From a virus, in the IMG/VR virus record IMGVR_UViG_3300032304_001710, positions 1 through 58,261 of that record: DNA of 58,261 bases; one strand, 5' to 3'. A program made the position numbers and the translations under genes. Positions 1-58,261 of the stretch are shown piece by piece; position 1 is the stretch's first letter; each line of letters begins with the position of its first letter. The notes under the pieces are model-generated. The model was not told the DNA's origin. It saw nothing but the letters and a program-made list of their open reading frames with translations, and ran no database searches.

Positions 1-123
1 AATGACCAATTCAACAACATTGGCAAACGTACACAAGACTGGGCAAAATCCTTGGAAAAACGAAAAGAGCTTGGGACCTTGTATCGACAAGCCGCAAAAC
101 TCTTGACAGATTCCCCAATAGCT
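1..123. repeat. Terminal direct repeat (first copy; second at 58139-58261)
   Basis: The first 123 bases are identical to the last 123. The repeat lies inside a coding sequence whose frame continues across the join, so it most likely reflects a circular or circularly permuted genome joined by an assembly overlap. A true short terminal repeat is a less likely alternative. With one copy removed the genome is about 58,138 bp. Confidence 0.95.
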
Positions 124-303
124 ACTATTAATGACGCTACCACGTTGATTACTGACTCAAAAGCTAAACTACTTGGTACGGATAGTTCAAAGTACTCCAT
201 ACTATTTGAAAACCTAAATGCAGACCTACGTTCAAGATGGCCGCTATCTAGGATGGACTACGCTCTGTACCTCGCAGCAATAGCAACCGGCTTGGAGAAC
301 TAA
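1..303 (+). CDS. C-terminal part of secreted hypothetical protein (5' part at 57704-58138)
   Basis: This is the end of the gene that starts at 57704. The frame opens at base 1 with no start codon and joins the end of the window to give about 245 residues in total. The piece here is predicted helical and charged (KRKELGTLYRQAAKLL) with no recognised catalytic motif. It stops 2 nt before the papain-like peptidase gene. The TTG at 52 is not the true start. Confidence 0.85.
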   Translation, partial: NDQFNNIGKRTQDWAKSLEKRKELGTLYRQAAKLLTDSPIATINDATTLITDSKAKLLGTDSSKYSILFENLNADLRSRWPLSRMDYALYLAAIATGLEN

Positions 304-305
304 TC

Positions 306-1358
306 GTGACTAACCAAATAGTTCCAGACTCAGATATTCATTTAGTACGTGGTCCTATGGGTTGGGGTGACGACAACAACACTCCAATCGATAAACGTCA
401 CGATCACGAATCCAGGCTATTCGACAAACTAGCCTCAGATATGCCAGTAGCATATCGAGCTAGAGAATCTGTTGAAATCAACAACCCAATGATGGATCGT
501 CTTCGTAAACTTCATGACTCGAAAAACTACGGTTCTGATTCTTATGATCTAACATTGATCGATGAAATGATCTACGGCAAACGTCTTCAATGGCTACCAC
601 AGAAGACAGGTTCTTGTATTGTATCTAATACGTTTAGACCTTGGACACGTAGAGCATTGTTCGAAGTAGTTGTAAAAGGTGACGCTGAAGAACTACTAGG
701 TCGTAACGAGTTCAGTACTAACAACTTATCTTTCTACGCACCTTTCAGCTACGGTTGTGGTCGGCGTAGAGGAAACCTCAAAGGTAACACTGAACGGAAT
801 GACGGTTCTTGGTGTGAAATTCAGTATGAATCACTTATTAAAGATGGGGTTATTCTTTGCAACAATGGTAAACTCTTAGAGATTCTAAGTAAGCTTAATG
901 CTGTTGGAGATCAAGATTTTCCAGAACCCCAAAACAACAGTGTGTATCGAAGATTTCAAAACTGGGAATTTCTAGATACTCTTTTACCGTTTACGGATTT
1001 CAGGTTACTAGAGTCTCCAAGAGTAACCGATATCGATTCCCATCTTGCATTACATAAACAATTCAAACCAATGTCAGTTTGTTCTGGCATTGCTATTCAT
1101 AAGATCGGAACACATAAAGATGGTTTCCCGATCCACGCACAAAACCCAAGAGACTCATGGGGGCATTGCATGAGCTTCCAAGGATACTTTACTGCATCAG
1201 ATAGTAAAGTCTATGTAAAACTTTCAAACGAGTCTTGGGGGCCTAACCTCATTTACAACATACCAGTTGAAGAAGTATCAAGATGGTACTCTCGAAAAGC
1301 TGTAACTGTTCAAGCAGTAGGTGAAATTGATCTACCTGATTCTGTACCACTTTTATAA
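306..1358 (+). CDS. Papain-like cysteine peptidase, candidate endolysin
   Basis: A 350-residue protein from GTG. Three C1/papain-type catalytic motifs occur in the right order: GSC around Cys104, WGHCMSFQGY with His287 (compare the GHAV..VGY strand) and SNESWG with Asn308 (compare NSWG). There is no signal peptide. It lies 3' of the terminase and a secreted protein, and 5' of small membrane proteins, so it probably cleaves host envelope peptides at lysis. Cleavage of virion proteins is the alternative. The fold is read from motifs, and the lysis role is inferred from position. Confidence 0.5.
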   Translation: MTNQIVPDSDIHLVRGPMGWGDDNNTPIDKRHDHESRLFDKLASDMPVAYRARESVEINNPMMDRLRKLHDSKNYGSDSYDLTLIDEMIYGKRLQWLPQKTGSCIVSNTFRPWTRRALFEVVVKGDAEELLGRNEFSTNNLSFYAPFSYGCGRRRGNLKGNTERNDGSWCEIQYESLIKDGVILCNNGKLLEILSKLNAVGDQDFPEPQNNSVYRRFQNWEFLDTLLPFTDFRLLESPRVTDIDSHLALHKQFKPMSVCSGIAIHKIGTHKDGFPIHAQNPRDSWGHCMSFQGYFTASDSKVYVKLSNESWGPNLIYNIPVEEVSRWYSRKAVTVQAVGEIDLPDSVPLL

Positions 1359-1374
1359 CCCAGAAAGTTCTTAA

Positions 1375-1788
1375 ATGATTTACTTGATTTCCCAAACTGA
1401 AGTAGCAAACCAAGCTCACAGATTTCTTATCGAAGACAAATACACTATTACTGGTGTGCTACTCGTTGTAGTTGTTGTTATCGTATTAGGAATCTGGAAA
1501 CTTAGTTCTTGGTTTGGAAAAGAAATAGTTATTCCATTTAGAGACAAGGGACTAAAAGTAATGGAATCTCACTTAGATAAAGTAGACGGAACTTTGGAAA
1601 CTATGGGGACTACAATGGTAGACATATCCAAGTCTCTAACCCAAATGGCCGCAACTCAAATAGTGAACACCCAAAGGCTTGACACAATCGAAGAAAAAGT
1701 AGATAACCTTGATAGCAAGATTGGAAACTTAGACAGTCACATGAAGCTTCAAGACAACAAAATCGACTCTATTTCTAGGAGCCACTAA
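1375..1788 (+). CDS. Small membrane protein with coiled coil, holin or spanin candidate
   Basis: A 137-residue protein. A hydrophobic segment at about residues 27-45 (VLLVVVVVIVLGIWKL) is followed by a long charged coiled-coil-like tail in which D, K, L and N repeat. One N-terminal membrane helix plus a helical tail next to a lysin candidate fits a holin or inner-membrane spanin. The family was not identified, and a structural protein is possible. Confidence 0.55.
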   Translation: MIYLISQTEVANQAHRFLIEDKYTITGVLLVVVVVIVLGIWKLSSWFGKEIVIPFRDKGLKVMESHLDKVDGTLETMGTTMVDISKSLTQMAATQIVNTQRLDTIEEKVDNLDSKIGNLDSHMKLQDNKIDSISRSH

Positions 1789-1790
1789 CA

Positions 1791-2114
1791 ATGACATACG
1801 AATCACTTACTAACGATGCAGATGACACACTCCTTCAAGACGTTCCAACAAGTCTAAAAGTACGTGATCAAAGACTCATTATCAAGTTAGTTAATAAGTA
1901 CTCTAGTCGAGTTACTGGAAAGACAAAAACTGAACGTGAAGCTCAAATAGCTGAACTTCGTAGCGAAATCGAAAATGATAAAGAGCTATATAAAATCGAT
2001 GTAATGACAATACTAGCTATTGTCAATTTAATTCTTACTCTAATCAAATTCTTCAAAGATCGTAAAGCTAATCGTTTACGTGCTCGTCGTGGTCGAATTG
2101 AACTACATCGTTAA
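1791..2114 (+). CDS. Small protein with C-terminal membrane helix
   Basis: A 107-residue protein starting 2 nt after the previous stop. It has an acidic and helical N-terminal half, a hydrophobic helix at about residues 66-87 (MTILAIVNLILTLIKFF), then a strongly basic tail rich in Arg. A late membrane helix with a cytoplasmic basic end suits a lysis-cassette accessory such as an antiholin. The function is not known. Confidence 0.55.
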   Translation: MTYESLTNDADDTLLQDVPTSLKVRDQRLIIKLVNKYSSRVTGKTKTEREAQIAELRSEIENDKELYKIDVMTILAIVNLILTLIKFFKDRKANRLRARRGRIELHR

Positions 2115-2167
2115 TCAAGGAAATACAGTTTTACAAAACGTACTTAAACAACAAGGAGATAGACTCG

Positions 2168-2734
2168 ATGATCGAATGGCTTGTTTTCATCATTGTTTCT
2201 TGGCTGGCTGCTGACTTCATTGCAGGTTTGTTTCATTGGTGGGAAGACACCTACCTGACGCAAAGCGACTCGTTTATAGGGCGTCTGATCGGTGGACCGA
2301 ATCAGCTCCACCATATGGACCAGTACGCTTTTCTCAAGGGTTCGTACTGGAAGCGGAACTACACCACAATCGTTCCAAGCCTTGTTGCAATGCTGATCTG
2401 CTTAGCTTTCGAGCCACTACTAAACGGATGGCTTACAATGCTGTTTTTATCTCAAGCAAATCAAATTCATGCACTCTCGCACAGCAAAGGGAGGAACGGC
2501 TGGTTGGTTGTTTTGATGCAACGTCTGTACATATTTCAAAGCCCAAAACATCATTCTGTTCATCACCGAAACCCGTTTCATGTTAGGTATTGCGTTATGA
2601 CGCCGATCCTAAATCCAGTGCTCGATGCTGTTTCTTTTTGGCGAGTCCTGGAGTTTTTTGTGTTGGCGGTTTTTTGGATTCCACCGAGGTTAAATCATGG
2701 ATTGAAATTTGATATGGTCCCAGAAGATACTTAA
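2168..2734 (+). CDS. CarF/TMEM189-like lipid desaturase
   Basis: A 188-residue membrane protein that I recognise as the Kua/TMEM189/CarF lipid desaturase family (plasmanylethanolamine desaturase, PF10520). The His pattern is conserved: ADFIAGLFHWWED (His23), PNQLHHM (His48, His49), IHALSH (His101, His105) and PKHHSVHH (His128, 129, 132, 133), which would hold a di-iron site. Hydrophobic stretches lie near residues 4-22, 68-95 and 155-172. Known relatives put the vinyl-ether double bond into plasmalogens. In a phage this would be an auxiliary lipid-modifying enzyme. Its base composition and codon choice look less like the neighbours, which suggests acquisition from a host. Confidence 0.75.
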   Translation: MIEWLVFIIVSWLAADFIAGLFHWWEDTYLTQSDSFIGRLIGGPNQLHHMDQYAFLKGSYWKRNYTTIVPSLVAMLICLAFEPLLNGWLTMLFLSQANQIHALSHSKGRNGWLVVLMQRLYIFQSPKHHSVHHRNPFHVRYCVMTPILNPVLDAVSFWRVLEFFVLAVFWIPPRLNHGLKFDMVPEDT

Positions 2735-2738
2735 AATC

Positions 2739-2984
2739 ATGGAATCACATTTGTTGAAATCTGAACAACACGATCCTGAAAATGGTTTTGTAGTTGACTT
2801 TGAAAACACCTTACAGGAAAACAATCAAGTGATTGGAAATCTTGCTTATAGAGTAGCTGTTCCTGGAGTTTTTTTATTATTAGACCTAGTTCCGTGTAAG
2901 CTGGGTTCTGAGCTTATTCCTACTTGCGCTTTTTTAACCGCGACCATTATTGGTCTTGACCCAACAAAAGTAAAACAAAGATGA
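2739..2984 (+). CDS. Small hypothetical membrane protein
   Basis: An 81-residue protein from the ATG 4 nt after the desaturase stop. An upstream TTG would overlap the desaturase. It is acidic at first, then hydrophobic from about residue 38 to 75 (AVPGVFLLLDLVP, then FLTATIIG), so one or two membrane helices are likely. Its stop overlaps the next ATG as ATGA. Function unknown. Confidence 0.6.
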   Translation: MESHLLKSEQHDPENGFVVDFENTLQENNQVIGNLAYRVAVPGVFLLLDLVPCKLGSELIPTCAFLTATIIGLDPTKVKQR

Positions 2985-5119
2985 AGGCAGCATTTGACCA
3001 AGTGTTCAATGAGTCAATGACGCAAACACCAATTGGAGGCCCTTACGATGCTTCTGCTATAAATCGAGGCAAGCATACAGGCTTGTTTAACCTTGGTGCT
3101 GGTGATCTCGACAAATTCATTGGACCAGCACCAATCGGTGTGGGTAATTTGGCTGAAACCTCATTAGCGATGCCTTCACCATTTATCCAACCTGTCAAAA
3201 TATCTAACGATCTGTTTTGGGTGTTTGGTACTGATGGAGGATCAGCAGCAGCTACTCGACGTGTTCAGCTTTGGACCTGGGTTCCTAGCACAAATACTTA
3301 CTCTTTAGTAGGAGCGGTCAATTGCACATTTCCCACAGCGACTGGTCACACTGTACGTGGGTTCCGAGCTATTCTTGAGAACTATAGTGTGGGTACTGTT
3401 GGAGTTTCTGGACTCACCGTGACAGGTCTTGGTTCTGAGTGGAATACTGGTCTTTCAGTTGGGTCCCGTATTGGTTTTGGTTCGACGGACCCTAACGCCA
3501 TTACCACATGGTATCAGATTAGTGCTATCAATTCTGACACTTCTATCACTTTGACAACAAATGCAGGAGTTATCTCAGCGGGTTCTGCATACGTGATTCA
3601 AGATTTGATGCTAATCCAAGCAACCACAAACGCTACTGCAACAAACGGCGGATTGTTCATCACTAAAGGCTTGCAGTTTGCTGATTTTCAAAATCCAGCT
3701 TCTTCCATACCTGCGGCTACTACTGTCGATAAAATTAAAGCAACCTACTGGCTTCGCGATGCAGCAGTCATCACTAATGATGTGATTGGTGGATGTGCTC
3801 TAGGTGATCGAGATTCATGGTCCCAGCAGTATGTCTATTGCACTGAAGGAGCAGCTACTTCCCTGCAAATATATCGATACAACATTCGGACTCCTTTGAC
3901 ACCAACTGCTGGAGCTTTTATATTGACTGGCTCTGATATCGTGGTCACTGGTAGCCAAACAGTAACAGGTAACATATCTCAAGCGAATAATGGCCGCGTA
4001 GCTACTCTGGCTCACGGTCCCGGCAATGGTATTCCTAGCCTTTATCTCTTCACCGCAAGCCGTATTCTGCGTGTGCCGCTTGCTAATGTAATAGCGGGCA
4101 ACGTGATTTTCGTTGCGGATAGTATGTCCGAAGTTGCCCCTGGCGGATCGAACACCAATCTTTTGAATAGTACTTTTACTTCGTTTGACGTAGCAAACTC
4201 CCTCGACAAGCTGGTCATCACGGGTGCTACTTCAACCGGCACGATTTTTGTGACTGACTATTACACGGGCGGGCAGCAAATCGATCGTCGGGCCGGAGCT
4301 GTGGCCTCTCAGGTTCCGTCCGCACAACGTGATACGGATAGTCCTATTTTCGTTCACAATGTCGGCAATGGCACTCCTTTTATTTGGGTGGAAGACGGGT
4401 GGTTGTTCTGGGTCTATTCCCAAGCCACAACCGCCAACGTAAATGCTTTAACCGTTTATCCCCTAGCGGCGGACTCTGAGTTTCAGAATGATGTACCAAA
4501 CCGGATTATTGCACCAAAGATAAGCTTGGGAGACACTCCCGCGAAATTCTATCGGGTGCTAGTAAACGCTATGGAAAATCTGGGCGATCATTCAATGGGA
4601 GTGTCTCCCGATGCTTATCGCATCCAAGTCCGCACTAGTGGAATCAATGATAACTCAGGAGCATGGTTAGATGTCCCTCAATCTGGGGATCTTTCTGGAG
4701 TCAGCACTGCTGCTGAGATTCAATTTGCTTTCTTATTCAGAACAGCGGGAGTAATCATGCTTCCGGCTAGAATCTTAGCATTAGGTTTGATATACGAGAC
4801 CGAGGACTCGCTTCCAAGTCAGTACCGTTGGAACTTTGCGGACTTCAATCAAAGCAATGGGACGTTTGCTTGGGTTCAAGCGAATTTGTTTGGAACATCT
4901 CTGCCAGTACATACTATACAAGTGTATCGTGCAGACACTAATGCTCTTGTTTTGACTCAACAAAGTTCAGGAACAACAAACGGAGTCTTCCAACATTGGG
5001 ATGGAGCCAACTGGGTTGCCGGGCTAGGAACAGACTCCTTAAATCTACGCAGACGATTCGTGCCAAGTGGTTCTTTGCCAAGCGGTGTAGCTCTTTACGC
5101 TAAAATACTGGTGGTCTAA
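2981..5119 (+). CDS. Large virion protein, probable tail fibre or receptor-binding protein
   Basis: A 712-residue protein rich in Ser, Thr, Gly, Asn and Ala, with no signal peptide or catalytic motif. Residues around 137-205 contain a module of the type VSGLTVTGLGSEWNTGLSVG followed by ITTWYQISAINS, which I recognise as a recurrent beta-rich module in phage virion proteins. It overlaps the next gene by one base (ATG inside TAATGA), which implies translational coupling. Which virion part it forms cannot be decided from sequence. Confidence 0.6.
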   Translation: MKAAFDQVFNESMTQTPIGGPYDASAINRGKHTGLFNLGAGDLDKFIGPAPIGVGNLAETSLAMPSPFIQPVKISNDLFWVFGTDGGSAAATRRVQLWTWVPSTNTYSLVGAVNCTFPTATGHTVRGFRAILENYSVGTVGVSGLTVTGLGSEWNTGLSVGSRIGFGSTDPNAITTWYQISAINSDTSITLTTNAGVISAGSAYVIQDLMLIQATTNATATNGGLFITKGLQFADFQNPASSIPAATTVDKIKATYWLRDAAVITNDVIGGCALGDRDSWSQQYVYCTEGAATSLQIYRYNIRTPLTPTAGAFILTGSDIVVTGSQTVTGNISQANNGRVATLAHGPGNGIPSLYLFTASRILRVPLANVIAGNVIFVADSMSEVAPGGSNTNLLNSTFTSFDVANSLDKLVITGATSTGTIFVTDYYTGGQQIDRRAGAVASQVPSAQRDTDSPIFVHNVGNGTPFIWVEDGWLFWVYSQATTANVNALTVYPLAADSEFQNDVPNRIIAPKISLGDTPAKFYRVLVNAMENLGDHSMGVSPDAYRIQVRTSGINDNSGAWLDVPQSGDLSGVSTAAEIQFAFLFRTAGVIMLPARILALGLIYETEDSLPSQYRWNFADFNQSNGTFAWVQANLFGTSLPVHTIQVYRADTNALVLTQQSSGTTNGVFQHWDGANWVAGLGTDSLNLRRRFVPSGSLPSGVALYAKILVV

Positions 5120-5361
5120 TGAATTTACAAGCAGGAGGAAACAGTTCAGTTCTTGTTATCGATCTTGGGACCCCCTCTCCCGTTCAAGACTTTTTAGTCT
5201 TAAATCAGAACGTTCAAATATCAAGTCTAAGTTCTCCATTATTAGGCAGTTATTTCCTTTTATCATCCGATGGTCCAGTATCGATAAGTATCGCTGCTCT
5301 GTTTTTGTTTCAATTCTACTGGCTTCAAAATCAACAATTAACTCTAGGGGATGGGCTATAA
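5119..5361 (+). CDS. Small hypothetical virion-cluster protein
   Basis: An 80-residue protein coupled at both ends by overlapping stop and start codons. It looks like a single beta-rich domain (SVLVIDLGTPSPVQDFLVL, then SSPLLGSYFLLSSDG, then FLFQFYWL). It is probably a small structural partner of the fibre-like proteins on either side. No family recognised. Confidence 0.6.
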   Translation: MNLQAGGNSSVLVIDLGTPSPVQDFLVLNQNVQISSLSSPLLGSYFLLSSDGPVSISIAALFLFQFYWLQNQQLTLGDGL

Positions 5362-7202
5362 TGTACGCCAGAAATAACTCGAACCCTCTTCCAATCCTGC
5401 TCGGAGCTATTGTCAATGCTTCCACAGGAGTCATTCAAACCACAGATGTGTTAGTGAAAGTGTCTAAGGATTCGGGCTCGTTTGTTCCTGGAACGAACTC
5501 TCCTACCATTGAAGAAGGAGAGTGGAGCTACTCCCCTTCAACTGCTGAGACTGATTGTCTCAGCCTAAGGGTCATCCTGTACAAATCAGGGTGTTTTTCT
5601 CGAAGCAAGCAAGTAGTGTTCACTGCATCTTCTTCCTTTGGATATTCTGGCACGGATCAAAGCAAAATAGTAAATGCTTCATCTGCGGTCAATTTGTCTG
5701 GAACTTCTATCAAGTTGGCTGCTGATAATGCTACCCAGTCCAGTGTCAATTCTATCCCCACCAATCCATTACGAGACAACGATGCAAGACTCCTTTTCCT
5801 TGATGCGAGTATCGCAACCAGCACTAGTTCAGTCCTCGGAGCAATCACAGGACTAAACAACCTTTCTGCTAAAGCTAACTTGTTTGGTGCAGCAGTTCTT
5901 GAAGCACCAGAAACCGGATCATCAATCTATGAGTTTACTCTTGTAGTAAATGATGATGAAGGTAAGCTGGTCAATCTGGATACAGCACCGACAATTACAT
6001 CTACGAATTCCTCTGGTACGGATCGTTCAACAAACTTGTCAGCAGTCACCAACCCAAGTGTTGGACGATACAGATTCAATTACATTGTATCATCTACACA
6101 CCCCAGGGAAGGACTACGAATCGAAGCTAGTGGAACAACCAGCACAGAAGCTCGATACGCTATATGGGCAGGAGCAGTAGTTGACTTCGATCAATCAACC
6201 GTACTTGCTCAACTTGTATCAGACTTATCACTCAAACCAACCCTGGTACAAATCGAATCATCCACAATTCTAGCTAAAGAATTAACTGTTGCTAATCGAG
6301 CATCACAAACAAGTGTTAATGCTTTACCAAACACAACTAGAAATCTAGTGATGAACTCGATGCCTGGTGATGGTTGGACTACTGGATCGTTTGGAAATCG
6401 TTGGATTATTAGCAACAGCTCAAACAGAACAATTGGAGTCACAGGTCCTGAATCTGGTCATGTCCATGCTGTTATTCATGGAGCAGAAACAGAAGTGTTT
6501 GTACCAACAACTTTCAAAACATCGGTGTACGATACAATCACGGCTAACTTGTTAGCTACATCCCACACCAGCTACAGCACCCCAGGAACAGTAGGCAAAA
6601 CACTTACCGATACCAATGCCAGCCTATCAACTTTGCTAACTCGAATACCAGCAGCAACAACACAACTGGTAACTGACCTAGCTCTTATGCTAGTTGGTTC
6701 TGGTACAGCACTTGTAAGATGGACTGTAAATGCTCTCAGCTTAGCTCCATCTGGTGGTGGTGGAACTATCATAGCTACAGTAGCCGTACCATCAGTCCTA
6801 CAAAACACAGCATACGCATTAGATGAAATCTTAGTGTATCGAGGAACGTACTGGTCTTTCCAAATTCAAAACCTTGGCGATCTTACTTCGTACAACCAAA
6901 TATGGTTCTGTCTACGTAAACGTCAAAATGATGATGAACCGCAAAGTGACCTACTTATCGCTCTCAATGGTGGTTTGTTAGTAGCTAATAAAAAGACCAA
7001 CTCAATCCCAACATTGGCATCTCTAACTGTAACTGGTAGCAACGTGACTATTCAAGTAGATGAATCCATTACACAGTTCATTGACACAGGAAACAATTAC
7101 AACTATGATCTGAAAGGTAGGAATGTAGCTGGTCACACAATAATGCTACATGAGTCAGATAAGTTTGTAGTCAAACGTGATGTAACTAGGAGAATAGTCT
7201 AA
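5361..7202 (+). CDS. Large virion protein, probable fibre or baseplate component
   Basis: A 613-residue protein. The N-terminal third is beta-rich with Ser/Thr-rich stretches. The middle has repeats of the ATSTSSVLGAITGLNNLSAKANLF kind, suggesting a trimeric shaft. The C-terminus NVAGHTIMLHESDKFVVKRD looks like a capping domain. Stop and start codons overlap with the next gene (TAATGG). Assigned from composition and position between other virion genes. Confidence 0.55.
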   Translation: MYARNNSNPLPILLGAIVNASTGVIQTTDVLVKVSKDSGSFVPGTNSPTIEEGEWSYSPSTAETDCLSLRVILYKSGCFSRSKQVVFTASSSFGYSGTDQSKIVNASSAVNLSGTSIKLAADNATQSSVNSIPTNPLRDNDARLLFLDASIATSTSSVLGAITGLNNLSAKANLFGAAVLEAPETGSSIYEFTLVVNDDEGKLVNLDTAPTITSTNSSGTDRSTNLSAVTNPSVGRYRFNYIVSSTHPREGLRIEASGTTSTEARYAIWAGAVVDFDQSTVLAQLVSDLSLKPTLVQIESSTILAKELTVANRASQTSVNALPNTTRNLVMNSMPGDGWTTGSFGNRWIISNSSNRTIGVTGPESGHVHAVIHGAETEVFVPTTFKTSVYDTITANLLATSHTSYSTPGTVGKTLTDTNASLSTLLTRIPAATTQLVTDLALMLVGSGTALVRWTVNALSLAPSGGGGTIIATVAVPSVLQNTAYALDEILVYRGTYWSFQIQNLGDLTSYNQIWFCLRKRQNDDEPQSDLLIALNGGLLVANKKTNSIPTLASLTVTGSNVTIQVDESITQFIDTGNNYNYDLKGRNVAGHTIMLHESDKFVVKRDVTRRIV

Positions 7203-8440
7203 TGGCAAAATTTGAAAAAGTTGTTTTGACCGAAGGTAAGTTTCGTCAATGGAACGAAGCTACTAAACAATACGAGATCGTTGAAGTCACCCCTGCTCGT
7301 TTAGAAAAACTTAGTAGCAATTTTCAAAAACAACAAGCCAAAGGAATGAGAATTCCTGGTCCTTGGAAACATGACTTTAACATCACAGCCTTGTCTACTG
7401 GCAATAACGGACTGCTAGAAGACTCAACCGTAAATGCAGGGTTCTGGGACAGCCTGGTAACAAAAGTACTAGACAATGGAAAAACAGCATTAGTTGGAAC
7501 TATTGACGCTCCTGGCGATCTAAATGATCCGAACACCCCTGCTGGTAAGATCGGAACTGTAGTCAAAGACACTTCGATCTACACTCGAAAAGACCTTCCG
7601 ATTACTTCTGGAGTAGATAAAGAAGAAGTGATTGAAGAAGGCATCATGCACATCGCTCTAGTTACCCACCCAATTGAACTGAACCAAGAGAACTTCAAGC
7701 TGCAAAACAGTAACGATATTCACTTAGTTATGTCTAATATGGTTGAAGAACCAGAAAAACAAGAACCTGAAGAAGAACCAGCTCAAAGTTCTTCAACCAT
7801 AACCCAACTGATTATTGACCTAAAAAATGTTTGCAAATTATTTCTGCCAGCCAATACAACTATTGACAATCTTGCAGAAAATTTGTCTATTGCAGTTGGG
7901 CAGTACCAATTGCTAAATTCCGAAGACGCTTCAGGCGTAAAACCCGATTTTTTTAAAGTGGAGCCATTACTAATGTCGCACCTTGACCCTACCCAGGTTG
8001 ATGCCTTGATTAACGGCAAAATTGTTAATCCAAAGACCAACAAACCCTATGCTAAAGAAGATTTTTCTTCTTCTTCTTCTCCAGAAGCAGATAAGGCGGC
8101 TAACCAAAATCTATTGGTTATGTCTGCTATGCAAAACCAAATGCAAGCAGATCGACGTAGAAGTTATCGAAGTCGTATTGACAATTTGGTTGCTACAAGT
8201 CGTACCACTCAAGCTTTTGCAGATGCTCAGCTATACCCTCAAGCTGACTCCTACAGTATTGATTTCAAAGACAACCAAATTGTTACTCCGATTGTAGAGA
8301 CTCTTTTGATGTCTCTTGAAGCTATGCCAGCACCAACACAATCTGATACGTCTGGATTGACTAGGGGTATCCTAGAGCCTGATAGTGCTAATGAACAAGA
8401 AATGACTGAAATGGCTAAGTACATGGCTTCTTTGGTCTAA
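7202..8440 (+). CDS. Prohead protease/scaffold-like protein
   Basis: A 412-residue protein directly before the decoration and capsid genes. Residues about 1-160 follow the layout of phage head maturation proteases of the Mu gpI type: GKFRQWNEAT, a DAPGDLNDPN segment, then a short helix ending HIALVTHPIEL. The rest is charged and helical (PEKQEPEEEP, then a Gln/Ala-rich C-terminus), like a scaffold. Protease plus scaffold in one chain is common. A pyrimidine-CCAG element lies inside at 8062-8087 and is read as FSSSSSPEA. Confidence 0.6.
   Translation: MAKFEKVVLTEGKFRQWNEATKQYEIVEVTPARLEKLSSNFQKQQAKGMRIPGPWKHDFNITALSTGNNGLLEDSTVNAGFWDSLVTKVLDNGKTALVGTIDAPGDLNDPNTPAGKIGTVVKDTSIYTRKDLPITSGVDKEEVIEEGIMHIALVTHPIELNQENFKLQNSNDIHLVMSNMVEEPEKQEPEEEPAQSSSTITQLIIDLKNVCKLFLPANTTIDNLAENLSIAVGQYQLLNSEDASGVKPDFFKVEPLLMSHLDPTQVDALINGKIVNPKTNKPYAKEDFSSSSSPEADKAANQNLLVMSAMQNQMQADRRRSYRSRIDNLVATSRTTQAFADAQLYPQADSYSIDFKDNQIVTPIVETLLMSLEAMPAPTQSDTSGLTRGILEPDSANEQEMTEMAKYMASLV
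8062..8087 (+). repeat. Pyrimidine-CCAGAAG element
   Basis: A T/C tract of 19 nt (8062-8080) then CCAGAAG. Within the protease/scaffold gene, CCA-GAA frame. Confidence 0.8.
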
Positions 8441-8489
8441 TACTTAACTTTCTAATTCAAATACAAACAAGAAACAAGGAAACACTTTT

Positions 8490-9320
8490 ATGTTTAGTTT
8501 TGATATGTTCGGGACAATGCCCGGTAATTTCATGGCTCCTTTCCAAGAGGTAGTAAATTCTACCAACATTACTTGGGGGAAACTCGATCAACAGATTTAC
8601 CTTGCAGCAGTAGTTGATGGATCGTCACGTGATGCTGGTAATACCAACTTCACTGATGTTCTTCGTCCTGGCTTGCTTCTCGGCAAAGTTACTTCAGGTG
8701 CAGACATTGGAAAGCTAAAGCAATGGAACCCTGATGCTACGGATGGAACCCAAAAGATTGTTGGCGTTCTTATGAGTGCTCAAAAAATACAACTCATGGG
8801 AACAGATCAAGATCGCTATGGGGGCTACATTCTCTTTGGTGGTTGTGTTAAGGCATCTGGACTTTGTATCGCTTCATCTACCAGTGATGGTATCGTAGGA
8901 AGTAGTCTCGAATTTGTAATTCGTCGCCAAATGGCTATGGCTTTCAGATTCGATGATGATCCTGCTGGTTACGTTCCTGGACAAATTACAAGTGTAGTTA
9001 CTGCTGACAGAACTTTGGTTGAATCCGAAGCAGGGCAACTCTTTGTAACTAATGGTGCTGGAGCAGTAACATTTACTCTTCCAGCTACTCCAAAGCGTGG
9101 TCTTGAGTATACATTCTACAATGCTGTTGACCAAAACATGATTATCACTTGTGCAACAACTGATATTCTTATTGCGTACAACGACATTGCTGCTGACTCT
9201 GTTGCTCTTAGTACAACATCCGAAAAAGTTGGTGGTTCGTTCCGAGTTATTGGAACTGGAACTAAATGGCTCGTTATTCCTAACCTTTGGGAAGCACAAA
9301 CCCCAACAATTGCTACCTAG
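8490..9320 (+). CDS. Head decoration protein
   Basis: A 276-residue protein with AAGGAAAC a short way upstream of the ATG. Residues around 50-125 match the lambda gpD-like decoration pattern (RPGLLLGKVTSG, GKLKQWNPDATDGTQKIVGVL). A C-terminal domain at about 175-265 (GAGAVTFTLPATPKRGLEYTFYN) is a recurrent phage surface beta domain. It lies between the protease and the capsid gene, as usual. The N-terminal domain would cap capsid hexamers and the C-terminal one would be exposed. Confidence 0.75.
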   Translation: MFSFDMFGTMPGNFMAPFQEVVNSTNITWGKLDQQIYLAAVVDGSSRDAGNTNFTDVLRPGLLLGKVTSGADIGKLKQWNPDATDGTQKIVGVLMSAQKIQLMGTDQDRYGGYILFGGCVKASGLCIASSTSDGIVGSSLEFVIRRQMAMAFRFDDDPAGYVPGQITSVVTADRTLVESEAGQLFVTNGAGAVTFTLPATPKRGLEYTFYNAVDQNMIITCATTDILIAYNDIAADSVALSTTSEKVGGSFRVIGTGTKWLVIPNLWEAQTPTIAT

Positions 9321-9370
9321 TAGCTAATTGATTCCTTCACTACAGAACTTCAAGAAAGAGAAACTTTACT

Positions 9371-10543
9371 ATGCCTGGAATGTCTTACGATCAACTGATG
9401 CGAGTACCACAGATTGCACGTGTATACGAGCAACTGCATACCCCCGCATCGTTTTTTCAACGCTACTTTAAACTTGCACCAACTGACTCCCCAGTTATTG
9501 TAAGTCAGCAACGTGTATTTGGGTATGATTTGGTAGCGAATACTCGTACCTTGGCTCCAATGACAGCACCAATGGCCCCACCTGTATCAGTAGGTCAAAA
9601 GCCTGTTGGTACTCAAATGGCGGCCATATTTCGAACCAGTATCAAGACTACCATTGCTGATGAAAAAGTCTTTATGACTCGTCAACTTGGTAGCTATGGT
9701 TTGAATACCAAAGTTGATGTTACTGGAACAAAGTACATCGCTATGCAAATGAAGCACTTGAAAACTCAAGTAACTAATTCCGTTGAATGGATGGTTGCTA
9801 AGATGTTTCAAGGCGGTTTTAGCCTTAAAGTAGATGGTGAAAGTTTCAGGCTTTGTGAATTGAACGATGCTAACGCAATTCACAAAAATGAGTATCTTAT
9901 TCCTGCTAGCAACAAAGGTGACGTAAACGGCATCATTGGAACTGGTGAAGCTTGGAACGACCCTTCTGCTCCGATCTTGGATCACTTAAACGAGATTAGT
10001 GTTCAAGCTGCTCGCGTTAGTGGTTATCAGCCAACCGACATTATCATGAACGGTAACACTGGTAAACATTTGTTCAATAACGCTCAATTGGCTAAGGTTG
10101 GTGGTACGGCTTACCGTATCTTCGATAGCCTTAACAACCGAGAAGTACGTGGGGATGAACCCCCAACTAGCGGCCCATACACCGTTCAGTTCCGAGCATT
10201 GCCACAGTATAACTTTCATATCTACAATGAAGGTCTTGTACTCAACAATGTTGTTCCTGATTACACAAACCAGGTTAGTGCATCGAACTGGACTCCTTTG
10301 ATTCCTGACGGGTTTGCTCTTATCGTTCCACCGCCTGGAGACTGGGTAGGCTTTGCTACTTGTATGGAACCAGTCGCAGAGAACGTAATGAGCGATGTCA
10401 AAACGGTTACAGGACTTCACGCATGGCGTACACGTGAAATCGATCCACCACGATTCGATATCAAGATGCTGTTGAACTATGTTCCAATTCTTCCACAGCC
10501 GCAAGCTTTGATCTACGCTAACGTCTGGCGAACTGGACTGTAA
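9371..10543 (+). CDS. Major capsid protein
   Basis: A 390-residue protein of the phage gpE type major capsid family (HK97 fold). Recognisable parts are an N-terminal VYEQLHTPASFFQRYF, the helix IAMQMKHLKTQVTNSVEWMVAKM, the DIIMNGNTGKHLF segment and the C-terminal DIKMLLNYVPILPQPQALIY. RBS AAGAAAGAGAAA precedes the ATG. It follows decoration and precedes connector genes, the standard head order. Confidence 0.85.
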   Translation: MPGMSYDQLMRVPQIARVYEQLHTPASFFQRYFKLAPTDSPVIVSQQRVFGYDLVANTRTLAPMTAPMAPPVSVGQKPVGTQMAAIFRTSIKTTIADEKVFMTRQLGSYGLNTKVDVTGTKYIAMQMKHLKTQVTNSVEWMVAKMFQGGFSLKVDGESFRLCELNDANAIHKNEYLIPASNKGDVNGIIGTGEAWNDPSAPILDHLNEISVQAARVSGYQPTDIIMNGNTGKHLFNNAQLAKVGGTAYRIFDSLNNREVRGDEPPTSGPYTVQFRALPQYNFHIYNEGLVLNNVVPDYTNQVSASNWTPLIPDGFALIVPPPGDWVGFATCMEPVAENVMSDVKTVTGLHAWRTREIDPPRFDIKMLLNYVPILPQPQALIYANVWRTGL

Positions 10544-10546
10544 TCC

Positions 10547-11047
10547 ATGACACTTCAAGGTCAAAGATATCCGTTTGTATTTACTTCCGAAGACGAAATG
10601 AATCGTCTTATCTCGGAAGATGGAGCCTTGCTCCATACAGATGATGTTGCTGATAATGAAGAAGTCATGTACGAACTTTGTGAGCGAGCTACAGGTCGAA
10701 TCAAACAAGTGCTTAACAAAAGCTTTGATGATATCGACTTGAAAAACTCACCAAGAATTAGAGAGATAGCAACTATCATTGGTTGCTATCTCTTATCTAT
10801 TCGTAGAGGTAATCCGTCTCTCTATGCAGAACAATACATCGAAGCATTAACTGACTTAGATCAAATTGCTACTGGTGACTTGTTCTTATCAGAACTACCA
10901 CGTTCAGGTAACACTTTAGTAGTGTTCCAAAACGTATCATCTGATAACCGTTTCCCTTTCACCCCAATTAGAGTAGATTCAATCACATCTAACCGTACTG
11001 TTGGAGGTCAATTCCTTAGTAGGATGATACCGTTCTTATGGCTGTAA
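10547..11047 (+). CDS. Head-tail connector (adaptor) protein
   Basis: A 166-residue protein 3 nt after the capsid gene. It is mostly helical with an acidic N-terminus, like HK97 gp6-type adaptor proteins: a segment of the kind IREIATIIGCYLLSIRRGNPS in mid-protein. It overlaps the next gene by 10 nt. The role would be a ring under the portal. Assigned by size, helical pattern and position. Confidence 0.55.
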   Translation: MTLQGQRYPFVFTSEDEMNRLISEDGALLHTDDVADNEEVMYELCERATGRIKQVLNKSFDDIDLKNSPRIREIATIIGCYLLSIRRGNPSLYAEQYIEALTDLDQIATGDLFLSELPRSGNTLVVFQNVSSDNRFPFTPIRVDSITSNRTVGGQFLSRMIPFLWL

Positions 11048-11670
11048 AACACGTACTTGATTTGCTAGCTCATGAAGGTGGTTACAAACCACATGAAATG
11101 GACGACGCATTCAAGTACTTTGCATTGAACTTGATTCTGTACAACGTAGTCAAACTCAACTACACAGCCTTTTTGCAGAAAGCAAAAGTACCGGCATATC
11201 AAAGAATGGAAGCAGTTGATAGTTATGGTAATAAATGGAAACCCCTTAGCCAAAAGACCATAGACTTAAAGAAACGCTTAAACTTCAGATATGCCGGTGC
11301 AATTGCTATCAACATCAGAACAAGACGTTTACTCGAAGCTTTGAAACCTGGATGGTTTCGTAACGGGGTTTACGTACCACGAAACAGAGATCAAATTGTA
11401 GGAGTTACTCTTGATTCAATTCATTTTGAGATAGCAGTTCCTTATGCAGATGACGTAGACAAAGTACGTCAAATTTTTGTAGCTAATGAAAATCTAGTTT
11501 CAGATGCAATTCAAAAATCCCTTCCAGTTCTAATGAACTACTGGAACAGAAGAGAAGTGAAACGCAGACAAGCAGCCAAACGAAGATTTGAACGTGCCAG
11601 AGCTAATTACGACAAAAGAAAAAAGCTTAGAGATACACCACCCCCTGGACCCCCAGGTTCTCTGGAATAA
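11038..11670 (+). CDS. Neck / virion morphogenesis protein (HK97 gp10 / Mu gpG type)
   Basis: A 210-residue protein that starts inside the previous gene. WKPLSQKTIDLKKR and the RTRRLLEALKPG helix fit virion morphogenesis or neck proteins that join head and tail. The C-terminus is very basic (REVKRRQAAKRRFERARAN) and ends in a Pro/Gly tail. Expected at the portal-tail interface. Confidence 0.5.
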   Translation: MAVKHVLDLLAHEGGYKPHEMDDAFKYFALNLILYNVVKLNYTAFLQKAKVPAYQRMEAVDSYGNKWKPLSQKTIDLKKRLNFRYAGAIAINIRTRRLLEALKPGWFRNGVYVPRNRDQIVGVTLDSIHFEIAVPYADDVDKVRQIFVANENLVSDAIQKSLPVLMNYWNRREVKRRQAAKRRFERARANYDKRKKLRDTPPPGPPGSLE

Positions 11671-11681
11671 GGAAAAGATAA

Positions 11682-12290
11682 GTGTTTGAAAAAACGATAC
11701 TTGAAACAGTACATAAAGTACTATGCGACTCTCCATTGATGGAACTTCCAAAGTTTAACAAAGACTGTGTAATTGTTACTGCATACGATCAACCACCACC
11801 AACAGTTGGGCAGTTCTTTGTTCTTATTCATCCTCAGTCAAGAATGAACTATGCAGAATCAAAGTCTGAAGGTGGCCCTAAAAACTATGTCTATGATAGA
11901 ATAGGCTTTGACATAGTATGCGGTGCTAGAACTAGGTTAGCTCCTACTGATCGTCTCATAAGTTATATGAACGATGAATACACTTCTTTAAATGTAATTA
12001 AAGATTTAGTACTTACTATTATTAGTAGAACAAACAGTAGTAAGAACATGACAGTTAGAGACTACCTAAGAAAGAACTGTAAACCATATAGTAATAATAT
12101 TTATAATATACTTACAGAAGGTGTAGATGTTATAGATGGTTTTGAGTACATTGGTGCTGATGCAGAACCAGTACCTAGACAAGCTGACTATTTCTCAGCT
12201 ACCGATACAAGTGACACTGACCGGCCGGCAGGACACACTTACACCGTTCGTTTTCTTTCCCCCTCCAGAATCTACTCTGTGCAATGCTGA
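11682..12290 (+). CDS. Tail completion / terminator-like protein
   Basis: A 202-residue protein from GTG with RBS AAGGAAAA. It has a mixed alpha/beta body with a YDQPPPTVGQFFVLIHPQSR strand region. Its place between neck and tail-tube genes suggests a tail completion protein. Assignment is by gene order only. Its 3' end holds two control elements, a pyrimidine-CCAG copy at 12251-12270 and an inverted ATTGCA element at 12280-12299. Confidence 0.4.
   Translation: MFEKTILETVHKVLCDSPLMELPKFNKDCVIVTAYDQPPPTVGQFFVLIHPQSRMNYAESKSEGGPKNYVYDRIGFDIVCGARTRLAPTDRLISYMNDEYTSLNVIKDLVLTIISRTNSSKNMTVRDYLRKNCKPYSNNIYNILTEGVDVIDGFEYIGADAEPVPRQADYFSATDTSDTDRPAGHTYTVRFLSPSRIYSVQC
12251..12270 (+). repeat. Pyrimidine-CCAGAA element
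   Basis: TTTTCTTTCCCCCTCCAGAA near the end of the tail completion gene, TCC-AGA frame (read SPSRI), a third reading frame for the word. Confidence 0.75.
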
Positions 12291-12333
12291 ATTTATTAAT
12301 TAGTTACCGACCGTAATAAATTCCGCATTGCAT
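12280..12333. promoter_or_regulatory. Pair of opposed TAATAAATT-ATTGCA elements
   Basis: GCAATGCTGAATTTATTA (12281-12298) and TAATAAATTCCGCATTGC (12314-12331) form an 18-bp inverted repeat with one mismatch and a 15-nt loop. The + copy is followed by AAGG and the ATG at 12351. It is either two promoters back to back or a hairpin. Confidence 0.75.
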
Positions 12334-12350
12334 GATAAGGCAAAACAACC

Positions 12351-12914
12351 ATGTTCAAGTTCCGATGTTCGAAATGCAACAAAGATACTTATCACCCATC
12401 CCAACGATTAGCTAAGTGCTGCGAGAGTGCAGTACTGTATCAGCTAGTTAATATTTGCTTACTGCTCCCAAAAGAACAAGCACCGACTCATAAAACCTAT
12501 AGCAAAAATGGAGATAGTTTTGCTCTCAAAATGACTCCAGGACAAGAATGGGTTACAGCTTGTAATTCATCAACAAAAGCAAAAGTTGTGACAGCACTTC
12601 CTGAAGCGTCTACTTGCTACAAATGTAATCAATGGCTTGAAGCTAATACGAAAACATCTTTAGCTAAACAAGAAGTAAATTCTCTTGAAGAGTTTATGAA
12701 AACCATTGAATTCGAAGACGAAGAAAATCCAGAAAATTCGTTCAAGGCACAGATCGAAAACATAAAGAAAGAGTTGCCAACATCAGACATTCCAGCTAAT
12801 ATTGCAGACGTTGACAAACTTTTGACAAGGATTCAAGAGTTTAGTACAATGCTCAAACAACGCAAAACCCTTAGAAACCAATTACAATTGGAACAGGAGC
12901 TTAGGACACTATGA
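12351..12914 (+). CDS. Zinc-binding hypothetical protein in tail cluster
   Basis: A 187-residue protein. Cys pairs CSKC near the N-terminus, a CC pair about 17 residues on, and CYKC near residue 85 suggest a zinc site. The second half is an acidic coiled coil (NSLEEFMKTIEFEDEENPEN). It sits directly before the tail tube gene with a 4-nt overlap, so an assembly role is likely. It has its own leader carrying the TAATAAATT-ATTGCA element. Family not recognised. Confidence 0.5.
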   Translation: MFKFRCSKCNKDTYHPSQRLAKCCESAVLYQLVNICLLLPKEQAPTHKTYSKNGDSFALKMTPGQEWVTACNSSTKAKVVTALPEASTCYKCNQWLEANTKTSLAKQEVNSLEEFMKTIEFEDEENPENSFKAQIENIKKELPTSDIPANIADVDKLLTRIQEFSTMLKQRKTLRNQLQLEQELRTL

Positions 12915-13456
12915 CTTTTATCGCAGGTGCATATTCCGCTACGTTTAACGCACTTCCTCTTGGTACTACTGAAGATGGTTTCGAACTGTCTTTCAATCGT
13001 ATTCAAGAAGAAATCCGAGTTGACCAATACCGAGGTCTTGTTGACGCAGTTCATCAAGGCATCGATATGACTATTCGATTCACACTCACTGAAGCAAACT
13101 TCGTAGCTGTCACGAATCTAATTTGGGGTTGGTCTGGGAACAGCCCACTTGTAGACGGAGCACTCAAAAGTCATACAGGACAACTAATCAGTAGCTTTGC
13201 TTCTGCTTTAGTCCTTACACCTTGTGCCGGTACTTCCGCAGATACAGCGTATAACTCGGTTACGTTTGGAAAAGCTGTACTAGCAACCGATCCAGTAGCG
13301 TTAAAATTTGCATCCAGTCTTCGAAGAATCCCCATTACAATGCACGTTCTTCCGTACTGGTCAAACGGAGTTATCCCAACAGGCTATCCTGTTGGATCGT
13401 TCCCACCATGCGATGTAGTTATGAACTACTACTCTGTAGCTGCTGTAGCTCCGTAG
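12911..13456 (+). CDS. Major tail tube protein
   Basis: A 181-residue protein. The N-terminus FIAGAYSATFNALPLGTTEDG followed by GFELSFNRIQEEIRVDQYRG is the typical start of phage tail tube proteins, and the beta-strand spacing and size agree. ATGA overlap with the previous gene. A strong hairpin terminator follows at 13489-13522, as often seen after highly expressed tube genes. Confidence 0.75.
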   Translation: MTFIAGAYSATFNALPLGTTEDGFELSFNRIQEEIRVDQYRGLVDAVHQGIDMTIRFTLTEANFVAVTNLIWGWSGNSPLVDGALKSHTGQLISSFASALVLTPCAGTSADTAYNSVTFGKAVLATDPVALKFASSLRRIPITMHVLPYWSNGVIPTGYPVGSFPPCDVVMNYYSVAAVAP

Positions 13457-13488
13457 TGCTTCTTGCACAATCAGTAGAAACAAGTCAT

Positions 13489-13522
13489 AATAGCCTAACC
13501 CAGTGTTAGGCTATTTGCTTTT
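13489..13522 (+). terminator. Intrinsic terminator after tail tube gene
   Basis: A perfect 11-bp stem AATAGCCTAAC / GTTAGGCTATT with the 5-nt loop CCAGT, followed by a T-rich run (TTTGCTTTT). It would attenuate transcription between the tube and tape measure genes. Confidence 0.85.
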
Positions 13523-13553
13523 ACAGAAACACTTCTTGACTCTCGGACACAAC

Positions 13554-16500
13554 ATGGCTAAATCATTCGACATTGAAATCCGCTTCAAAGGCGACAACAA
13601 CCCAGAGAAGCCAAAGAACGATAACCAAGTCGAATCTACGCCTAGTAAAGCACAAGAAAAGCTAAACACTGAAGCTCTAAAGCCTAAGGCCGTATCCAAA
13701 CCCAAGGCTGTATCCAAATCCAAGTCTGAAGCAGAGCCAAAGCAATCAGCACTAGAAAAGTACGCATCTGGCAAATCAACAAGTAGCCAAGAGCTACTTA
13801 CTGAATTAGAGTCTTCTAAAGTAAAGATAAGTAAACCTCTAAAGGAACTAATGTCCAAAGGAGCATTGTACGTACAAAAAGATACAGGCTTCAAAGGTAG
13901 GGCTTTTCAAAGCATAGACGAAAAACGAGATCATCCTAATCAAAACAAACGGCGTATGAACGAAAGAGTATCAAAAGCTCTTGAGTCTTTATTGAAAGAA
14001 AAAAGCAATACATTTGCTGAACTAGCTACTAACACTGAAGCTGTACAAACTCCAGTTGTAGAACAGATACAAGCTTCAGTCATCGAGACTCCAGTTACCA
14101 AACCAGTAGTTGCTGAAACCCCAGTTACTGAACAAACACCTAAACCTAAATCTCGATCAAAGAAATCGAAAAACTCGTTATCAAACACTGACATACAAAA
14201 ACAAGACATACTAAACAAAGTAGCAACTACACCAATGTTTCGTGGTGTGCGTGGAGATAGTACGTCTGAACCTAAAGGACCGCAATACTTTAGTAGCTCT
14301 GAGTCGTATGCAAAAACATACGGAAAAACATCACAACATTCTGTACAAGTTTCTAATCCATTAATAGTCTCAGATGAAGATTGGAGTAATTACGCAAACA
14401 ACCAGTTTAATCCTATGGACGAAGTTGTTAAAAAAGTAAAAAAAGGAAAACATGACTCAGTAGTTAATGTTCGTAAAACTCCGTCAGGTAGTGAGCTAAT
14501 AACTGTATTTGTAGTAGACGCTTCAAAAACTGTTGATACTAAATCGTCTGCTTCTAAATCTGTAACTGATGCCTTAGAAAAATCAGGACCAATAGCAAAA
14601 GAAGTAGAACAAGCAGTTCAACCAGTTATTGAAGCTAAAGATGACCTATTTGATTACACTCAAGAGTCTCCTGGTAAACCCGTAGAACCAGTAGTAGCTA
14701 CCAAAACAAAGAACGCTAAGAAAAAGCTAAATGACGCTATTGTATCCAATGTAGAACAAGCTGCACAATCAGCAGCAGAGAGCATTAACAAAGCTATGTC
14801 CGGCGATGGTGGTAAGAAACCGCCAAAGGGACCTAAAGCACCACCAACCGGAGACGACGATGAATCCGGTTATGGTGATGATATGTACGAAGGAGCAGAA
14901 AACGACGACGAGTACAATCCACTACGTACACTTAAAGCACAAGTAGAAAACCTTCAACGGTCTTTCGCGTCTAAATTATTCGGAGAGAAAGAGTCTACTT
15001 TTCCTTCTTCCCTCCAGAGAACTTTTGAGGCGGGTAAGAAAGTCAAAGATTTTGATGACGTTCAAAAGTTAATTGACAAAGAAGTAGCTGCTCAAACGAG
15101 TATGCTCAAGGCTTTCGAAACAAGCAATCAAAATACGTCTAACCTTTTAAAAGCTAGGATTAAAGATTACATAGATAGAGAGTCTTCAAAAGAAGATGAA
15201 AGTATTGACCGTCAAAAGCTTGAATGGCTGTACTCTCGTTTAGATGAAGTGCGTAAAGTACGCGAGGATACTCAACAAGAATATGACGCTATTGAAACAT
15301 CGATTGGTACTAAAATCAGTGACTCTGCTACACGTGGCTTTGCACAAGGCAAAGTAGATCGAGACATTGAAGAACTTCAAATGCAACAGAAAGACGAAGA
15401 CAAGGTACTAAAACAGTATCAACGTGAATTCAAATCTTTCGTAACTAAACAATACAAAGACTTAGCTAACGTAGAAGCATTTGATGCAGCTAAAACTTAT
15501 GTTCAAACGAACACAGGCAAGATGCCACAACGCGATGTAGTTGCTATGGCTAAGATAGCCTATGATAAAAAGTTCGAAGAGTTCATGTCTTCGGCATCAT
15601 TCGAATCAGAACTATCAACTGAAGAAGTAATGTCCGCGTTTCAAGAAGGTCAAGGCAAGTTCAAACCAGAAGCATTCCGCCCAAAGAATGCTCCAAAAAA
15701 CTTCTACAGTAAACCACAGCAAGAAGAACCCCCAATGGATATCCAATGGGACCCAATGCAAAGCGGTGCTAGCGGTAGTATGATGAGCGGTTCTAGTAGC
15801 GGTATGGGGGGCGGTCAAGGCATGGGAGGCGGTTCTGGTAATGGATCATCACCCCCAATCGGATTCGGTCCAGGTGGAGCACCAATACCGCCAAGCAGAA
15901 ACAATATCGGTCTACTAGCTCCATCTATCGGTATAGACATTCAAGCTATCAAACGATTCAAAGTAGCTGAAGCATCGATCAATGCAGTAGGACAAACTTT
16001 AGTAGCTGCATCAACGAAACAAGGAGTACGCCCAGGATCAATTCTTGGCAATGTTTCTAAAGCAGCTACAACAGCGGGTTTAGCTAGTTATGCAGCATCA
16101 GGAGTTGCTAACTTAGGCTTGGCTACAGGTGCAGCGGGTATAGGTGGAACTACAGCGTTAGCTGGAGCCGCAGGAGCATCAATAGGTCCAGTAGGTCTTA
16201 TGGTAGCTGGAATAACTTTAAGTACGTCTTACTTAGCTGAGATTGCAGATAACACTTCAAAGAACGTAGAAGCATTCTCTCCAGAACTCATACTGTCTGA
16301 CATAGATAATAAGTTCAAAAGATTAGTAGATAATATGCAAATAGCTAACTCAAGAGGGGATAAGTTAGCAAATTATCAACAATCATCTAATCAATTAAGT
16401 AGACAATTATACAACTTAGGTGTAGAACTATTCGATCAAGTTGAACCTGTCATAAGAATACTTATAGATTTTATGAGTATAGTAGTTGTTCTTTTACGAA

Positions 16501-16679
16501 CACTTACTATTCTAGGTACATTGCTCTATAATGCTATGTTCCCGTTTATAGAGCCTTTAGCTAAAGGTGTACAGATAATAGCCAAAGGTATGACCACTCT
16601 ACTAGATTGGCTACTTGGAAGATCAACTAAACTTCCAGATTTTGAACAAGAGTTCATGAAGAACGACCCTAGAAAATAA
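13554..16679 (+). CDS. Tail tape measure protein with ART-like insert
   Basis: A 1041-residue protein. The ATG at 13554 is used because the upstream GTG lies in the terminator. Layout: Lys/Ser/Pro-rich N-terminus with tandem KPKAVSKPKAVSK; an ADP-ribosyltransferase-like region at about 225-335 (MFRGVRGDS, YFSSSESYAKTYG, QVSNPLIVSDEDW, HDSVVNVR); a Pro/Gly/Asp linker; a long coiled coil at about 450-720; a Gly/Met-rich linker (SGMGGGQGMGGGSGNG); then Ala/Gly hydrophobic helices (GLASYAASGVANLGLATG) and more helices near the C-terminus. Length, coiled coil and membrane-active segments support tape measure. The ART-like call is tentative because the usual catalytic Glu pair is not clear. Confidence 0.8.
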   Translation: MAKSFDIEIRFKGDNNPEKPKNDNQVESTPSKAQEKLNTEALKPKAVSKPKAVSKSKSEAEPKQSALEKYASGKSTSSQELLTELESSKVKISKPLKELMSKGALYVQKDTGFKGRAFQSIDEKRDHPNQNKRRMNERVSKALESLLKEKSNTFAELATNTEAVQTPVVEQIQASVIETPVTKPVVAETPVTEQTPKPKSRSKKSKNSLSNTDIQKQDILNKVATTPMFRGVRGDSTSEPKGPQYFSSSESYAKTYGKTSQHSVQVSNPLIVSDEDWSNYANNQFNPMDEVVKKVKKGKHDSVVNVRKTPSGSELITVFVVDASKTVDTKSSASKSVTDALEKSGPIAKEVEQAVQPVIEAKDDLFDYTQESPGKPVEPVVATKTKNAKKKLNDAIVSNVEQAAQSAAESINKAMSGDGGKKPPKGPKAPPTGDDDESGYGDDMYEGAENDDEYNPLRTLKAQVENLQRSFASKLFGEKESTFPSSLQRTFEAGKKVKDFDDVQKLIDKEVAAQTSMLKAFETSNQNTSNLLKARIKDYIDRESSKEDESIDRQKLEWLYSRLDEVRKVREDTQQEYDAIETSIGTKISDSATRGFAQGKVDRDIEELQMQQKDEDKVLKQYQREFKSFVTKQYKDLANVEAFDAAKTYVQTNTGKMPQRDVVAMAKIAYDKKFEEFMSSASFESELSTEEVMSAFQEGQGKFKPEAFRPKNAPKNFYSKPQQEEPPMDIQWDPMQSGASGSMMSGSSSGMGGGQGMGGGSGNGSSPPIGFGPGGAPIPPSRNNIGLLAPSIGIDIQAIKRFKVAEASINAVGQTLVAASTKQGVRPGSILGNVSKAATTAGLASYAASGVANLGLATGAAGIGGTTALAGAAGASIGPVGLMVAGITLSTSYLAEIADNTSKNVEAFSPELILSDIDNKFKRLVDNMQIANSRGDKLANYQQSSNQLSRQLYNLGVELFDQVEPVIRILIDFMSIVVVLLRTLTILGTLLYNAMFPFIEPLAKGVQIIAKGMTTLLDWLLGRSTKLPDFEQEFMKNDPRK
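14998..15020 (+). repeat. Pyrimidine-CCAGAGA element
   Basis: A tract of 16 pyrimidines then CCAGAGA. In the tape measure gene, CAG frame (SSLQRT). Confidence 0.75.
16275..16287 (+). repeat. Weak pyrimidine-CCAGAA copy
   Basis: TTCTCTCCAGAAC in the tape measure gene (AFSPEL). Short tract; may be chance. Confidence 0.4.
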
Positions 16680-16700
16680 TACAACTAAGGACTTAATAAA

Positions 16701-19109
16701 ATGCCTGATGAACCACAAGCAGTATGCCGTTACGAACAAGTAAAGTATGGTAACTATACGTTCCATTCTTTTGCAAGAAATCTTTTGAACGAACAAAACG
16801 TGTACAGTGAAGACAACTTATCAGTTAAGTACGCAAGATGTACTCTTGAAGTTGACTTCATAATAACATCAGAAACAGTTACGGTAACTGATCCTTTGTA
16901 CACAGGCGTTGACAAACAAATGGATAAGATTCGAGAAGAACTCGAATCGCCTAATAAAGAGTTAAAACTTTTTTATCGTGGCATGGGTACAGATATCAAC
17001 GTAATTGGTAGAGCAGTTACCAATACTGTTGGAACAAACAACGATCTACGTAGTGTACCATTCAACATCTTTGAAGGACCATTTCCTGAAGTTCTTACAT
17101 GGGAACCTTTAGCTAGCAATAACGCTATACGTTGTAAATGGCGTTGTGTATTCAATAAAGCTATAGGACCAGTCAAAACAAAGTCAGGTAGTTTTACTAA
17201 CACAGAACAAGAAGTACAAGTATCCAACAGTCTTGGTGGTAGGAATATTGAACAAGGAGCAATCACAGGTCAAACTAGGTCTTTTGCTGGTATTCAATCA
17301 ATAACCAATATTGTTAATGATTACATAAATACCATATTTGACATAGCACCTGAACAATCTTCAAGTGGTCAATTAAGTAACTACTTAATGTCTCACACTG
17401 AAGAACAAGAATTCGAAGTAGATGAAGACGGTACAGCCGTCATGACACTAACAGGTGAACTAGAGTTTGTAAGTAGTGGTTCTCTAGTCAACAGACTAAA
17501 AGAATCACCAACAGCAATTCCAAGATTGCTTCAAGTACTATCACACTACTTTGAACCATTACACCCAGTTGGATTTACTCGTACTCAAAAGTACAAGTTC
17601 AAAAAGAACAAACGATCTATTGAGTACACAATAGTTGACAGAGAAATCAAAAGTGATAACCCAATACTTCCTAACATACTTAAAGCAGACGTAACCCACA
17701 CAGTATCGTCTAGTCTGTTAGGTGGAGATGTATTTGAAGGAACCGGATTCCTAACTTGGAACAACGTATTCGAAGGGACATTTACTGTACGTCCTGGAGT
17801 ATGGAAAGGTTGGTCTTGGTTAGCTATGATGACTATATGCCGTCAACGCATGGCTGGCACACTACCGTTTCAAGGCGAAGTAAATCTAAAAACTAAAGAC
17901 GCTTTAAGTAGTGTTTTAATGGACGCAGCTACAAACTCTGAACGTAAACACTTACTTCATAACATTTCTATCAAAGAAAACATCTACACTCGTGAATGTT
18001 CATTTACACTAAAGTATTTAGTAATCACTAACCTGAATGCTTTATTTGTTAGTACTGGACTGTTTTACCCTGCATCCATTACATGGAATGGTCAGACACT
18101 ACCACAAGACCTTGGTAAAGTACCCGTCAGTGTTGCGGGTGGTAAACACGTATTTAACGCAACCCCACAAAGTTACAACAATCAGTGGGGTACATCACGT
18201 GAGTACATGGCTAACGCTCAGAACGTATTCGGTTATAGAGGGCCTTTGCTCCCTGGTTATGACATGGTATTTAATCCATACGATGGTTGGGACCCAAACA
18301 GACTATCAAATCCAAATGGACCTTTGAATCCTGAACGTAGTATTGTTTCAGCAAACACACAATTCGATTATGAAAGTGTTAATGCAGCTAACACACACAC
18401 ACTAGCTGAGCGTAGGCGTAATAGTCATTTAGAAACATTCAATAACCTTACTCTTCCTTTTCCAGAAAATACGAGTCAGGCATGGGGCGGAAACGCTCCT
18501 TTGAAAGAAGTACCCGGACTTCCAACTGCTAACTTTACGCAATCACCTTACATATCCCACGATACTACTAACGATTCTTCGTTCTTAAAAAATTGTGACC
18601 CTGCTCAAACATGGATATCTTATGATACCAAGTTCAAAGTATTACGTAACGAAAACAGTGTTCTATTCCCAAGTATCCAATCCCAAACAATAGCTAGTAG
18701 AAACACTACAAGTATACCAACTAACACTGATCGAAATTCTAAAGTATTCAATATAAACGGTTCTAGTACATCAGAACCAAGCGTATCAGGGTATGAGTAT
18801 AGTGACGTTCAAGTGTTTGGTAATGCTACTACGTACATACAGTTTACAGGGCAAGCCTTACGTATTGGTTATCCAATACCATGCCCAACCTTTTTAGGTT
18901 GTAGAAACGCCGGAACTGGTACAGGTAGCGGATCAACTATTATCCAAGCTTACCGTGTCGGAGAAAGTAAGTACACCTGCTACCAAGTAGGAAAATCCGC
19001 AGATATTCCAATTTTTCGTGGGGTTTGGGATGTTACTTATGCCTTGAAAGGCGATCCATCTTGTGCTAACATTGACTTCGTAGCCAACAGATCCAACTTT
19101 TACGCTTAG
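16701..19109 (+). CDS. Large tail protein, possibly distal tail or hub
   Basis: An 802-residue protein 3' of the tape measure gene with AAGGA before the ATG. Beta-rich with no enzyme motif seen (YGNYTFHSFARNLLNEQNV at the start, many N/T-rich turns towards the end). Genes at this place usually encode distal tail or baseplate hub components. I do not recognise the family. A pyrimidine-CCAG copy lies inside at 18451-18468, read as LPFPENT. Confidence 0.5.
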   Translation: MPDEPQAVCRYEQVKYGNYTFHSFARNLLNEQNVYSEDNLSVKYARCTLEVDFIITSETVTVTDPLYTGVDKQMDKIREELESPNKELKLFYRGMGTDINVIGRAVTNTVGTNNDLRSVPFNIFEGPFPEVLTWEPLASNNAIRCKWRCVFNKAIGPVKTKSGSFTNTEQEVQVSNSLGGRNIEQGAITGQTRSFAGIQSITNIVNDYINTIFDIAPEQSSSGQLSNYLMSHTEEQEFEVDEDGTAVMTLTGELEFVSSGSLVNRLKESPTAIPRLLQVLSHYFEPLHPVGFTRTQKYKFKKNKRSIEYTIVDREIKSDNPILPNILKADVTHTVSSSLLGGDVFEGTGFLTWNNVFEGTFTVRPGVWKGWSWLAMMTICRQRMAGTLPFQGEVNLKTKDALSSVLMDAATNSERKHLLHNISIKENIYTRECSFTLKYLVITNLNALFVSTGLFYPASITWNGQTLPQDLGKVPVSVAGGKHVFNATPQSYNNQWGTSREYMANAQNVFGYRGPLLPGYDMVFNPYDGWDPNRLSNPNGPLNPERSIVSANTQFDYESVNAANTHTLAERRRNSHLETFNNLTLPFPENTSQAWGGNAPLKEVPGLPTANFTQSPYISHDTTNDSSFLKNCDPAQTWISYDTKFKVLRNENSVLFPSIQSQTIASRNTTSIPTNTDRNSKVFNINGSSTSEPSVSGYEYSDVQVFGNATTYIQFTGQALRIGYPIPCPTFLGCRNAGTGTGSGSTIIQAYRVGESKYTCYQVGKSADIPIFRGVWDVTYALKGDPSCANIDFVANRSNFYA
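18451..18468 (+). repeat. Pyrimidine-CCAGAAA element
   Basis: CTCTTCCTTTTCCAGAAA in the large tail gene, CCA-GAA frame. Confidence 0.75.
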
Positions 19110-19113
19110 TTTA

Positions 19114-19130
19114 TTTTCCTCTTTCCAGAA
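19114..19130 (+). repeat. Pyrimidine-CCAGAA element (intergenic)
   Basis: TTTTCCTCTTTCCAGAA in the gap before the tail chaperone gene, so no protein-coding constraint explains it. Confidence 0.75.
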
Positions 19131-19142
19131 AAAGGTTTAGTA

Positions 19143-19475
19143 ATGGAATTCCAACTTCCAACAGACGAAGAATGTCAAATCGTAGTCAAAGACAGTGACG
19201 GAAATGCTTTATGTACTCTTGATTGTCTTGACGTTGTTATTATCAGACAGCAAGCAATTGAGGAAGCCGAGAAACTTGGTCTTGACGATTATTGGGAGTT
19301 AGTACTAGATAAACTAGCTTCTAAATTCAACCTTAGTATCAAACACAAGTCATCAGCTTTAGCTTTGTATGCTCAGGCTAACGATATGCTAGTTGATATC
19401 AAAAAAAAATCCTACCTATCGCCGAGTCCGTTAGATTCTTCGGACTCCCTACAGGATGGGGACCAAGACAGCTAA
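19143..19475 (+). CDS. Tail assembly chaperone, short form (gpG-like)
   Basis: A 110-residue acidic and helical protein. Codons 87-89 are AAA AAA AAA, a nine-A run at 19401-19409, which is a classical slippery site. The zero-frame product ends soon after (LDSSDSLQDGDQDS). Size, acid character and the slippery run match the short member of a G/GT tail chaperone pair, which coats the tape measure protein during tail assembly. It lies after the tape measure gene rather than before it. Confidence 0.75.
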   Translation: MEFQLPTDEECQIVVKDSDGNALCTLDCLDVVIIRQQAIEEAEKLGLDDYWELVLDKLASKFNLSIKHKSSALALYAQANDMLVDIKKKSYLSPSPLDSSDSLQDGDQDS

Positions 19476-19657
19476 GGTTACTTAGTCTTGTTATGCCGAT
19501 GCTGAAAGCTAGAGAGCGACTAAAAGAGTTAGAAGCTATAAACGCTTCTAACATTTATGAAGTTCACTACACAGCATTCGAAGATAACGAAGCAGCGTTG
19601 AGAATTCAAGACAGATGGATAATGCAAGAAACAATCGATAAGAGTAGGAACAGCTAG
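19143..19657 (+). CDS. Tail assembly chaperone, -1 frameshift form (gpGT-like)
   Basis: Slipping back one base on the A run at 19401-19409 continues in an open frame for 82 codons (from 19409) to the TAG at 19655. The extension has ESVRFFGLPTGWGPRQLRLL, then helices (LKARERLKELEAINASNIYE, ALRIQDRWIMQETIDKS), of the kind seen in phage chaperone T domains. The fusion would have about 171 residues. The extension lies exactly in the gap before the portal gene, which otherwise lacks a gene. Seen directly: A run and open frame. Inferred: slippage in vivo. Confidence 0.8.
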
Positions 19658-19659
19658 AT

Positions 19660-20934
19660 ATGACACACAACAATCCAGTATCCAATACCCAAGAGATGCT
19701 GAACGCATACGCTAGTAACCCTTACGGTACTATTGCTAGTAACTCGCCACTCCCTCTGTATGATCCTCAGTATGGCCATAACATCCCAATGTTTAACCGT
19801 ACCACCATCCCAGTCATGCTACGTGATGGGCGGATTCGAATCGGTCTTCAAATGCTCAAAGGACCTATTCAGTACTACACAGTTTTTATGTCAGCAGAGA
19901 AAAGTAAGAGTCCTGCACTTATTGACTTACTAAAAGCCAATGGTGCTAACTTCATGTATAGAGTATCTGCTAAAAATCCTGAAGTTGAAGAATTCATTCT
20001 AAAGACTCTTAAACGGTTCTGGTCACGTGGACTTGATGAAGCATTGACTTGTATTGAATGGGGATTTTCATGCAACCAAGTTGTGTACAAACTCGACGAA
20101 GATAAACGCTTACAATATGACTACTTAAAGCTGTACTCAACAGATTCAGTACGTCCTTTGTTCTTCGAGCACAAGTTAGTCGGTTCTCACATAAAAGGAA
20201 TAGTAGGGCATCCAAATGGTAAAGACCTTCTATTCCCTAAAGTCTTATGGCATATCCATAACCGTAAGCATAATAGTACCTATGGTCAATCTCGTTTAGA
20301 ATGGTGTAGTATTCCTTGGCATGAGTCCTACGTATGCTATGGTGCTAGAGACATACGTAGAACATGGTTCATAAAAAACGCTTTTGATGGTGGCGAAATG
20401 CGTTACCCAATTGGCAAAACCAAGATTGGTACAACAGAAGTAGACAACCTTGATCTAGCTGTAAAGATGATGTCTAATCTCCGTACTGGTGGCTACAGAG
20501 TATTTCCAGATGATATCAACGCTTCATCAGGCCAACAGAAATGGGCGTACACTCCACCAGCAGCTAACATCACTCCAAATGGATTAATGGAGTACCCAAG
20601 AGAGCTACGGTACGAGATCATAGAAGCTCTTGGTATTCCACCTGAAGTAATAGAATCCCAAGGTGACAATACTATGGGTTCAGCAACAGGTCGTAAAGTA
20701 CCTATGATGCTGTATTTTAGTACATTAGCTAGTTTAGCAGATGAAGCTATCTACGATTTTGATATTCAAGTACTAAAATACCTAATACTTGTCAACTTCA
20801 AAACAACTAACTATTCTATTGAACGTGTATCTCTTGAAGATGCTGAAATAGAACCTAGTGTCAATCAAATACCAAAAGGTGGCACTACTGATCTAGTTAG
20901 TCAAACTGAAGAAGATACCGGATTGACTATCTAA
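19660..20934 (+). CDS. Portal protein
   Basis: A 424-residue protein beginning 2 nt after the frameshift product. It matches Mu gp29/DUF935-like portals: HNSTYGQSRLEW, a DIRRTWFIKNAFDGGEMRYP segment, and a helical C-terminus with LGIPPEVIESQGD. Portals form the dodecamer at the head vertex used for DNA entry. Here the gene is in the tail cluster, far from the terminase at 56 kb, which is an unusual order. Confidence 0.75.
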   Translation: MTHNNPVSNTQEMLNAYASNPYGTIASNSPLPLYDPQYGHNIPMFNRTTIPVMLRDGRIRIGLQMLKGPIQYYTVFMSAEKSKSPALIDLLKANGANFMYRVSAKNPEVEEFILKTLKRFWSRGLDEALTCIEWGFSCNQVVYKLDEDKRLQYDYLKLYSTDSVRPLFFEHKLVGSHIKGIVGHPNGKDLLFPKVLWHIHNRKHNSTYGQSRLEWCSIPWHESYVCYGARDIRRTWFIKNAFDGGEMRYPIGKTKIGTTEVDNLDLAVKMMSNLRTGGYRVFPDDINASSGQQKWAYTPPAANITPNGLMEYPRELRYEIIEALGIPPEVIESQGDNTMGSATGRKVPMMLYFSTLASLADEAIYDFDIQVLKYLILVNFKTTNYSIERVSLEDAEIEPSVNQIPKGGTTDLVSQTEEDTGLTI

Positions 20935-20957
20935 TAAATTCCACATTGCACAGAGGT
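20932..20957 (+). promoter_or_regulatory. TAATAAATT-ATTGCA element
   Basis: TAATAAATTCCACATTGCAC then AGAGGTA, starting at the stop region of the portal gene and ending just before the GTG at 20963. Confidence 0.7.
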
Positions 20958-20962
20958 ACACC

Positions 20963-22519
20963 GTGTTCAAAGTAGCTGTAATTGATACAAGAGTGGCACA
21001 AGCAACAAAATTCATTCAAGTAAAAGATCATACGTATCTAGCTGAACATTTAGAACGTATCGGTATTACTCTTGAAGAACTGAACTTTTTTACTTGGCAA
21101 GCATTCCCAAATCGTAGCTACGGTAAGTTTTTAGTATCTGAAAAAGAATGGTCAGAAATTATCGGAGCACCTGCTACAGGTAATCGTAAGGCTAGACTTA
21201 TAATTGAAGATGCTAACAACACCAAAGAATTTTCTAACTTAGATATAGTTAGTACTTCTGTACTTATGACTCCTATTTACCCTACTGGAGTAAACGGTCA
21301 AGATGGTTCTCGTATACTAATACTAGAACTAGAACATACTGCTGATAAGTATCATAGACACAATAGGGTATTCAAACAGTACCAGAATTACTCAGACTTA
21401 GTTGACGAATTCATAGACGAACAGCCAAAACTTAGAATACCTGAAGTGTACAACCAACACGTTGTAGCAGACGTACCACTTATTGAGTACTTAGCCCATA
21501 TAGCTGCTTCTAACTTCTTCACTGTATTTCTTCCTCCAGCAAATATATTACATTTAACAGGACTAAATTTCAAACCTAAGTTGACAGATGCTAAGTTTAA
21601 TTTTCCAACTAATATGCAATTACTTTACACAAAGACTTTTAGTTTAGCTAAAGCCTTAAAGTTCAAAGTAATTATCAAAGACGACAGAGAATGCGAAGCA
21701 ATGGGAGATGCTAACCAGTTAGGCTCATGTGCAACAAAATACTATGAATCTGAACCTAAAGAAATAACTCTATCAGATAATATTTACAAATCTCCAATCA
21801 ACGCAAACACAGACATTCAAAACATTGAAGTAGTTATACCTTACGCTCTTATAAATCATATAGCTGAAGACATAACATCAGGATCAGGGGATGCTGAAGT
21901 AAACGCATTCGCTGATGACATTGAACCGAACGCAAAAACTAGACTACTCAGAAACATAGATGTTATCTACCAAGGACTAGTTCCAGGCGATATCACTAAC
22001 GATATCCAATCAATCACTTACTACTTTCAAGACAACAACCACGGTCTTAGAACAAGATTAAAATCCATTCCCTGGGAAATGCCTACTTCCCAATCGTGGA
22101 TACGTCATCCTGTTGCAACAGAAGCAATTTACAAAGCGTTCTTATTAACCGACATGGGTACTGGTGGTAATGAACTGACTAATGTAGCTACAGCCGTTAT
22201 ATTAAATATGCAAGGAAAATTAGTAGAAATAGAAAAAGAAGTATTCGATAGTACAGGTATCTTTGCAGAAGCGGTGGCTGGTATGACTATTCTTGTATCA
22301 AGAGACAGATCGAATTGTCGGTTCCACACATTACAGTCTCAGTGTATACCTGATAGTGGTCAAACACCACCAATAGGTAGATGTTGTGTAAGTTTTCAAA
22401 TTGAAAATGGTCCTGGCTTAAATCACTGTATAGATACTACTCAACAAGTTTGTCTAAAGTTGAATGGTGTCTGGACACTAGGCCAAACGTGTGCAGCTAA
22501 TCCTTGTGGAGGTCAATAA
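20963..22519 (+). CDS. Virion-associated protein with Cys-rich C-terminal motif
   Basis: A 518-residue protein from GTG, preceded by the TAATAAATT-ATTGCA element. The main body is alpha/beta with no enzyme motif noticed. The last 55 residues are Cys-rich (GRCCVSF, HCIDTTQQVCLKLNG, VWTLGQTCAANPC), a module I associate with planctomycete and planctomycete-phage proteins and probably disulfide-bonded outside the cell. It may be an adhesin or fibre part. Confidence 0.45.
   Translation: MFKVAVIDTRVAQATKFIQVKDHTYLAEHLERIGITLEELNFFTWQAFPNRSYGKFLVSEKEWSEIIGAPATGNRKARLIIEDANNTKEFSNLDIVSTSVLMTPIYPTGVNGQDGSRILILELEHTADKYHRHNRVFKQYQNYSDLVDEFIDEQPKLRIPEVYNQHVVADVPLIEYLAHIAASNFFTVFLPPANILHLTGLNFKPKLTDAKFNFPTNMQLLYTKTFSLAKALKFKVIIKDDRECEAMGDANQLGSCATKYYESEPKEITLSDNIYKSPINANTDIQNIEVVIPYALINHIAEDITSGSGDAEVNAFADDIEPNAKTRLLRNIDVIYQGLVPGDITNDIQSITYYFQDNNHGLRTRLKSIPWEMPTSQSWIRHPVATEAIYKAFLLTDMGTGGNELTNVATAVILNMQGKLVEIEKEVFDSTGIFAEAVAGMTILVSRDRSNCRFHTLQSQCIPDSGQTPPIGRCCVSFQIENGPGLNHCIDTTQQVCLKLNGVWTLGQTCAANPCGGQ
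21524..21542 (+). repeat. Weak pyrimidine-CCAG copy
   Basis: TTTCTTCCTCCAGCAAA; the base after CCAG differs from the consensus. Confidence 0.4.
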
Positions 22520-22521
22520 TT

Positions 22522-23784
22522 ATGGGTTGGTATCCTTGTGAATGTTGTGGGTCTTGTTGTACTGATCCAACACTAGGTTGCGGTTGTATATGCGTCGGTA
22601 AAAACCCATGTAGTACAACTTTAACTATTAACGGTAATCATCCAGCAGTTTTAAGGTTTCCAATTTCTTACACAAGAAACCCATTAAGCAATACAAATCA
22701 AATAGCTTTTTGTGGCCTAGAAGGTTGCTCTACTATTAATAGAGCTGCATCAATAGGTCATACATTTATTAAAGAATGGACTGAACAAGAACGATTATGG
22801 GATGGTATACAAGCTAATTGCTACTTTTGTTGTCCTGAGTTCATTGATGACTTTGGTACTGAAGTTCCTTATTTACTATCTACAATTGAAGGTAGAGGAG
22901 TTTACGTAGCTTCAAGATGCTACAAAGCAATTATACGCTACATGAATCTTGACGTATCAATTAGACAAGGTAAACAAGTCATAAATAATGAAGATGTTTG
23001 CGGTGTGTACGTAATAGCTAAACTAACTTTTAGAAGACATTTTAATTACTTAGAAAACGCATGTGAATACAAGTATGCAAAAATTGTTCCTTCTGAAGTT
23101 CCTTGTTTGGCTGTATTCCCACCACCAGACCTTACCCCAAAAGAAAGAGCTTGTTCATATTGTAGACCTGGTGGTGGTCCTTTTACTCCTGGAGCAGACT
23201 ATTCTACTCAACCATTCCCCACAGTACCTTCATGTCCTACACCTGAATGGGGTGGAGACAATCCACCAAACGATCCATCCAACCCAGTATTTGACAACAT
23301 ATACTGTTTAGGAAGATCAAAGTTTGTACCATTTATAAATAGCGTATCTTGTAAAAGTGAAACATTCACAGTAACATTAGGTCCAGAGCACAATACTTTA
23401 TCAGGAAGTAATTGTTGCGGACCACTAGGAGATAGAGCTGTTCCATCAGATGTTTACTATGATTACCAGTTACCGGATATTGATTATCCTTGTGGTTCTT
23501 TTACAAACTGTAGGGGTCAGTTCAACATGGGACCTACTTATGGTAATTGGTTAGGTCTTAATAGCACTTTTCCAGGTCTTGGTTTTGGAAATTTAGCTGG
23601 TAATCTATCAAACTGTACAAGCCCAGCAAATAGCCTTACCGATCCAGTTATACAACAATGTCAAACTTGTGAAATAACTCAACGCAATAGAGGTAAAAAC
23701 TTAGTTAGACCTATACCTAAAAATACACTACTGTTTGGAGAGGCAAACGATCAATGGTCATTGAACATCCTTTGTTCCGATTAG
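22522..23784 (+). CDS. Cys-rich virion or secreted protein
   Basis: A 420-residue protein from the ATG at 22522; an upstream TTG is possible but overlaps the previous gene. The start is full of Cys (CECCGSCC, GCGCIC) and Cys continues through the protein, with Pro-rich linkers near residue 200 (PPPDLTPKERACSYC). Such Cys-dense chains may bind metal or form disulfides in mature particles. The gene overlaps the next by 31 nt. No family assigned. Confidence 0.5.
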   Translation: MGWYPCECCGSCCTDPTLGCGCICVGKNPCSTTLTINGNHPAVLRFPISYTRNPLSNTNQIAFCGLEGCSTINRAASIGHTFIKEWTEQERLWDGIQANCYFCCPEFIDDFGTEVPYLLSTIEGRGVYVASRCYKAIIRYMNLDVSIRQGKQVINNEDVCGVYVIAKLTFRRHFNYLENACEYKYAKIVPSEVPCLAVFPPPDLTPKERACSYCRPGGGPFTPGADYSTQPFPTVPSCPTPEWGGDNPPNDPSNPVFDNIYCLGRSKFVPFINSVSCKSETFTVTLGPEHNTLSGSNCCGPLGDRAVPSDVYYDYQLPDIDYPCGSFTNCRGQFNMGPTYGNWLGLNSTFPGLGFGNLAGNLSNCTSPANSLTDPVIQQCQTCEITQRNRGKNLVRPIPKNTLLFGEANDQWSLNILCSD

Positions 23785-24134
23785 TACACGTACCACCAAC
23801 TTCAGAGTACGTTCCTATTGAATTTCCAACACAGCCTTACGTAGATCATACGGCTATTCAAGGCAGAGCAGCTTGGAAAGAAAAACATACGTACTTAGGA
23901 TGCGATCCAGTTTGGCATTCATTATGGGAACTTACAATTCCAAAAACGGATTGTCTTTGTAACGAACATTATGTTAAATTCAAGAAACAAAATCCTCCTG
24001 ATTTTTCTTCTCCAGAAAATTACTTCAGGTGGGGAGTTTGGTTGCATAATGAAATTAATGAGAGACTAGGAAAGCAACAAGTAACTTTGAAAGAAGCAAT
24101 TCAATTATGGAACAGAACTGATGTTACAGCATAA
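23754..24134 (+). CDS. Small Erv/Alr-like phage protein
   Basis: A 126-residue protein. YFRWGVWLHNEINERLGKQQ is a motif common in small phage proteins with an Erv1/Alr sulfhydryl-oxidase-like helical fold (HN..N..LGK). The redox pair is not clear; only GCDPVW and CLC are present, so activity is uncertain. Location after two Cys-rich virion genes makes a disulfide-related role attractive but unproven. A pyrimidine-CCAG copy is read as DFSSPEN. Confidence 0.5.
   Translation: MVIEHPLFRLVHVPPTSEYVPIEFPTQPYVDHTAIQGRAAWKEKHTYLGCDPVWHSLWELTIPKTDCLCNEHYVKFKKQNPPDFSSPENYFRWGVWLHNEINERLGKQQVTLKEAIQLWNRTDVTA
24002..24018 (+). repeat. Pyrimidine-CCAGAAA element
   Basis: TTTTTCTTCTCCAGAAA in the Erv-like gene, read FSSPEN. 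Confidence 0.8.
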
Positions 24135-24456
24135 ACAAGATTTAGGATTTAGACTAGCAGAATCGTTTAAACGATTCGTAGCAATAGAAAGTCAAAACAG
24201 TCCTTGTTGTAGTATAGTGCATACCGTTAATCAATTAGGTCCAGAACTTACTATTAAGTATATGGACGCAGTACTAAACGCTATAAAAAGTACGCCCGAA
24301 TACATAGCTAATAGTAGGATGGTTTCCGATCGTCTTTTACGTTTGTTTGTCAGAAGTGCAGTTAGGAAAACCCTACTTGACATTACTGACAAACCATTTA
24401 CAATGTACCTACCTTCATTCAAAAGAGAATCGAACGATGCCACTAAACCCAGGTAA
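24121..24456 (+). CDS. Hypothetical helical protein
   Basis: A 111-residue protein overlapping the previous gene by 14 nt and the next by 20 nt. Predicted mainly helical with a basic end (SVRKTLLDITDKPFTMYLPS region). No motif recognised. Overlaps on both sides support a translated gene in the same transcript. Confidence 0.55.
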   Translation: MLQHKQDLGFRLAESFKRFVAIESQNSPCCSIVHTVNQLGPELTIKYMDAVLNAIKSTPEYIANSRMVSDRLLRLFVRSAVRKTLLDITDKPFTMYLPSFKRESNDATKPR

Positions 24457-24601
24457 ATCACGAGCGACACTTTTCAAGAACATTCGAAAAGAAATGCTCA
24501 AAGGAAAGCCTCAAAATCAAGCGATAGCAATCGCAATGAACAAAGCAGGAATGAGCAAAGGAAACTCGAAAGCCAAAGCCAAGAAAGGTAAGTCCCGATG
24601 A
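24437..24601 (+). CDS. DUF6496-like small basic protein
   Basis: A 54-residue Lys-rich protein. MPLNPGKSRATLFKNIRKEM followed by KPQNQAIAIAMNKAG is the pattern of a small phage family (DUF6496-like). The ATG at 24437 begins the conserved part; longer starts run into the previous gene. Function unknown. The tail is Lys/Ala/Ser-rich. Confidence 0.65.
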   Translation: MPLNPGKSRATLFKNIRKEMLKGKPQNQAIAIAMNKAGMSKGNSKAKAKKGKSR

Positions 24602-24729
24602 AAAATCGATGCTGGAAAGGGTACGAGCCTGTAAAGGGTAAGAAACCTTATAGCGATAATAGCTGTAAGAAGTCTTCAACTAAACCAAAGAGTAAGTCAA
24701 ATGCAAAACCAAAAAGCAAAAGCAAGTAA
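24598..24729 (+). CDS. Tiny Lys-rich protein (CWKGYEPV type)
   Basis: A 43-residue protein coupled to the previous gene by ATGA. The start MKNRCWKGYEPVKGKKPYSD with a later Cys matches tiny phage proteins of the KCWKGYEPVPGKKPY kind. The C-terminus is Lys/Ser/Pro-rich. Function unknown. It is easily missed because of its size. Confidence 0.6.
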   Translation: MKNRCWKGYEPVKGKKPYSDNSCKKSSTKPKSKSNAKPKSKSK

Positions 24730-24844
24730 GTTTTGTGAATGCGAACATTCAAAAGTTAAACAACCAAAGAAAGTTAAATCATCATGCCAAAAAAATCCGC
24801 AGCGTGGCAACGCAAAGAAGGTAAAAACTCCGAAGGGGGATTGA
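24701..24844 (+). CDS. Possible tiny Cys-containing ORF
   Basis: An open frame of 47 codons overlapping both neighbours in another frame (MQNQKAKASKFCECEHSKV at the start). Cys and His residues (CECEH, then C) could bind metal, but the sequence composition is dominated by the overlapping Lys-rich genes. It may be a chance frame. Confidence 0.2.
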   Translation: MQNQKAKASKFCECEHSKVKQPKKVKSSCQKNPQRGNAKKVKTPKGD

Positions 24845-25062
24845 ACGAAAAAGGTAGAAAGTCTTATGAACGAGAAAACTCAGGTTCCAATCTAAAACCC
24901 CCTGTAAAGAAGGAACAAGCCAAAAAGTCTAAAGCTTCCGCAGGCAGACGAAAAAGTTTTTGTAGTCGAATGAAAGGTATGAAATCAAAACTTACTTCTT
25001 CTAAGACTGCAAATGATCCTAATAGCAGAATCAATAAATCCCTACGTGCATGGGACTGCTAA
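24784..25062 (+). CDS. DUF6321-like small basic protein
   Basis: A 92-residue protein. KKSAAWQRKEGKNSEGGLNE, GRRKSFCSRMKGMKSKLTSS and TANDPNSRINKSLRAWDC match a well-conserved phage family (DUF6321-like). It is strongly basic with likely nucleic acid contact. The molecular role is unknown. No clear Shine-Dalgarno; the ATG follows ATC. Confidence 0.75.
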   Translation: MPKKSAAWQRKEGKNSEGGLNEKGRKSYERENSGSNLKPPVKKEQAKKSKASAGRRKSFCSRMKGMKSKLTSSKTANDPNSRINKSLRAWDC

Positions 25063-25098
25063 GCATTAACTAATCATAACTCAAACATTGAACAAACA

Positions 25099-25485
25099 AT
25101 GAGCACCGATCAACAATTTTCCGAAAACCTTAGCAACAAGTACTCCAAGTTCGTTAAGTCTAGAACTAAACCATCATCTGATGTTGTAAAAACATTTAAT
25201 GCTTCTAAAGCAGCATTAGTTCATGCAGTACTTGGAGTTTCAGGTGAAGCTGGTGAGCTTCTTGACGCTATCAAAAAAGTAGTTATTTACGATAAAGAAC
25301 TCGATATTGACAACATAGTTGAAGAACTTGGTGATATTGAGTTTTATATGGAACTGCTTCGTCAAGAACTAGGCTTAACCAGAGAGTTCATAATTCTCAA
25401 AAACATAAGTAAACTTGAGAAGAGATATCCAACTAAGTACAGTGACAAAGACGCATTGGAACGTAAAGATAAAGTAGGTGAATAG
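25099..25485 (+). CDS. MazG-like nucleotide pyrophosphohydrolase
   Basis: A 128-residue protein with the MazG metal-binding helices: VSGEAGELLDAIKK (GE..E) and NIVEELGDIEFYMELL (EE..D). Relatives hydrolyse nucleoside triphosphates to monophosphates and pyrophosphate, and phage versions are thought to adjust nucleotide pools or alarmone levels. It opens the replication module. Confidence 0.75.
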   Translation: MSTDQQFSENLSNKYSKFVKSRTKPSSDVVKTFNASKAALVHAVLGVSGEAGELLDAIKKVVIYDKELDIDNIVEELGDIEFYMELLRQELGLTREFIILKNISKLEKRYPTKYSDKDALERKDKVGE

Positions 25486-25487
25486 TT

Positions 25488-26168
25488 ATGTATAAAGACG
25501 AAGCTAATTACATACTGTCACAATCTCTTGATCCAGAAATGCCTATTCTAAATCGTAAACTACCAAGACCTAAACACGGTACTGGTGGTAGAGTCACTAA
25601 TCTTACTCAAGGAGTTTGGTTTGATGCTCTTTTTGAATTGAATGAGAAAAACGCTATACTTGGCAATTATCAAAAAATAATAACTGATTCTGTCATATTA
25701 GCTAACTGGGCTAAAGAGTATGAAGGCAAAGGTATCAATCCAAAAACAGGTCTAAAGATTGGTGGTGGTCTGACTTCTGGTAAACTGTCTATTGGTATGT
25801 ACCGTAACAAGTACCGCAATGCTAGACTCTACGATACTCAGATCAAACCGTATCTCATATCTCTAAAGTACTGTTCACAAAAGTATCCTTGTAGAGAAAA
25901 GACTAAAGCAGTAATACCACTGACTTTAGACGAAATTCGAGAACTATGTATGCAATGTAAAATTGCAGATCCAAGATTCTTCACACCAAAAGAAATAGCA
26001 GACATCAAAACATACGCAGACAAAAATGGAGAGCGTAATCTTTGGGGTATTCCTGCTAAGTCTCAATGGGAAGAATTAAACAAGTCCGTTCCAGGTGGAA
26101 TATATAGACGTTACAAACTTTACAACGAAGTGTATGATCCTACTTCTTGGTCCCCTCTTACTTGGTAA
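25488..26168 (+). CDS. Hypothetical protein in replication module
   Basis: A 226-residue protein 2 nt after the MazG-like gene. No motif recognised. Contains LSIGMYRNKYRNARLYDTQI and a C-terminal segment rich in Tyr and Arg. Its place before a RecB-type nuclease suggests a DNA-metabolism partner. Confidence 0.5.
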   Translation: MYKDEANYILSQSLDPEMPILNRKLPRPKHGTGGRVTNLTQGVWFDALFELNEKNAILGNYQKIITDSVILANWAKEYEGKGINPKTGLKIGGGLTSGKLSIGMYRNKYRNARLYDTQIKPYLISLKYCSQKYPCREKTKAVIPLTLDEIRELCMQCKIADPRFFTPKEIADIKTYADKNGERNLWGIPAKSQWEELNKSVPGGIYRRYKLYNEVYDPTSWSPLTW

Positions 26169-26177
26169 TTATTAACA

Positions 26178-27230
26178 ATGCCTAAAGCGAAACGAAAACC
26201 TACATGGGATTTATATAGAGACGGAATATCCTATTCTCTTCTTTGTAAATTCAGAAATTGTAGAGAACGGTTCCGTGTCTCAACAGTAGAAGGGTTACGT
26301 CCTTCTGATCGTAAAGACGCAATGGACTTCGGTACAATATTTCATAAAGCCTTAGAGTACACAGCACAAAACAAAACAACATCGCAAGTAATTACGCAAT
26401 TACTAAAGTTTTATCAAAAGTCTTCTATGGACCCAATGCTTGTAAAGCAAGCATGTATCCTAGTACCACACTACAACAAGTACTACTCAACTGAGAAACA
26501 CAACTACGTAGCTCAAGAAGAAGTATTCGACGTTCCTTACAAGTCCACTACAACAGGTAGAATAATTCGTCTACGTGGTAGAAGAGACGAAATGTTTGAA
26601 CGTAAAAAAGCATTGTGGTTACAAGAGAACAAAACGAAGACTACTATCGACGAAAACAAAATCATAGCTACTCTTCCGTTCGATCTTCAAACCATGCTCT
26701 ATGTTTACTCAATGACACACGATTATCCCGGTCGAAAGATTGGAGGTATCCTATACAATGTTATTCGTCGTCCAGGTCAAAAACAGAAACAAAAAGAATC
26801 TGACAATGAGTTTCTACAACGTATAAATAGTGAGATAGCGGCAGATGTTGATAACTCTCTAGCTAACAACGAAATGTCACACTATTTCAAACGATACGAA
26901 ATAGAGCTAGGCCCATCGGACATTAATAACTTCTACCATCGAACATTGGTTCCAATGATCGAGAGCGTAGTAGTATGGTGGGAGTCCATTAAATCGGACC
27001 CGTTCAATCCCTGGGTGGACGAGCAGGGAAAACCAAATCCTCACCACTTCCAAACACCGTTCGGAATATACGATCCAATGACTTTAGGCGTAGGCGACTA
27101 CTTCGACTACGTAACAAGCGGGTCCAAATTAGGATTAGAGCAGATAGAAACGTGCTTCCCAGAGCTACAGGGGGAACAAGGCCAATCAAAAAGCCAAGAA
27201 AACCCTAAGAAAAAATTATCTAAAAAATAG
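26178..27230 (+). CDS. PD-(D/E)XK exonuclease (RecB/Cas4-like)
   Basis: A 350-residue protein. SYSLLCKFRNCRERFRV near the start and MDFGTIFHKAL at about 51-61 match the first motifs of RecB-type nucleases. RLRGRRDEMFERKKALWLQE followed by NKTKT, at about 130-155, holds the catalytic D...ExK. Probably a 5'-3' exonuclease for recombination or replication. It is followed by a Sak4-like recombinase, the expected pairing. Confidence 0.7.
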   Translation: MPKAKRKPTWDLYRDGISYSLLCKFRNCRERFRVSTVEGLRPSDRKDAMDFGTIFHKALEYTAQNKTTSQVITQLLKFYQKSSMDPMLVKQACILVPHYNKYYSTEKHNYVAQEEVFDVPYKSTTTGRIIRLRGRRDEMFERKKALWLQENKTKTTIDENKIIATLPFDLQTMLYVYSMTHDYPGRKIGGILYNVIRRPGQKQKQKESDNEFLQRINSEIAADVDNSLANNEMSHYFKRYEIELGPSDINNFYHRTLVPMIESVVVWWESIKSDPFNPWVDEQGKPNPHHFQTPFGIYDPMTLGVGDYFDYVTSGSKLGLEQIETCFPELQGEQGQSKSQENPKKKLSKK

Positions 27231-27254
27231 TTGTAAAAAATAATCCCCTCGGTC

Positions 27255-27283
27255 TTGACATTCAAATATCGTACAACTAGAAT
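27255..27283 (+). promoter_or_regulatory. Sigma70-type promoter before the Sak4-like gene
   Basis: TTGACA (27255-27260), 17-nt spacer, TAGAAT (27278-27283). Downstream there is AAAGGAAACGGAG just before the ATG at 27319. This is the best promoter match in the + strand replication region. Confidence 0.8.
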
Positions 27284-27318
27284 GCTACTCCCTTCAACGA
27301 ACGAAAGGAAACGGAGCT

Positions 27319-28182
27319 ATGGCAAGTACGGTAAAGCGAGTCAGTCCGACCGCTAAAAAAAGTGTTACTAAATCATCGACCGAATTTAGTCTCCCTGGTC
27401 CAGAAGAATTCAACGAACCCTCAGAAGACTTTTTAGATTACTACACTCTGTTACACGGAACAGCAGGCGTAGGAAAGTCTTCTCTAATGGCTTCCATTCC
27501 TGGTTCAATTGTATTTCAATTTGAACCAGCAAGACGAAACATCAGAGTACGACAAGTAGAGTTTAAAATCTCTACAGTTCCAGAAATGGAGCAAGGACAA
27601 GAAAATCCTTGGAAGAAATTTACGACACTACTTGAAAAAGCAGAGTCAGACAAAACAATCAAGGTTATCGGAATTGACAACATCAGTGAATGCTACAAAG
27701 CTTGTGAAAACAACTGGTGCTTAGAAAATCAGATGGAGAACACACCTAAGAAAGATTATGGTGCTGCACGTGGAGAAATCAACAAAGAATTTGAAAGAGT
27801 TCTCAACAGTCTAAAGTTTAACTCAAGACTTGGAGTAATCTTCACAGCACACACAAAAGAAAGAGAAGGAGAATTGAACACAGGTACAACAGATACCATG
27901 TACAGTCCATCAGGACCAAATGCGGTATTTGAATGGTTAAAGAAAGCAATGGACTTTGCATTCTTCATCGGATATCACAACACAAAGCGAGCAGTTCATT
28001 GTAGGTGGGATACCATCTGGACTAAATGCGGCGTGCATAACAAATTCACAAATACAAAAGGTATACCGCTTAATGCTTTCTACCTTCCAGAAGACCCAAC
28101 AAAAGGCTACGAGACAGTTCTTAAAGCCTGGAACAACCAAATCAAATCGGGGATCATAATCGAACCCGATCAAGACAAGTAG
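27319..28182 (+). CDS. Sak4-like RecA-type ATPase (single-strand annealing/recombination)
   Basis: A 287-residue protein with Walker A GTAGVGKSS near residue 46, a Walker B-like KVIGIDNIS near 115, and VIFTAHTKE as a sensor motif. This layout matches the phage Sak4 family of RecA-like single-strand annealing ATPases. It has its own promoter and good Shine-Dalgarno. It is followed by the ssDNA-binding protein, with which Sak4 proteins work. Confidence 0.75.
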   Translation: MASTVKRVSPTAKKSVTKSSTEFSLPGPEEFNEPSEDFLDYYTLLHGTAGVGKSSLMASIPGSIVFQFEPARRNIRVRQVEFKISTVPEMEQGQENPWKKFTTLLEKAESDKTIKVIGIDNISECYKACENNWCLENQMENTPKKDYGAARGEINKEFERVLNSLKFNSRLGVIFTAHTKEREGELNTGTTDTMYSPSGPNAVFEWLKKAMDFAFFIGYHNTKRAVHCRWDTIWTKCGVHNKFTNTKGIPLNAFYLPEDPTKGYETVLKAWNNQIKSGIIIEPDQDK

Positions 28183-28200
28183 TTAGTGTATTGTTACGTT

Positions 28201-28228
28201 TAATAAATTTCACATTGCAGAAGGTACA
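28201..28228 (+). promoter_or_regulatory. TAATAAATT-ATTGCA element
   Basis: TAATAAATTTCACATTGCAG then AAGGTACA, 8 nt before the ATG of the SSB-like gene at 28236. Confidence 0.7.
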
Positions 28229-28235
28229 GCAGATC

Positions 28236-29066
28236 ATGGCTACAAAACCAGCAACCAAGAATGACGCTCCCAAGGATACATCAGCAGACTTTTTCAAAGC
28301 AATCAAAGGCAAAGGAGCTATCCTAAAGAAAGTCGGAAAAGAAGACGCACCACAAGGGTACACAACTCCAGTAGAGATCATCGAAGCGTTTAGTCTGAAG
28401 ATTGAAGGTAAGGTTACGACAACTGCACGTTGTACAGCAGCAAGAAGCGGGATCGACAAGAACAAAAACCCTTACGTAAGTTTCAACTTCCTATGTACTG
28501 GAAGTACCGGCAAAGGTCAAACACCTTCTAAGTACATCAGCTTGGTTGAGCAAGGCAAACGAACTGAAGAACAAGCCTACAAGGACTTGTCTTTCACTCT
28601 CCAGAATCTCGGCTTCGATACTGACGATCTAAGTCCAGATACTCTCAAAGAAATATTCGAATCAATCAAGACTGACAAGCCTTTGGTATCGATCACCATT
28701 ACTCGATACGCCAAAGAAGGTATCGATGTTCGAGTAAACCGTCCATTGGAAGAAGACGAATCCGAAGACGAAGAAGAATCGGAAGATGAAGAAGATGAAT
28801 CCGAAGATGAAGACTCGGAAGAAGAGTCAGACGACGATGAAGACGAATCGGAAGATGAAGAGTCCGAAGAAGATGAAGTAGACGATAGCATGGAAGAACC
28901 AGATCAATGGGTTGGACATAAAGCTACTGTCAAAACTTCGAAGATGCCAAAGCCAGCTAAGGTAACTCTTCTATCTTACGACGACAAGAAAAAGATTTTC
29001 AAAGCTAAGACTTCTAAAGGTGAGTCTATTAACGTGAAGCTTGATGAAGTACAAGATGTACACTAA
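28236..29066 (+). CDS. Single-stranded DNA-binding-like protein with long acidic region
   Basis: A 276-residue protein; the ATG at 28236 follows the TAATAAATT-ATTGCA leader with GAAGG. Residues about 1-170 form the likely OB-fold part (VSFNFLCTGSTGKGQTPSKY). Residues 173-218 are almost only Glu, Asp and Ser, encoded by imperfect GAAGAC-type repeats. A small beta domain ends the chain (VTLLSYDDKKKIFKAKTSKG). An acidic stretch is typical of phage SSBs but is here internal rather than at the C-terminus. Confidence 0.6.
   Translation: MATKPATKNDAPKDTSADFFKAIKGKGAILKKVGKEDAPQGYTTPVEIIEAFSLKIEGKVTTTARCTAARSGIDKNKNPYVSFNFLCTGSTGKGQTPSKYISLVEQGKRTEEQAYKDLSFTLQNLGFDTDDLSPDTLKEIFESIKTDKPLVSITITRYAKEGIDVRVNRPLEEDESEDEEESEDEEDESEDEDSEEESDDDEDESEDEESEEDEVDDSMEEPDQWVGHKATVKTSKMPKPAKVTLLSYDDKKKIFKAKTSKGESINVKLDEVQDVH
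28590..28606 (+). repeat. Partial pyrimidine-CCAGAA copy
   Basis: TCTTTCACTCTCCAGAA with one A in the tract, in the SSB-like gene (FTLQN). Confidence 0.55.
28753..28890 (+). repeat. Acidic GAA/GAC low-complexity repeat in SSB-like gene
   Basis: Imperfect tandem units such as GAAGACGAATCCGAAGATGA encode an Asp/Glu/Ser run. The purine-rich strand bias is high. Length variation among related phages would be expected. Confidence 0.85.
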
Positions 29067-29067
29067 C

Positions 29068-29112
29068 AACTAAGCTGTATTATTCCTTATCTCCTGGTAA
29101 TTCAGCTTAGTT
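29068..29112 (+). terminator. Hairpin upstream of the polymerase terminator
   Basis: A 10-bp stem AACTAAGCTG / CAGCTTAGTT with a 25-nt loop. It is followed after 4 nt by a second larger hairpin, so the two form a compact structured RNA between the SSB-like gene and the polymerase gene. Confidence 0.5.
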
Positions 29113-29116
29113 ACGT

Positions 29117-29179
29117 ACCGGCCATGTTAAGTAAACCAAGATAGTGGAATGCTAGGTTTACTACATGGCCGGTTTTTTT
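29117..29179 (+). terminator. Intrinsic terminator before DNA polymerase
   Basis: Stem ACCGGCCATGT / ACATGGCCGGT extended by an inner stem AGTAAACC / GGTTTACT, then six T. The polymerase start must lie after it, at the ATG at 29204. Confidence 0.85.
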
Positions 29180-29203
29180 ATCTACCATACCCACAACCAC
29201 ACC

Positions 29204-31219
29204 ATGATTATATCAAAAGTAAAAAAGTACAAATCAGCCACTAAATTCTTAGCAATAGACACAGAAGCAACAGGCTTGTTTGGTCATCATGGTTGTAGAG
29301 CTTTTGCAGTATCTACGTGTGATAACAACGGAGTAACTAACTACTGGGAAGCCCCAGTTGATCCACTAACACGTACACCAAAATGGTCTAAAGACGTACT
29401 AATTAAAATTTACAAGTACGTATCATCTTTCAATACTCTAGTATTCCACAACTTGAACTTCGACTTGTTTATGTTGTCTCTTCTCCCTCTTCCAGAATGG
29501 AACTCGTTTCCAGTAGAAATGGAGAATACATTCGCGTATTACGATACGTTGATAAGAGCACACGTCATAGACTCTAGTGACTTATTGGCACTAAAACATC
29601 AAGCTAAGATTTACTGCGACATAGCTGATGACGATGAAAAAGAACTCGATGACTGTGTAAAGTCACTTCGCAGAAAGTCCGAACTTAAAAGTATGGGTTG
29701 GAAGCTAGCAACAGAAGGGGTTACAGAACTCGCAGGTCAAAAAAGCCTATTTCACAAATGCGACTTTTGGTTGCCAAAAGCGTATGCAAAGCACTTTGGG
29801 TATCCAAGTAACCATCCATACCACACAATATGCAGTACCTACGCAATCAAAGACGCTATACGTACAGCACTTCTATTCATACGACAAGAACAGACATTCG
29901 AAGTAAATCCAAACTTACTAAACGCTCATGATGAACAACATCGTGTAATCATGCCGTTGTACCGTATGACTAAGTGCGGTATCTCGATTCACAAAGAGCA
30001 CTTTCCCAAAGCAGTAGATGAAGCATCCAAAATAAGAAACGATCTTATAGACAAGATGCAGTCACTACTAGGCAACACAGACTTTAATCCTAACAGTCAA
30101 CCACAGCTATCAAAAGCATTATTCACAGACTTAAAATTTGAGTCAGTCAAAATGACTGATGCAGGTAATGATTCCACAGACAAGAGTGTACTTCCAGAAC
30201 TCAAGCTACAAAAAAAATCAAAGAAAGCTTTACAGTTTGTAGACTTCATGATTTCGTATAGAGAGGTTAATGCAGCTAACGGCTATCTACAATCCTATCG
30301 ACGTTTCAAAACTAAAAAAGGTACTTACGAAACAGAGCTACTATTACCCAACATCAAGCAAGCTGGAACATCAACCACTAGACTATCTTCAGAAAACCCT
30401 AACGGTCAAAACATCAGCAAGGGCAAAGAACGCATAGACGAAAACGGAAACGTCATTAGCACGTACTCTATCCGAAAAGTATTCGGACCAACTAAGGATC
30501 GTATATGGTCTAGTATTGACTACGATCAATTACAGCTTAGAATATTTGCCTATTGGTCAAAAGACCCCAAACTGATTAAAGCATTCCAAGACGGTTTCGA
30601 TTTCCATACCTACATGGCTATGCAAATCTTTGAAACTGCCGAACCAACCAAGATACAACGAAGGGTAGCTAAGAATGTCAACTTCGGATACATATTCGGA
30701 GCGGGTGAAAGAAAGATTGATGCAACATGCGGAATCAAGGGAATCTTTCGAAGAGTACAAGCATTATATCCTTGTGTTACGGAATCGATCAATAGAACCG
30801 TGTCCTTCGTCAAACAGTACGGATACGTCGAAACAATGGGTGGCTACAGACTCTATATGTACAAAAGCAAAGCCTATGCAGGAGTCAACTACATCGTTCA
30901 AGGAACCGAAGGAGAAATCGTAAAGACTGCCCTAACCAACTGCGATAGATACTTAATCGACAATCGATTATTAAGCTTCGACTATTCAAACATCGTGTAC
31001 AAGAGTAAGGTCGCATTGATCTTACAGGTACACGATGAGTTACTTTTCTCTCTCCAGAAAAAACTCGGTAGGGAAAGAGTTACTAAAGTGTTAAGTGACT
31101 TAGCTTCTATTATGCAAGAAGCTGGTAACTACTATGGAGTACCTTGTGTATGTAAACCAGAAATCATCGAAGACAATTGGAGCGAAGCAATGAAGCTTCA
31201 AGATTGGAGAAATAACTAA
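29204..31219 (+). CDS. Family A DNA polymerase with 3'-5' exonuclease
   Basis: A 671-residue protein. The N-terminal DnaQ-type exonuclease has FLAIDTEATG (Asp19, Glu21) and LVFHNLNFDLF near 83. Polymerase motif A is SSIDYDQLQLRI near 434, motif B is RRVAKNVNFGYIFGAG near 486, and motif C is LQVHDELLF near 608. The upstream ATG at 29165 is rejected because it sits in the terminator stem. A pyrimidine-CCAG copy follows motif C (LLFSLQKK) and another lies at 29477. This is the replicative polymerase. Confidence 0.9.
   Translation: MIISKVKKYKSATKFLAIDTEATGLFGHHGCRAFAVSTCDNNGVTNYWEAPVDPLTRTPKWSKDVLIKIYKYVSSFNTLVFHNLNFDLFMLSLLPLPEWNSFPVEMENTFAYYDTLIRAHVIDSSDLLALKHQAKIYCDIADDDEKELDDCVKSLRRKSELKSMGWKLATEGVTELAGQKSLFHKCDFWLPKAYAKHFGYPSNHPYHTICSTYAIKDAIRTALLFIRQEQTFEVNPNLLNAHDEQHRVIMPLYRMTKCGISIHKEHFPKAVDEASKIRNDLIDKMQSLLGNTDFNPNSQPQLSKALFTDLKFESVKMTDAGNDSTDKSVLPELKLQKKSKKALQFVDFMISYREVNAANGYLQSYRRFKTKKGTYETELLLPNIKQAGTSTTRLSSENPNGQNISKGKERIDENGNVISTYSIRKVFGPTKDRIWSSIDYDQLQLRIFAYWSKDPKLIKAFQDGFDFHTYMAMQIFETAEPTKIQRRVAKNVNFGYIFGAGERKIDATCGIKGIFRRVQALYPCVTESINRTVSFVKQYGYVETMGGYRLYMYKSKAYAGVNYIVQGTEGEIVKTALTNCDRYLIDNRLLSFDYSNIVYKSKVALILQVHDELLFSLQKKLGRERVTKVLSDLASIMQEAGNYYGVPCVCKPEIIEDNWSEAMKLQDWRNN
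29477..29496 (+). repeat. Pyrimidine-CCAGAA element
   Basis: TCTCTTCTCCCTCTTCCAGA with the tract in the exonuclease part of the polymerase gene (LLPLPEW). Confidence 0.75.
31043..31060 (+). repeat. Pyrimidine-CCAGAAA element
   Basis: CTTTTCTCTCTCCAGAAA directly after polymerase motif C, CAG frame. Confidence 0.8.
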
Positions 31220-31221
31220 CC

Positions 31222-31533
31222 ATGAAGAAAGTAGCTCTGTCATTAGAATACTACGACAAAGTGTTTACAAGATTTTCTGTAGTACTTAAAGCAGTACACA
31301 AAACTCTAAATTTTGGAACAGTATCAGTATTTGTTGAACGTAATTCTTTTAACATACGTTGGACTGTTCGAAAATCCCGCCAAAAGAAATTTGTACACAA
31401 CATACCGATTAGTTTCGAATCACTTGGTACAGACGAGATAAGCGATACTGAAATGTCAGTTATCGCAGAAAATCTAGTTAAATCAGCTTTTCAAACAATT
31501 CCAGAAAATCTACTAAGGATCGATAATGAGTAA
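31222..31533 (+). CDS. Hypothetical protein between polymerase and primase
   Basis: A 103-residue protein 2 nt after the polymerase and overlapping the primase-helicase by 8 nt. Alpha/beta, slightly basic (NSFNIRWTVRKSRQKKFVHN). No family recognised. Tight packing suggests co-expression with replication genes. Confidence 0.55.
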   Translation: MKKVALSLEYYDKVFTRFSVVLKAVHKTLNFGTVSVFVERNSFNIRWTVRKSRQKKFVHNIPISFESLGTDEISDTEMSVIAENLVKSAFQTIPENLLRIDNE

Positions 31534-33727
31534 TCCCCAACAAGACCCAGTTGCTTTTTACAAATTCTTTGGTGTCGAAGCTACAAAACAAGTAAAGGAT
31601 AACCACGTTGCAGACTGCCCTTTTGCCGATTGTACTAAGAGAAGTCACTTCTACTTCAACTCAACAAACGGACTATACACTTGCAAAAAATGCAATAGGT
31701 CTGGTAACTACTACACTTTTATTACGCAGTTCCATACCGCACTCAAGACCCTCACTACTCAAGAAGATTACAAGTTTCTTGAAACGGAAAGAGGCATCTC
31801 AAGTGAAATCTTCGAACTTGCTAATTGGCATAGAAATCCAGCTACAGGAAGATGGTACGTTCCCTACTACGGACCTAATCAGTTGCTTAACTTGGGTGCA
31901 TTCGATCCTAACAACTATAATCCCAAGAATCGATTTAGAATCTTCAAAGCACCTAGCTTCGATTTACAGCTTTATAGAGTTTTCAACACTAAGCAATATG
32001 ATGCAGAGATTATCGTTACAGAAGGAGAATGGGACGCTCTTGCTTTTTACGCAGCATTTAGAGCAATGCGTAAAGAAGCACCTACCATACTTGGATTGCC
32101 AGGAGCTACGTGTTGGAAAGAAACCTGGAACAAGACATTCAAAGGCAAGTACCTAACTTTCTTTTTTGACAAAGATCAAGGCGGAGATCAAGGTATCGAA
32201 ATACTCAATAAGCGTAATGCTGGACTTAGGTACAGTATAGCTAACTGGGAATCTCCAGCACTATCAAAACTGAAGCTTCTCAAGAAGAACACAGAACTGA
32301 AAGACGTTAGGGACGTATTGACTAACGCCAAGGTAAAGACAGATGTACTAGCAGTCTTACTAGATATGGCAGCTACTACCGCAGAAGACCATACCGAAGA
32401 ACTTGAGCAAGAAGAAGGTAGCGAAGTAAAGAAGTCTTTTAGTGCAGACATAGAGACTATCGAACCGATTGCTTCTTATTCTACTTTCCAGAGACGTATC
32501 AAAGACAGCCTGTACACAAGTAAAGCAATCATGCAAACGATTGATGCTATGCTTGCCACAGCGTTATCGGTACGTCTTCCAGGTGAACCGCTTTGGCTAT
32601 TCGTAGTAGGTCCTGCATCATGCGGTAAGTCAACTGTTATCGAAGCCTTTGGTGGTAACAATAAATACTTCGATTACGTGTCCAAGCTTACGGCAACATC
32701 GCTTGTATCAGGTTGGAGAAACCCAGACGGATCAGACGCATCGACACTTCACAAAATGGACTTGAAGACTCTATTCATCAAAGATATGACTGTACTTCTA
32801 GGTATGCCAGAAGGAGTACAGCAACAGCTATGGGACTTGCTACGTGATGCCTACGATGGATACGTAAAAATTACTTACGGTAACGGAAAGGTATACGAAG
32901 CAACCGACTTCAAATTCAACATCATCGCCGGTGTAACTCCAATCATCTACAAACACAATGACGCTTCTAAGGGAGAACGATTCTTACGAATCGACTTCTT
33001 AGGAAATGACTTTGATGAAGATGAGCACATGAGTCAAGCATGGGAGAACATGGGTCAGAAGAAAGCAAACAAGAAAAAGCTATCTGACACAATGCTTGGC
33101 TACTACAAACATTTGTTTGAAACATTCGATCCAGAGAACGTAGCAGACATACCACTACCAATCCGTAACAAGATTATGGCATTAGCAAAGGTAGCTGCTA
33201 AACTCCAGACTGAAGTAGTTAAAGATCGTAACGAAGGCATGATTTACCGTCCAAGATCAGCAGTCGCAACCCGTCTATCTCTTCAGTTCAAAAACTTAGC
33301 CCACTCTCTAGCCCACGTTAGAGGTGAGAAAGAAGTATCTGAATCAACTTACGAGATCATTCGTAAGATCGGTTTTGATTCTTGCCCAGGACTAAACTAT
33401 GAAGTAATTAACTTCATAAACAAACACAAAAATGTTACTCGTAAGGCTATCATTGATAACCTAAAGATTCCTGGTACTCGCGTACATCAAATTCTAACTG
33501 ACCTTGAGCAATTAGGTATCATCATCCACGACAAAGAAAACAACAAGTCTGGTAATCGTGGAAGAGATACATACACTTATTCCCTTTGTGCTGATTTAAC
33601 AGAATGTCTGGAGACAAGTCGTGCTAAGACTAATAACCAAGTTAGAAAAGATAGAAAACCCACAAACATCAGTGACAATCAGCGAACTCCAGCTAAAGGA
33701 AAGCAAACTGCTAAGTCCAGGAGCTAG
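31526..33727 (+). CDS. Primase-helicase with winged-helix C-terminus
   Basis: A 733-residue protein. Zinc-binding primase domain: Cys31, Cys36 and CKKC at 53-56. TOPRIM domain: VTEGEWDAL near 165 and FFFDKDQGG near 211. ATPase domain: Walker A GPASCGKST near 362. A winged-helix-like domain at about 625-690 (VTRKAIIDNLKIPGTRVHQI) could bind DNA. Domain order primase-helicase resembles replication proteins of several phage groups; the ATPase looks closer to AAA+/SF3 than to DnaB. It unwinds and primes DNA at the fork. Confidence 0.75.
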   Translation: MSNPQQDPVAFYKFFGVEATKQVKDNHVADCPFADCTKRSHFYFNSTNGLYTCKKCNRSGNYYTFITQFHTALKTLTTQEDYKFLETERGISSEIFELANWHRNPATGRWYVPYYGPNQLLNLGAFDPNNYNPKNRFRIFKAPSFDLQLYRVFNTKQYDAEIIVTEGEWDALAFYAAFRAMRKEAPTILGLPGATCWKETWNKTFKGKYLTFFFDKDQGGDQGIEILNKRNAGLRYSIANWESPALSKLKLLKKNTELKDVRDVLTNAKVKTDVLAVLLDMAATTAEDHTEELEQEEGSEVKKSFSADIETIEPIASYSTFQRRIKDSLYTSKAIMQTIDAMLATALSVRLPGEPLWLFVVGPASCGKSTVIEAFGGNNKYFDYVSKLTATSLVSGWRNPDGSDASTLHKMDLKTLFIKDMTVLLGMPEGVQQQLWDLLRDAYDGYVKITYGNGKVYEATDFKFNIIAGVTPIIYKHNDASKGERFLRIDFLGNDFDEDEHMSQAWENMGQKKANKKKLSDTMLGYYKHLFETFDPENVADIPLPIRNKIMALAKVAAKLQTEVVKDRNEGMIYRPRSAVATRLSLQFKNLAHSLAHVRGEKEVSESTYEIIRKIGFDSCPGLNYEVINFINKHKNVTRKAIIDNLKIPGTRVHQILTDLEQLGIIIHDKENNKSGNRGRDTYTYSLCADLTECLETSRAKTNNQVRKDRKPTNISDNQRTPAKGKQTAKSRS
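32472..32494 (+). repeat. Partial pyrimidine-CCAGAGA copy
   Basis: CTTCTTATTCTACTTTCCAG then AGA; tract broken by A twice. In the primase-helicase gene (STFQRR). Confidence 0.5.
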
Positions 33728-33965
33728 ACTAGGTATCCAAGGTCAGATTGACAAGTTACTAAGCCTAGCTAGTAATGATAACATACTGATCGAAGAAGCA
33801 TATGAAAATAAACCTGAGTCAATTGACACAGTAATGGTAGAGCTTGATCGACTACGAAAACTAGAAAGTCATACTTTTTCAGTTACTAAGGTTGCAAAAG
33901 AATCAGGGGAGTATACACTACTTATCAAGATCGTTCTGATTTCCGAATCTTCAATAAATAAGTAG
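33672..33965 (+). CDS. Hypothetical protein overlapping the primase-helicase end
   Basis: The open frame runs from a GTG at 33621, with a second GTG at 33672 that gives less overlap; the true start is uncertain. About 97 residues, helical and acidic (DKLLSLASNDNILIEEAYEN), with a beta C-terminus. No family. It ends 2 nt before the ParB-like gene. Confidence 0.45.
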   Translation: MTISELQLKESKLLSPGARLGIQGQIDKLLSLASNDNILIEEAYENKPESIDTVMVELDRLRKLESHTFSVTKVAKESGEYTLLIKIVLISESSINK

Positions 33966-33967
33966 CT

Positions 33968-35266
33968 ATGCCAACCTTAATAGATAAACATAAAAGTCAG
34001 TATCCTTGGTTGAAGACCTTCATTCATTTAAAGGGTACTGACCTTTACGTAGGAGAAGTAGACCCTAAAGAACTACCACCAAACCCCAAGAATTGGCGAA
34101 TTCATTCACAGCGTCAACGAGCCACTTACAAAGCATTCCAAGAAAAGTTCGGCTATCTAGGACTAGCCCTGTTCAACGTAAGAACAAACCATCTACTAGA
34201 TGGTCACATGAGAGTAGACGAAGCCTTAAAAGCTAAGATTCTACGTATCCCTCTAATGGTAGTGGACCTAAACGAAGTTTCTGAAAATGAAGTACTAGCT
34301 ACCCTAGACAACATCGGACTTATGGCGATCACTAACAGTGAAGCCCTACAGTCTTTAACTAAAAGCGTAGATAGGTCCATAGAGAAAGTAAAGACCGAGA
34401 ATGAACGTAAACTAAAACAACTTCGCAAAGACCTTCTCGATCACAACTTTGGAACCAAGCCAATTCTAAAGCAATCACAATCACGCCTTAGACCAATCGA
34501 AGAAGAAGTTTCTTCTTCTCCAGAAGAATCTGAAGTGGCAACCGATCATTACGAATCAGCTTGGAAGAACGGTCCAGTTCAAACATTCGTAAACGCATCC
34601 ATTCTGTATGACGGTCTAACTGAATTAGGTATTCCTAAATTAAGTACTGACAATTTAGCAACACCAGACTTAGCACCTACCTGTACGTACCCAGACGGTC
34701 CAGGAGAAAAAGCTTACCACTGTTACAGTCAAAGTTTTTCAGATGAATACGATCCAGGGTGTATAGGCTTCTACACTGACGATCACAAATTTGAATGCGT
34801 ATACAACCAAGCAGCAGAGTTTGTAGAATGGGCTATCAACATGAACCCACGTTGCCTAATCGGTCCTGACTTCTCATGTTACGCTCATTGGCCTTTAGCC
34901 AAAAACATCTGGAACCTATATCGAGCTAGATGGTGTACTCGTTTATGGCAGGACACAGAGTTAAAAGTAATTCCAAACGTACCGATTTTAGATGGACCAC
35001 CATACCCTTTATCAATCAAGTACTCATTAGAAACTCTTCCAACCAAAGCAACTCTAGCAATCCAATGTCGAACTCAAGAAGCTAAGTCAGCTTCAGGTGT
35101 AGTAGAATGGATAAACAAAATCATAGAAGTATGTAAACCTGTTTGTATGGTACTGTATGCAGGAGAAGAAAAGCAAAAGTACATGCTAGGCGACTTGAAG
35201 AAAGGTAAGACACAGCTTATATTTCTTCCACAGATCGTAACTGCAAAACGTAAACGTAACAAATAG
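33968..35266 (+). CDS. ParB-like domain fused to DUF4417-like domain
   Basis: A 432-residue protein. Residues about 22-125 are a ParB/Srx-type domain (PNPKNWRIHSQRQRATYKAF, LLDGHMRVDEALKAK, then a VDLNEVSENEVLATLDN helix). A coiled linker follows. Residues about 215-425 match DUF4417 (LIGPDFSCYAHWPLAKNIWN, RARWCTRLWQDTE, VIPNVPILDG). ParB-type phage proteins may bind or cut DNA or use CTP; the DUF4417 role is unknown. Followed by three Lys-rich small proteins. Confidence 0.7.
   Translation: MPTLIDKHKSQYPWLKTFIHLKGTDLYVGEVDPKELPPNPKNWRIHSQRQRATYKAFQEKFGYLGLALFNVRTNHLLDGHMRVDEALKAKILRIPLMVVDLNEVSENEVLATLDNIGLMAITNSEALQSLTKSVDRSIEKVKTENERKLKQLRKDLLDHNFGTKPILKQSQSRLRPIEEEVSSSPEESEVATDHYESAWKNGPVQTFVNASILYDGLTELGIPKLSTDNLATPDLAPTCTYPDGPGEKAYHCYSQSFSDEYDPGCIGFYTDDHKFECVYNQAAEFVEWAINMNPRCLIGPDFSCYAHWPLAKNIWNLYRARWCTRLWQDTELKVIPNVPILDGPPYPLSIKYSLETLPTKATLAIQCRTQEAKSASGVVEWINKIIEVCKPVCMVLYAGEEKQKYMLGDLKKGKTQLIFLPQIVTAKRKRNK
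34509..34526 (+). repeat. Pyrimidine-CCAGAAG element
   Basis: TTTCTTCTTCTCCAGAAG in the linker of the ParB-DUF4417 gene (VSSSPEE). Confidence 0.8.
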
Positions 35267-35277
35267 GAACTACTTAG

Positions 35278-35742
35278 ATGGCAAACTCAAAACTAACTAT
35301 AAAGTTAGAAACTTCTAAAGGCTACAATGCTAGAGGCCGTAAAGGTAAGACTGACAAGAAAGGTAAAGGTATAAAAGAAACTAATCGACAAGCAGCACAA
35401 GAACAAGAAACAAAGTCAGCTAGAGAACAACAAGCTGAGCAAGCAAAGAAACAAGGTGCTAGCCAAAAAGAGATACAACGTATCAAAGGGCGAAAACCAA
35501 AGAAACCGTCCAGTAGAACAAAGCCTGTAAAGATCAATCAAGGTCCTAAGATCATAAGCGTTAGCAAGTCTCGAACTGGACGGGCGGTAATGCAAGGTAA
35601 GTCCCGGAAAAAAACTTCCAAGAATTCTTCAACTGGAAGTAAAAAATCAGTTGCTAAATCAAAGCCGAGAGAGTATAGTCAAACACCATCAGCTATTCGT
35701 CAAAGAGAACGACGAGCGGCAAAGAAGAACGAGAAGAAATAA
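35278..35742 (+). CDS. Highly basic hypothetical protein
   Basis: A 154-residue protein with about a third Lys and Arg throughout (GRKPKKPSSRTKPVKI, SRKKTSKNSSTGSKKS). Low complexity and likely disordered. It may bind DNA or RNA. First of three basic proteins after the ParB-like gene. Confidence 0.55.
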   Translation: MANSKLTIKLETSKGYNARGRKGKTDKKGKGIKETNRQAAQEQETKSAREQQAEQAKKQGASQKEIQRIKGRKPKKPSSRTKPVKINQGPKIISVSKSRTGRAVMQGKSRKKTSKNSSTGSKKSVAKSKPREYSQTPSAIRQRERRAAKKNEKK

Positions 35743-35765
35743 CAACCTATTTACGGAGTAGTAAA

Positions 35766-36005
35766 GTGGCAAAAAAACCGTTACAAACCAAAGCTATGAA
35801 CAAGTCTGCTGCGATCCTTGGATCGTTGGGTGGCAAAAAAGGCGGTCCTGCTAGAGCTAAGAGTCTTTCTTCACAGCGAAGATCAGAGATTGCTAGCAAG
35901 GGGGCTGTAGCACGAAACACCAAATACGCCAAGAAAGACGTAGCAGTAAACACAGGCCGAGGTAAAACAAACACCATGTTTCAAGCAAAGAAGAGGACAC
36001 CATAG
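35766..36005 (+). CDS. Small basic protein with KGG-like motif
   Basis: A 79-residue protein from GTG with GGAG upstream (TACGGAGTAGTAAA). SLGGKKGGPARAKSLSSQRR followed by SEIASKGA resembles repeats in KGG/stress or histone-like small proteins. Probably nucleic-acid binding. Confidence 0.55.
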   Translation: MAKKPLQTKAMNKSAAILGSLGGKKGGPARAKSLSSQRRSEIASKGAVARNTKYAKKDVAVNTGRGKTNTMFQAKKRTP

Positions 36006-36009
36006 TACT

Positions 36010-36423
36010 ATGGCAATCATCACCAAACCATTCGGACACCCAAAAGCTCGAAAGTTTCTCAAAGGAACGCACATCCCTATCCAAGCAGTAAAGCTTCAAG
36101 GAGATACGTTGCTCGAATCAGCAATGGTTGTCTTGATTGCACAAGCTTGGGAAGGTAAAGGGCCACTTGCCAAAACTTTGAAAACTGAAGCATCAGACCT
36201 TGTTGACAAGTTCAACAAGTCGAACCCTGACTACAAGTTCAGCAAGTTTGGTCGAGATCGTACAAAAGGTGCTGAAGTAGAAGCTAAGTCTTCGAAACAA
36301 CCTAAGTCCGACAAAGAAAACAAGCCTTCAAAGAAGTCAGAAAAGACCACGAAGAAAGCCGACAAACCTGCAAAGAAGAAGTCTCAGAAATCAGTCCAAG
36401 ACGCTGAACCAGCTTTGGCCTAA
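36010..36423 (+). CDS. Small protein with Lys/Ala/Pro tail, histone-H1-like
   Basis: A 137-residue protein. Folded N-terminal part (IPIQAVKLQGDTLLESAMVV) then a Lys-rich tail from about residue 90 (KKSEKTTKKADKPAKKKSQK) like bacterial H1-type tails. Likely to bind nucleic acid. Its TAA is the first codon of the TAATAAATT-type element at 36421. Confidence 0.55.
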   Translation: MAIITKPFGHPKARKFLKGTHIPIQAVKLQGDTLLESAMVVLIAQAWEGKGPLAKTLKTEASDLVDKFNKSNPDYKFSKFGRDRTKGAEVEAKSSKQPKSDKENKPSKKSEKTTKKADKPAKKKSQKSVQDAEPALA

Positions 36424-36441
36424 TAAATTCTGCTTTGCAGT
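36421..36441 (+). promoter_or_regulatory. TAATAAATT-ATTGCA element (variant)
   Basis: TAATAAATTCTGCTTTGCAG begins at the stop codon of the preceding gene. The core ATTGCA is CTTTGCA here. It lies just upstream of a long terminator-like hairpin. Confidence 0.6.
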
Positions 36442-36449
36442 ACACAGTA

Positions 36450-36531
36450 CCCGTTAAGCATTGATCCTGAGCGTACTCCTTGTACAGTTAGCTACTTCTA
36501 GGTGAACGGCAATTAATGCTTAACGGGTTTT
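36450..36531 (+). terminator. Long-stem terminator
   Basis: A perfect 13-bp stem CCCGTTAAGCATT (36450-36462) / AATGCTTAACGGG (36515-36527) closes a 52-nt internal region and is followed by four T. The large interior could fold further, so a structured RNA rather than a simple terminator is possible. Confidence 0.75.
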
Positions 36532-36568
36532 CAATTCAATCACACTCTCTATTACAGGTACAGCTACG

Positions 36569-36922
36569 ATGTCCAATTTTGAAAATAAAGACTTGACTTC
36601 TTTGGAAGAATTCATAGATAAACACTTGAAGGTATCTCAAACCGGCATCAACCCAACAATGGGCCGTATTCTTGACTGGTTTATGAATGTCGTTCAAGAA
36701 GCTATCAAGAACAGCGACTTAAAGAACATCAAGAAAGAAGACTTACTAAAGTTGGTAGGCGATATGTATGACAAGTACATTCTGCCAATCGACCTTCCAG
36801 GTCCAGACGTTGTACTCGATCCATTGTTGAGACAACTTACTCTCAATCAAACAGCAAGATTGTACGACAAGTTTTTCAAACAACAAACAGCACCGAGTTT
36901 TAAAAGGTCAGAGACTTTGTAA
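36569..36922 (+). CDS. Hypothetical helical protein
   Basis: A 117-residue acidic and helical protein (LTSLEEFIDKHLKVSQTGIN at the start, LPIDLPGPDVVLDPLLRQL in the second half). No family recognised. It is preceded by a terminator, so a promoter is expected between 36528 and 36568. Confidence 0.55.
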   Translation: MSNFENKDLTSLEEFIDKHLKVSQTGINPTMGRILDWFMNVVQEAIKNSDLKNIKKEDLLKLVGDMYDKYILPIDLPGPDVVLDPLLRQLTLNQTARLYDKFFKQQTAPSFKRSETL

Positions 36923-36943
36923 AACATTCGATCACAGTAGTAT

Positions 36944-36966
36944 GTTTCTTTTCATCCTCCAGAAAA
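36944..36966 (+). repeat. Pyrimidine-CCAGAAA element (intergenic)
   Basis: TTTCTTTTCATCCTCCAGAA, with one A, before the secreted protein gene. No coding constraint. Confidence 0.7.
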
Positions 36967-36985
36967 ATAACAGGGAGAGTTTAGT

Positions 36986-37465
36986 ATGAAGTTTCCATCA
37001 ATCATTACAGCAGTACTTATCACAGTATTGCTAAGCATTACCAGTTTCGCACAACAATGCACAACAGGACAATGTTACAAATCAGCACCTATGCTGCTTG
37101 AGTCAGCACCAAGTTTTACTGTTGCAGTACCAAGCTTCACACCAGTACGAACAACTGTACGTGAAGTAGTTGTACAACCTACACAGAACGTAGTTGAATA
37201 CTTCCAAGAAGTACAACCAGTTCGAAGTGTAAGTGTTGCAGCGTTCAAGACTTCACAACAAGTATCCCAAGGCGTTATGCGTCATGTAGGCGGTACTCTA
37301 GGCGGTGCTCGATATGAAGGGGTAGGGTTCTCTACTTCTTCTCCAGAAGACGCATTGCGTAAATGCTGTTACTCAAATCGACCTAGACGTGAACAGTCTG
37401 TACAGTACGGTTACAATCGTAGTCTACGCACCTACGGATGGTTTGCAACCATCTTATGTGACTAA
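36986..37465 (+). CDS. Secreted hypothetical protein, planctomycete-like family
   Basis: A 159-residue protein with a clear signal peptide (AVLITVLLSITSFA, cleavage near residue 22). The mature part has a Val/Pro-rich stretch, then HVGGTLGGARYEGVGFSTSS, PEDALRKCCYSN and a C-terminal YGWFATILCD. This C-terminal domain resembles a family I associate with planctomycetes. Probably exported or envelope-located. RBS AGGGAGAG upstream. It contains a pyrimidine-CCAG copy, and another lies just upstream. Confidence 0.6.
   Translation: MKFPSIITAVLITVLLSITSFAQQCTTGQCYKSAPMLLESAPSFTVAVPSFTPVRTTVREVVVQPTQNVVEYFQEVQPVRSVSVAAFKTSQQVSQGVMRHVGGTLGGARYEGVGFSTSSPEDALRKCCYSNRPRREQSVQYGYNRSLRTYGWFATILCD
37328..37349 (+). 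repeat. Pyrimidine-CCAGAAG element
   Basis: TTCTCTACTTCTTCTCCAGA with one A in the tract; read FSTSSPED in the secreted protein gene. Confidence 0.7.
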
Positions 37466-37496
37466 TCCTTGCTAAGTGGCAACTACTTTAGTTGCG

Positions 37497-37551
37497 AGAG
37501 TAGACAGGCCGATGATTTAGTTCATGGTGGGTTCGAATCCCACACTACTCT
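37497..37551 (+). ncRNA. tRNA-like mini-element 1 (no full cloverleaf)
   Basis: AGAGTAG (37497-37503) pairs with CTACTCT (37545-37551). A perfect T-arm GTGGG-TTCGAAT-CCCAC lies at 37527-37543. Only about 22 nt remain between stem and T-arm, with one weak 4-bp hairpin (ATGA/TCAT), so a D-arm plus an anticodon arm cannot both fit. It could be a degenerate tRNA, a tRNA mimic or an RNase target. A 7-bp hairpin GCAACTA/TAGTTGC lies directly upstream. Confidence 0.45.
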
Positions 37552-37556
37552 TTATT

Positions 37557-37605
37557 GCGGGTGGGCGTGGATGCCTCTAATGCTAGGTTCGATTCCTGGA
37601 CCCGC
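37557..37605 (+). ncRNA. tRNA-like mini-element 2 (no full cloverleaf)
   Basis: GCGGGT (37557-37562) pairs with ACCCGC (37600-37605). T-arm CTAGG-TTCGATT-CCTGG at 37583-37599 with one G-T pair. Between them are 20 nt with a 4-bp hairpin (GGGC/GCCT, one G-T pair). Same truncated architecture as element 1, five bases downstream of it. It shares the 14-mer CGTGGATGCCTCTA with 47888-47901. Confidence 0.45.
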
Positions 37606-37883
37606 TCTGGATCGGTTTGATGCGATTTACCGCAATACGTTACAGGGTCCAACAGGACTACAAACGTATGAACGTAGACAAATCAGTAGTACGTAACAAG
37701 TGTAATCACCGGCAATAAATACGCCAAAATAAAGTAGGTGACTTAGAACGTATTAAAACAGTTGACGAACTATCCGATCCTTTTTCCAACTCAATATCGA
37801 TCAGCTTGATTTGCCCGTGACGTTTGCAGGCAAGGAATCTGAGATAACGAAAATCAATCGAGAAATAGCGGGAGCGTGGTAAC

Positions 37884-38024
37884 ATGGGGCCTATCGGACC
37901 AACAGAATCTGAGTCAATTGTTTTCATGGTAGCTGTCGCTGTCGTCTTTATGATTTGCGGGGCGGTTGCTTGGAGTTGCCTTGAGTTTATTTCTAGTCAC
38001 TTATCGATAAGGTGGGCTTGGTAA
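37884..38024 (+). CDS. Membrane microprotein
   Basis: A 46-residue protein with one membrane helix (FMVAVAVVFMICGAVAWSC). Directly abuts the next ATG. GGAG lies 10 nt upstream. GC-richer codon use than the neighbours. Function unknown. About 190 nt before it (37697-37883) hold no gene I can support. Confidence 0.5.
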   Translation: MGPIGPTESESIVFMVAVAVVFMICGAVAWSCLEFISSHLSIRWAW

Positions 38025-38147
38025 ATGGACGAAATCGCAACGAACTTATATCGCGAAGACTTCAATTTTCTTTTCGTGTTTTTATGCTTCTTAGCGATCG
38101 CGGTTTTAACTCTAAGGGAAACAAAATGGCATCAATCAAAGACGTAA
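38025..38147 (+). CDS. Membrane microprotein
   Basis: A 40-residue protein starting at the base after the previous stop. One membrane helix (FLFVFLCFLAIAVLTL). Overlaps the next gene by 22 nt. Function unknown. Such paired small membrane proteins may affect the host envelope or superinfection. Confidence 0.45.
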   Translation: MDEIATNLYREDFNFLFVFLCFLAIAVLTLRETKWHQSKT

Positions 38148-38362
38148 TAGAAGGCTTGCAGATACTTGCAAAAACGGCAGCGGTTCCAATTTTTCTAGCT
38201 GAGCATGGATCGACCGATAGGCGACAGGCGCACTTAGGCGGTGCGAGTCACGACGTTATTTGGGGTCCAGAAGCGAACCCTAGCGAAGAGGACAAAACCA
38301 GGCTGGACGAACTAGGATGGCATTTCGACAACGAGTCAGGTTGCTGGTCGCGGTTTGTTTAG
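38126..38362 (+). CDS. Small hypothetical protein
   Basis: A 78-residue protein; the ATG at 38126 has AAGGGAAAC upstream. LGGASHDVIWGPEANPSEED and LDELGWHFDNESGCWSRFV indicate a compact folded domain with Trp and His. No family recognised. Confidence 0.55.
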   Translation: MASIKDVIEGLQILAKTAAVPIFLAEHGSTDRRQAHLGGASHDVIWGPEANPSEEDKTRLDELGWHFDNESGCWSRFV

Positions 38363-38408
38363 CGTGGTCTTAAGTTGATTATTAGTTGGTGATTAGAAAG
38401 GAAACAAA

Positions 38409-38519
38409 ATGGCAAAATCGAAATTTACTCCGGGGCCTTTTGGCGTCGCAGCATTCTTGGCAGCAATTGCAGGATCGTCTTTTGCGGCGGGTTACTTTGT
38501 GGGGTATCGAGAAGGTTAG
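38409..38519 (+). CDS. Membrane microprotein
   Basis: A 36-residue protein with one helix (GVAAFLAAIAGSSFAAGYFV). AAAGGAAAC upstream is a good ribosome binding site. Followed by a terminator. Function unknown. Confidence 0.5.
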   Translation: MAKSKFTPGPFGVAAFLAAIAGSSFAAGYFVGYREG

Positions 38520-38544
38520 TTGGTAAAGTGTTGTCAGATTTATA

Positions 38545-38606
38545 CCTAGACCAGTATGACGTAATCTAAGCGGGAACAGGCGAACCCATACTGGTCTAGG
38601 TTTTTT
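38545..38606 (+). terminator. Strong intrinsic terminator
   Basis: A perfect 14-bp stem CCTAGACCAGTATG (38545-38558) / CATACTGGTCTAGG (38587-38600) then six T. The T run merges into a pyrimidine-CCAGAGA element. It closes the microprotein operon. Confidence 0.9.
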
Positions 38607-38627
38607 CTTCTTCTCTCTTTCCAGAGA
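38601..38627 (+). repeat. Pyrimidine-CCAGAGA element (intergenic)
   Basis: A 20-nt tract that starts as the T run of the terminator and ends in CCAGAGA. Same hairpin-T-run-pyrimidine-CCAG order as the terL insert. Confidence 0.85.
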
Positions 38628-38648
38628 CACGTTGAACGGTCAAGCGGT

Positions 38649-38690
38649 TTAATATATTCCGCATTGCATAGATAGATACTCCCCGCTTGA
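38649..38690 (+). promoter_or_regulatory. TAATAAATT-ATTGCA element in inverted repeat
   Basis: TTAATATATTCCGCATTGCA then TAGATAGATAC. The element is enclosed by an 8-bp inverted repeat TCAAGCGG (from 38640) / CCGCTTGA (to 38690). It lies at the head of a non-coding region of about 480 bp before the early gene block. Confidence 0.65.
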
Positions 38691-38863
38691 GCGGTCAAGC
38701 GTAGGTTCTCTTCTTCATATACTATCTACGCATACACGTATATGTACATAACACGTAACACGTGTGTACGCATACTCGCTCGCTCGCGTTTCCTTTCTTG
38801 CTGGAATCGCTCGAAAAAAAATTCCAAAATTATTGAATAGCTATAGCGTAGTTGGTCGAATTA

Positions 38864-38872
38864 TGGTATACT
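38864..38872 (+). promoter_or_regulatory. Extended -10 promoter
   Basis: TGGTATACT: a TGN extension directly before TATACT. No good -35 at 17 nt. The similar TATGGGATACT at 48121-48130, which does have a -35, supports the call. Confidence 0.55.
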
Positions 38873-38892
38873 TGAATTGACGATCGGAAAAC

Positions 38893-38907
38893 GTCTCAAA
38901 TTGAGAC
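38893..38907. promoter_or_regulatory. 15-bp palindrome, operator candidate
   Basis: GTCTCAAATTGAGAC, 7-bp arms around a central A, about 20 nt after the -10 box. Position at the expected start of the transcript suits repressor binding or a 5' hairpin. Confidence 0.5.
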
Positions 38908-38928
38908 AACGCCGATTATCATTTTGCG

Positions 38929-38967
38929 AATCGATACAATTTTAATCGTTTCAAAATTGTATCGATT
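38929..38967 (+). promoter_or_regulatory. 15-bp perfect inverted repeat in 5' leader
   Basis: AATCGATACAATTTT (38929-38943) / AAAATTGTATCGATT (38953-38967) with a 9-nt loop. It would form a stable leader hairpin upstream of the ATG at 39004. No T run, so it is not a standard terminator. Confidence 0.7.
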
Positions 38968-39003
38968 ATCATCGTTGAAACGAATCATTAAAGGATTTTA
39001 GTT

Positions 39004-39294
39004 ATGTTTGTGTTATGGCGTTTTGTAGGGCTTAAACCAGCAAAGTCTGGTAAGGTAGGAGTGCAGCGACTTAGGTGCTACTGGAAAGTACACGGTACAT
39101 TCGAATCAATGGACGCTGCAATAGCTGAGATAGACAATACTCATGAGCGTTGTAAGCGTTACTTAAAAGACGCTTCGTGGTTAATAATACACAATACAAA
39201 AGTTGTATTCGATCATATATCTGATGACGGATACATAGCGAACATCTACACTGAAGTCGGACCCAGTTATATACAGAACGGAGTTAAATCATGA
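39004..39294 (+). CDS. Early hypothetical protein
   Basis: A 96-residue protein, first gene after the control region; AAAGGA upstream of the ATG. SGKVGVQRLRCYWKVHGTFE and an ISDDGYIANIYTEVG end suggest a small alpha/beta fold. No family. Being first in the early block, it may act on the host. Confidence 0.55.
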   Translation: MFVLWRFVGLKPAKSGKVGVQRLRCYWKVHGTFESMDAAIAEIDNTHERCKRYLKDASWLIIHNTKVVFDHISDDGYIANIYTEVGPSYIQNGVKS

Positions 39295-39509
39295 ATTCGT
39301 CGTACTATATGGTTCAAGTCTACTTCCAAGATAAATGGGTAGACTTAGTTGGTGGTAAGTTTTCATACGACAAAGATGAAATGCAAGACGAAGCACTACA
39401 ACTAGCTAATGCTGTAGAAGCGTACAACTTAGCTATAAAACGTGCTCCAAATTACCATCACCGGATCATCCAAGTCAATGTAGTTCAATTCAATAACATA
39501 AAGTATTAA
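39291..39509 (+). CDS. Early hypothetical protein
   Basis: A 72-residue protein overlapping the previous stop (ATGA). It has a YYMVQVYFQDKWVDLVGGKF strand pair then a helix (MQDEALQLANAVEAYNLAIK). This looks like a small ferredoxin-like or dsRBD-like alpha/beta domain. No family assigned. Confidence 0.5.
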   Translation: MNSSYYMVQVYFQDKWVDLVGGKFSYDKDEMQDEALQLANAVEAYNLAIKRAPNYHHRIIQVNVVQFNNIKY

Positions 39510-39514
39510 TTATC

Positions 39515-39877
39515 ATGGCATTACTTATGCAAGTGTACATTGCTTGTCGAATTGAAGGTCAAGAAGACAATCAAAGACGCATCAACCAGCACAAGTGTTT
39601 GACTGAGAACGTCTCAGCAAAGACAATGGTAGTTAGACTCAACTACGATGAATGGAATCATAACGCCCCACCATCAACGTCAATTGACGGAGTTCTAGTA
39701 CGCTGTTACTTCAACAGAGTTGACAGAGACAGTAACTACATCATTGCATACGGTACTAAAAAGTGTCTTTCCAAACGTGCAATCATGCAGTTCTTGGAAC
39801 GATACCCACTTGTCGAACCAGATCAAGTACAGAAAAAAGTACCTTTTTACAATCCACCCTCACTTCAATACGCTTAG
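39515..39877 (+). CDS. Early hypothetical protein
   Basis: A 120-residue protein. Start context TATCATG with no Shine-Dalgarno. Slightly basic, with VARSY-like beta strands (VLVRCYFNRVDRDSNYIIAY). No family recognised. Confidence 0.5.
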   Translation: MALLMQVYIACRIEGQEDNQRRINQHKCLTENVSAKTMVVRLNYDEWNHNAPPSTSIDGVLVRCYFNRVDRDSNYIIAYGTKKCLSKRAIMQFLERYPLVEPDQVQKKVPFYNPPSLQYA

Positions 39878-39896
39878 TCAAAGGTTTTACTAGATA

Positions 39897-40196
39897 ATGT
39901 CTTCAATCAAAATTCAAACGCTACTCAGTCCAACTGAATTTTTCGAAGCAATGAAACTACGTGAAACTCGTAATTTACTTCTTGAAAAACTATGTCGCCC
40001 TCAAGGAGTATCTCTACATTGTGGTAGGACCGACTTAGAAAACGTGCTAGTAATCGATGTCATTATATCTGAGTACTACAAAGATAACACTTGCATCGAA
40101 TACGCTCCAAGAGCTGAAGAAAGCGATCATTGGATAAAACTCGAAAATTGCCCAACTGACTTCGCATCAACCAAATACAGAAAGATAGCAAAATGA
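39897..40196 (+). CDS. Early hypothetical protein
   Basis: A 99-residue protein. MKLRETRNLLLEKLCRPQGV then beta-rich part. Ends with TGA overlapping the next ATG. No family recognised. Confidence 0.5.
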   Translation: MSSIKIQTLLSPTEFFEAMKLRETRNLLLEKLCRPQGVSLHCGRTDLENVLVIDVIISEYYKDNTCIEYAPRAEESDHWIKLENCPTDFASTKYRKIAK

Positions 40197-40381
40197 AAAT
40201 CCGACAAGCACTAAAAATTCGAAAACGCTGTTTTCTGAATGTTCAATACTACGATAATTACACGCCAAAGGACTTAAACTACAAACAATCAACAAAAGAT
40301 AAGTCATGGGACTTATTTTGGAGTCTTCCTTATAGAAATAACTTAACTCGTACCTGGGTCAAAAAATTTTTAACAAAATAA
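40193..40381 (+). CDS. Small basic early protein
   Basis: A 62-residue protein, basic and Tyr/Lys-rich (KIRQALKIRKRCFLNVQYYD), coupled to the previous gene by ATGA. No family recognised. Confidence 0.45.
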   Translation: MKIRQALKIRKRCFLNVQYYDNYTPKDLNYKQSTKDKSWDLFWSLPYRNNLTRTWVKKFLTK

Positions 40382-40389
40382 ATCAAATC

Positions 40390-40932
40390 ATGCAAACACA
40401 AAAACCCGTCATCGTACTAGACCGTTCACTAGCTCTTGTCAATGCTATATCGGAAGCATTGCAATTCTACAAACAGAAAGGTAACTCGTACAGCATTGAT
40501 AGAGTAGACCAAAGAGCTAGAGCTGCTTTACTTGAAACATTCTTACCACGTGGTTCAGGAATCGACTCAGGAACAAAGATCGATTTAGATAAATCAGAAC
40601 CAAACAAGATCGTACTAACCTTTGATTATCATCATATGGATGAACACGGTTACTATGATGGTTGGTCTTGTGGTTGGAAAGCGATCATTACCCCAACTTT
40701 TCAATGTTTTAGTGGTATTGATATCCAGATTAAGTCTGGCAAGTTTAATAGTAGGTCACACAGTAGACGTTACAACGACGACAATTTCAAAGACTACTTG
40801 TACGAAACCTATTACTACGTGCTTGGACTACCAATAGTTCACGCATACGATCAAACCAACTGTGAAGTAGTGTACTTCTCATTGGACGAAGCTAAACGTA
40901 AATTCCCTGACTCTAACATTTGGAAACCCTAA
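40390..40932 (+). CDS. Early hypothetical protein
   Basis: A 180-residue protein. Helical start (LALVNAISEALQFYKQKGNS), a middle DYHHMDEHGYYDGWSCGWKA with several His and Asp that might bind metal, then alpha/beta. No family recognised. Confidence 0.5.
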   Translation: MQTQKPVIVLDRSLALVNAISEALQFYKQKGNSYSIDRVDQRARAALLETFLPRGSGIDSGTKIDLDKSEPNKIVLTFDYHHMDEHGYYDGWSCGWKAIITPTFQCFSGIDIQIKSGKFNSRSHSRRYNDDNFKDYLYETYYYVLGLPIVHAYDQTNCEVVYFSLDEAKRKFPDSNIWKP

Positions 40933-40934
40933 CC

Positions 40935-41270
40935 GTGTACATAACCACCAAGTATCTAGGACCAACTACTAACAAAGGATCACGTATCCAGTTCTCTTTG
41001 GTTGACAACTGCAAACGAGAATACTACAAAGAATTCTCATATCATGATGACGCCCCAGCAAACTTCACAATACCATTCAAAAGAACCAAGTATGTTACAA
41101 CTCTTTTCAGAAACGAGCAAACAATGATTTACAGACTTGAACAGTACATCGCGTACTTAAACAAAGAACGCGGACTTGACTGGAAACCAACTGACTTTGT
41201 TATGACTCGGCTTGAGTCATGTCAATACATCTTCACTTTAAAAATGCACACAATCGAACTAGGAGAGTAG
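40935..41270 (+). CDS. Early hypothetical protein
   Basis: A 111-residue protein from the GTG at 40935, 2 nt after the previous stop; an earlier TTG would overlap that gene. Beta-rich at first (KGSRIQFSLVDNCKREYYKE). No family recognised. Confidence 0.45.
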   Translation: MYITTKYLGPTTNKGSRIQFSLVDNCKREYYKEFSYHDDAPANFTIPFKRTKYVTTLFRNEQTMIYRLEQYIAYLNKERGLDWKPTDFVMTRLESCQYIFTLKMHTIELGE

Positions 41271-41277
41271 TAATACT

Positions 41278-41559
41278 ATGACAGATGAACTTATCATTAA
41301 CATGCTTGTTTCTGCATCAAAAAAAGCTAGAAATGCTATAATTGAAGAAGCTAAAGAGATTGAACTAGATGTACCTGATGCACTAAAAATAGTATTACTA
41401 GCTAATGTAGTGCATGGTGGATTTATTCTAAATCTATCAAAAGAGCCATCAACGGCAATATACGGAGTGATATTTAAGAATTTACTAGAACAATTACTAC
41501 TTGAAAAAGAAGTACTGCTAGAAGCAGCTAAAAACATCCAACAAAAAAATAGAAGTTAA
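41278..41559 (+). CDS. Early hypothetical helical protein
   Basis: A 93-residue protein, mostly helical (SKKARNAIIEEAKEIELDVP; LEQLLLEKEVLLEAAKNIQQ). RBS GGAGAG is weakly placed. No family recognised. Confidence 0.5.
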   Translation: MTDELIINMLVSASKKARNAIIEEAKEIELDVPDALKIVLLANVVHGGFILNLSKEPSTAIYGVIFKNLLEQLLLEKEVLLEAAKNIQQKNRS

Positions 41560-41605
41560 AACTGTTAAACGATTCAATTATCTATCTACTTCAGGAGAAG
41601 TCACA

Positions 41606-43192
41606 ATGCCAGTTCGTAAAACATCAAAGACCAAGAAGATCGAAACAAAGACACCGAAAGTCAAGAAGACCGGACACACTTTAACAGCAGAACAATCTGC
41701 GATCAAAGACGCTCTCAGTACTGACAACAACATCATCGTCGTAGCACGTGCCGGTACTGGTAAGTCCAGCACCATTGAAGCCATTGCTCCACGTGGCAGC
41801 GTTATTCTATGCTTCAACAAAGCACCAGCAGATGAAATGGCAGAACGTCTAGGCTCAGGCCGCGAAGCTAGCACGTTTCATAAGTTCGGTATGGCACTTA
41901 TGCCTAAAGGATCATGGATGGACAAAGGCGGTTTCGGTATGCGTGAACGTATCCAAACTGTTGCGTTTCGCGGCAACAAACCAACCCATGCAAACGAGTA
42001 CAAACTTCAATCCAGTATCGACAAGTCTGTATCATGGCTCATGACTATGGCAGCCAAACCTGATGTTAGTCTCGAAGACGCAATGAAGATTCTACGTGAT
42101 GAAGGATATGGCAGACTTCAAATCGAAAACCCAGTTGAAGAAGTAGTTGAACATGCAGTTCGAGTACTACAACTCTGTACTGAACGTACCAACGGGAAAT
42201 ACGGTACTGGTTTTAACTACAACTTTGATATGATGCTCTGGCTACCCTACATCAATGGTTGGGGTGCTGGGTCAGTTGACAACCTATTCGTTGACGAGGC
42301 CCAGGACACCAATCCACTACGTATGGCCCTTGCCCTTCAATGGGGTAATCGAATCGTAGCAGTAGGTGATGACCGCCAAGCTATCTACGCATTCAACGGA
42401 TCAATGTCTGATTCTCTTTCTCTTCTCCAGGAAAAGACTCAGGCGGTACAGCTTCCACTTACTTGCTGTTGGCGATGCCCAAGTACACACTTGGATATGG
42501 CTAGAGCAATTGTCCCTGATATCAAAGACCGTCCAGATTGTCCACCAGGAGAAATCATCAACGGTGATGGTATCGAGTACGATCAACTACCCGAAGACGG
42601 TGTACTGATTATGTCCCGTACCAATGCTCCATTGATTCGACACTTCTTACGAATGCGTAAAGAGATCAGCAATCAAAAAGTTGTATTCTTCGCATCAGAA
42701 GGAATTGCCAATTCAATGAAGTCTCTTATTGGATGGAACTTGAAAGGTAGTTTCGACGCTTCATGGAGACAACAGTTCGATATGAAGCTAGACAAATCAA
42801 TTGTACGTTGTCCAAGTGCAATGGCTAAAGCAGTCTTACTTGACTACAAAGAGTGTATCGTAGAACTGTACGACGCTAACAAGTTCAATACAGTCAAAGA
42901 AGTGCATGACTTCCTAGACGAAGAATTCAAGAAACCAGACGAGTCTGCCAAAGACCCTGCATACAAGACAGCAATCAAGTTATCCTCTATCCACTCCAGC
43001 AAAGGTTTAGAGCACAACAAGACAATCATTTACGGTACATCGAGTCTCCCTCACCCACTAGCTAAGAAGCCTTGGGAGAAGATGCAAGAATCAAACCTAG
43101 AGTACGTAGCTCTAACCCGTAGCAAACAATCAATGACCTTGATTCCATGCAACGGAAGTAGTGTCGAATCCGAAGAAGTAGGAGAAGAGTAA
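41606..43192 (+). CDS. UvrD/Rep-like superfamily 1 helicase
   Basis: A 528-residue protein. Motif I ARAGTGKSS near 48, Q-type TAEQSAIKDAL just before it, motif II LFVDEAQD near 227, motif III GDDRQAIYAFNG near 254, motif IV-like LPLTCCWRCPS, motif V/VI region SSIHSSKGLEHNKTI and YVALTRSKQSM near 500. Shorter than UvrD and lacks room for full 2B domain. The N-terminus is Lys-rich. It likely moves on single-stranded DNA in replication or recombination. A pyrimidine-CCAG copy is read as SLSLLQEK. Confidence 0.85.
   Translation: MPVRKTSKTKKIETKTPKVKKTGHTLTAEQSAIKDALSTDNNIIVVARAGTGKSSTIEAIAPRGSVILCFNKAPADEMAERLGSGREASTFHKFGMALMPKGSWMDKGGFGMRERIQTVAFRGNKPTHANEYKLQSSIDKSVSWLMTMAAKPDVSLEDAMKILRDEGYGRLQIENPVEEVVEHAVRVLQLCTERTNGKYGTGFNYNFDMMLWLPYINGWGAGSVDNLFVDEAQDTNPLRMALALQWGNRIVAVGDDRQAIYAFNGSMSDSLSLLQEKTQAVQLPLTCCWRCPSTHLDMARAIVPDIKDRPDCPPGEIINGDGIEYDQLPEDGVLIMSRTNAPLIRHFLRMRKEISNQKVVFFASEGIANSMKSLIGWNLKGSFDASWRQQFDMKLDKSIVRCPSAMAKAVLLDYKECIVELYDANKFNTVKEVHDFLDEEFKKPDESAKDPAYKTAIKLSSIHSSKGLEHNKTIIYGTSSLPHPLAKKPWEKMQESNLEYVALTRSKQSMTLIPCNGSSVESEEVGEE
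42412..42434 (+). repeat. Pyrimidine-CCAGGAAA element
   Basis: TTCTCTTTCTCTTCTCCAGG then AAA in the SF1 helicase gene, CAG frame. Confidence 0.8.
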
Positions 43193-43193
43193 C

Positions 43194-43436
43194 ATGATCA
43201 AAGAGAAACTTTATCGTTGTGAGTTTGTGGGTAAACTAACCAATGCTTCGGGTATCATGTACCCATTCACTGTAGAAATACGATGTACACCAGATCGTAT
43301 TCTAAACACACTGTACAAACAGTATGATCATATCAGAGGTCTTACAGTCTCTTCAGAAAACGTTGTACTTCAAGTATTATACACGTCATCTACAGACAAA
43401 ATTGGTGGTGTAGTTCAAACTTGGGAGCACTCATAA
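43194..43436 (+). CDS. Hypothetical protein
   Basis: An 80-residue beta-rich protein 1 nt after the helicase stop (ECKEY-like start LYRCEFVGKLTNASG). Overlaps the next ATG. No family recognised. Confidence 0.5.
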   Translation: MIKEKLYRCEFVGKLTNASGIMYPFTVEIRCTPDRILNTLYKQYDHIRGLTVSSENVVLQVLYTSSTDKIGGVVQTWEHS

Positions 43437-43555
43437 TGCAGTTAAATGATGATGATGGTGAATGGGTAGAATCGCCCTATGTTGAAAAACTAATCTGTAT
43501 CGGAGCTTTAGTTCTGATACTATCAATCACAGCAGTCTCTTATTTCCTTTGGTAG
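43436..43555 (+). CDS. Membrane microprotein
   Basis: A 39-residue protein: acidic start (MQLNDDDGEWVESPYVEK) then one membrane helix (LICIGALVLILSITAVSYFL). Coupled by a TAATG overlap. Function unknown. Confidence 0.5.
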   Translation: MQLNDDDGEWVESPYVEKLICIGALVLILSITAVSYFLW

Positions 43556-43558
43556 TCT

Positions 43559-43586
43559 ATTAAATTCCACATTGCATAAAGGTACA
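43559..43586 (+). promoter_or_regulatory. TAATAAATT-ATTGCA element
   Basis: ATTAAATTCCACATTGCATA then AAGGTACA, ending 5 nt before the ATG at 43592. The AAGG serves as ribosome binding site of the next gene. Confidence 0.7.
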
Positions 43587-43591
43587 TACTC

Positions 43592-44110
43592 ATGGCAGTT
43601 TCAAACATTCAAGTCCCAGTTCCAGCCTTAATTAAAGACCATCCAATCCGTATGATGGTACTATATCCATCAGGACAAGACCCACGTAATAAAAATACTG
43701 AGCTATACTTAGCTTCGTTGTTCAAACATGAAGTAGACGCTGTTACCGATCCAATGGTATACGATATTATTAAAGATCGTAGGTTTCAACATATCGATAT
43801 GGGAAAGTATTTCGTCAACTACAGGTACTCTGATTCAAAGTATCATCTTTACCTTTGCGTCAATGCTGACTGTGCGTTCCCACCACACTATTTAGTCGCA
43901 GCAGACTCAATAGAAGAAGCACACGACGAATTTTTGACTGAGACAGATTCGTGTCTCATCGAAGAATCAGACCTAAAAGACTACGATCAAGATTCGTTAC
44001 GATACGACGACAATGGTAGACCAATGGATACTGATTCGCTACAGATTCGACAACTCAGTATCATTCTAATCTCATTCGTTGATTACGCTGATATGAAAGT
44101 GCAAGATTAA
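43592..44110 (+). CDS. Hypothetical protein
   Basis: A 172-residue protein downstream of the ATTGCA element. Tyr-rich middle (YFVNYRYSDSKYHLYLCVNA), acidic end. No family recognised. First gene of a run of small genes to 47554. Confidence 0.5.
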   Translation: MAVSNIQVPVPALIKDHPIRMMVLYPSGQDPRNKNTELYLASLFKHEVDAVTDPMVYDIIKDRRFQHIDMGKYFVNYRYSDSKYHLYLCVNADCAFPPHYLVAADSIEEAHDEFLTETDSCLIEESDLKDYDQDSLRYDDNGRPMDTDSLQIRQLSIILISFVDYADMKVQD

Positions 44111-44112
44111 TC

Positions 44113-44478
44113 ATGGCTAAGAAAAAAGCTAAAGTGAAAGAAGCATCTGTACCAGTTGAACCTAAACCATTCAAAGAACTGCACCCATTCTACATAGAAG
44201 ATCACTTACCTAAATTGGGTAGTCATGTTGGGGAATGTAAGTGCTGGTATTGTGATAAAGTACTTATCAAAAATGGCCTACGAATGGTGAATGCTGATTC
44301 AATTCAACTGTTACTATCTGGTGACTTTGCTCACAAAAATTGTCAAGCTCAAGTCAAACCAGGTCCAGCATACGCTAAAGCTAGAGCTAGTTACAATTCT
44401 GAATGTAAGCGTAACTTAGAACGACACATGAAATTTGCAAAGACACACCCAGTTAAACTCACAGTAACCAAAACATAA
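44113..44478 (+). CDS. Hypothetical zinc-binding-like protein
   Basis: A 121-residue Lys-rich protein. GECKCWYCDKVLIKNG (CKC, C) with a later AHKNCQ could form a Cys/His metal site. No family recognised. Start follows ATC without Shine-Dalgarno. Confidence 0.45.
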   Translation: MAKKKAKVKEASVPVEPKPFKELHPFYIEDHLPKLGSHVGECKCWYCDKVLIKNGLRMVNADSIQLLLSGDFAHKNCQAQVKPGPAYAKARASYNSECKRNLERHMKFAKTHPVKLTVTKT

Positions 44479-44488
44479 GAAAACAAAA

Positions 44489-44887
44489 ATGCCAAGTAGC
44501 AAATTAGTAACAATTCCAACAATGAATACCAAGACTGGTAAGATGGACAAATATCAAGCAACAACTTGGTCAGTACCAGAAACACCATTCATCGTAAACA
44601 TCACCCCAGGATACGAAAACGAAGAAAAGCGTAGATACACCATCACACACAAACACACTGGATGGGCTGTACTGTTGTGCGGTGCAGTAACACGTAAGTC
44701 TGCGATTGAAGCAGCAAGATTACTCTTCGACAATTACCCATCACCATTGAAGGTTGCAATGAAGAACACCGTCTTCACACCGCATGAACTCCAAAATCAA
44801 ATCAGAACAATACTAGACAAAAGAACAAACATGACAACTTGGAACCAAGCCAAGATCGTAGCTCTAGCATGTCTCAAACAGTCATAG
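44489..44887 (+). CDS. Hypothetical protein
   Basis: A 132-residue basic protein with KHTGWAVLLCGAVTRKSAIE, then TMKNTVF-type and helical end. No family recognised. Confidence 0.5.
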   Translation: MPSSKLVTIPTMNTKTGKMDKYQATTWSVPETPFIVNITPGYENEEKRRYTITHKHTGWAVLLCGAVTRKSAIEAARLLFDNYPSPLKVAMKNTVFTPHELQNQIRTILDKRTNMTTWNQAKIVALACLKQS

Positions 44888-44897
44888 GATACATGTT

Positions 44898-45071
44898 ATG
44901 GATGATATAGAAGTCTTACAAAAATTACTCAAAATAGTTAGTGAATATTGTGATACGTTTCAAGGAACTAAAGTAGTTACACTTTCAATGCTTATGAGAA
45001 TGATTGAAAGAGCTATTGAAGAACTCGAAGATGAAGCAGAACAACCAGAACACCCAGGGGACCCATTCTAA
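44898..45071 (+). CDS. Small acidic helical protein
   Basis: A 57-residue protein, two helices (DIEVLQKLLKIVSEYCDTFQ; MRMIERAIEELEDEAEQP) and a Pro-rich acidic end. No family recognised. Ends 2 nt before the lipoprotein gene. Confidence 0.45.
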   Translation: MDDIEVLQKLLKIVSEYCDTFQGTKVVTLSMLMRMIERAIEELEDEAEQPEHPGDPF

Positions 45072-45073
45072 TC

Positions 45074-45250
45074 ATGGTAAGGACGCTACTACTACTACTC
45101 ACACTGGCAACTCTCATGGGTTGTCAGTCAGTTGGTGTAACACTCAAAGCTACGCCTTCATTACGTGACCCATCCCGTTTCGAATACTCAGTGGAGTTTA
45201 CAGATCGTGTGGCAAACAAAAACATTCAAAACAAAAGAAGCTATGAATAA
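45074..45250 (+). CDS. Small putative lipoprotein
   Basis: A 58-residue protein with a lipoprotein signal: MVRTLLLLLTLATLMGC, where LMGC is a lipobox with Cys17. The mature part is about 42 residues, ending in a basic stretch. Likely anchored in a host membrane, perhaps as an outer-membrane spanin or a superinfection exclusion factor. The last 86 nt are also read by the next gene in another frame. Confidence 0.55.
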   Translation: MVRTLLLLLTLATLMGCQSVGVTLKATPSLRDPSRFEYSVEFTDRVANKNIQNKRSYE

Positions 45251-45350
45251 ATGGTTAGTCAAACGACTCACAAAAATCGAATACCAAGAAATCTTTATCA
45301 ACAACGGTTACGGCATACAGTATAGATGGCTTGGTAACTGGAAACTTTAA
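45165..45350 (+). CDS. Hypothetical protein overlapping the lipoprotein gene
   Basis: A 61-residue protein from GTG, 86 nt inside the lipoprotein gene. TKEAMNKWLVKRLTKIEYQE and GYGIQYRWLGNW look like a small folded domain. A later ATG at 45243 would give only 35 residues; the N-terminal TQWSLQIVWQTKTF fits the same fold, so the long form is preferred. Confidence 0.45.
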   Translation: MTHPVSNTQWSLQIVWQTKTFKTKEAMNKWLVKRLTKIEYQEIFINNGYGIQYRWLGNWKL

Positions 45351-45352
45351 CT

Positions 45353-45616
45353 ATGACGTTTTACATAATGTCAAGAGAACGAACAGAATTAATAGTCAGT
45401 CCACATATTCAATTGTATCTTTGTAAACCTAACAGACCTGCATTGAAAGGTATTCCAATTTATGCAGTTAGAGTTTTGTTATCATTAGAACAATTCGAAA
45501 AACTGATGAATGATCCTATTCGTAATAAAGGCCCAAGTACAAATGCAATTTATCCTTGGAATGTAATTGACTACCTTTCAAACATCGACCCAAGAAAGCA
45601 ACAACGAAAGTCATGA
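45353..45616 (+). CDS. Hypothetical protein
   Basis: An 87-residue protein 2 nt after the previous stop; beta strands (IQLYLCKPNRPALKGIPIYA), then a helix and basic end. Overlaps the next gene by ATGA. No family recognised. Confidence 0.45.
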   Translation: MTFYIMSRERTELIVSPHIQLYLCKPNRPALKGIPIYAVRVLLSLEQFEKLMNDPIRNKGPSTNAIYPWNVIDYLSNIDPRKQQRKS

Positions 45617-45990
45617 CAACAAGACACGGCACTAATCACTTTGATACTTGGGCGTCTGCTTTCAAGTATTACGTAAACTTAAACTATGCAAGAAAAGATG
45701 TTGTTAAAATGGTATCTGAAGGTATCATTAACATTGGTGAACCAACTATCTCCACTGAACAACGTCTATACTTAGACCGTGATGGACGTTACTACACTGA
45801 GTTTGTAGATGGTAGCATTCTCTCACCGTCTTTACTCTTAGATGATACTGCAAGAGCATACGGAAAATCCTCAAAGACGATCATCGATAACAATGAACAA
45901 CCACAATGGCTCAAAGACTACATGAAAGAACATAGACACGAATTCACACAAGGATGGAAGGAGCAAACTGATGTTACCAATGACAGTTAA
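45613..45990 (+). CDS. Hypothetical protein
   Basis: A 125-residue protein with an alpha/beta N-terminus (HFDTWASAFKYYVNLNYARK) and a basic helical end. Overlaps the next gene by 20 nt. No family recognised. Confidence 0.45.
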   Translation: MTTRHGTNHFDTWASAFKYYVNLNYARKDVVKMVSEGIINIGEPTISTEQRLYLDRDGRYYTEFVDGSILSPSLLLDDTARAYGKSSKTIIDNNEQPQWLKDYMKEHRHEFTQGWKEQTDVTNDS

Positions 45991-46405
45991 AGTAGCAACG
46001 TGTACTCGATGCAATAAGGATATTTTCTCTTCTCCAGAAAGTATCAGCACAGGGTACGGACTCGATAAAGACAACAATCGAATCTGTTATGATTGCTGTG
46101 CAGTTCTCGACAAAGAACGTATGCGACAAGACGGTAAGATCACACTATACCTGACTTGCGAACCAGCAAGTAAGATCAAGTCTAAAGATGGTAGAATTTG
46201 CCGTAGTAAAGTATCCAACTGGCCTGGAACACTTGAGTTCATTTGTCACACAACAGTTGGCAAACATAACATAGCAAAAGTTAGGTACGATTGTTGGTTC
46301 ATATTTGAAGGTTACTACTGGCATGGTGTTAGGTACGGTGACAACACTCAGGTATGTCATTGCAAACGTACTAAAGACGTAGCTCCACCTATCACAACCT
46401 CATAA
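45971..46405 (+). CDS. Zinc-ribbon-like phage protein
   Basis: A 144-residue protein; AAGGAG before the ATG at 45971 decides the start. CTRC near the N-terminus and CYDCC about 30 residues on form a zinc-ribbon-like site. NWPGTLEFICHTTVGKHNIA and HGVRYGDNTQVCHCKRTKD are conserved in a small protein family that is common in environmental phages. Function unknown. Confidence 0.6.
   Translation: MLPMTVKVATCTRCNKDIFSSPESISTGYGLDKDNNRICYDCCAVLDKERMRQDGKITLYLTCEPASKIKSKDGRICRSKVSNWPGTLEFICHTTVGKHNIAKVRYDCWFIFEGYYWHGVRYGDNTQVCHCKRTKDVAPPITTS
46023..46040 (+). repeat. Pyrimidine-CCAGAAA element
   Basis: TTTTCTCTTCTCCAGAAA in the zinc-ribbon gene (FSSPES). Confidence 0.8.
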
Positions 46406-46444
46406 GTACTCTATCAATGAAATAATAGTGGAGAAAACCAAATC

Positions 46445-46729
46445 ATGAACATCGAAGACCTACCAGAAGAAGACCCAAACGGTGCATTCAAAAAACCAAG
46501 GCTACTACCAAGTAATGTTGTAGTACCAGTGAAGAAAACTGTTATGTACGAAGTGCCAAATGGTGAACTACATATTACGCTTAAAAACAACTCTTACTAT
46601 GTTGAGTACCACAATCCATTGTTCGTAGGCAATCCATTCAAACTTAACTCGTGCTTTAGTACAACATTTACAATCGAACAAATCGTTAATAGTTCTGAAG
46701 TAATAGGTTTCCTATCTCGTTTCAAATAA
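46445..46729 (+). CDS. Hypothetical protein
   Basis: A 94-residue protein, Pro-rich start, then beta strands (VMYEVPNGELHITLKNNSYY). GGAGAAAACC lies upstream of the ATG. No family recognised. Confidence 0.45.
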   Translation: MNIEDLPEEDPNGAFKKPRLLPSNVVVPVKKTVMYEVPNGELHITLKNNSYYVEYHNPLFVGNPFKLNSCFSTTFTIEQIVNSSEVIGFLSRFK

Positions 46730-46740
46730 GGCATCCAATC

Positions 46741-47271
46741 ATGGCTAATGTAGATCGACTCAAACAAGTACGTATGGCAATTGTAAACTTCGAAGAGAAT
46801 TTTCATTACAAGTACATATTTTCAATTACAAAAAAATACAACGATAATAGTATTGAAACGTACCCTACTGAAAACATAGATGTAAATGCCGTTCTCAAAC
46901 ATCATCGAAATACAAATACGGAATGCGGCACTAATGCTTGTATCGTAGGTTTCACTCTTGCTATTCAAACCTCAGAAGTTGTACAATCAATTTCTAATAA
47001 CTTACATGAATTTCAATTTGCTACTCAATGGCTCGATCTTACTAAAGATGAGTCACATTGGTTATTCCAGCCAGAAGGTGACGAATACTCCAATTCCATT
47101 CAAAAATGGAACAACAGAACTTCAACTAAGTATAAAGGGCATCTAGCTCTATACCCATACGACAATTCATTTACTTCTTACTTGAGTTGTACTAGAGAAC
47201 AAGGTTACTTCGAAGCACTTCGACGCATTGACTACTTGATCGAACATTATAGCAATGCCAACAGTAACTAA
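46741..47271 (+). CDS. Hypothetical protein
   Basis: A 176-residue protein; ECGTNACIVGFTLAIQTSEV looks like the CGT.AC.AGh segment found in small phage and bacterial hypothetical proteins. WLDLTKDESHWLFQPEGDEY follows. Function unknown. Start follows AATC with no Shine-Dalgarno. Confidence 0.5.
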   Translation: MANVDRLKQVRMAIVNFEENFHYKYIFSITKKYNDNSIETYPTENIDVNAVLKHHRNTNTECGTNACIVGFTLAIQTSEVVQSISNNLHEFQFATQWLDLTKDESHWLFQPEGDEYSNSIQKWNNRTSTKYKGHLALYPYDNSFTSYLSCTREQGYFEALRRIDYLIEHYSNANSN

Positions 47272-47554
47272 CAAAGACTGGCCGTTCAAGGTAATGATTA
47301 CCGAAGACAGTACACTTTCTCTTCTTCCTCTCCAGGAAGAGGCAAGCGTAGCGTTGCTGTTGGATATAGGTAATTACTACTTAGTACTTGATCGCACAGT
47401 AGAAATGTTAGGTATTGATTACAACGTATCAAAATTAGGACAACGAACCATCAAATGGAATCTACTAAACAAAAACAATTGGAGATCAATTGATAAGTTG
47501 TTAAACGATATCCAAGAAGTTACTGGTACAATGGTAATTCGATCATCCATCTAA
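47255..47554 (+). CDS. Hypothetical protein
   Basis: A 99-residue protein overlapping the previous gene by 17 nt. Alpha/beta (LLLDIGNYYLVLDRTVEMLG). A pyrimidine-CCAG copy is read as STLSLLPLQEE. Last gene of the early block; its TAA begins the next TAATAAATT element. Confidence 0.5.
   Translation: MPTVTNKDWPFKVMITEDSTLSLLPLQEEASVALLLDIGNYYLVLDRTVEMLGIDYNVSKLGQRTIKWNLLNKNNWRSIDKLLNDIQEVTGTMVIRSSI
47316..47337 (+). repeat. Pyrimidine-CCAGGAA element
   Basis: TTTCTCTTCTTCCTCTCCAG then GAA in the last gene of the early block, CAG frame. Confidence 0.8.
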
Positions 47555-47577
47555 TAAATTCATCATTGCATAGGTGT
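47552..47577 (+). promoter_or_regulatory. TAATAAATT-ATTGCA element
   Basis: TAATAAATTCATCATTGCAT then AGGTGTG, starting at the stop codon of the preceding gene and opening the long non-coding region 47555-48226. Confidence 0.7.
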
Positions 47578-47590
47578 GTATGCTTGAGCA

Positions 47591-47744
47591 TTCAAGTGCG
47601 TGCTCGGCTTAGAAACCTATATCTAATACGATGACAGTAAAGCACCATCTATACTCTCAGTAGATGGTGCTTGAGGACTCAAGTGCGTGTGCCGGTCTTC
47701 AACGACTATCCGTACAATGTCCCGCTTATACCCTCAAGTGCGTG
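47591..47744 (+). repeat. Three TCAAGTGCGTG direct repeats
   Basis: TTCAAGTGCGTG at 47591-47602, CTCAAGTGCGTG at 47678-47689 and CTCAAGTGCGTG at 47733-47744. Spacing is irregular (87 and 55 nt). Such iterated words in a control region may bind an initiator or regulator. Confidence 0.8.
47641..47671 (+). terminator. 11-bp hairpin without T run
   Basis: AGCACCATCTA (47641-47651) / TAGATGGTGCT (47661-47671) with a 9-nt loop. No U tract follows, so it may be a stable RNA structure or a factor-dependent stop. Confidence 0.6.
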
Positions 47745-48101
47745 CAGGTTGAATGCTAGCCAACCCCTACTAAGGGTTCTCTTCTCATGATACGTACTAG
47801 GCCGCATACTAGGCCGGACCGGACCCCCCAAAAGGGGGGTATTTAACCCTTCGGAGTGTTGGGGGTGTTGGGGGGTGTCTGTATCTTCGTGGATGCCTCT
47901 AGCTTGACCTGAGAACGTTTCGGACCCCTTACCCTACCTAGAGGACCCTAGCCATCAGACCCCCCTTAGAATCGATTCTAGGGGCCTTCCCATACCCATT
48001 AGAAAAACTAATCCTACGCCGGTTCTGACCCCATAGGGGAGATCGGACCCAACCAGCCGAAAAAAACTTTTGAAAATCTTTTCAGAATAGCTATTCTCTA
48101 G
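47745..48101 (+). other. GC-rich structured non-coding segment
   Basis: About 350 bp without a gene. It holds several GGACCC words, hairpin ACCCCCC-AAAA-GGGGGGT (47823-47840), a G-rich run near 47858-47877, the near-palindrome CCCCTTAGAATCGATTCTAG at about 47962-47981, and CCCCATAGGGG near 48030. It includes the 14-mer CGTGGATGCCTCTA shared with tRNA-like element 2. Candidate structured RNA or replication origin. Confidence 0.6.
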
Positions 48102-48130
48102 TTGACTAACTAACCGACTTATGGGATACT
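48102..48130 (+). promoter_or_regulatory. Sigma70-type promoter of the GC-rich island
   Basis: TTGACT (48102-48107), 17-nt spacer, GATACT (48125-48130) with a TGG extended -10. An inverted repeat GTTGGAA-CTA-TTCCAAC at 48139-48155 lies at the expected start site and could be an operator or 5' hairpin. Confidence 0.75.
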
Positions 48131-48226
48131 AGTTAATAGTTGGAACTATTCCAACTTGGGAAAGCATCCCCCCTACTTTTTAACGGATGCAAAGCAGATC
48201 GGCAGAGATGCCAAAGGATTACGACC

Positions 48227-49294
48227 ATGACCAAAACGATCACCGCAGCCGCTAAGACTGTTGGAACCTTTCGGGCAGTATGGGCCCTGGTTAAGAACCA
48301 AACCCAAGTTTACATAGGGCAAACGGTCCGAGTAACACTCGGACCCGACGACCTAGCCGCTTGGGTTGACGCAACTGGGATCGACCCCGTAACCATGACC
48401 ATTGACGGCAACCGACCCGAGAACCGCACCAACGCGAGAGACTTGGAACGCAATTGCCCGACCTTCAAGCACTACGACCCCGACCTAGGCAGGGTTGTAA
48501 TATGCGGAGTAGGCAAAGGAAAAACTTGTGCCGGAGATGGCGGCCACAGATCGAGGCATATCGTTCGACTAATCCAGAAAGGAGAATCGGGAATCGTTGA
48601 CGTTCTGTTTAGCGATCGATCGGCCAGTATGGGCGGTTTCGACCAAACCGGAAAACGTCGAGACTCTACAGACGAACTGAGGGTGATGCAGTCTGAAGGC
48701 TGGGAGGACTGGGGGCAATGGCAATCCACCACGGCACAATTGGTTCGACTTCGATCTAAAAACAAATCCGTTAAGGGTGGCGGTAAGGCTGGTGAGACGT
48801 GGAACGGAGTTATCTTGACTCCGCACCAATCCGCGACCCAATGGCAAGATGGAACTTTTGACCCATTGACAGAGATCGGCATGACCCAACACGGAAAGAC
48901 GATGAAGAGTCTATTGCAAATTTTCGAAGCTTGGAAGATTGCCAGCCCAACTTCCAAGGCTTGGGGAAACGATCAATATCGTATTTTCGGAATCATCGTT
49001 ACCGCAGTGTTTGACGTACTCGGAACCAGGGTCGACGACCCCGTAAACCTGGATTCCCTAATCGATGCCCTTGATGAAAACGCCCTGAGCATCGGGAAAA
49101 CCTGGGAAGCTTGGCGGAGCATCGTCCAGCCTAAGGCGGATATCGAACAGGACTACCCAGCATGGTTGGCAATCATTCAAGCAGTTGTTGACGGAAAGAG
49201 GATGCCGACCTTGGAAAAGGATGCACCGATCAAGGTCTCTGGGATCAGTGACTACTACAAATCCAAAGAGAAATCTAACAAAGTAGATAAGTAG
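48227..49294 (+). CDS. GC-rich early-type protein, distant ParB-like candidate
   Basis: A 355-residue protein from the ATG at 48227. Codon use and GC are clearly higher than in the rest of the genome. NRPENRTNARDLERN near 62, GDGGHRSRHIVRLIQKGES near 103 and GGFDQTGKRRDSTDELRVM near 137 recall the DGqHR and D.G.kRt..D.l pattern of ParB-like proteins in phages. The C-terminal half is helical. It has its own promoter and structured leader. Either a recent acquisition or a gene under separate control. The ParB link is tentative. Confidence 0.45.
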   Translation: MTKTITAAAKTVGTFRAVWALVKNQTQVYIGQTVRVTLGPDDLAAWVDATGIDPVTMTIDGNRPENRTNARDLERNCPTFKHYDPDLGRVVICGVGKGKTCAGDGGHRSRHIVRLIQKGESGIVDVLFSDRSASMGGFDQTGKRRDSTDELRVMQSEGWEDWGQWQSTTAQLVRLRSKNKSVKGGGKAGETWNGVILTPHQSATQWQDGTFDPLTEIGMTQHGKTMKSLLQIFEAWKIASPTSKAWGNDQYRIFGIIVTAVFDVLGTRVDDPVNLDSLIDALDENALSIGKTWEAWRSIVQPKADIEQDYPAWLAIIQAVVDGKRMPTLEKDAPIKVSGISDYYKSKEKSNKVDK

Positions 49295-49472
49295 TAACCT
49301 ATTACTACGTTACTCTATATATCTAACATATGATAGGTAAATCATAATAGGCAATTTACCTATCAAATTGTAATGATATCCCAGTCTCTTGATCGTACAA
49401 GCAGAGAGATTCTAATCTAACTATTAAATAAGTTAGACGCCGATATTATTATTATATTGTGCAAATAAATTT

Positions 49473-49524
49473 TTCTAAATCTTACTCGCTTCGCTCATAA
49501 GATTTAGAATCAATGCAATTTTTT
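49473..49524 (+). terminator. 12-bp hairpin with T run
   Basis: TTCTAAATCTTA (49473-49484) / TAAGATTTAGAA (49498-49509) with a 13-nt loop, then TCAATGCAA and seven T. It would end the transcript of the GC-rich gene. Confidence 0.65.
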
Positions 49525-49805
49525 TATCATGCAATTCCCAATGCTATACCAACCCCCGGCTCCCTATGGGACCCGCTACATCTTTTTCTATATATTACGT
49601 AACAACTAGCTACACTGTTACTACGTATATAAGCTGTACAATAAGCACCCCTTAGTAAGCACCCCTTGATTGTAGCTAGACACTATTAGCTATATCATAT
49701 ATGTATAACGTAGCTATGTACTACTTAGTAGTACAGTGTAACTCAATGCTCTGAAGTGTACTGGTATCCTTTGAGTATCTACTAGGTACTTGAGATATAG
49801 ATACG

Positions 49806-49831
49806 AAAAAAGCCCAGTATTGCTACTGAGC
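49806..49831 (-). terminator. Intrinsic terminator of the minus operon
   Basis: On the minus strand GCTCAGTA-GCAA-TACTGGGC forms an 8-bp stem with one G-T pair followed by six T. It lies just after the last minus-strand gene. Confidence 0.85.
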
Positions 49832-49842
49832 TATCTTCGATG

Positions 49843-49861
49843 TTTCTGGAGTAAGAAGAAA
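49843..49861 (-). repeat. Pyrimidine-CCAGAAA element (minus orientation)
   Basis: Minus strand TTCTTCTTACTCCAGAAAC, with one A, between the nuclease stop and the minus terminator. One of only two clear copies in this orientation. Confidence 0.65.
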
Positions 49862-49864
49862 GAA

Positions 49865-50437
49865 CTAGATACTAGGTGGTTTTAGAGTTACTGGATAAGG
49901 CATTGTACAGTTCAGATAACCAGTACCGTAGTACACTAGGCTGGATCGTTCTTCTTCTTCATTGTACTGTTCAGCATTGTCTTTGTATCCAAACACTACT
50001 TCTTCAGCACGATACTCAGGTAGTAGTAGACTGCATTTTCTTTCTACTTCCATTAGTTCTTTATCAGTCCAAAGACTCTTCTTACCACCATTGTAAGGTC
50101 TTGCTAAACCATAAGCTAGTAAAGATTTACTTAATGAAACTTGAAGTTTTTCTTTGTAAGCGTTTGTAGCATCATCATCTACTATATCCCCGACACCACG
50201 ACCAGAGAATTTGTCTTCAGCATAGTACATAACAACTGGTTGCTTGTAGCTACCTAGCTTTTGTATTACAAATTGTTTGACTAGCTTACCAGCTACAGTA
50301 TTCTTCTCTGGTGTATCGATACCGTAGATACGGATACTCAGTAGTTTGAAATCGTTCTTGAAGAAGTCAGTACCAGCTACCATAGCTTCTACTGTATCTC
50401 CATCTATAACTCTGATTGAATGTATTGAATTAGTCAT
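49865..50437 (-). CDS. Staphylococcal-nuclease-like thermonuclease
   Basis: A 190-residue protein. VIDGDTVEAMV, IRIYGIDTPEKN (Arg36, Asp41, Glu44) and DKFSGRGVGDI (Arg80) give the SNase catalytic set; LLAYGLARPYNGGKK is the later conserved part. No signal peptide, so it should act inside the cell, perhaps degrading host nucleic acid. Last gene of the minus operon. Confidence 0.85.
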   Translation of the reverse strand: MTNSIHSIRVIDGDTVEAMVAGTDFFKNDFKLLSIRIYGIDTPEKNTVAGKLVKQFVIQKLGSYKQPVVMYYAEDKFSGRGVGDIVDDDATNAYKEKLQVSLSKSLLAYGLARPYNGGKKSLWTDKELMEVERKCSLLLPEYRAEEVVFGYKDNAEQYNEEEERSSLVYYGTGYLNCTMPYPVTLKPPSI

Positions 50438-50666
50438 GGTTTATAGTTTTCCCTTTTCCAGGAAACTCAGTGCAGTCTTTACAAAATAAAACTCCATCAA
50501 CAATCAAACTTTCACACTTTTTGCATCGACTAAGGTTATCAAAATCAAACTCAAGTTTGTTCAATACATCCAGTAGAATTTGTGCAACATCTTCTAGGCT
50601 GTCCCACCCTGCAAACACATCTTGCTTACTAGCATATAACTGTTGTAATGTCTGTGGTCTAGCCAT
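50430..50666 (-). CDS. Small zinc-binding-like protein
   Basis: A 78-residue protein with a CKKC ... CKDC pair near the C-terminus (SRCKKCESLIVDGVLFCKDC), a likely zinc ribbon, after a helical N-terminus. Overlaps the nuclease start by 8 nt. No family recognised. Confidence 0.5.
   Translation of the reverse strand: MARPQTLQQLYASKQDVFAGWDSLEDVAQILLDVLNKLEFDFDNLSRCKKCESLIVDGVLFCKDCTEFPGKGKTINHD
50447..50464 (+). repeat. Pyrimidine-CCAGGAAA element in minus operon
   Basis: TTTTCCCTTTTCCAGGAA on the + strand. On the minus strand the same bases overlap the leader of the nuclease gene, as CTGGAAAAGGGAAAA upstream of its ATG. Confidence 0.75.
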
Positions 50667-50919
50667 TGTTTGATCCTTTCATTGAAGTAAGTCTAAACTC
50701 TTCAAACTCTTTGTTCAACAAAGCAATTTGTTCTGGTTGATGATCCATTCTTATGAATGTTATGTCTCGTGTAATAGGCATCACAGTCAATTCTGCTGAC
50801 GCTCTATTATTCCAAGTGTCATCTACATCTAGTACTTTAGTACCTGTTTCTGTAACTTCTCTTAGAAGTATTCTACATACATCGTCGTGTAACCATAGCG
50901 TTGCTGCTAATCTACTCAT
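50659..50919 (-). CDS. Hypothetical protein
   Basis: An 86-residue beta-rich protein (RILLREVTETGTKVLDVDDT; ELTVMPITRDITFIRM). Overlaps genes on both sides by 8 nt, which implies coupling. No family recognised. Confidence 0.5.
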   Translation of the reverse strand: MSRLAATLWLHDDVCRILLREVTETGTKVLDVDDTWNNRASAELTVMPITRDITFIRMDHQPEQIALLNKEFEEFRLTSMKGSNNG

Positions 50920-51217
50920 AAGATACTCTTTTCATCATTTTAGTATTTGCAAGTAACAAGTTGCCTGTAGCTTTAACTAACTCGTATGTAACAGTTGATA
51001 GATATACGTCTCTACCTACTACAAATGCTTTGTGTACTTGTCTTTGTGACCAGTTTTTTTGGTTCTTAGCCCACTTCTTACGTATCCTAGACTTCTTCGA
51101 TCTAGGAAACCGTATTTGACTACGCTCTGTTTCGATACACAGAGTATCGTTTACATATACTCTGTATCCGTAGATTGACTCGATCATGTTAGCTGCCTTG
51201 TATTGTGAGTAAATCAA
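50912..51217 (-). CDS. Hypothetical basic protein
   Basis: A 101-residue protein rich in Arg and Lys (FPRSKKSRIRKKWAKNQKNW). May bind nucleic acid. No family recognised. Confidence 0.45.
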   Translation of the reverse strand: MIYSQYKAANMIESIYGYRVYVNDTLCIETERSQIRFPRSKKSRIRKKWAKNQKNWSQRQVHKAFVVGRDVYLSTVTYELVKATGNLLLANTKMMKRVSYE

Positions 51218-51220
51218 CTA

Positions 51221-51430
51221 TCACCAAGAAGGAATGAAGTCGTCTGTATCATCGGGACCTCTAGGCTTTGGTTTTTTTGACTCTCTGTACTTAACAGCAC
51301 ACTGTCTAAGTTCATTCAGGTAAAGTTGATCTATATTGCTAAGATCATAACCTTCAACTGTATTGAACTTATCTACAAAGTCTAATGCTGCATTGATTAA
51401 ATTGATTGTTCTTTGTGCATGGTCAGGCAT
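51221..51430 (-). CDS. Hypothetical protein
   Basis: A 69-residue protein, helical first half (RTINLINAALDFVDKFNTVE) and a Pro/Asp-rich tail. Overlaps the upstream gene by 8 nt. No family recognised. Confidence 0.45.
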   Translation of the reverse strand: MPDHAQRTINLINAALDFVDKFNTVEGYDLSNIDQLYLNELRQCAVKYRESKKPKPRGPDDTDDFIPSW

Positions 51431-51707
51431 TATCTTTAATTCCTTTTCTTTTGTTACGTTGTTTGTGCATTTCTAGTGCAATTGACTCAGAGTGCGTAAC
51501 TAAGTCAGTCCATGTAATTCCAGGACTATGCTTAGCTAATCCTATCATAGCTGCTACTACAGCCCTAACATCACGATCATAAGTATTTTCTTCTTCGGGT
51601 TCATCAGAAGTTTTTAGTTTACATCTCCAGCATACTGAATCTTTACTAATCACTACTGATGACTGCGGGATAGGTCTACCACACTTATCGCATGGGTATG
51701 TTTGCAT
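51423..51707 (-). CDS. Zinc-ribbon-like small protein
   Basis: A 94-residue protein with CDKC near the start and CWRC about 20 residues later, a probable zinc ribbon, then a helical part (DVRAVVAAMIGLAKHSPGIT). No family recognised. Confidence 0.5.
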   Translation of the reverse strand: MQTYPCDKCGRPIPQSSVVISKDSVCWRCKLKTSDEPEEENTYDRDVRAVVAAMIGLAKHSPGITWTDLVTHSESIALEMHKQRNKRKGIKDNA

Positions 51708-51712
51708 TTTAC

Positions 51713-51934
51713 CTACCCTTTCTGAATTTTTGAATGAGTACCCTGATAAGCAACATTAGCTAATCCTTCTTTCATGTTCATTACGTCACCACTTAGGTTA
51801 GAAACGATTATATTTCCAACTTTAGTACTATTGGTTAGTACGTAATAGACTTCAAACAGTGTGTGTACATCTGGAACAAGTATGAGGACTATCTGGAAAG
51901 GGTCGTGTGGTAAGCTCCATGTAATCTTATACAT
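51713..51934 (-). CDS. Hypothetical protein
   Basis: A 73-residue hydrophobic alpha/beta protein (FQIVLILVPDVHTLFEVYYV). Overlaps the upstream gene by 8 nt. No family recognised. Confidence 0.45.
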   Translation of the reverse strand: MYKITWSLPHDPFQIVLILVPDVHTLFEVYYVLTNSTKVGNIIVSNLSGDVMNMKEGLANVAYQGTHSKIQKG

Positions 51935-52280
51935 CTTCTAGTCTCTTTTCTTCTTTCTCCAGGAACTCTAGGACCAGCTTCAATTGAGTTTGTGCATACA
52001 TATGGATTTGTTCTTTGAGTACATGCTCTTGGTTACTCATAGTAGCTATATGTCGTAGTGTGTCTCCTAGCATTGTATAGCCTACCAACAGTACTTCTAA
52101 TTGTTTCTTGAGATTGTTCTTGAGATTGTTGTTGTTTTTCAAAGTGCCGGTTACTAATAAACTCATGCTTTTAATACGTCTATCATACGACCTAAGTGCA
52201 GCAGCAATTAGAATCATACACACAGCCGAACAAATCATTGCTGCAACTACACAAATTACTAAAACATCAGTTAAACTCAT
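51927..52280 (-). CDS. Membrane protein with coiled coil
   Basis: A 117-residue protein from the ATG at 52280. One long membrane helix at about residues 5-30 (VLVICVVAAMICSAVCMILI), then a helical cytoplasmic part. Its last codons (LEKEEKRLED) carry the antisense of a pyrimidine-CCAG copy. Function unknown. Confidence 0.5.
   Translation of the reverse strand: MSLTDVLVICVVAAMICSAVCMILIAAALRSYDRRIKSMSLLVTGTLKNNNNLKNNLKKQLEVLLVGYTMLGDTLRHIATMSNQEHVLKEQIHMYAQTQLKLVLEFLEKEEKRLEDV
51942..51965 (+). repeat. Pyrimidine-CCAGGAA element in minus operon
   Basis: TCTCTTTTCTTCTTTCTCCA then GGAA on the + strand, antisense to the end of the membrane protein gene. Confidence 0.8.
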
Positions 52281-52281
52281 T

Positions 52282-52461
52282 TTATTTTTTGCACCTAGAA
52301 AAGAATGGATGGTTCGTACCAACTAAAGTTAATAACTTACTACGTAGATTGTAAATTCTTACATAGTAATCTGACTTCTGAGAGTCATTCAGTAGTCTGT
52401 ACTGACTCTCATATTGAGTAATAGCTTCGATCAAACGATGTACTAATTTACGTTTGTTCAT
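52282..52461 (-). CDS. Small basic helical protein
   Basis: A 59-residue protein from the ATG at 52461 (MNKRKLVHRLIEAITQYESQ). Its Shine-Dalgarno, GGAG followed by AAAAGAAAA, is the reverse complement of a pyrimidine-CCAG copy. Overlaps the end of the upstream gene by 14 nt. No family recognised. Confidence 0.5.
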   Translation of the reverse strand: MNKRKLVHRLIEAITQYESQYRLLNDSQKSDYYVRIYNLRSKLLTLVGTNHPFFSRCKK

Positions 52462-53485
52462 TTTTCTTTTCTCCAGGAACATGGTTAAGTAGTTTGTCTG
52501 GATGCTTTGGTCCCATATCTGGATGCCAGTACGTATCTTCGTAGTACCCAGTCTTGAGTACCCCAGATATAGCAAAGAGTAACCTGCACATTGCATTTAC
52601 TAAGTGCATTTCAGAGTCATCACCTCTACGATGTTCATTGATATGATTGATCGCATGGTTCAAATTATCTCCTACTGATATTTTCTTATGACTGTCTGCC
52701 CCATACTTACTTACACCAAAGCCACGACATTCAGCTAGGAGCTTCATTACACTTGGGTCAAGACAATCGAACCTAGCTTCGATATGTGTTTGTAGTCCTG
52801 CATCTTTGATTGGTACGTTGTGCGTTCCACAAGATTTTACTGCATCAGTCTTAAAGCACCATGGTGACTTTGGTGGCATTTCATTCCATGCTTCTTTATC
52901 AAAGTCTAACATATTAGAATCTACAATACGAATTGCATCAGGTTTTGTACAAGTATCTGACTTTATTTGTACATGATACTTTGTTAAATTTGCGTCATAC
53001 GAGCCTGCCAACAGACCTAGTACAACACCTTTTTTACCACACAATGGTGTACCTTGTTTTATTATAACTGGGTCGCCTTTTACAAAAGTCTGTATTCTTT
53101 CAAGTGAAGTTGATGAGCACCAATACTTAGTCTTCCCATCATTCGAATGAAAGTAGCAAAGTTCACCATTATACGTTTTTACGTGACCTTCAATTCCAAA
53201 GTACCTATGGTTAGGTGCGATGAATCGTACTGCATCACCAACTTCGTACTGTGTACTATTTGATGACTGCTTTACACCCTTACAAGGTAAAGGTCTATGC
53301 TCTAAGTTTGCTGCATCGAATGTACCTAAGAACTTCATTTTAGTAAGATCATTTTCTGTAGCTTCTACAACGTATCTTTTTATAGTACTTCCTTGTACTT
53401 TAACAATTTTACCTTGTACACCGTTATGTATTGTACCTACTATCTTAACTGGAGAACCTACTTTGAACTTCTTTGAGCTATTCAT
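52448..53485 (-). CDS. KOW-like repeat protein with DUF5664-like domain
   Basis: A 345-residue protein from the ATG at 53485, which has GGAAAGAAGAA just upstream. The first 175 residues hold three SH3/KOW-like units (GSPVKIVGTIHNGVQGKIVK; VGDAVRFIAP with GIEGHVK; KGDPVIIKQG with GKKGVVLG). Residues about 220-320 resemble DUF5664 / dATP-dGTP diphosphohydrolase N-terminal domains (RGFGVSKYGADSHKKIS, LNHAINHINEHRRGDDSEMH, LVNAMCRLLFA). It may couple nucleic-acid or ribosome binding to nucleotide turnover; not proven. Confidence 0.5.
   Translation of the reverse strand: MNSSKKFKVGSPVKIVGTIHNGVQGKIVKVQGSTIKRYVVEATENDLTKMKFLGTFDAANLEHRPLPCKGVKQSSNSTQYEVGDAVRFIAPNHRYFGIEGHVKTYNGELCYFHSNDGKTKYWCSSTSLERIQTFVKGDPVIIKQGTPLCGKKGVVLGLLAGSYDANLTKYHVQIKSDTCTKPDAIRIVDSNMLDFDKEAWNEMPPKSPWCFKTDAVKSCGTHNVPIKDAGLQTHIEARFDCLDPSVMKLLAECRGFGVSKYGADSHKKISVGDNLNHAINHINEHRRGDDSEMHLVNAMCRLLFAISGVLKTGYYEDTYWHPDMGPKHPDKLLNHVPGEKKNEQT
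52461..52479 (+). repeat. Pyrimidine-CCAGGAA element in minus operon
   Basis: TTTTTCTTTTCTCCAGGAA on the + strand, placed exactly over the minus-strand ribosome binding site of the gene at 52461. Confidence 0.8.
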
Positions 53486-53507
53486 TTCTTCTTTCCTTTT
53501 CCAGAAC
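53485..53507 (+). repeat. Pyrimidine-CCAGAA element in minus operon
   Basis: TTTCTTCTTTCCTTTTCCAG then AA on the + strand, over the minus-strand ribosome binding site of the KOW-like gene. Confidence 0.8.
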
Positions 53508-53572
53508 AAGGATAACAGCGTGAACCTGATGATGATTTACCTGTACCACTACAAGCTACACAGGTATCTGTC

Positions 53573-53938
53573 TTAACAATCTTCTTTTTGACTTTGATCT
53601 TCTTTGTCGTAACGATCTTTGTAATCTTCTTTGGCATTCCCCTGCACCCCTGTTTCTGGAGGTAAGTAAGAAGAAAATGATAATGCGAGTCTTCGTGTAA
53701 CAGTTTGTTTACTGTTGACTAGGGTTACTAGCCCGTCTTTTGTTATTCTGATTTTTCTGAACTTGCATCCACGTTTGTATGGATGAACTCCAACTTTGTT
53801 GGTTGCATTAACCAGTATTATTTGATCGACACTATCTGATCCATCATAAAATACTTGGATTCTTTCGTAGTCAAAGGTAAAATTTAGTAACAAGTTTACA
53901 GTAGTAGACGCACCAACAAGAGAGGCGTTCCTAGACAT
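53573..53938 (-). CDS. Hypothetical protein
   Basis: A 121-residue protein from the ATG at 53938, overlapping csrA by 8 nt. Beta-rich (NLLLNFTFDYERIQVFYDGS), then an acidic and basic mixed tail. Contains a minus-strand pyrimidine-CCAG copy (SFSSYLPPE). About 85 nt separate it from the next gene. Confidence 0.5.
   Translation of the reverse strand: MSRNASLVGASTTVNLLLNFTFDYERIQVFYDGSDSVDQIILVNATNKVGVHPYKRGCKFRKIRITKDGLVTLVNSKQTVTRRLALSFSSYLPPETGVQGNAKEDYKDRYDKEDQSQKEDC
53652..53677 (-). repeat. Pyrimidine-CCAGAAA element (minus orientation)
   Basis: Minus strand TTTTCTTCTTACTTACCTCC then AGAAA, two A in the tract; coding for SFSSYLPPE in the minus gene. Confidence 0.6.
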
Positions 53939-54122
53939 TTTGAACTCCGTTCTTGTTTTTGTTTTTTGATATCCTAATCTCTTCTCTGTCAACTCTAACG
54001 TCACTTGGAGCTTCGATACCAACTTTGATTCTACCTGACTTACGATTTACATCTGTAATCGTAACAACGATGTCGTCCCCAATCATGATTCGGTCGTTGA
54101 CATACCTAACAAGTACTAACAT
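53931..54122 (-). CDS. csrA: CsrA/RsmA-like carbon storage regulator
   Basis: A 63-residue protein. MLVLVRYVNDRIMIGDDIVV followed by a beta strand, VGIEAPSDVRVDREEI, matches CsrA along its whole length, including the C-terminal REEI where the RNA-binding Arg lies. CsrA dimers bind GGA motifs in mRNA leaders and control translation or stability. It is the first gene of the minus operon, 80-90 nt after the nearest promoter, so it may be made early to redirect host or phage translation. Confidence 0.9.
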   Translation of the reverse strand: MLVLVRYVNDRIMIGDDIVVTITDVNRKSGRIKVGIEAPSDVRVDREEIRISKNKNKNGVQNV

Positions 54123-54188
54123 GCTGCAATCCTTAGCAAAAGTGTAGAAACTTTCCGTAATTATTTTGGAGTACTCGGTCGGAGTACG

Positions 54189-54208
54189 CTATAAATTCTG
54201 CATTGCAT
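54189..54208 (+). promoter_or_regulatory. TAATAAATT-ATTGCA element (+ orientation)
   Basis: CTATAAATTCTGCATTGCAT. It lies just downstream of the -10 box of the minus-strand csrA promoter, so the complement would be at the 5' end of the csrA mRNA (GCAATGCAGAATTTATAG). Confidence 0.65.
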
Positions 54209-54210
54209 CC

Positions 54211-54240
54211 AGTATAGTAGATGCGGTAGGTAGCTGTCAA
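54211..54240 (-). promoter_or_regulatory. Sigma70-type promoter of the csrA operon (proximal)
   Basis: Minus strand TTGACA (54240-54235), 18-nt spacer, TATACT (54216-54211). The best promoter match in the minus direction. Confidence 0.85.
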
Positions 54241-54248
54241 GTACTTTT

Positions 54249-54266
54249 TTAGTAAAAATTTACTAA
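54249..54266. promoter_or_regulatory. 18-bp inverted repeat, operator candidate
   Basis: TTAGTAAA-AA-TTTACTAA, just upstream of the -35 of the proximal csrA promoter. Suits binding of a dimeric regulator. Confidence 0.6.
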
Positions 54267-54302
54267 CTAAGTAGCTTACCACCACCCCACCCAACCGCCG
54301 CT

Positions 54303-54330
54303 ATTATAGGTATATGATAAACGGTCGCAA
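54303..54330 (-). promoter_or_regulatory. Sigma70-type promoter of the csrA operon (distal)
   Basis: Minus strand TTGCGA (54330-54325), 16-nt spacer, TATAAT (54308-54303). A second promoter in tandem with the proximal one. No equally good + strand promoter for the terminase genes is visible in the 54123-54395 gap. Confidence 0.65.
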
Positions 54331-54368
54331 GGGCAGTTCAAAAAATTTTTCACCACTCGTAAATCGCT

Positions 54369-54389
54369 ATGCAATGCGGAATTTATTAC
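54369..54389 (-). promoter_or_regulatory. TAATAAATT-ATTGCA element (- orientation)
   Basis: Minus strand AATAAATTCCGCATTGCATA. It faces the copy at 54189-54208, so the csrA/terminase divergent region is bracketed by two opposed elements. Confidence 0.7.
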
Positions 54390-54395
54390 TTTCAA

Positions 54396-55064
54396 ATGAC
54401 AAAAAAACGAACGAAAAAACCAGGTATTGAAATAGACGAAAATCTTCCAGCACCTACTAAAGATTTAACTGATGTAGAGCTATTTTTGGCTGACTTCATC
54501 GCTATGGAAAAGTCTGAAGAGATGGCTTCAGTAGGTTTCTCTATGTCGGCTATAGCAGCAGCACTAGGAATCCCTGCTCAGCGTTTCATAACCTGGGTAA
54601 AAAGAGGTAAAGAGCAAGAAGAAGACAGTCCTTATATGCCTGAAGTAATTTTATGGAAACACTTAGCTAAAGGTTGGGCAGTAGCTAAAGGACTAGCTGA
54701 GTCTAAGGTAGCTCAAGTAGATCCTAAGTTTTTTTTAACACGTGGTCCAGCTAGAATGCTAGGCGATGACTGGAGCGAAGAGTCTTCTGAAGGTAGCAGA
54801 ACAACTAAAGAGACTCTTGACGTTACTACTGATTTTATAACTGCTATGCGTAGACTACGTGAACAAGGTTGCGATCTTAACGAAATATTCGATAAGGATT
54901 TATTGTCAATCAAGGTTGACAGGCAAGAAAAACCGATTGACATCTTAGAAAAGCATGGTATCAATCATACTGCACCAGCTTTACCCGGCCCATTAGCTCA
55001 AAAAGCTATGGAACTAGATCAAGCACTCCAATTACAAAGGAACTTTGATGAGCCAAAGAAATAA
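54396..55064 (+). CDS. Terminase small subunit
   Basis: A 222-residue protein; the ATG at 54396 is chosen because the earlier ATG at 54369 lies in the control element. Helix-turn-helix-like SAIAAALGIPAQRFITWVKR near 52-71, then EVILWKHLAKGWAVAKGLAE and DPKFFLTRGPARMLGDDW as in many small terminases. It would recognise the packaging site and recruit the large subunit. No clear Shine-Dalgarno. Confidence 0.7.
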   Translation: MTKKRTKKPGIEIDENLPAPTKDLTDVELFLADFIAMEKSEEMASVGFSMSAIAAALGIPAQRFITWVKRGKEQEEDSPYMPEVILWKHLAKGWAVAKGLAESKVAQVDPKFFLTRGPARMLGDDWSEESSEGSRTTKETLDVTTDFITAMRRLREQGCDLNEIFDKDLLSIKVDRQEKPIDILEKHGINHTAPALPGPLAQKAMELDQALQLQRNFDEPKK

Positions 55065-55350
55065 GAACACTCCTGAAGTCAAGTCAGTAGCTAAAATGCT
55101 CCAAGACTCGGACCTTGAATCCAAACCAGAGTTTGACTCAACAGCGTTTTCTTCTGAATCAACTACTATGCGACAAAAAATGCAACTACAAGCTTTCTCT
55201 GTCTTCATGACAAAGATACTTGATAATCATGGAAACGTATCGATCATGGCCCGTAAACTCCAACTAACTCAAAGTGAGATTGATAACGCTTTGATTTTGA
55301 CCAAGCTAGTTGGAGATTGCTACGATGCTATGATCCACAAACCAGACTAA
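55048..55350 (+). CDS. Small helical protein in packaging module
   Basis: A 100-residue protein overlapping the small terminase by 17 nt. Helical, Met- and Gln-rich (SESTTMRQKMQLQAFSVFMT) with a possible HTH near the end (NVSIMARKLQLTQSEIDNAL). May be a DNA-binding partner of the terminase. Confidence 0.5.
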   Translation: MSQRNKNTPEVKSVAKMLQDSDLESKPEFDSTAFSSESTTMRQKMQLQAFSVFMTKILDNHGNVSIMARKLQLTQSEIDNALILTKLVGDCYDAMIHKPD

Positions 55351-55356
55351 CAAACC

Positions 55357-55554
55357 ATGTCAAAGCCAGACGAAGTTCGAAAAGCTTTTGATGCCGGTAA
55401 AAGAGCCGAACAAAACGGTAAACCGTCAAACTGTCCAGATCGTTATGACAAAAGACCCGATGAACGCAAAGCATGGTTTGACGGGTACTATCAAAACTAC
55501 TTAATACGTAGACACAAGGACACTTTCAGTAAATACGGAATTAAATTTCCATGA
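55357..55554 (+). CDS. Ribosome modulation factor-like small protein
   Basis: A 65-residue protein. KAFDAGKRAEQNGKPSNCPD followed by RKAWFDGYYQ has the RMF pattern (A..G..A...G...CP... W..GW/Y). RMF dimerises ribosomes into inactive 100S particles in gammaproteobacteria. In a phage it might slow host translation or bind the ribosome in another way. Overlaps the next gene by ATGA. Confidence 0.55.
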   Translation: MSKPDEVRKAFDAGKRAEQNGKPSNCPDRYDKRPDERKAWFDGYYQNYLIRRHKDTFSKYGIKFP

Positions 55555-56024
55555 TTCGTTACATAGGTATCGATTTAGGTCAAAAAGGTGCTATCACCGT
55601 ACAATCAAAGTTACCTGGATCAAAGCCTTATTGGGCTATCTATCCTTTCTTGAAACGACATAACGACGAAACAAAACAACGTACTATTCTTGAAGACGAA
55701 ATGCTCGATCTAATTTCCGATCTATGCAGTAAGTCTGAATGCTTTGTTACAATTGAAAGACCCATGCTATTTAGCAAAGGTACTAAAGCTATTGCTTCCT
55801 TACATGAGAACTTTGGACTGATAAAAGGTATGTTACATGCTAAAGGCGTAACTTCCTTCTGGTATCCAACCCCTGTTCAATGGAAGAAACTAGCTAATGC
55901 CCCTGGAAACGACAAAGACAAAATGCTTGTACTAGCTTCCAGAGTAACTAAAGCACCTAACCTAAGTCCAAATACAGCAGACTCGGTACTAATCTGTGAA
56001 GCATGCAGACTTCACTTCAAATAA
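55551..56024 (+). CDS. RuvC-like Holliday junction resolvase
   Basis: A 157-residue RNase H-fold protein: YIGIDLGQKGA (Asp8), FVTIERPM (Glu near 61) and NTADSVLICEACRL (acid near 145). Phage RuvC-like enzymes resolve branched DNA before packaging, which fits its place just before the large terminase. It is followed at once by the TAATAAATT element. Confidence 0.75.
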   Translation: MIRYIGIDLGQKGAITVQSKLPGSKPYWAIYPFLKRHNDETKQRTILEDEMLDLISDLCSKSECFVTIERPMLFSKGTKAIASLHENFGLIKGMLHAKGVTSFWYPTPVQWKKLANAPGNDKDKMLVLASRVTKAPNLSPNTADSVLICEACRLHFK

Positions 56025-56050
56025 TAAATTTCACATTGCATAGAGGTACT
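56023..56050 (+). promoter_or_regulatory. TAATAAATT-ATTGCA element before terL
   Basis: TAATAAATTTCACATTGCAT then AGAGGTACT, starting with the stop codon of the resolvase gene and ending one base before the terL ATG at 56052. AGAGG is the ribosome binding site. Confidence 0.75.
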
Positions 56051-56051
56051 A

Positions 56052-57693
56052 ATGAGAATCCCCTGGTGCTCCCAGTACATTCCTCACAAGCCGTTTGCCA
56101 CTCAACTACAATTCCTCCTGCTCCCTCACTTAGACGCAATGTTTGGTGGGGCAGCAGGGGGAGGCGTTTAGCCCCCTGTTTTTTCTCTTCTCTCCAGAAA
56201 TAGGGAAGGGTCGGCAGGGGGCAACTGGTAAATCAGACGTTCTTTTGATGGGTGCTTTACAGTTCGCAGATACCCCTGGGTACTCTGCTTTGATTCTTCG
56301 TCGAACTCTAGTAGAGCTTAAACAAAATGAAGCACTACTAGATAGGGCTTCTCAATGGTTAAAAGGTGCTAAAGGTGCTCATTATTCTCCAGATGAGCAT
56401 ACGTATCAATTCGATACCACTTGGCCTGACGGTACACCAGGTCCTTATGCAAAACTTCAGTTCGGATATCTAGGCGATTACCGAGTAGAAGAACGCTACC
56501 AAGGGGCAGAGTTTCAATTTGTAGCTATTGATGAAGCTGGTCACTTTGAAAACGATCAAGCTCCTAGATACCTATTTTCACGTTTACGTAAAAAAGTATG
56601 TCCTAAGCACAAATTGAAAAAAGACCCTAAAAGCGAGGATATGATTCCTAATTACGTAGATAGCTGTAGTGTCTGTCAAATGTACAAATCCATACCTATT
56701 AGGTTTAGAATGTCTTGTAACCCAGGTGGTCCAGGGCATCTTTGGATAAAAAATAGGTATCAAATTGAAAAAGAACTTTATGATTCAGTTGACCATGAAA
56801 CTAAAGCAATATCTAAACGAGTTCGTTGGGTTGGTCGTAACCCAAACAAACCATTCGTTCCTTCATCATTACGAGATAATGAGTACATAGATCAAAGATC
56901 GTACCGTCAGTCTCTACAAGAACTAGATGAAGTACGTAGACTACAACTAGAGCATGGAGATTGGGATGCTTCTCCAGATTCTCGTTTTAGAATACGTGAT
57001 ATTAGGTTTTACAAGTCTAAAGGTGACTACTTCGTTATTAATGCTATAGGTCTTCATTACAAAGACTTGAAAAAAGTGTTCATGACTGCTGACTCTGCTG
57101 CAACTGTAAAAGAGGGGGTCATAGACCAAACAACAACCAAGAAAGGTATGTCTTATACGGTTTACTCTGTATGGGGGCTTACTCATGACTATAAGCTGTT
57201 ATGGCTTTACATGAAACGTCTACGTGATGAAATTCCAGAATGCGTTAAAGTATTACGTGATATCTACAAAGTTTGGAAACCTCAGTACGTAAAAATGGAA
57301 ACCAACGGTTTAGGTATTGGTCCAGCTCAGTTAGCAGCTAACTATGGTCTTAACGTAGTGCCAAATCCAAAATCTAAAGACAAAATTCAAAACTCTTTGA
57401 ACGCTCAGCTTAGGATGCGTAATCATCGTATTTACTTACCTGAAGAAGCTGTATGGCTAAAAGAATGTATGGATGAAGTGTTTACTTGGACAGGGCATCC
57501 AGGAATGACTGACGACATTGTTGACACACTCTCGGATGCGTGCAATGATGTAACGTGGGAAGGACAAAACCAAGACCCTATGTTCCAAGCTAACTCTGTG
57601 TCGGCAGACTCATTAAACGCTTACAATCCACAGCTACTTCAAATGAACCTTAACTACCCGAAATCATTTAACCAATCAGGCTTCTACTTCTAA
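56052..57693 (+). CDS. terL: Terminase large subunit, coding sequence interrupted in Walker A
   Basis: The first frame (56052-56171) encodes MRIPWCSQYIPHKPFATQLQ and then MFGGAAGGG, a typical TerL start, and stops at TAG 56169. The rest is in the +1 frame to 57693: GATGKSDVLLMGALQFAD, PGYSALILRRT, Walker B FVAIDEAGHF, nuclease acids MTADSA, KMETNGLG and DDIVDTLSDA. So ATPase and nuclease parts are intact but the P-loop is split by about 60 nt. Skipping 160-220 (61 nt) would give FGGAAGATGKSD; skipping 58 or 64 also fits. The fused protein would have about 526 residues. Confidence 0.85.
56155..56222 (+). other. Hairpin-stop-pyrimidine insert inside terL
   Basis: CAGGGGG (56155-56161) pairs with CCCCCTG (56172-56178) around a loop holding the UAG, then a run of T and the pyrimidine-CCAGAAA element. 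GCCCCCTG (56171-56178) can instead pair with CAGGGGGC (56215-56222), looping out the whole insert. GCAGGGGG occurs as a direct repeat at both edges (56154-56161 and 56214-56221). Confidence 0.85.
56179..56200 (+). repeat. Pyrimidine-CCAGAAA element in terL
   Basis: TTTTTTCTCTTCTCTCCAGA then AA, directly after the GC hairpin inside the interrupted Walker A of terL. Confidence 0.85.
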
Positions 57694-57703
57694 GGATTCA
57701 ACT

Positions 57704-58261
57704 ATGTTCTATCGGCTATTTACAACTGCTGTACTACTCTCTGCAATGCTGAATCAATTAGCTATCGCAGATTTAGAAGTTACAGTAACTAAAACACAAG
57801 TGCTTTATGGAGTAAAGAATGCGAAAGTTATTCAAAGTTTCGTAGTGTTTGACAACGAAGGAAGTAAACCAGAGTTTCAACCGGCAGCCTTCATAACTGT
57901 AGATACTAACTATAAGTTTATCAAAGTACGAGCTAAACAGAACTTGTTTGAAAGTACTGTAACTATCAAACTATCTGAAACTGAGTATATTTTACTTGGT
58001 AGTGGTAAGTATGCAATAGATGTAACTGTCTTTGATCCAGAACTCGGCATCGATGAAAAAACTTTGGTAGTAGACTTAGGTGACGTTGCTCCACCCACAC
58101 CAAACCCAGGACCTTCACCTAATCCAAATACCGTTCCAAATGACCAATTCAACAACATTGGCAAACGTACACAAGACTGGGCAAAATCCTTGGAAAAACG
58201 AAAAGAGCTTGGGACCTTGTATCGACAAGCCGCAAAACTCTTGACAGATTCCCCAATAGCT
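57704..58261 (+). CDS. Secreted hypothetical protein (continues into 1-303)
   Basis: The N-terminal 145 residues before the repeat start. Signal peptide (RLFTTAVLLSAMLNQLAIA, cleavage near 22), a beta domain of about 100 residues (ADLEVTVTKTQVLYGVKNAK start), then a Pro-rich linker (PPTPNPGPSPNPNTVP) and the helical part in 1-303. Secreted modular proteins with such linkers are common in planctomycetes. Role unknown; it lies between terminase and the lysin candidate. Confidence 0.7.
   Translation, partial: MFYRLFTTAVLLSAMLNQLAIADLEVTVTKTQVLYGVKNAKVIQSFVVFDNEGSKPEFQPAAFITVDTNYKFIKVRAKQNLFESTVTIKLSETEYILLGSGKYAIDVTVFDPELGIDEKTLVVDLGDVAPPTPNPGPSPNPNTVPNDQFNNIGKRTQDWAKSLEKRKELGTLYRQAAKLLTDSPIA
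58139..58261. repeat. Terminal direct repeat (second copy)
   Basis: Identical to bases 1-123; see that entry. The reading frame of the secreted protein continues through it, so the two ends are contiguous in the real molecule. Confidence 0.95.

What the first reader, a model, noticed from the sequence alone, without database searches (positions are those of the whole stretch)
2168..2734. Phage-encoded CarF/TMEM189-like lipid desaturase
All His clusters expected of plasmanylethanolamine desaturases are present in a 188-residue membrane protein in the lysis/fibre region. A phage enzyme that makes plasmalogen-type vinyl-ether lipids, or a related desaturation, would change host membrane properties or oxidative stress response. 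Its base usage differs from its neighbours.
Basis: partly seen in the sequence, partly recalled or inferred. Interest (0 to 1): 0.62.

Follow-up and report, generated by a model that had tools for sequence, protein, structure and literature searches.

The report
Phage-carried membrane lipid desaturase gene
This virus of bacteria carries a small, intact-looking gene for an iron enzyme that probably puts double bonds into its host's membrane lipids; it belongs to the same broad family as the plasmalogen-making enzyme CarF/TMEM189 but lacks two residues important in that enzyme, so it probably makes something else, and it moves between otherwise unrelated phages as a single gene.

Summary
The ORF at 2168-2734 is real. 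It encodes a 188-residue membrane protein matching Pfam PF10520 (Lipid_desat) at 118.7 bits (cut-off 26.4). All eight histidines essential in PEDS1 and the essential aspartate sit at the same spacings. The narrower CarF/TMEM189 label fails: the PEDS1-specific histidine (mouse H131) is Gly58, the near-essential Phe118 is Asn45, and the CarF equivalog model scores 74 bits against a cut-off of 500.

It belongs to a well-supported clade of 40 viral sequences, apart from the cellular homologues sampled; at least 122 IMG/VR contigs carry relatives. The gene is under strong purifying selection. Nucleotide similarity to relatives stops sharply at its ribosome-binding site and at the next gene's start codon, in phages that otherwise share little with this one.

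In 26 relatives a membrane-anchored thioredoxin-fold protein lies within about 1 kb upstream, and 22 of these keep the CxxC. This recalls plant FAD4, a PF10520 enzyme that needs peroxiredoxin Q. The window lacks this partner.

Best reading: a functional phage di-iron lipid desaturase of an uncharacterised 'Asn-type' branch, more likely acting on phospholipid acyl chains than making plasmalogens. I found no earlier report in the held literature. Activity, substrate and host are untested.

The parts
2168..2734 (+). PF10520 lipid desaturase, 188 aa, ATG start; eight His (H23, H48, H49, H101, H105, H129, H132, H133) plus D27; N45 and G58 where PEDS1 has F118 and H131
   Evidence: Pfam 3.7e-34; alignments; residue tally over 68 sequences; AlphaFold2 pLDDT 86.7, pTM 0.82
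2152..2701 (+). mobile cassette: ribosome-binding site plus residues 1-178; nucleotide similarity to other phages stops at both edges, the 3' edge at the start codon of the next gene in relatives
   Evidence: blastn 86-88% identity over 2152/2154-2701 only, against five relatives
2153..2159 (+). AAGGAGA ribosome-binding site, inside the cassette
   Evidence: read directly
2702..2734 (+). last 10 residues and stop, not shared with relatives; low model confidence (pLDDT under 50 for residues 177-188)
1791..2114 (+). 107-aa ORF with one predicted membrane helix; occupies the place where relatives carry the thioredoxin-like gene; no CxPC motif
1375..1788 (+). 137-aa ORF, one membrane helix plus coiled-coil-like tail; holin-like by appearance only
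   Evidence: phrog_12015 (function unknown) 4.7e-9
2981..5119 (+). tail-fibre-type protein, also of atypical codon usage
   Evidence: phrog_1591 9.7e-7; z = -9.6
5361..7202 (+). large fibre-region protein; a homologue lies downstream of the desaturase in 13 relatives

Best explanation
The gene encodes a working, minimal membrane di-iron lipid desaturase carried by the phage as an auxiliary metabolic gene. The protein sits in the host inner membrane with its catalytic histidines on the cytoplasmic face (inferred from CarF topology). Eight histidines, positioned by D27, hold two irons. With O2 and electrons from a host or phage donor, they remove two hydrogens from a lipid chain close to the head group and leave a double bond (inferred from the family). 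It belongs to an uncharacterised 'Asn-type' branch of PF10520 (N45 in place of PEDS1 F118, plus N98 next to H101) shared by bacteria and phages. Its substrate is more likely an acyl chain of an intact phospholipid, as for FAD4, than an ether lipid (inferred). Shown: family, intact metal-ligand set, purifying selection, viral clade, single-gene exchange between phages, frequent pairing with a thioredoxin-fold protein in relatives. Not shown: activity, substrate, host, expression.
For: PF10520 3.7e-34, 118.7 bits. Eight His plus Asp kept in 40 of 40 viral sequences but for one H129N in L003, and in 26 of 26 cellular ones; N45 in 40 of 40 viral and 24 of 26 cellular. dN/dS about 0.03-0.17 among ten phage copies where computable. 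Viral clade support 99/99. Cassette edges. Thioredoxin-like gene upstream in 26 relatives. FAD4 requires peroxiredoxin Q (PMC12456178, PMC10058643). Confident model, pLDDT 86.7; closest viral structure is a Harvfovirus lipid desaturase, TM about 0.64.
Against: No solved PF10520 structure was found, and Foldseek against the PDB gives only weak fatty-acid-hydroxylase hits (4zr0/4zr1, TM about 0.35-0.38, E about 2), so hydroxylation rather than desaturation is not excluded. The Asn-type branch has no characterised member known to me. The thioredoxin-like partner has an N-terminal anchor whose charge pattern leans weakly towards a periplasmic domain, on the far side from the expected active site; four relatives lost one Cys of its CxxC, and the window lacks the gene.
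Confidence: 0.72

Rival explanations
1. A true plasmanylethanolamine desaturase (CarF/TMEM189/PEDS1) that makes vinyl-ether plasmalogens in the infected host.
For: Same Pfam family and the same eight His plus Asp.
Against: Ninth His (H131) is Gly58; F118 (6% residual activity when mutated to Ala, PMC8960569) is Asn; CarF equivalog model 74 of 500 bits; no ether-lipid gene among the window ORFs scanned.
Confidence: 0.1
2. A lipid hydroxylase or other di-iron oxidase of the fatty acid hydroxylase superfamily rather than a desaturase.
For: Weak secondary match to FA_hydroxylase PF04116, 24.3 bits (cut-off 31); the few related PDB hits are the hydroxylase Scs7p.
Against: PF10520 fits far better (118.7 bits); all characterised PF10520 enzymes known to me are desaturases.
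Confidence: 0.12
3. A catalytically dead membrane protein used for lysis or superinfection exclusion.
For: Position between small membrane ORFs and fibre genes; one relative (L003) has an essential-position His changed to Asn.
Against: Every metal ligand is kept across 40 divergent viral sequences with that one exception; dN/dS 0.03-0.17.
Confidence: 0.05
4. A bacterial gene on a mis-binned or chimeric contig.
For: Atypical base usage.
Against: The gene lies among phage structural genes here and in many separate viral contigs from other samples, and its clade is viral, apart from the cellular homologues sampled.
Confidence: 0.01

Closest known systems
PEDS1 / TMEM189 / CarF plasmanylethanolamine desaturase
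   Same: PF10520; eight essential His and the essential Asp at the same spacings
   Different: No ninth His (G58), N45 instead of F118, no TM1 region, 74 of 500 bits to the CarF equivalog model
Plant FAD4 (delta-3-trans palmitate desaturase of phosphatidylglycerol)
   Same: PF10520, no PEDS1-specific His; needs a thiol-redox protein (PRXQ), paralleled by the thioredoxin-like gene next to many viral copies
   Different: FAD4 keeps F118 (PMC8960569), the phage branch has N; the viral partner is a thioredoxin-fold membrane protein, not a peroxiredoxin; no FAD4 sequence was in my tree
Uncharacterised bacterial PF10520 proteins (Bacteroidota, Chlamydiota, Burkholderiales, Cyanobacteriota MAGs; 32-43% identity)
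   Same: Eight His, D27 and, in 24 of 26, N45
   Different: Separate branches from the viral clade
Cyanophage lipid desaturases (Roitman et al. 2018; cited through PMC11480375, paper itself not held)
   Same: Phage-borne desaturase proposed to tune host membranes
   Different: A different desaturase family as far as I recall; not compared here
Erythrobacter phage vB_EliS-L02 UIS25202.1 and huge phage LR756511.1
   Same: PF10520 in phages, annotated hypothetical or not annotated
   Different: 35-37% and 25-28% identity; fall outside the 40-member viral clade, so look like separate acquisitions; LR756511 keeps both F118 and H131 equivalents

Membership tests
PF10520 Lipid_desat superfamily | Profile score above the curated cut-off | tested here: met
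   118.7 bits against 26.4
PF10520 Lipid_desat superfamily | Eight conserved His (mouse 96, 121, 122, 187, 191, 215, 218, 219) and Asp100 | tested here: met
   H23, H48, H49, H101, H105, H129, H132, H133, D27 at matching spacings (PMC8960569)
PEDS1/CarF/TMEM189 | Ninth, PEDS1-specific His (mouse H131, CarF H113) | tested here: not met
   G58; His in 0 of 40 viral-clade sequences
PEDS1/CarF/TMEM189 | Phe118 stacking on H187 | tested here: not met
   N45, invariant in the viral clade
PEDS1/CarF/TMEM189 | CarF equivalog score above cut-off (NF045946, 500 bits) | tested here: not met
   74 bits
PEDS1/CarF/TMEM189 | Four-helix topology including TM1 | tested here: not met
   Phage residue 1 corresponds to mouse residue 74, after the TM1 region 23-73; profile match begins at CarF model position 60 (PMC8960569)
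PEDS1/CarF/TMEM189 | Makes vinyl-ether lipids; complements carF | not testable with these tools
   needs experiment
FAD4 | Phe118 equivalent (conserved in PEDS1 and FAD4) | tested here: not met
   N45
FAD4 | Dependence on a thiol-redox partner | tested here: inconclusive
   Thioredoxin-fold gene upstream in 26 relatives, absent from the window

The most novel reading that the evidence does not exclude
A phage-specific two-part lipid-oxidation module: an Asn-type PF10520 enzyme with a new substrate or double-bond position, fed or regulated by a membrane-anchored thioredoxin-fold protein, traded as a cassette between unrelated phages to remodel the host envelope during infection.
Probability: 0.3. 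Interest if true: 0.68.

Novelty: new variant of a known kind. Interest (0 to 1): 0.52.

Why it matters
Phage desaturases are known from cyanophages, but I found no report of the CarF/TMEM189/FAD4 family in phages. PHROGs v4 has no matching family, and the isolated relative in an Erythrobacter phage is annotated hypothetical. At least 122 viral contigs carry it. It would add another route by which phages change host membrane lipids. The viral proteins are small natural variants in which the F118 position is changed, useful for asking what sets substrate choice in a family that includes the human plasmalogen enzyme. The cultured Erythrobacter phage offers a tractable test of the wider family.

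Tried and rejected
True CarF/PEDS1: rejected on four tested features. FA_hydroxylase: below its cut-off. PDB relatives by sequence: none credible. Host assignment: terminase, polymerase and fibre searches gave only distant or no phage matches and no host; no tRNA and no Rfam hit. Plasmids: no match. Papers on PF10520, plasmalogen or CarF in phages: none found in the held library. Thioredoxin-like gene in the window: not found. The capped genome-contig scan found no member of the viral clade in bacterial genomes, so no prophage host. Genuine CarF and FAD4 sequences could not be fetched for the tree, so residue correspondences to them rest on published numbering and gap-free spacing.

Full report
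Observation. The window is a 58,261-base IMG/VR virus record classed as linear. An ATG-started ORF of 188 codons occupies 2168-2734 on the + strand, preceded by AAGGAGA 8 bases upstream of the ATG. It matches Pfam PF10520 Lipid_desat with E = 3.7e-34 over nearly the whole profile. The eight histidines that are essential in mouse PEDS1 (96, 121, 122, 187, 191, 215, 218, 219) and Asp100 (PMC8960569) correspond to H23, H48, H49, H101, H105, H129, H132, H133 and D27; the spacing from the first His to the His pair is 25 in both. In 200,000 shuffles of the protein none had all nine and the best had five. The gene's GC3 is 0.49 and its synonymous codon usage departs from the other window genes (z = -5.1), though the neighbouring fibre gene departs more (z = -9.6).

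Family against subfamily. The claim of a CarF/TMEM189 enzyme does not hold. PMC9131029 and PMC8960569 state that a ninth His (mouse H131, CarF H113) is present in PEDS1 proteins but not in FAD4, plant or alphaproteobacterial homologues, and that the plant and alphaproteobacterial proteins do not replace CarF. At that place, nine residues after H49, the phage has Gly58. Phe118, conserved in both PEDS1 and FAD4 and leaving 6% activity when changed to Ala, is Asn45 here (same distances, 22 after H23 and 3 before H48). The NCBIfam CarF equivalog model scores 74 bits with a cut-off of 500. The phage protein begins at the equivalent of mouse residue 74, so the TM1 region (mouse 23-73) is absent. Over 68 aligned sequences the Asn is found in 40 of 40 viral-clade and 24 of 26 cellular proteins, and N98, three residues before H101, shows nearly the same distribution. 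I call this the Asn-type branch; I know of no characterised member.

Structure. AlphaFold2 with 40 sequences gives mean pLDDT 86.7, pTM 0.82, an all-helical protein. No solved PF10520 structure was found by sequence. Foldseek finds a Harvfovirus lipid desaturase domain protein in BFVD (E 1.6e-5, TM about 0.6) and only weak Scs7p hydroxylase hits in the PDB.

Distribution and evolution. IMG/VR holds 16 close relatives (60-92% identity) and at least 122 in a profile scan, of which 80 were returned. INPHARED has two more distant ones, both without functional annotation. In a maximum-likelihood tree the 40 sequences (the window's and 39 from IMG/VR) form one clade (99/99) apart from the cellular homologues sampled; the Erythrobacter phage and huge-phage proteins fall elsewhere, which suggests separate acquisitions, although their branches are long. 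Most cellular rows were found with the same patterns as the viral ones, so sampling is not neutral. In random samples PF10520 is rare in cells: 4 of 397 Pseudomonadota genomes besides the seed and 1 of 246 Bacteroidota over the cut-off besides the seed. Pairwise dN/dS among ten phage copies is about 0.03-0.17 where computable; several pairs are near saturation in dS.

Mobility. Blastn of the first 8.5 kb of the window against five relatives gives 86-88% identity over 2152/2154-2701 and almost nothing else. The left edge is the ribosome-binding site. The right edge is the codon where, in relatives such as L003, the start codon of the next gene overlaps the desaturase. The 60-kb phage behind L003 shares only one other of the window genes tested, the fibre-region gene 5361-7202 (54%); the phages behind L010 and L011 share head, portal and terminase genes only at 20-35%. 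The gene thus moves between phages nearly alone, into the stretch before fibre genes in the window and in many relatives.

Thioredoxin-like neighbour. Clustering of neighbouring ORFs in about 60 loci shows one family as the most common neighbour, within about 1 kb upstream of the desaturase in 21 loci. A profile search adds L002, L005, L008, L009 and L014, making 26. It has an N-terminal hydrophobic helix, invariant Cys-x-x-Cys and cis-Pro positions in the 16 aligned, Pfam thioredoxin matches for some members (PF13098, best 1.8e-5, six of 16), weak glutaredoxin/thioredoxin hits in the PDB, and a predicted thioredoxin fold for its C-terminal domain (low overall confidence, pLDDT 67) whose PDB matches are nearly all thioredoxins. 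Four of the 26 (L005, L008, L009, L014) have lost the first Cys. L055/L056/L100, in another part of the viral clade, have a different CAPC protein upstream of the desaturase. Plant FAD4 requires the thiol protein PRXQ (PMC12456178, PMC10058643), so a thiol-redox partner is a reasonable guess. Against this, the charge pattern around the anchor favours, weakly, a periplasmic domain, while CarF's histidines are cytoplasmic. The window has no such gene.

Mechanism and limits. I take it as a di-iron lipid desaturase of unknown position specificity acting on host membrane lipids; desaturase rather than hydroxylase rests on family membership. Ether-lipid desaturation is unlikely on the residues above and because no ether-lipid gene was found among the window ORFs scanned, but a host that makes ether lipids could supply substrate. 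The host is unknown. Expression, iron binding and activity were not tested.

Noticed in passing
L003 10001-10534: One viral copy has H129 (mouse H215, an essential ligand) changed to Asn while the dispensable neighbouring His is kept.
   Followed up: partly
LR756511.1 54612-55067 (L019 4986-5441): A 595-kb uncultured phage encodes a PF10520 protein with both the Phe118 and His131 equivalents, a better candidate for a CarF-type phage enzyme than the window gene (90.5 bits to the CarF model, still below 500).
   Followed up: partly
OL955261.1 2337-2873 (L018): Cultured Erythrobacter phage vB_EliS-L02 carries an unrecognised PF10520 gene (annotated hypothetical; no desaturase is mentioned in its genome paper PMC9127768).
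   Followed up: partly
L055/L056 6927-7856, L100 6926-7849: A different CAPC thioredoxin-like protein (about 309 aa) lies upstream of the desaturase in another part of the viral clade.
   Followed up: partly
window 48140-49294: 384-aa ORF of strongly atypical codon usage (GC3 0.56, z = -10.2), no Pfam or PHROG match; possibly another recent acquisition.
   Followed up: no
window 306-1358: 350-aa ORF resembling a cysteine-peptidase-type protein by eye, with no Pfam, PHROG or PDB match; relatives L010/L011 have a possibly similar protein in the same place.
   Followed up: partly
L072 8528-9391: Patatin-like (GxSxG) ORF directly downstream of the desaturase by eye; a possible second lipid gene.
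   Followed up: no
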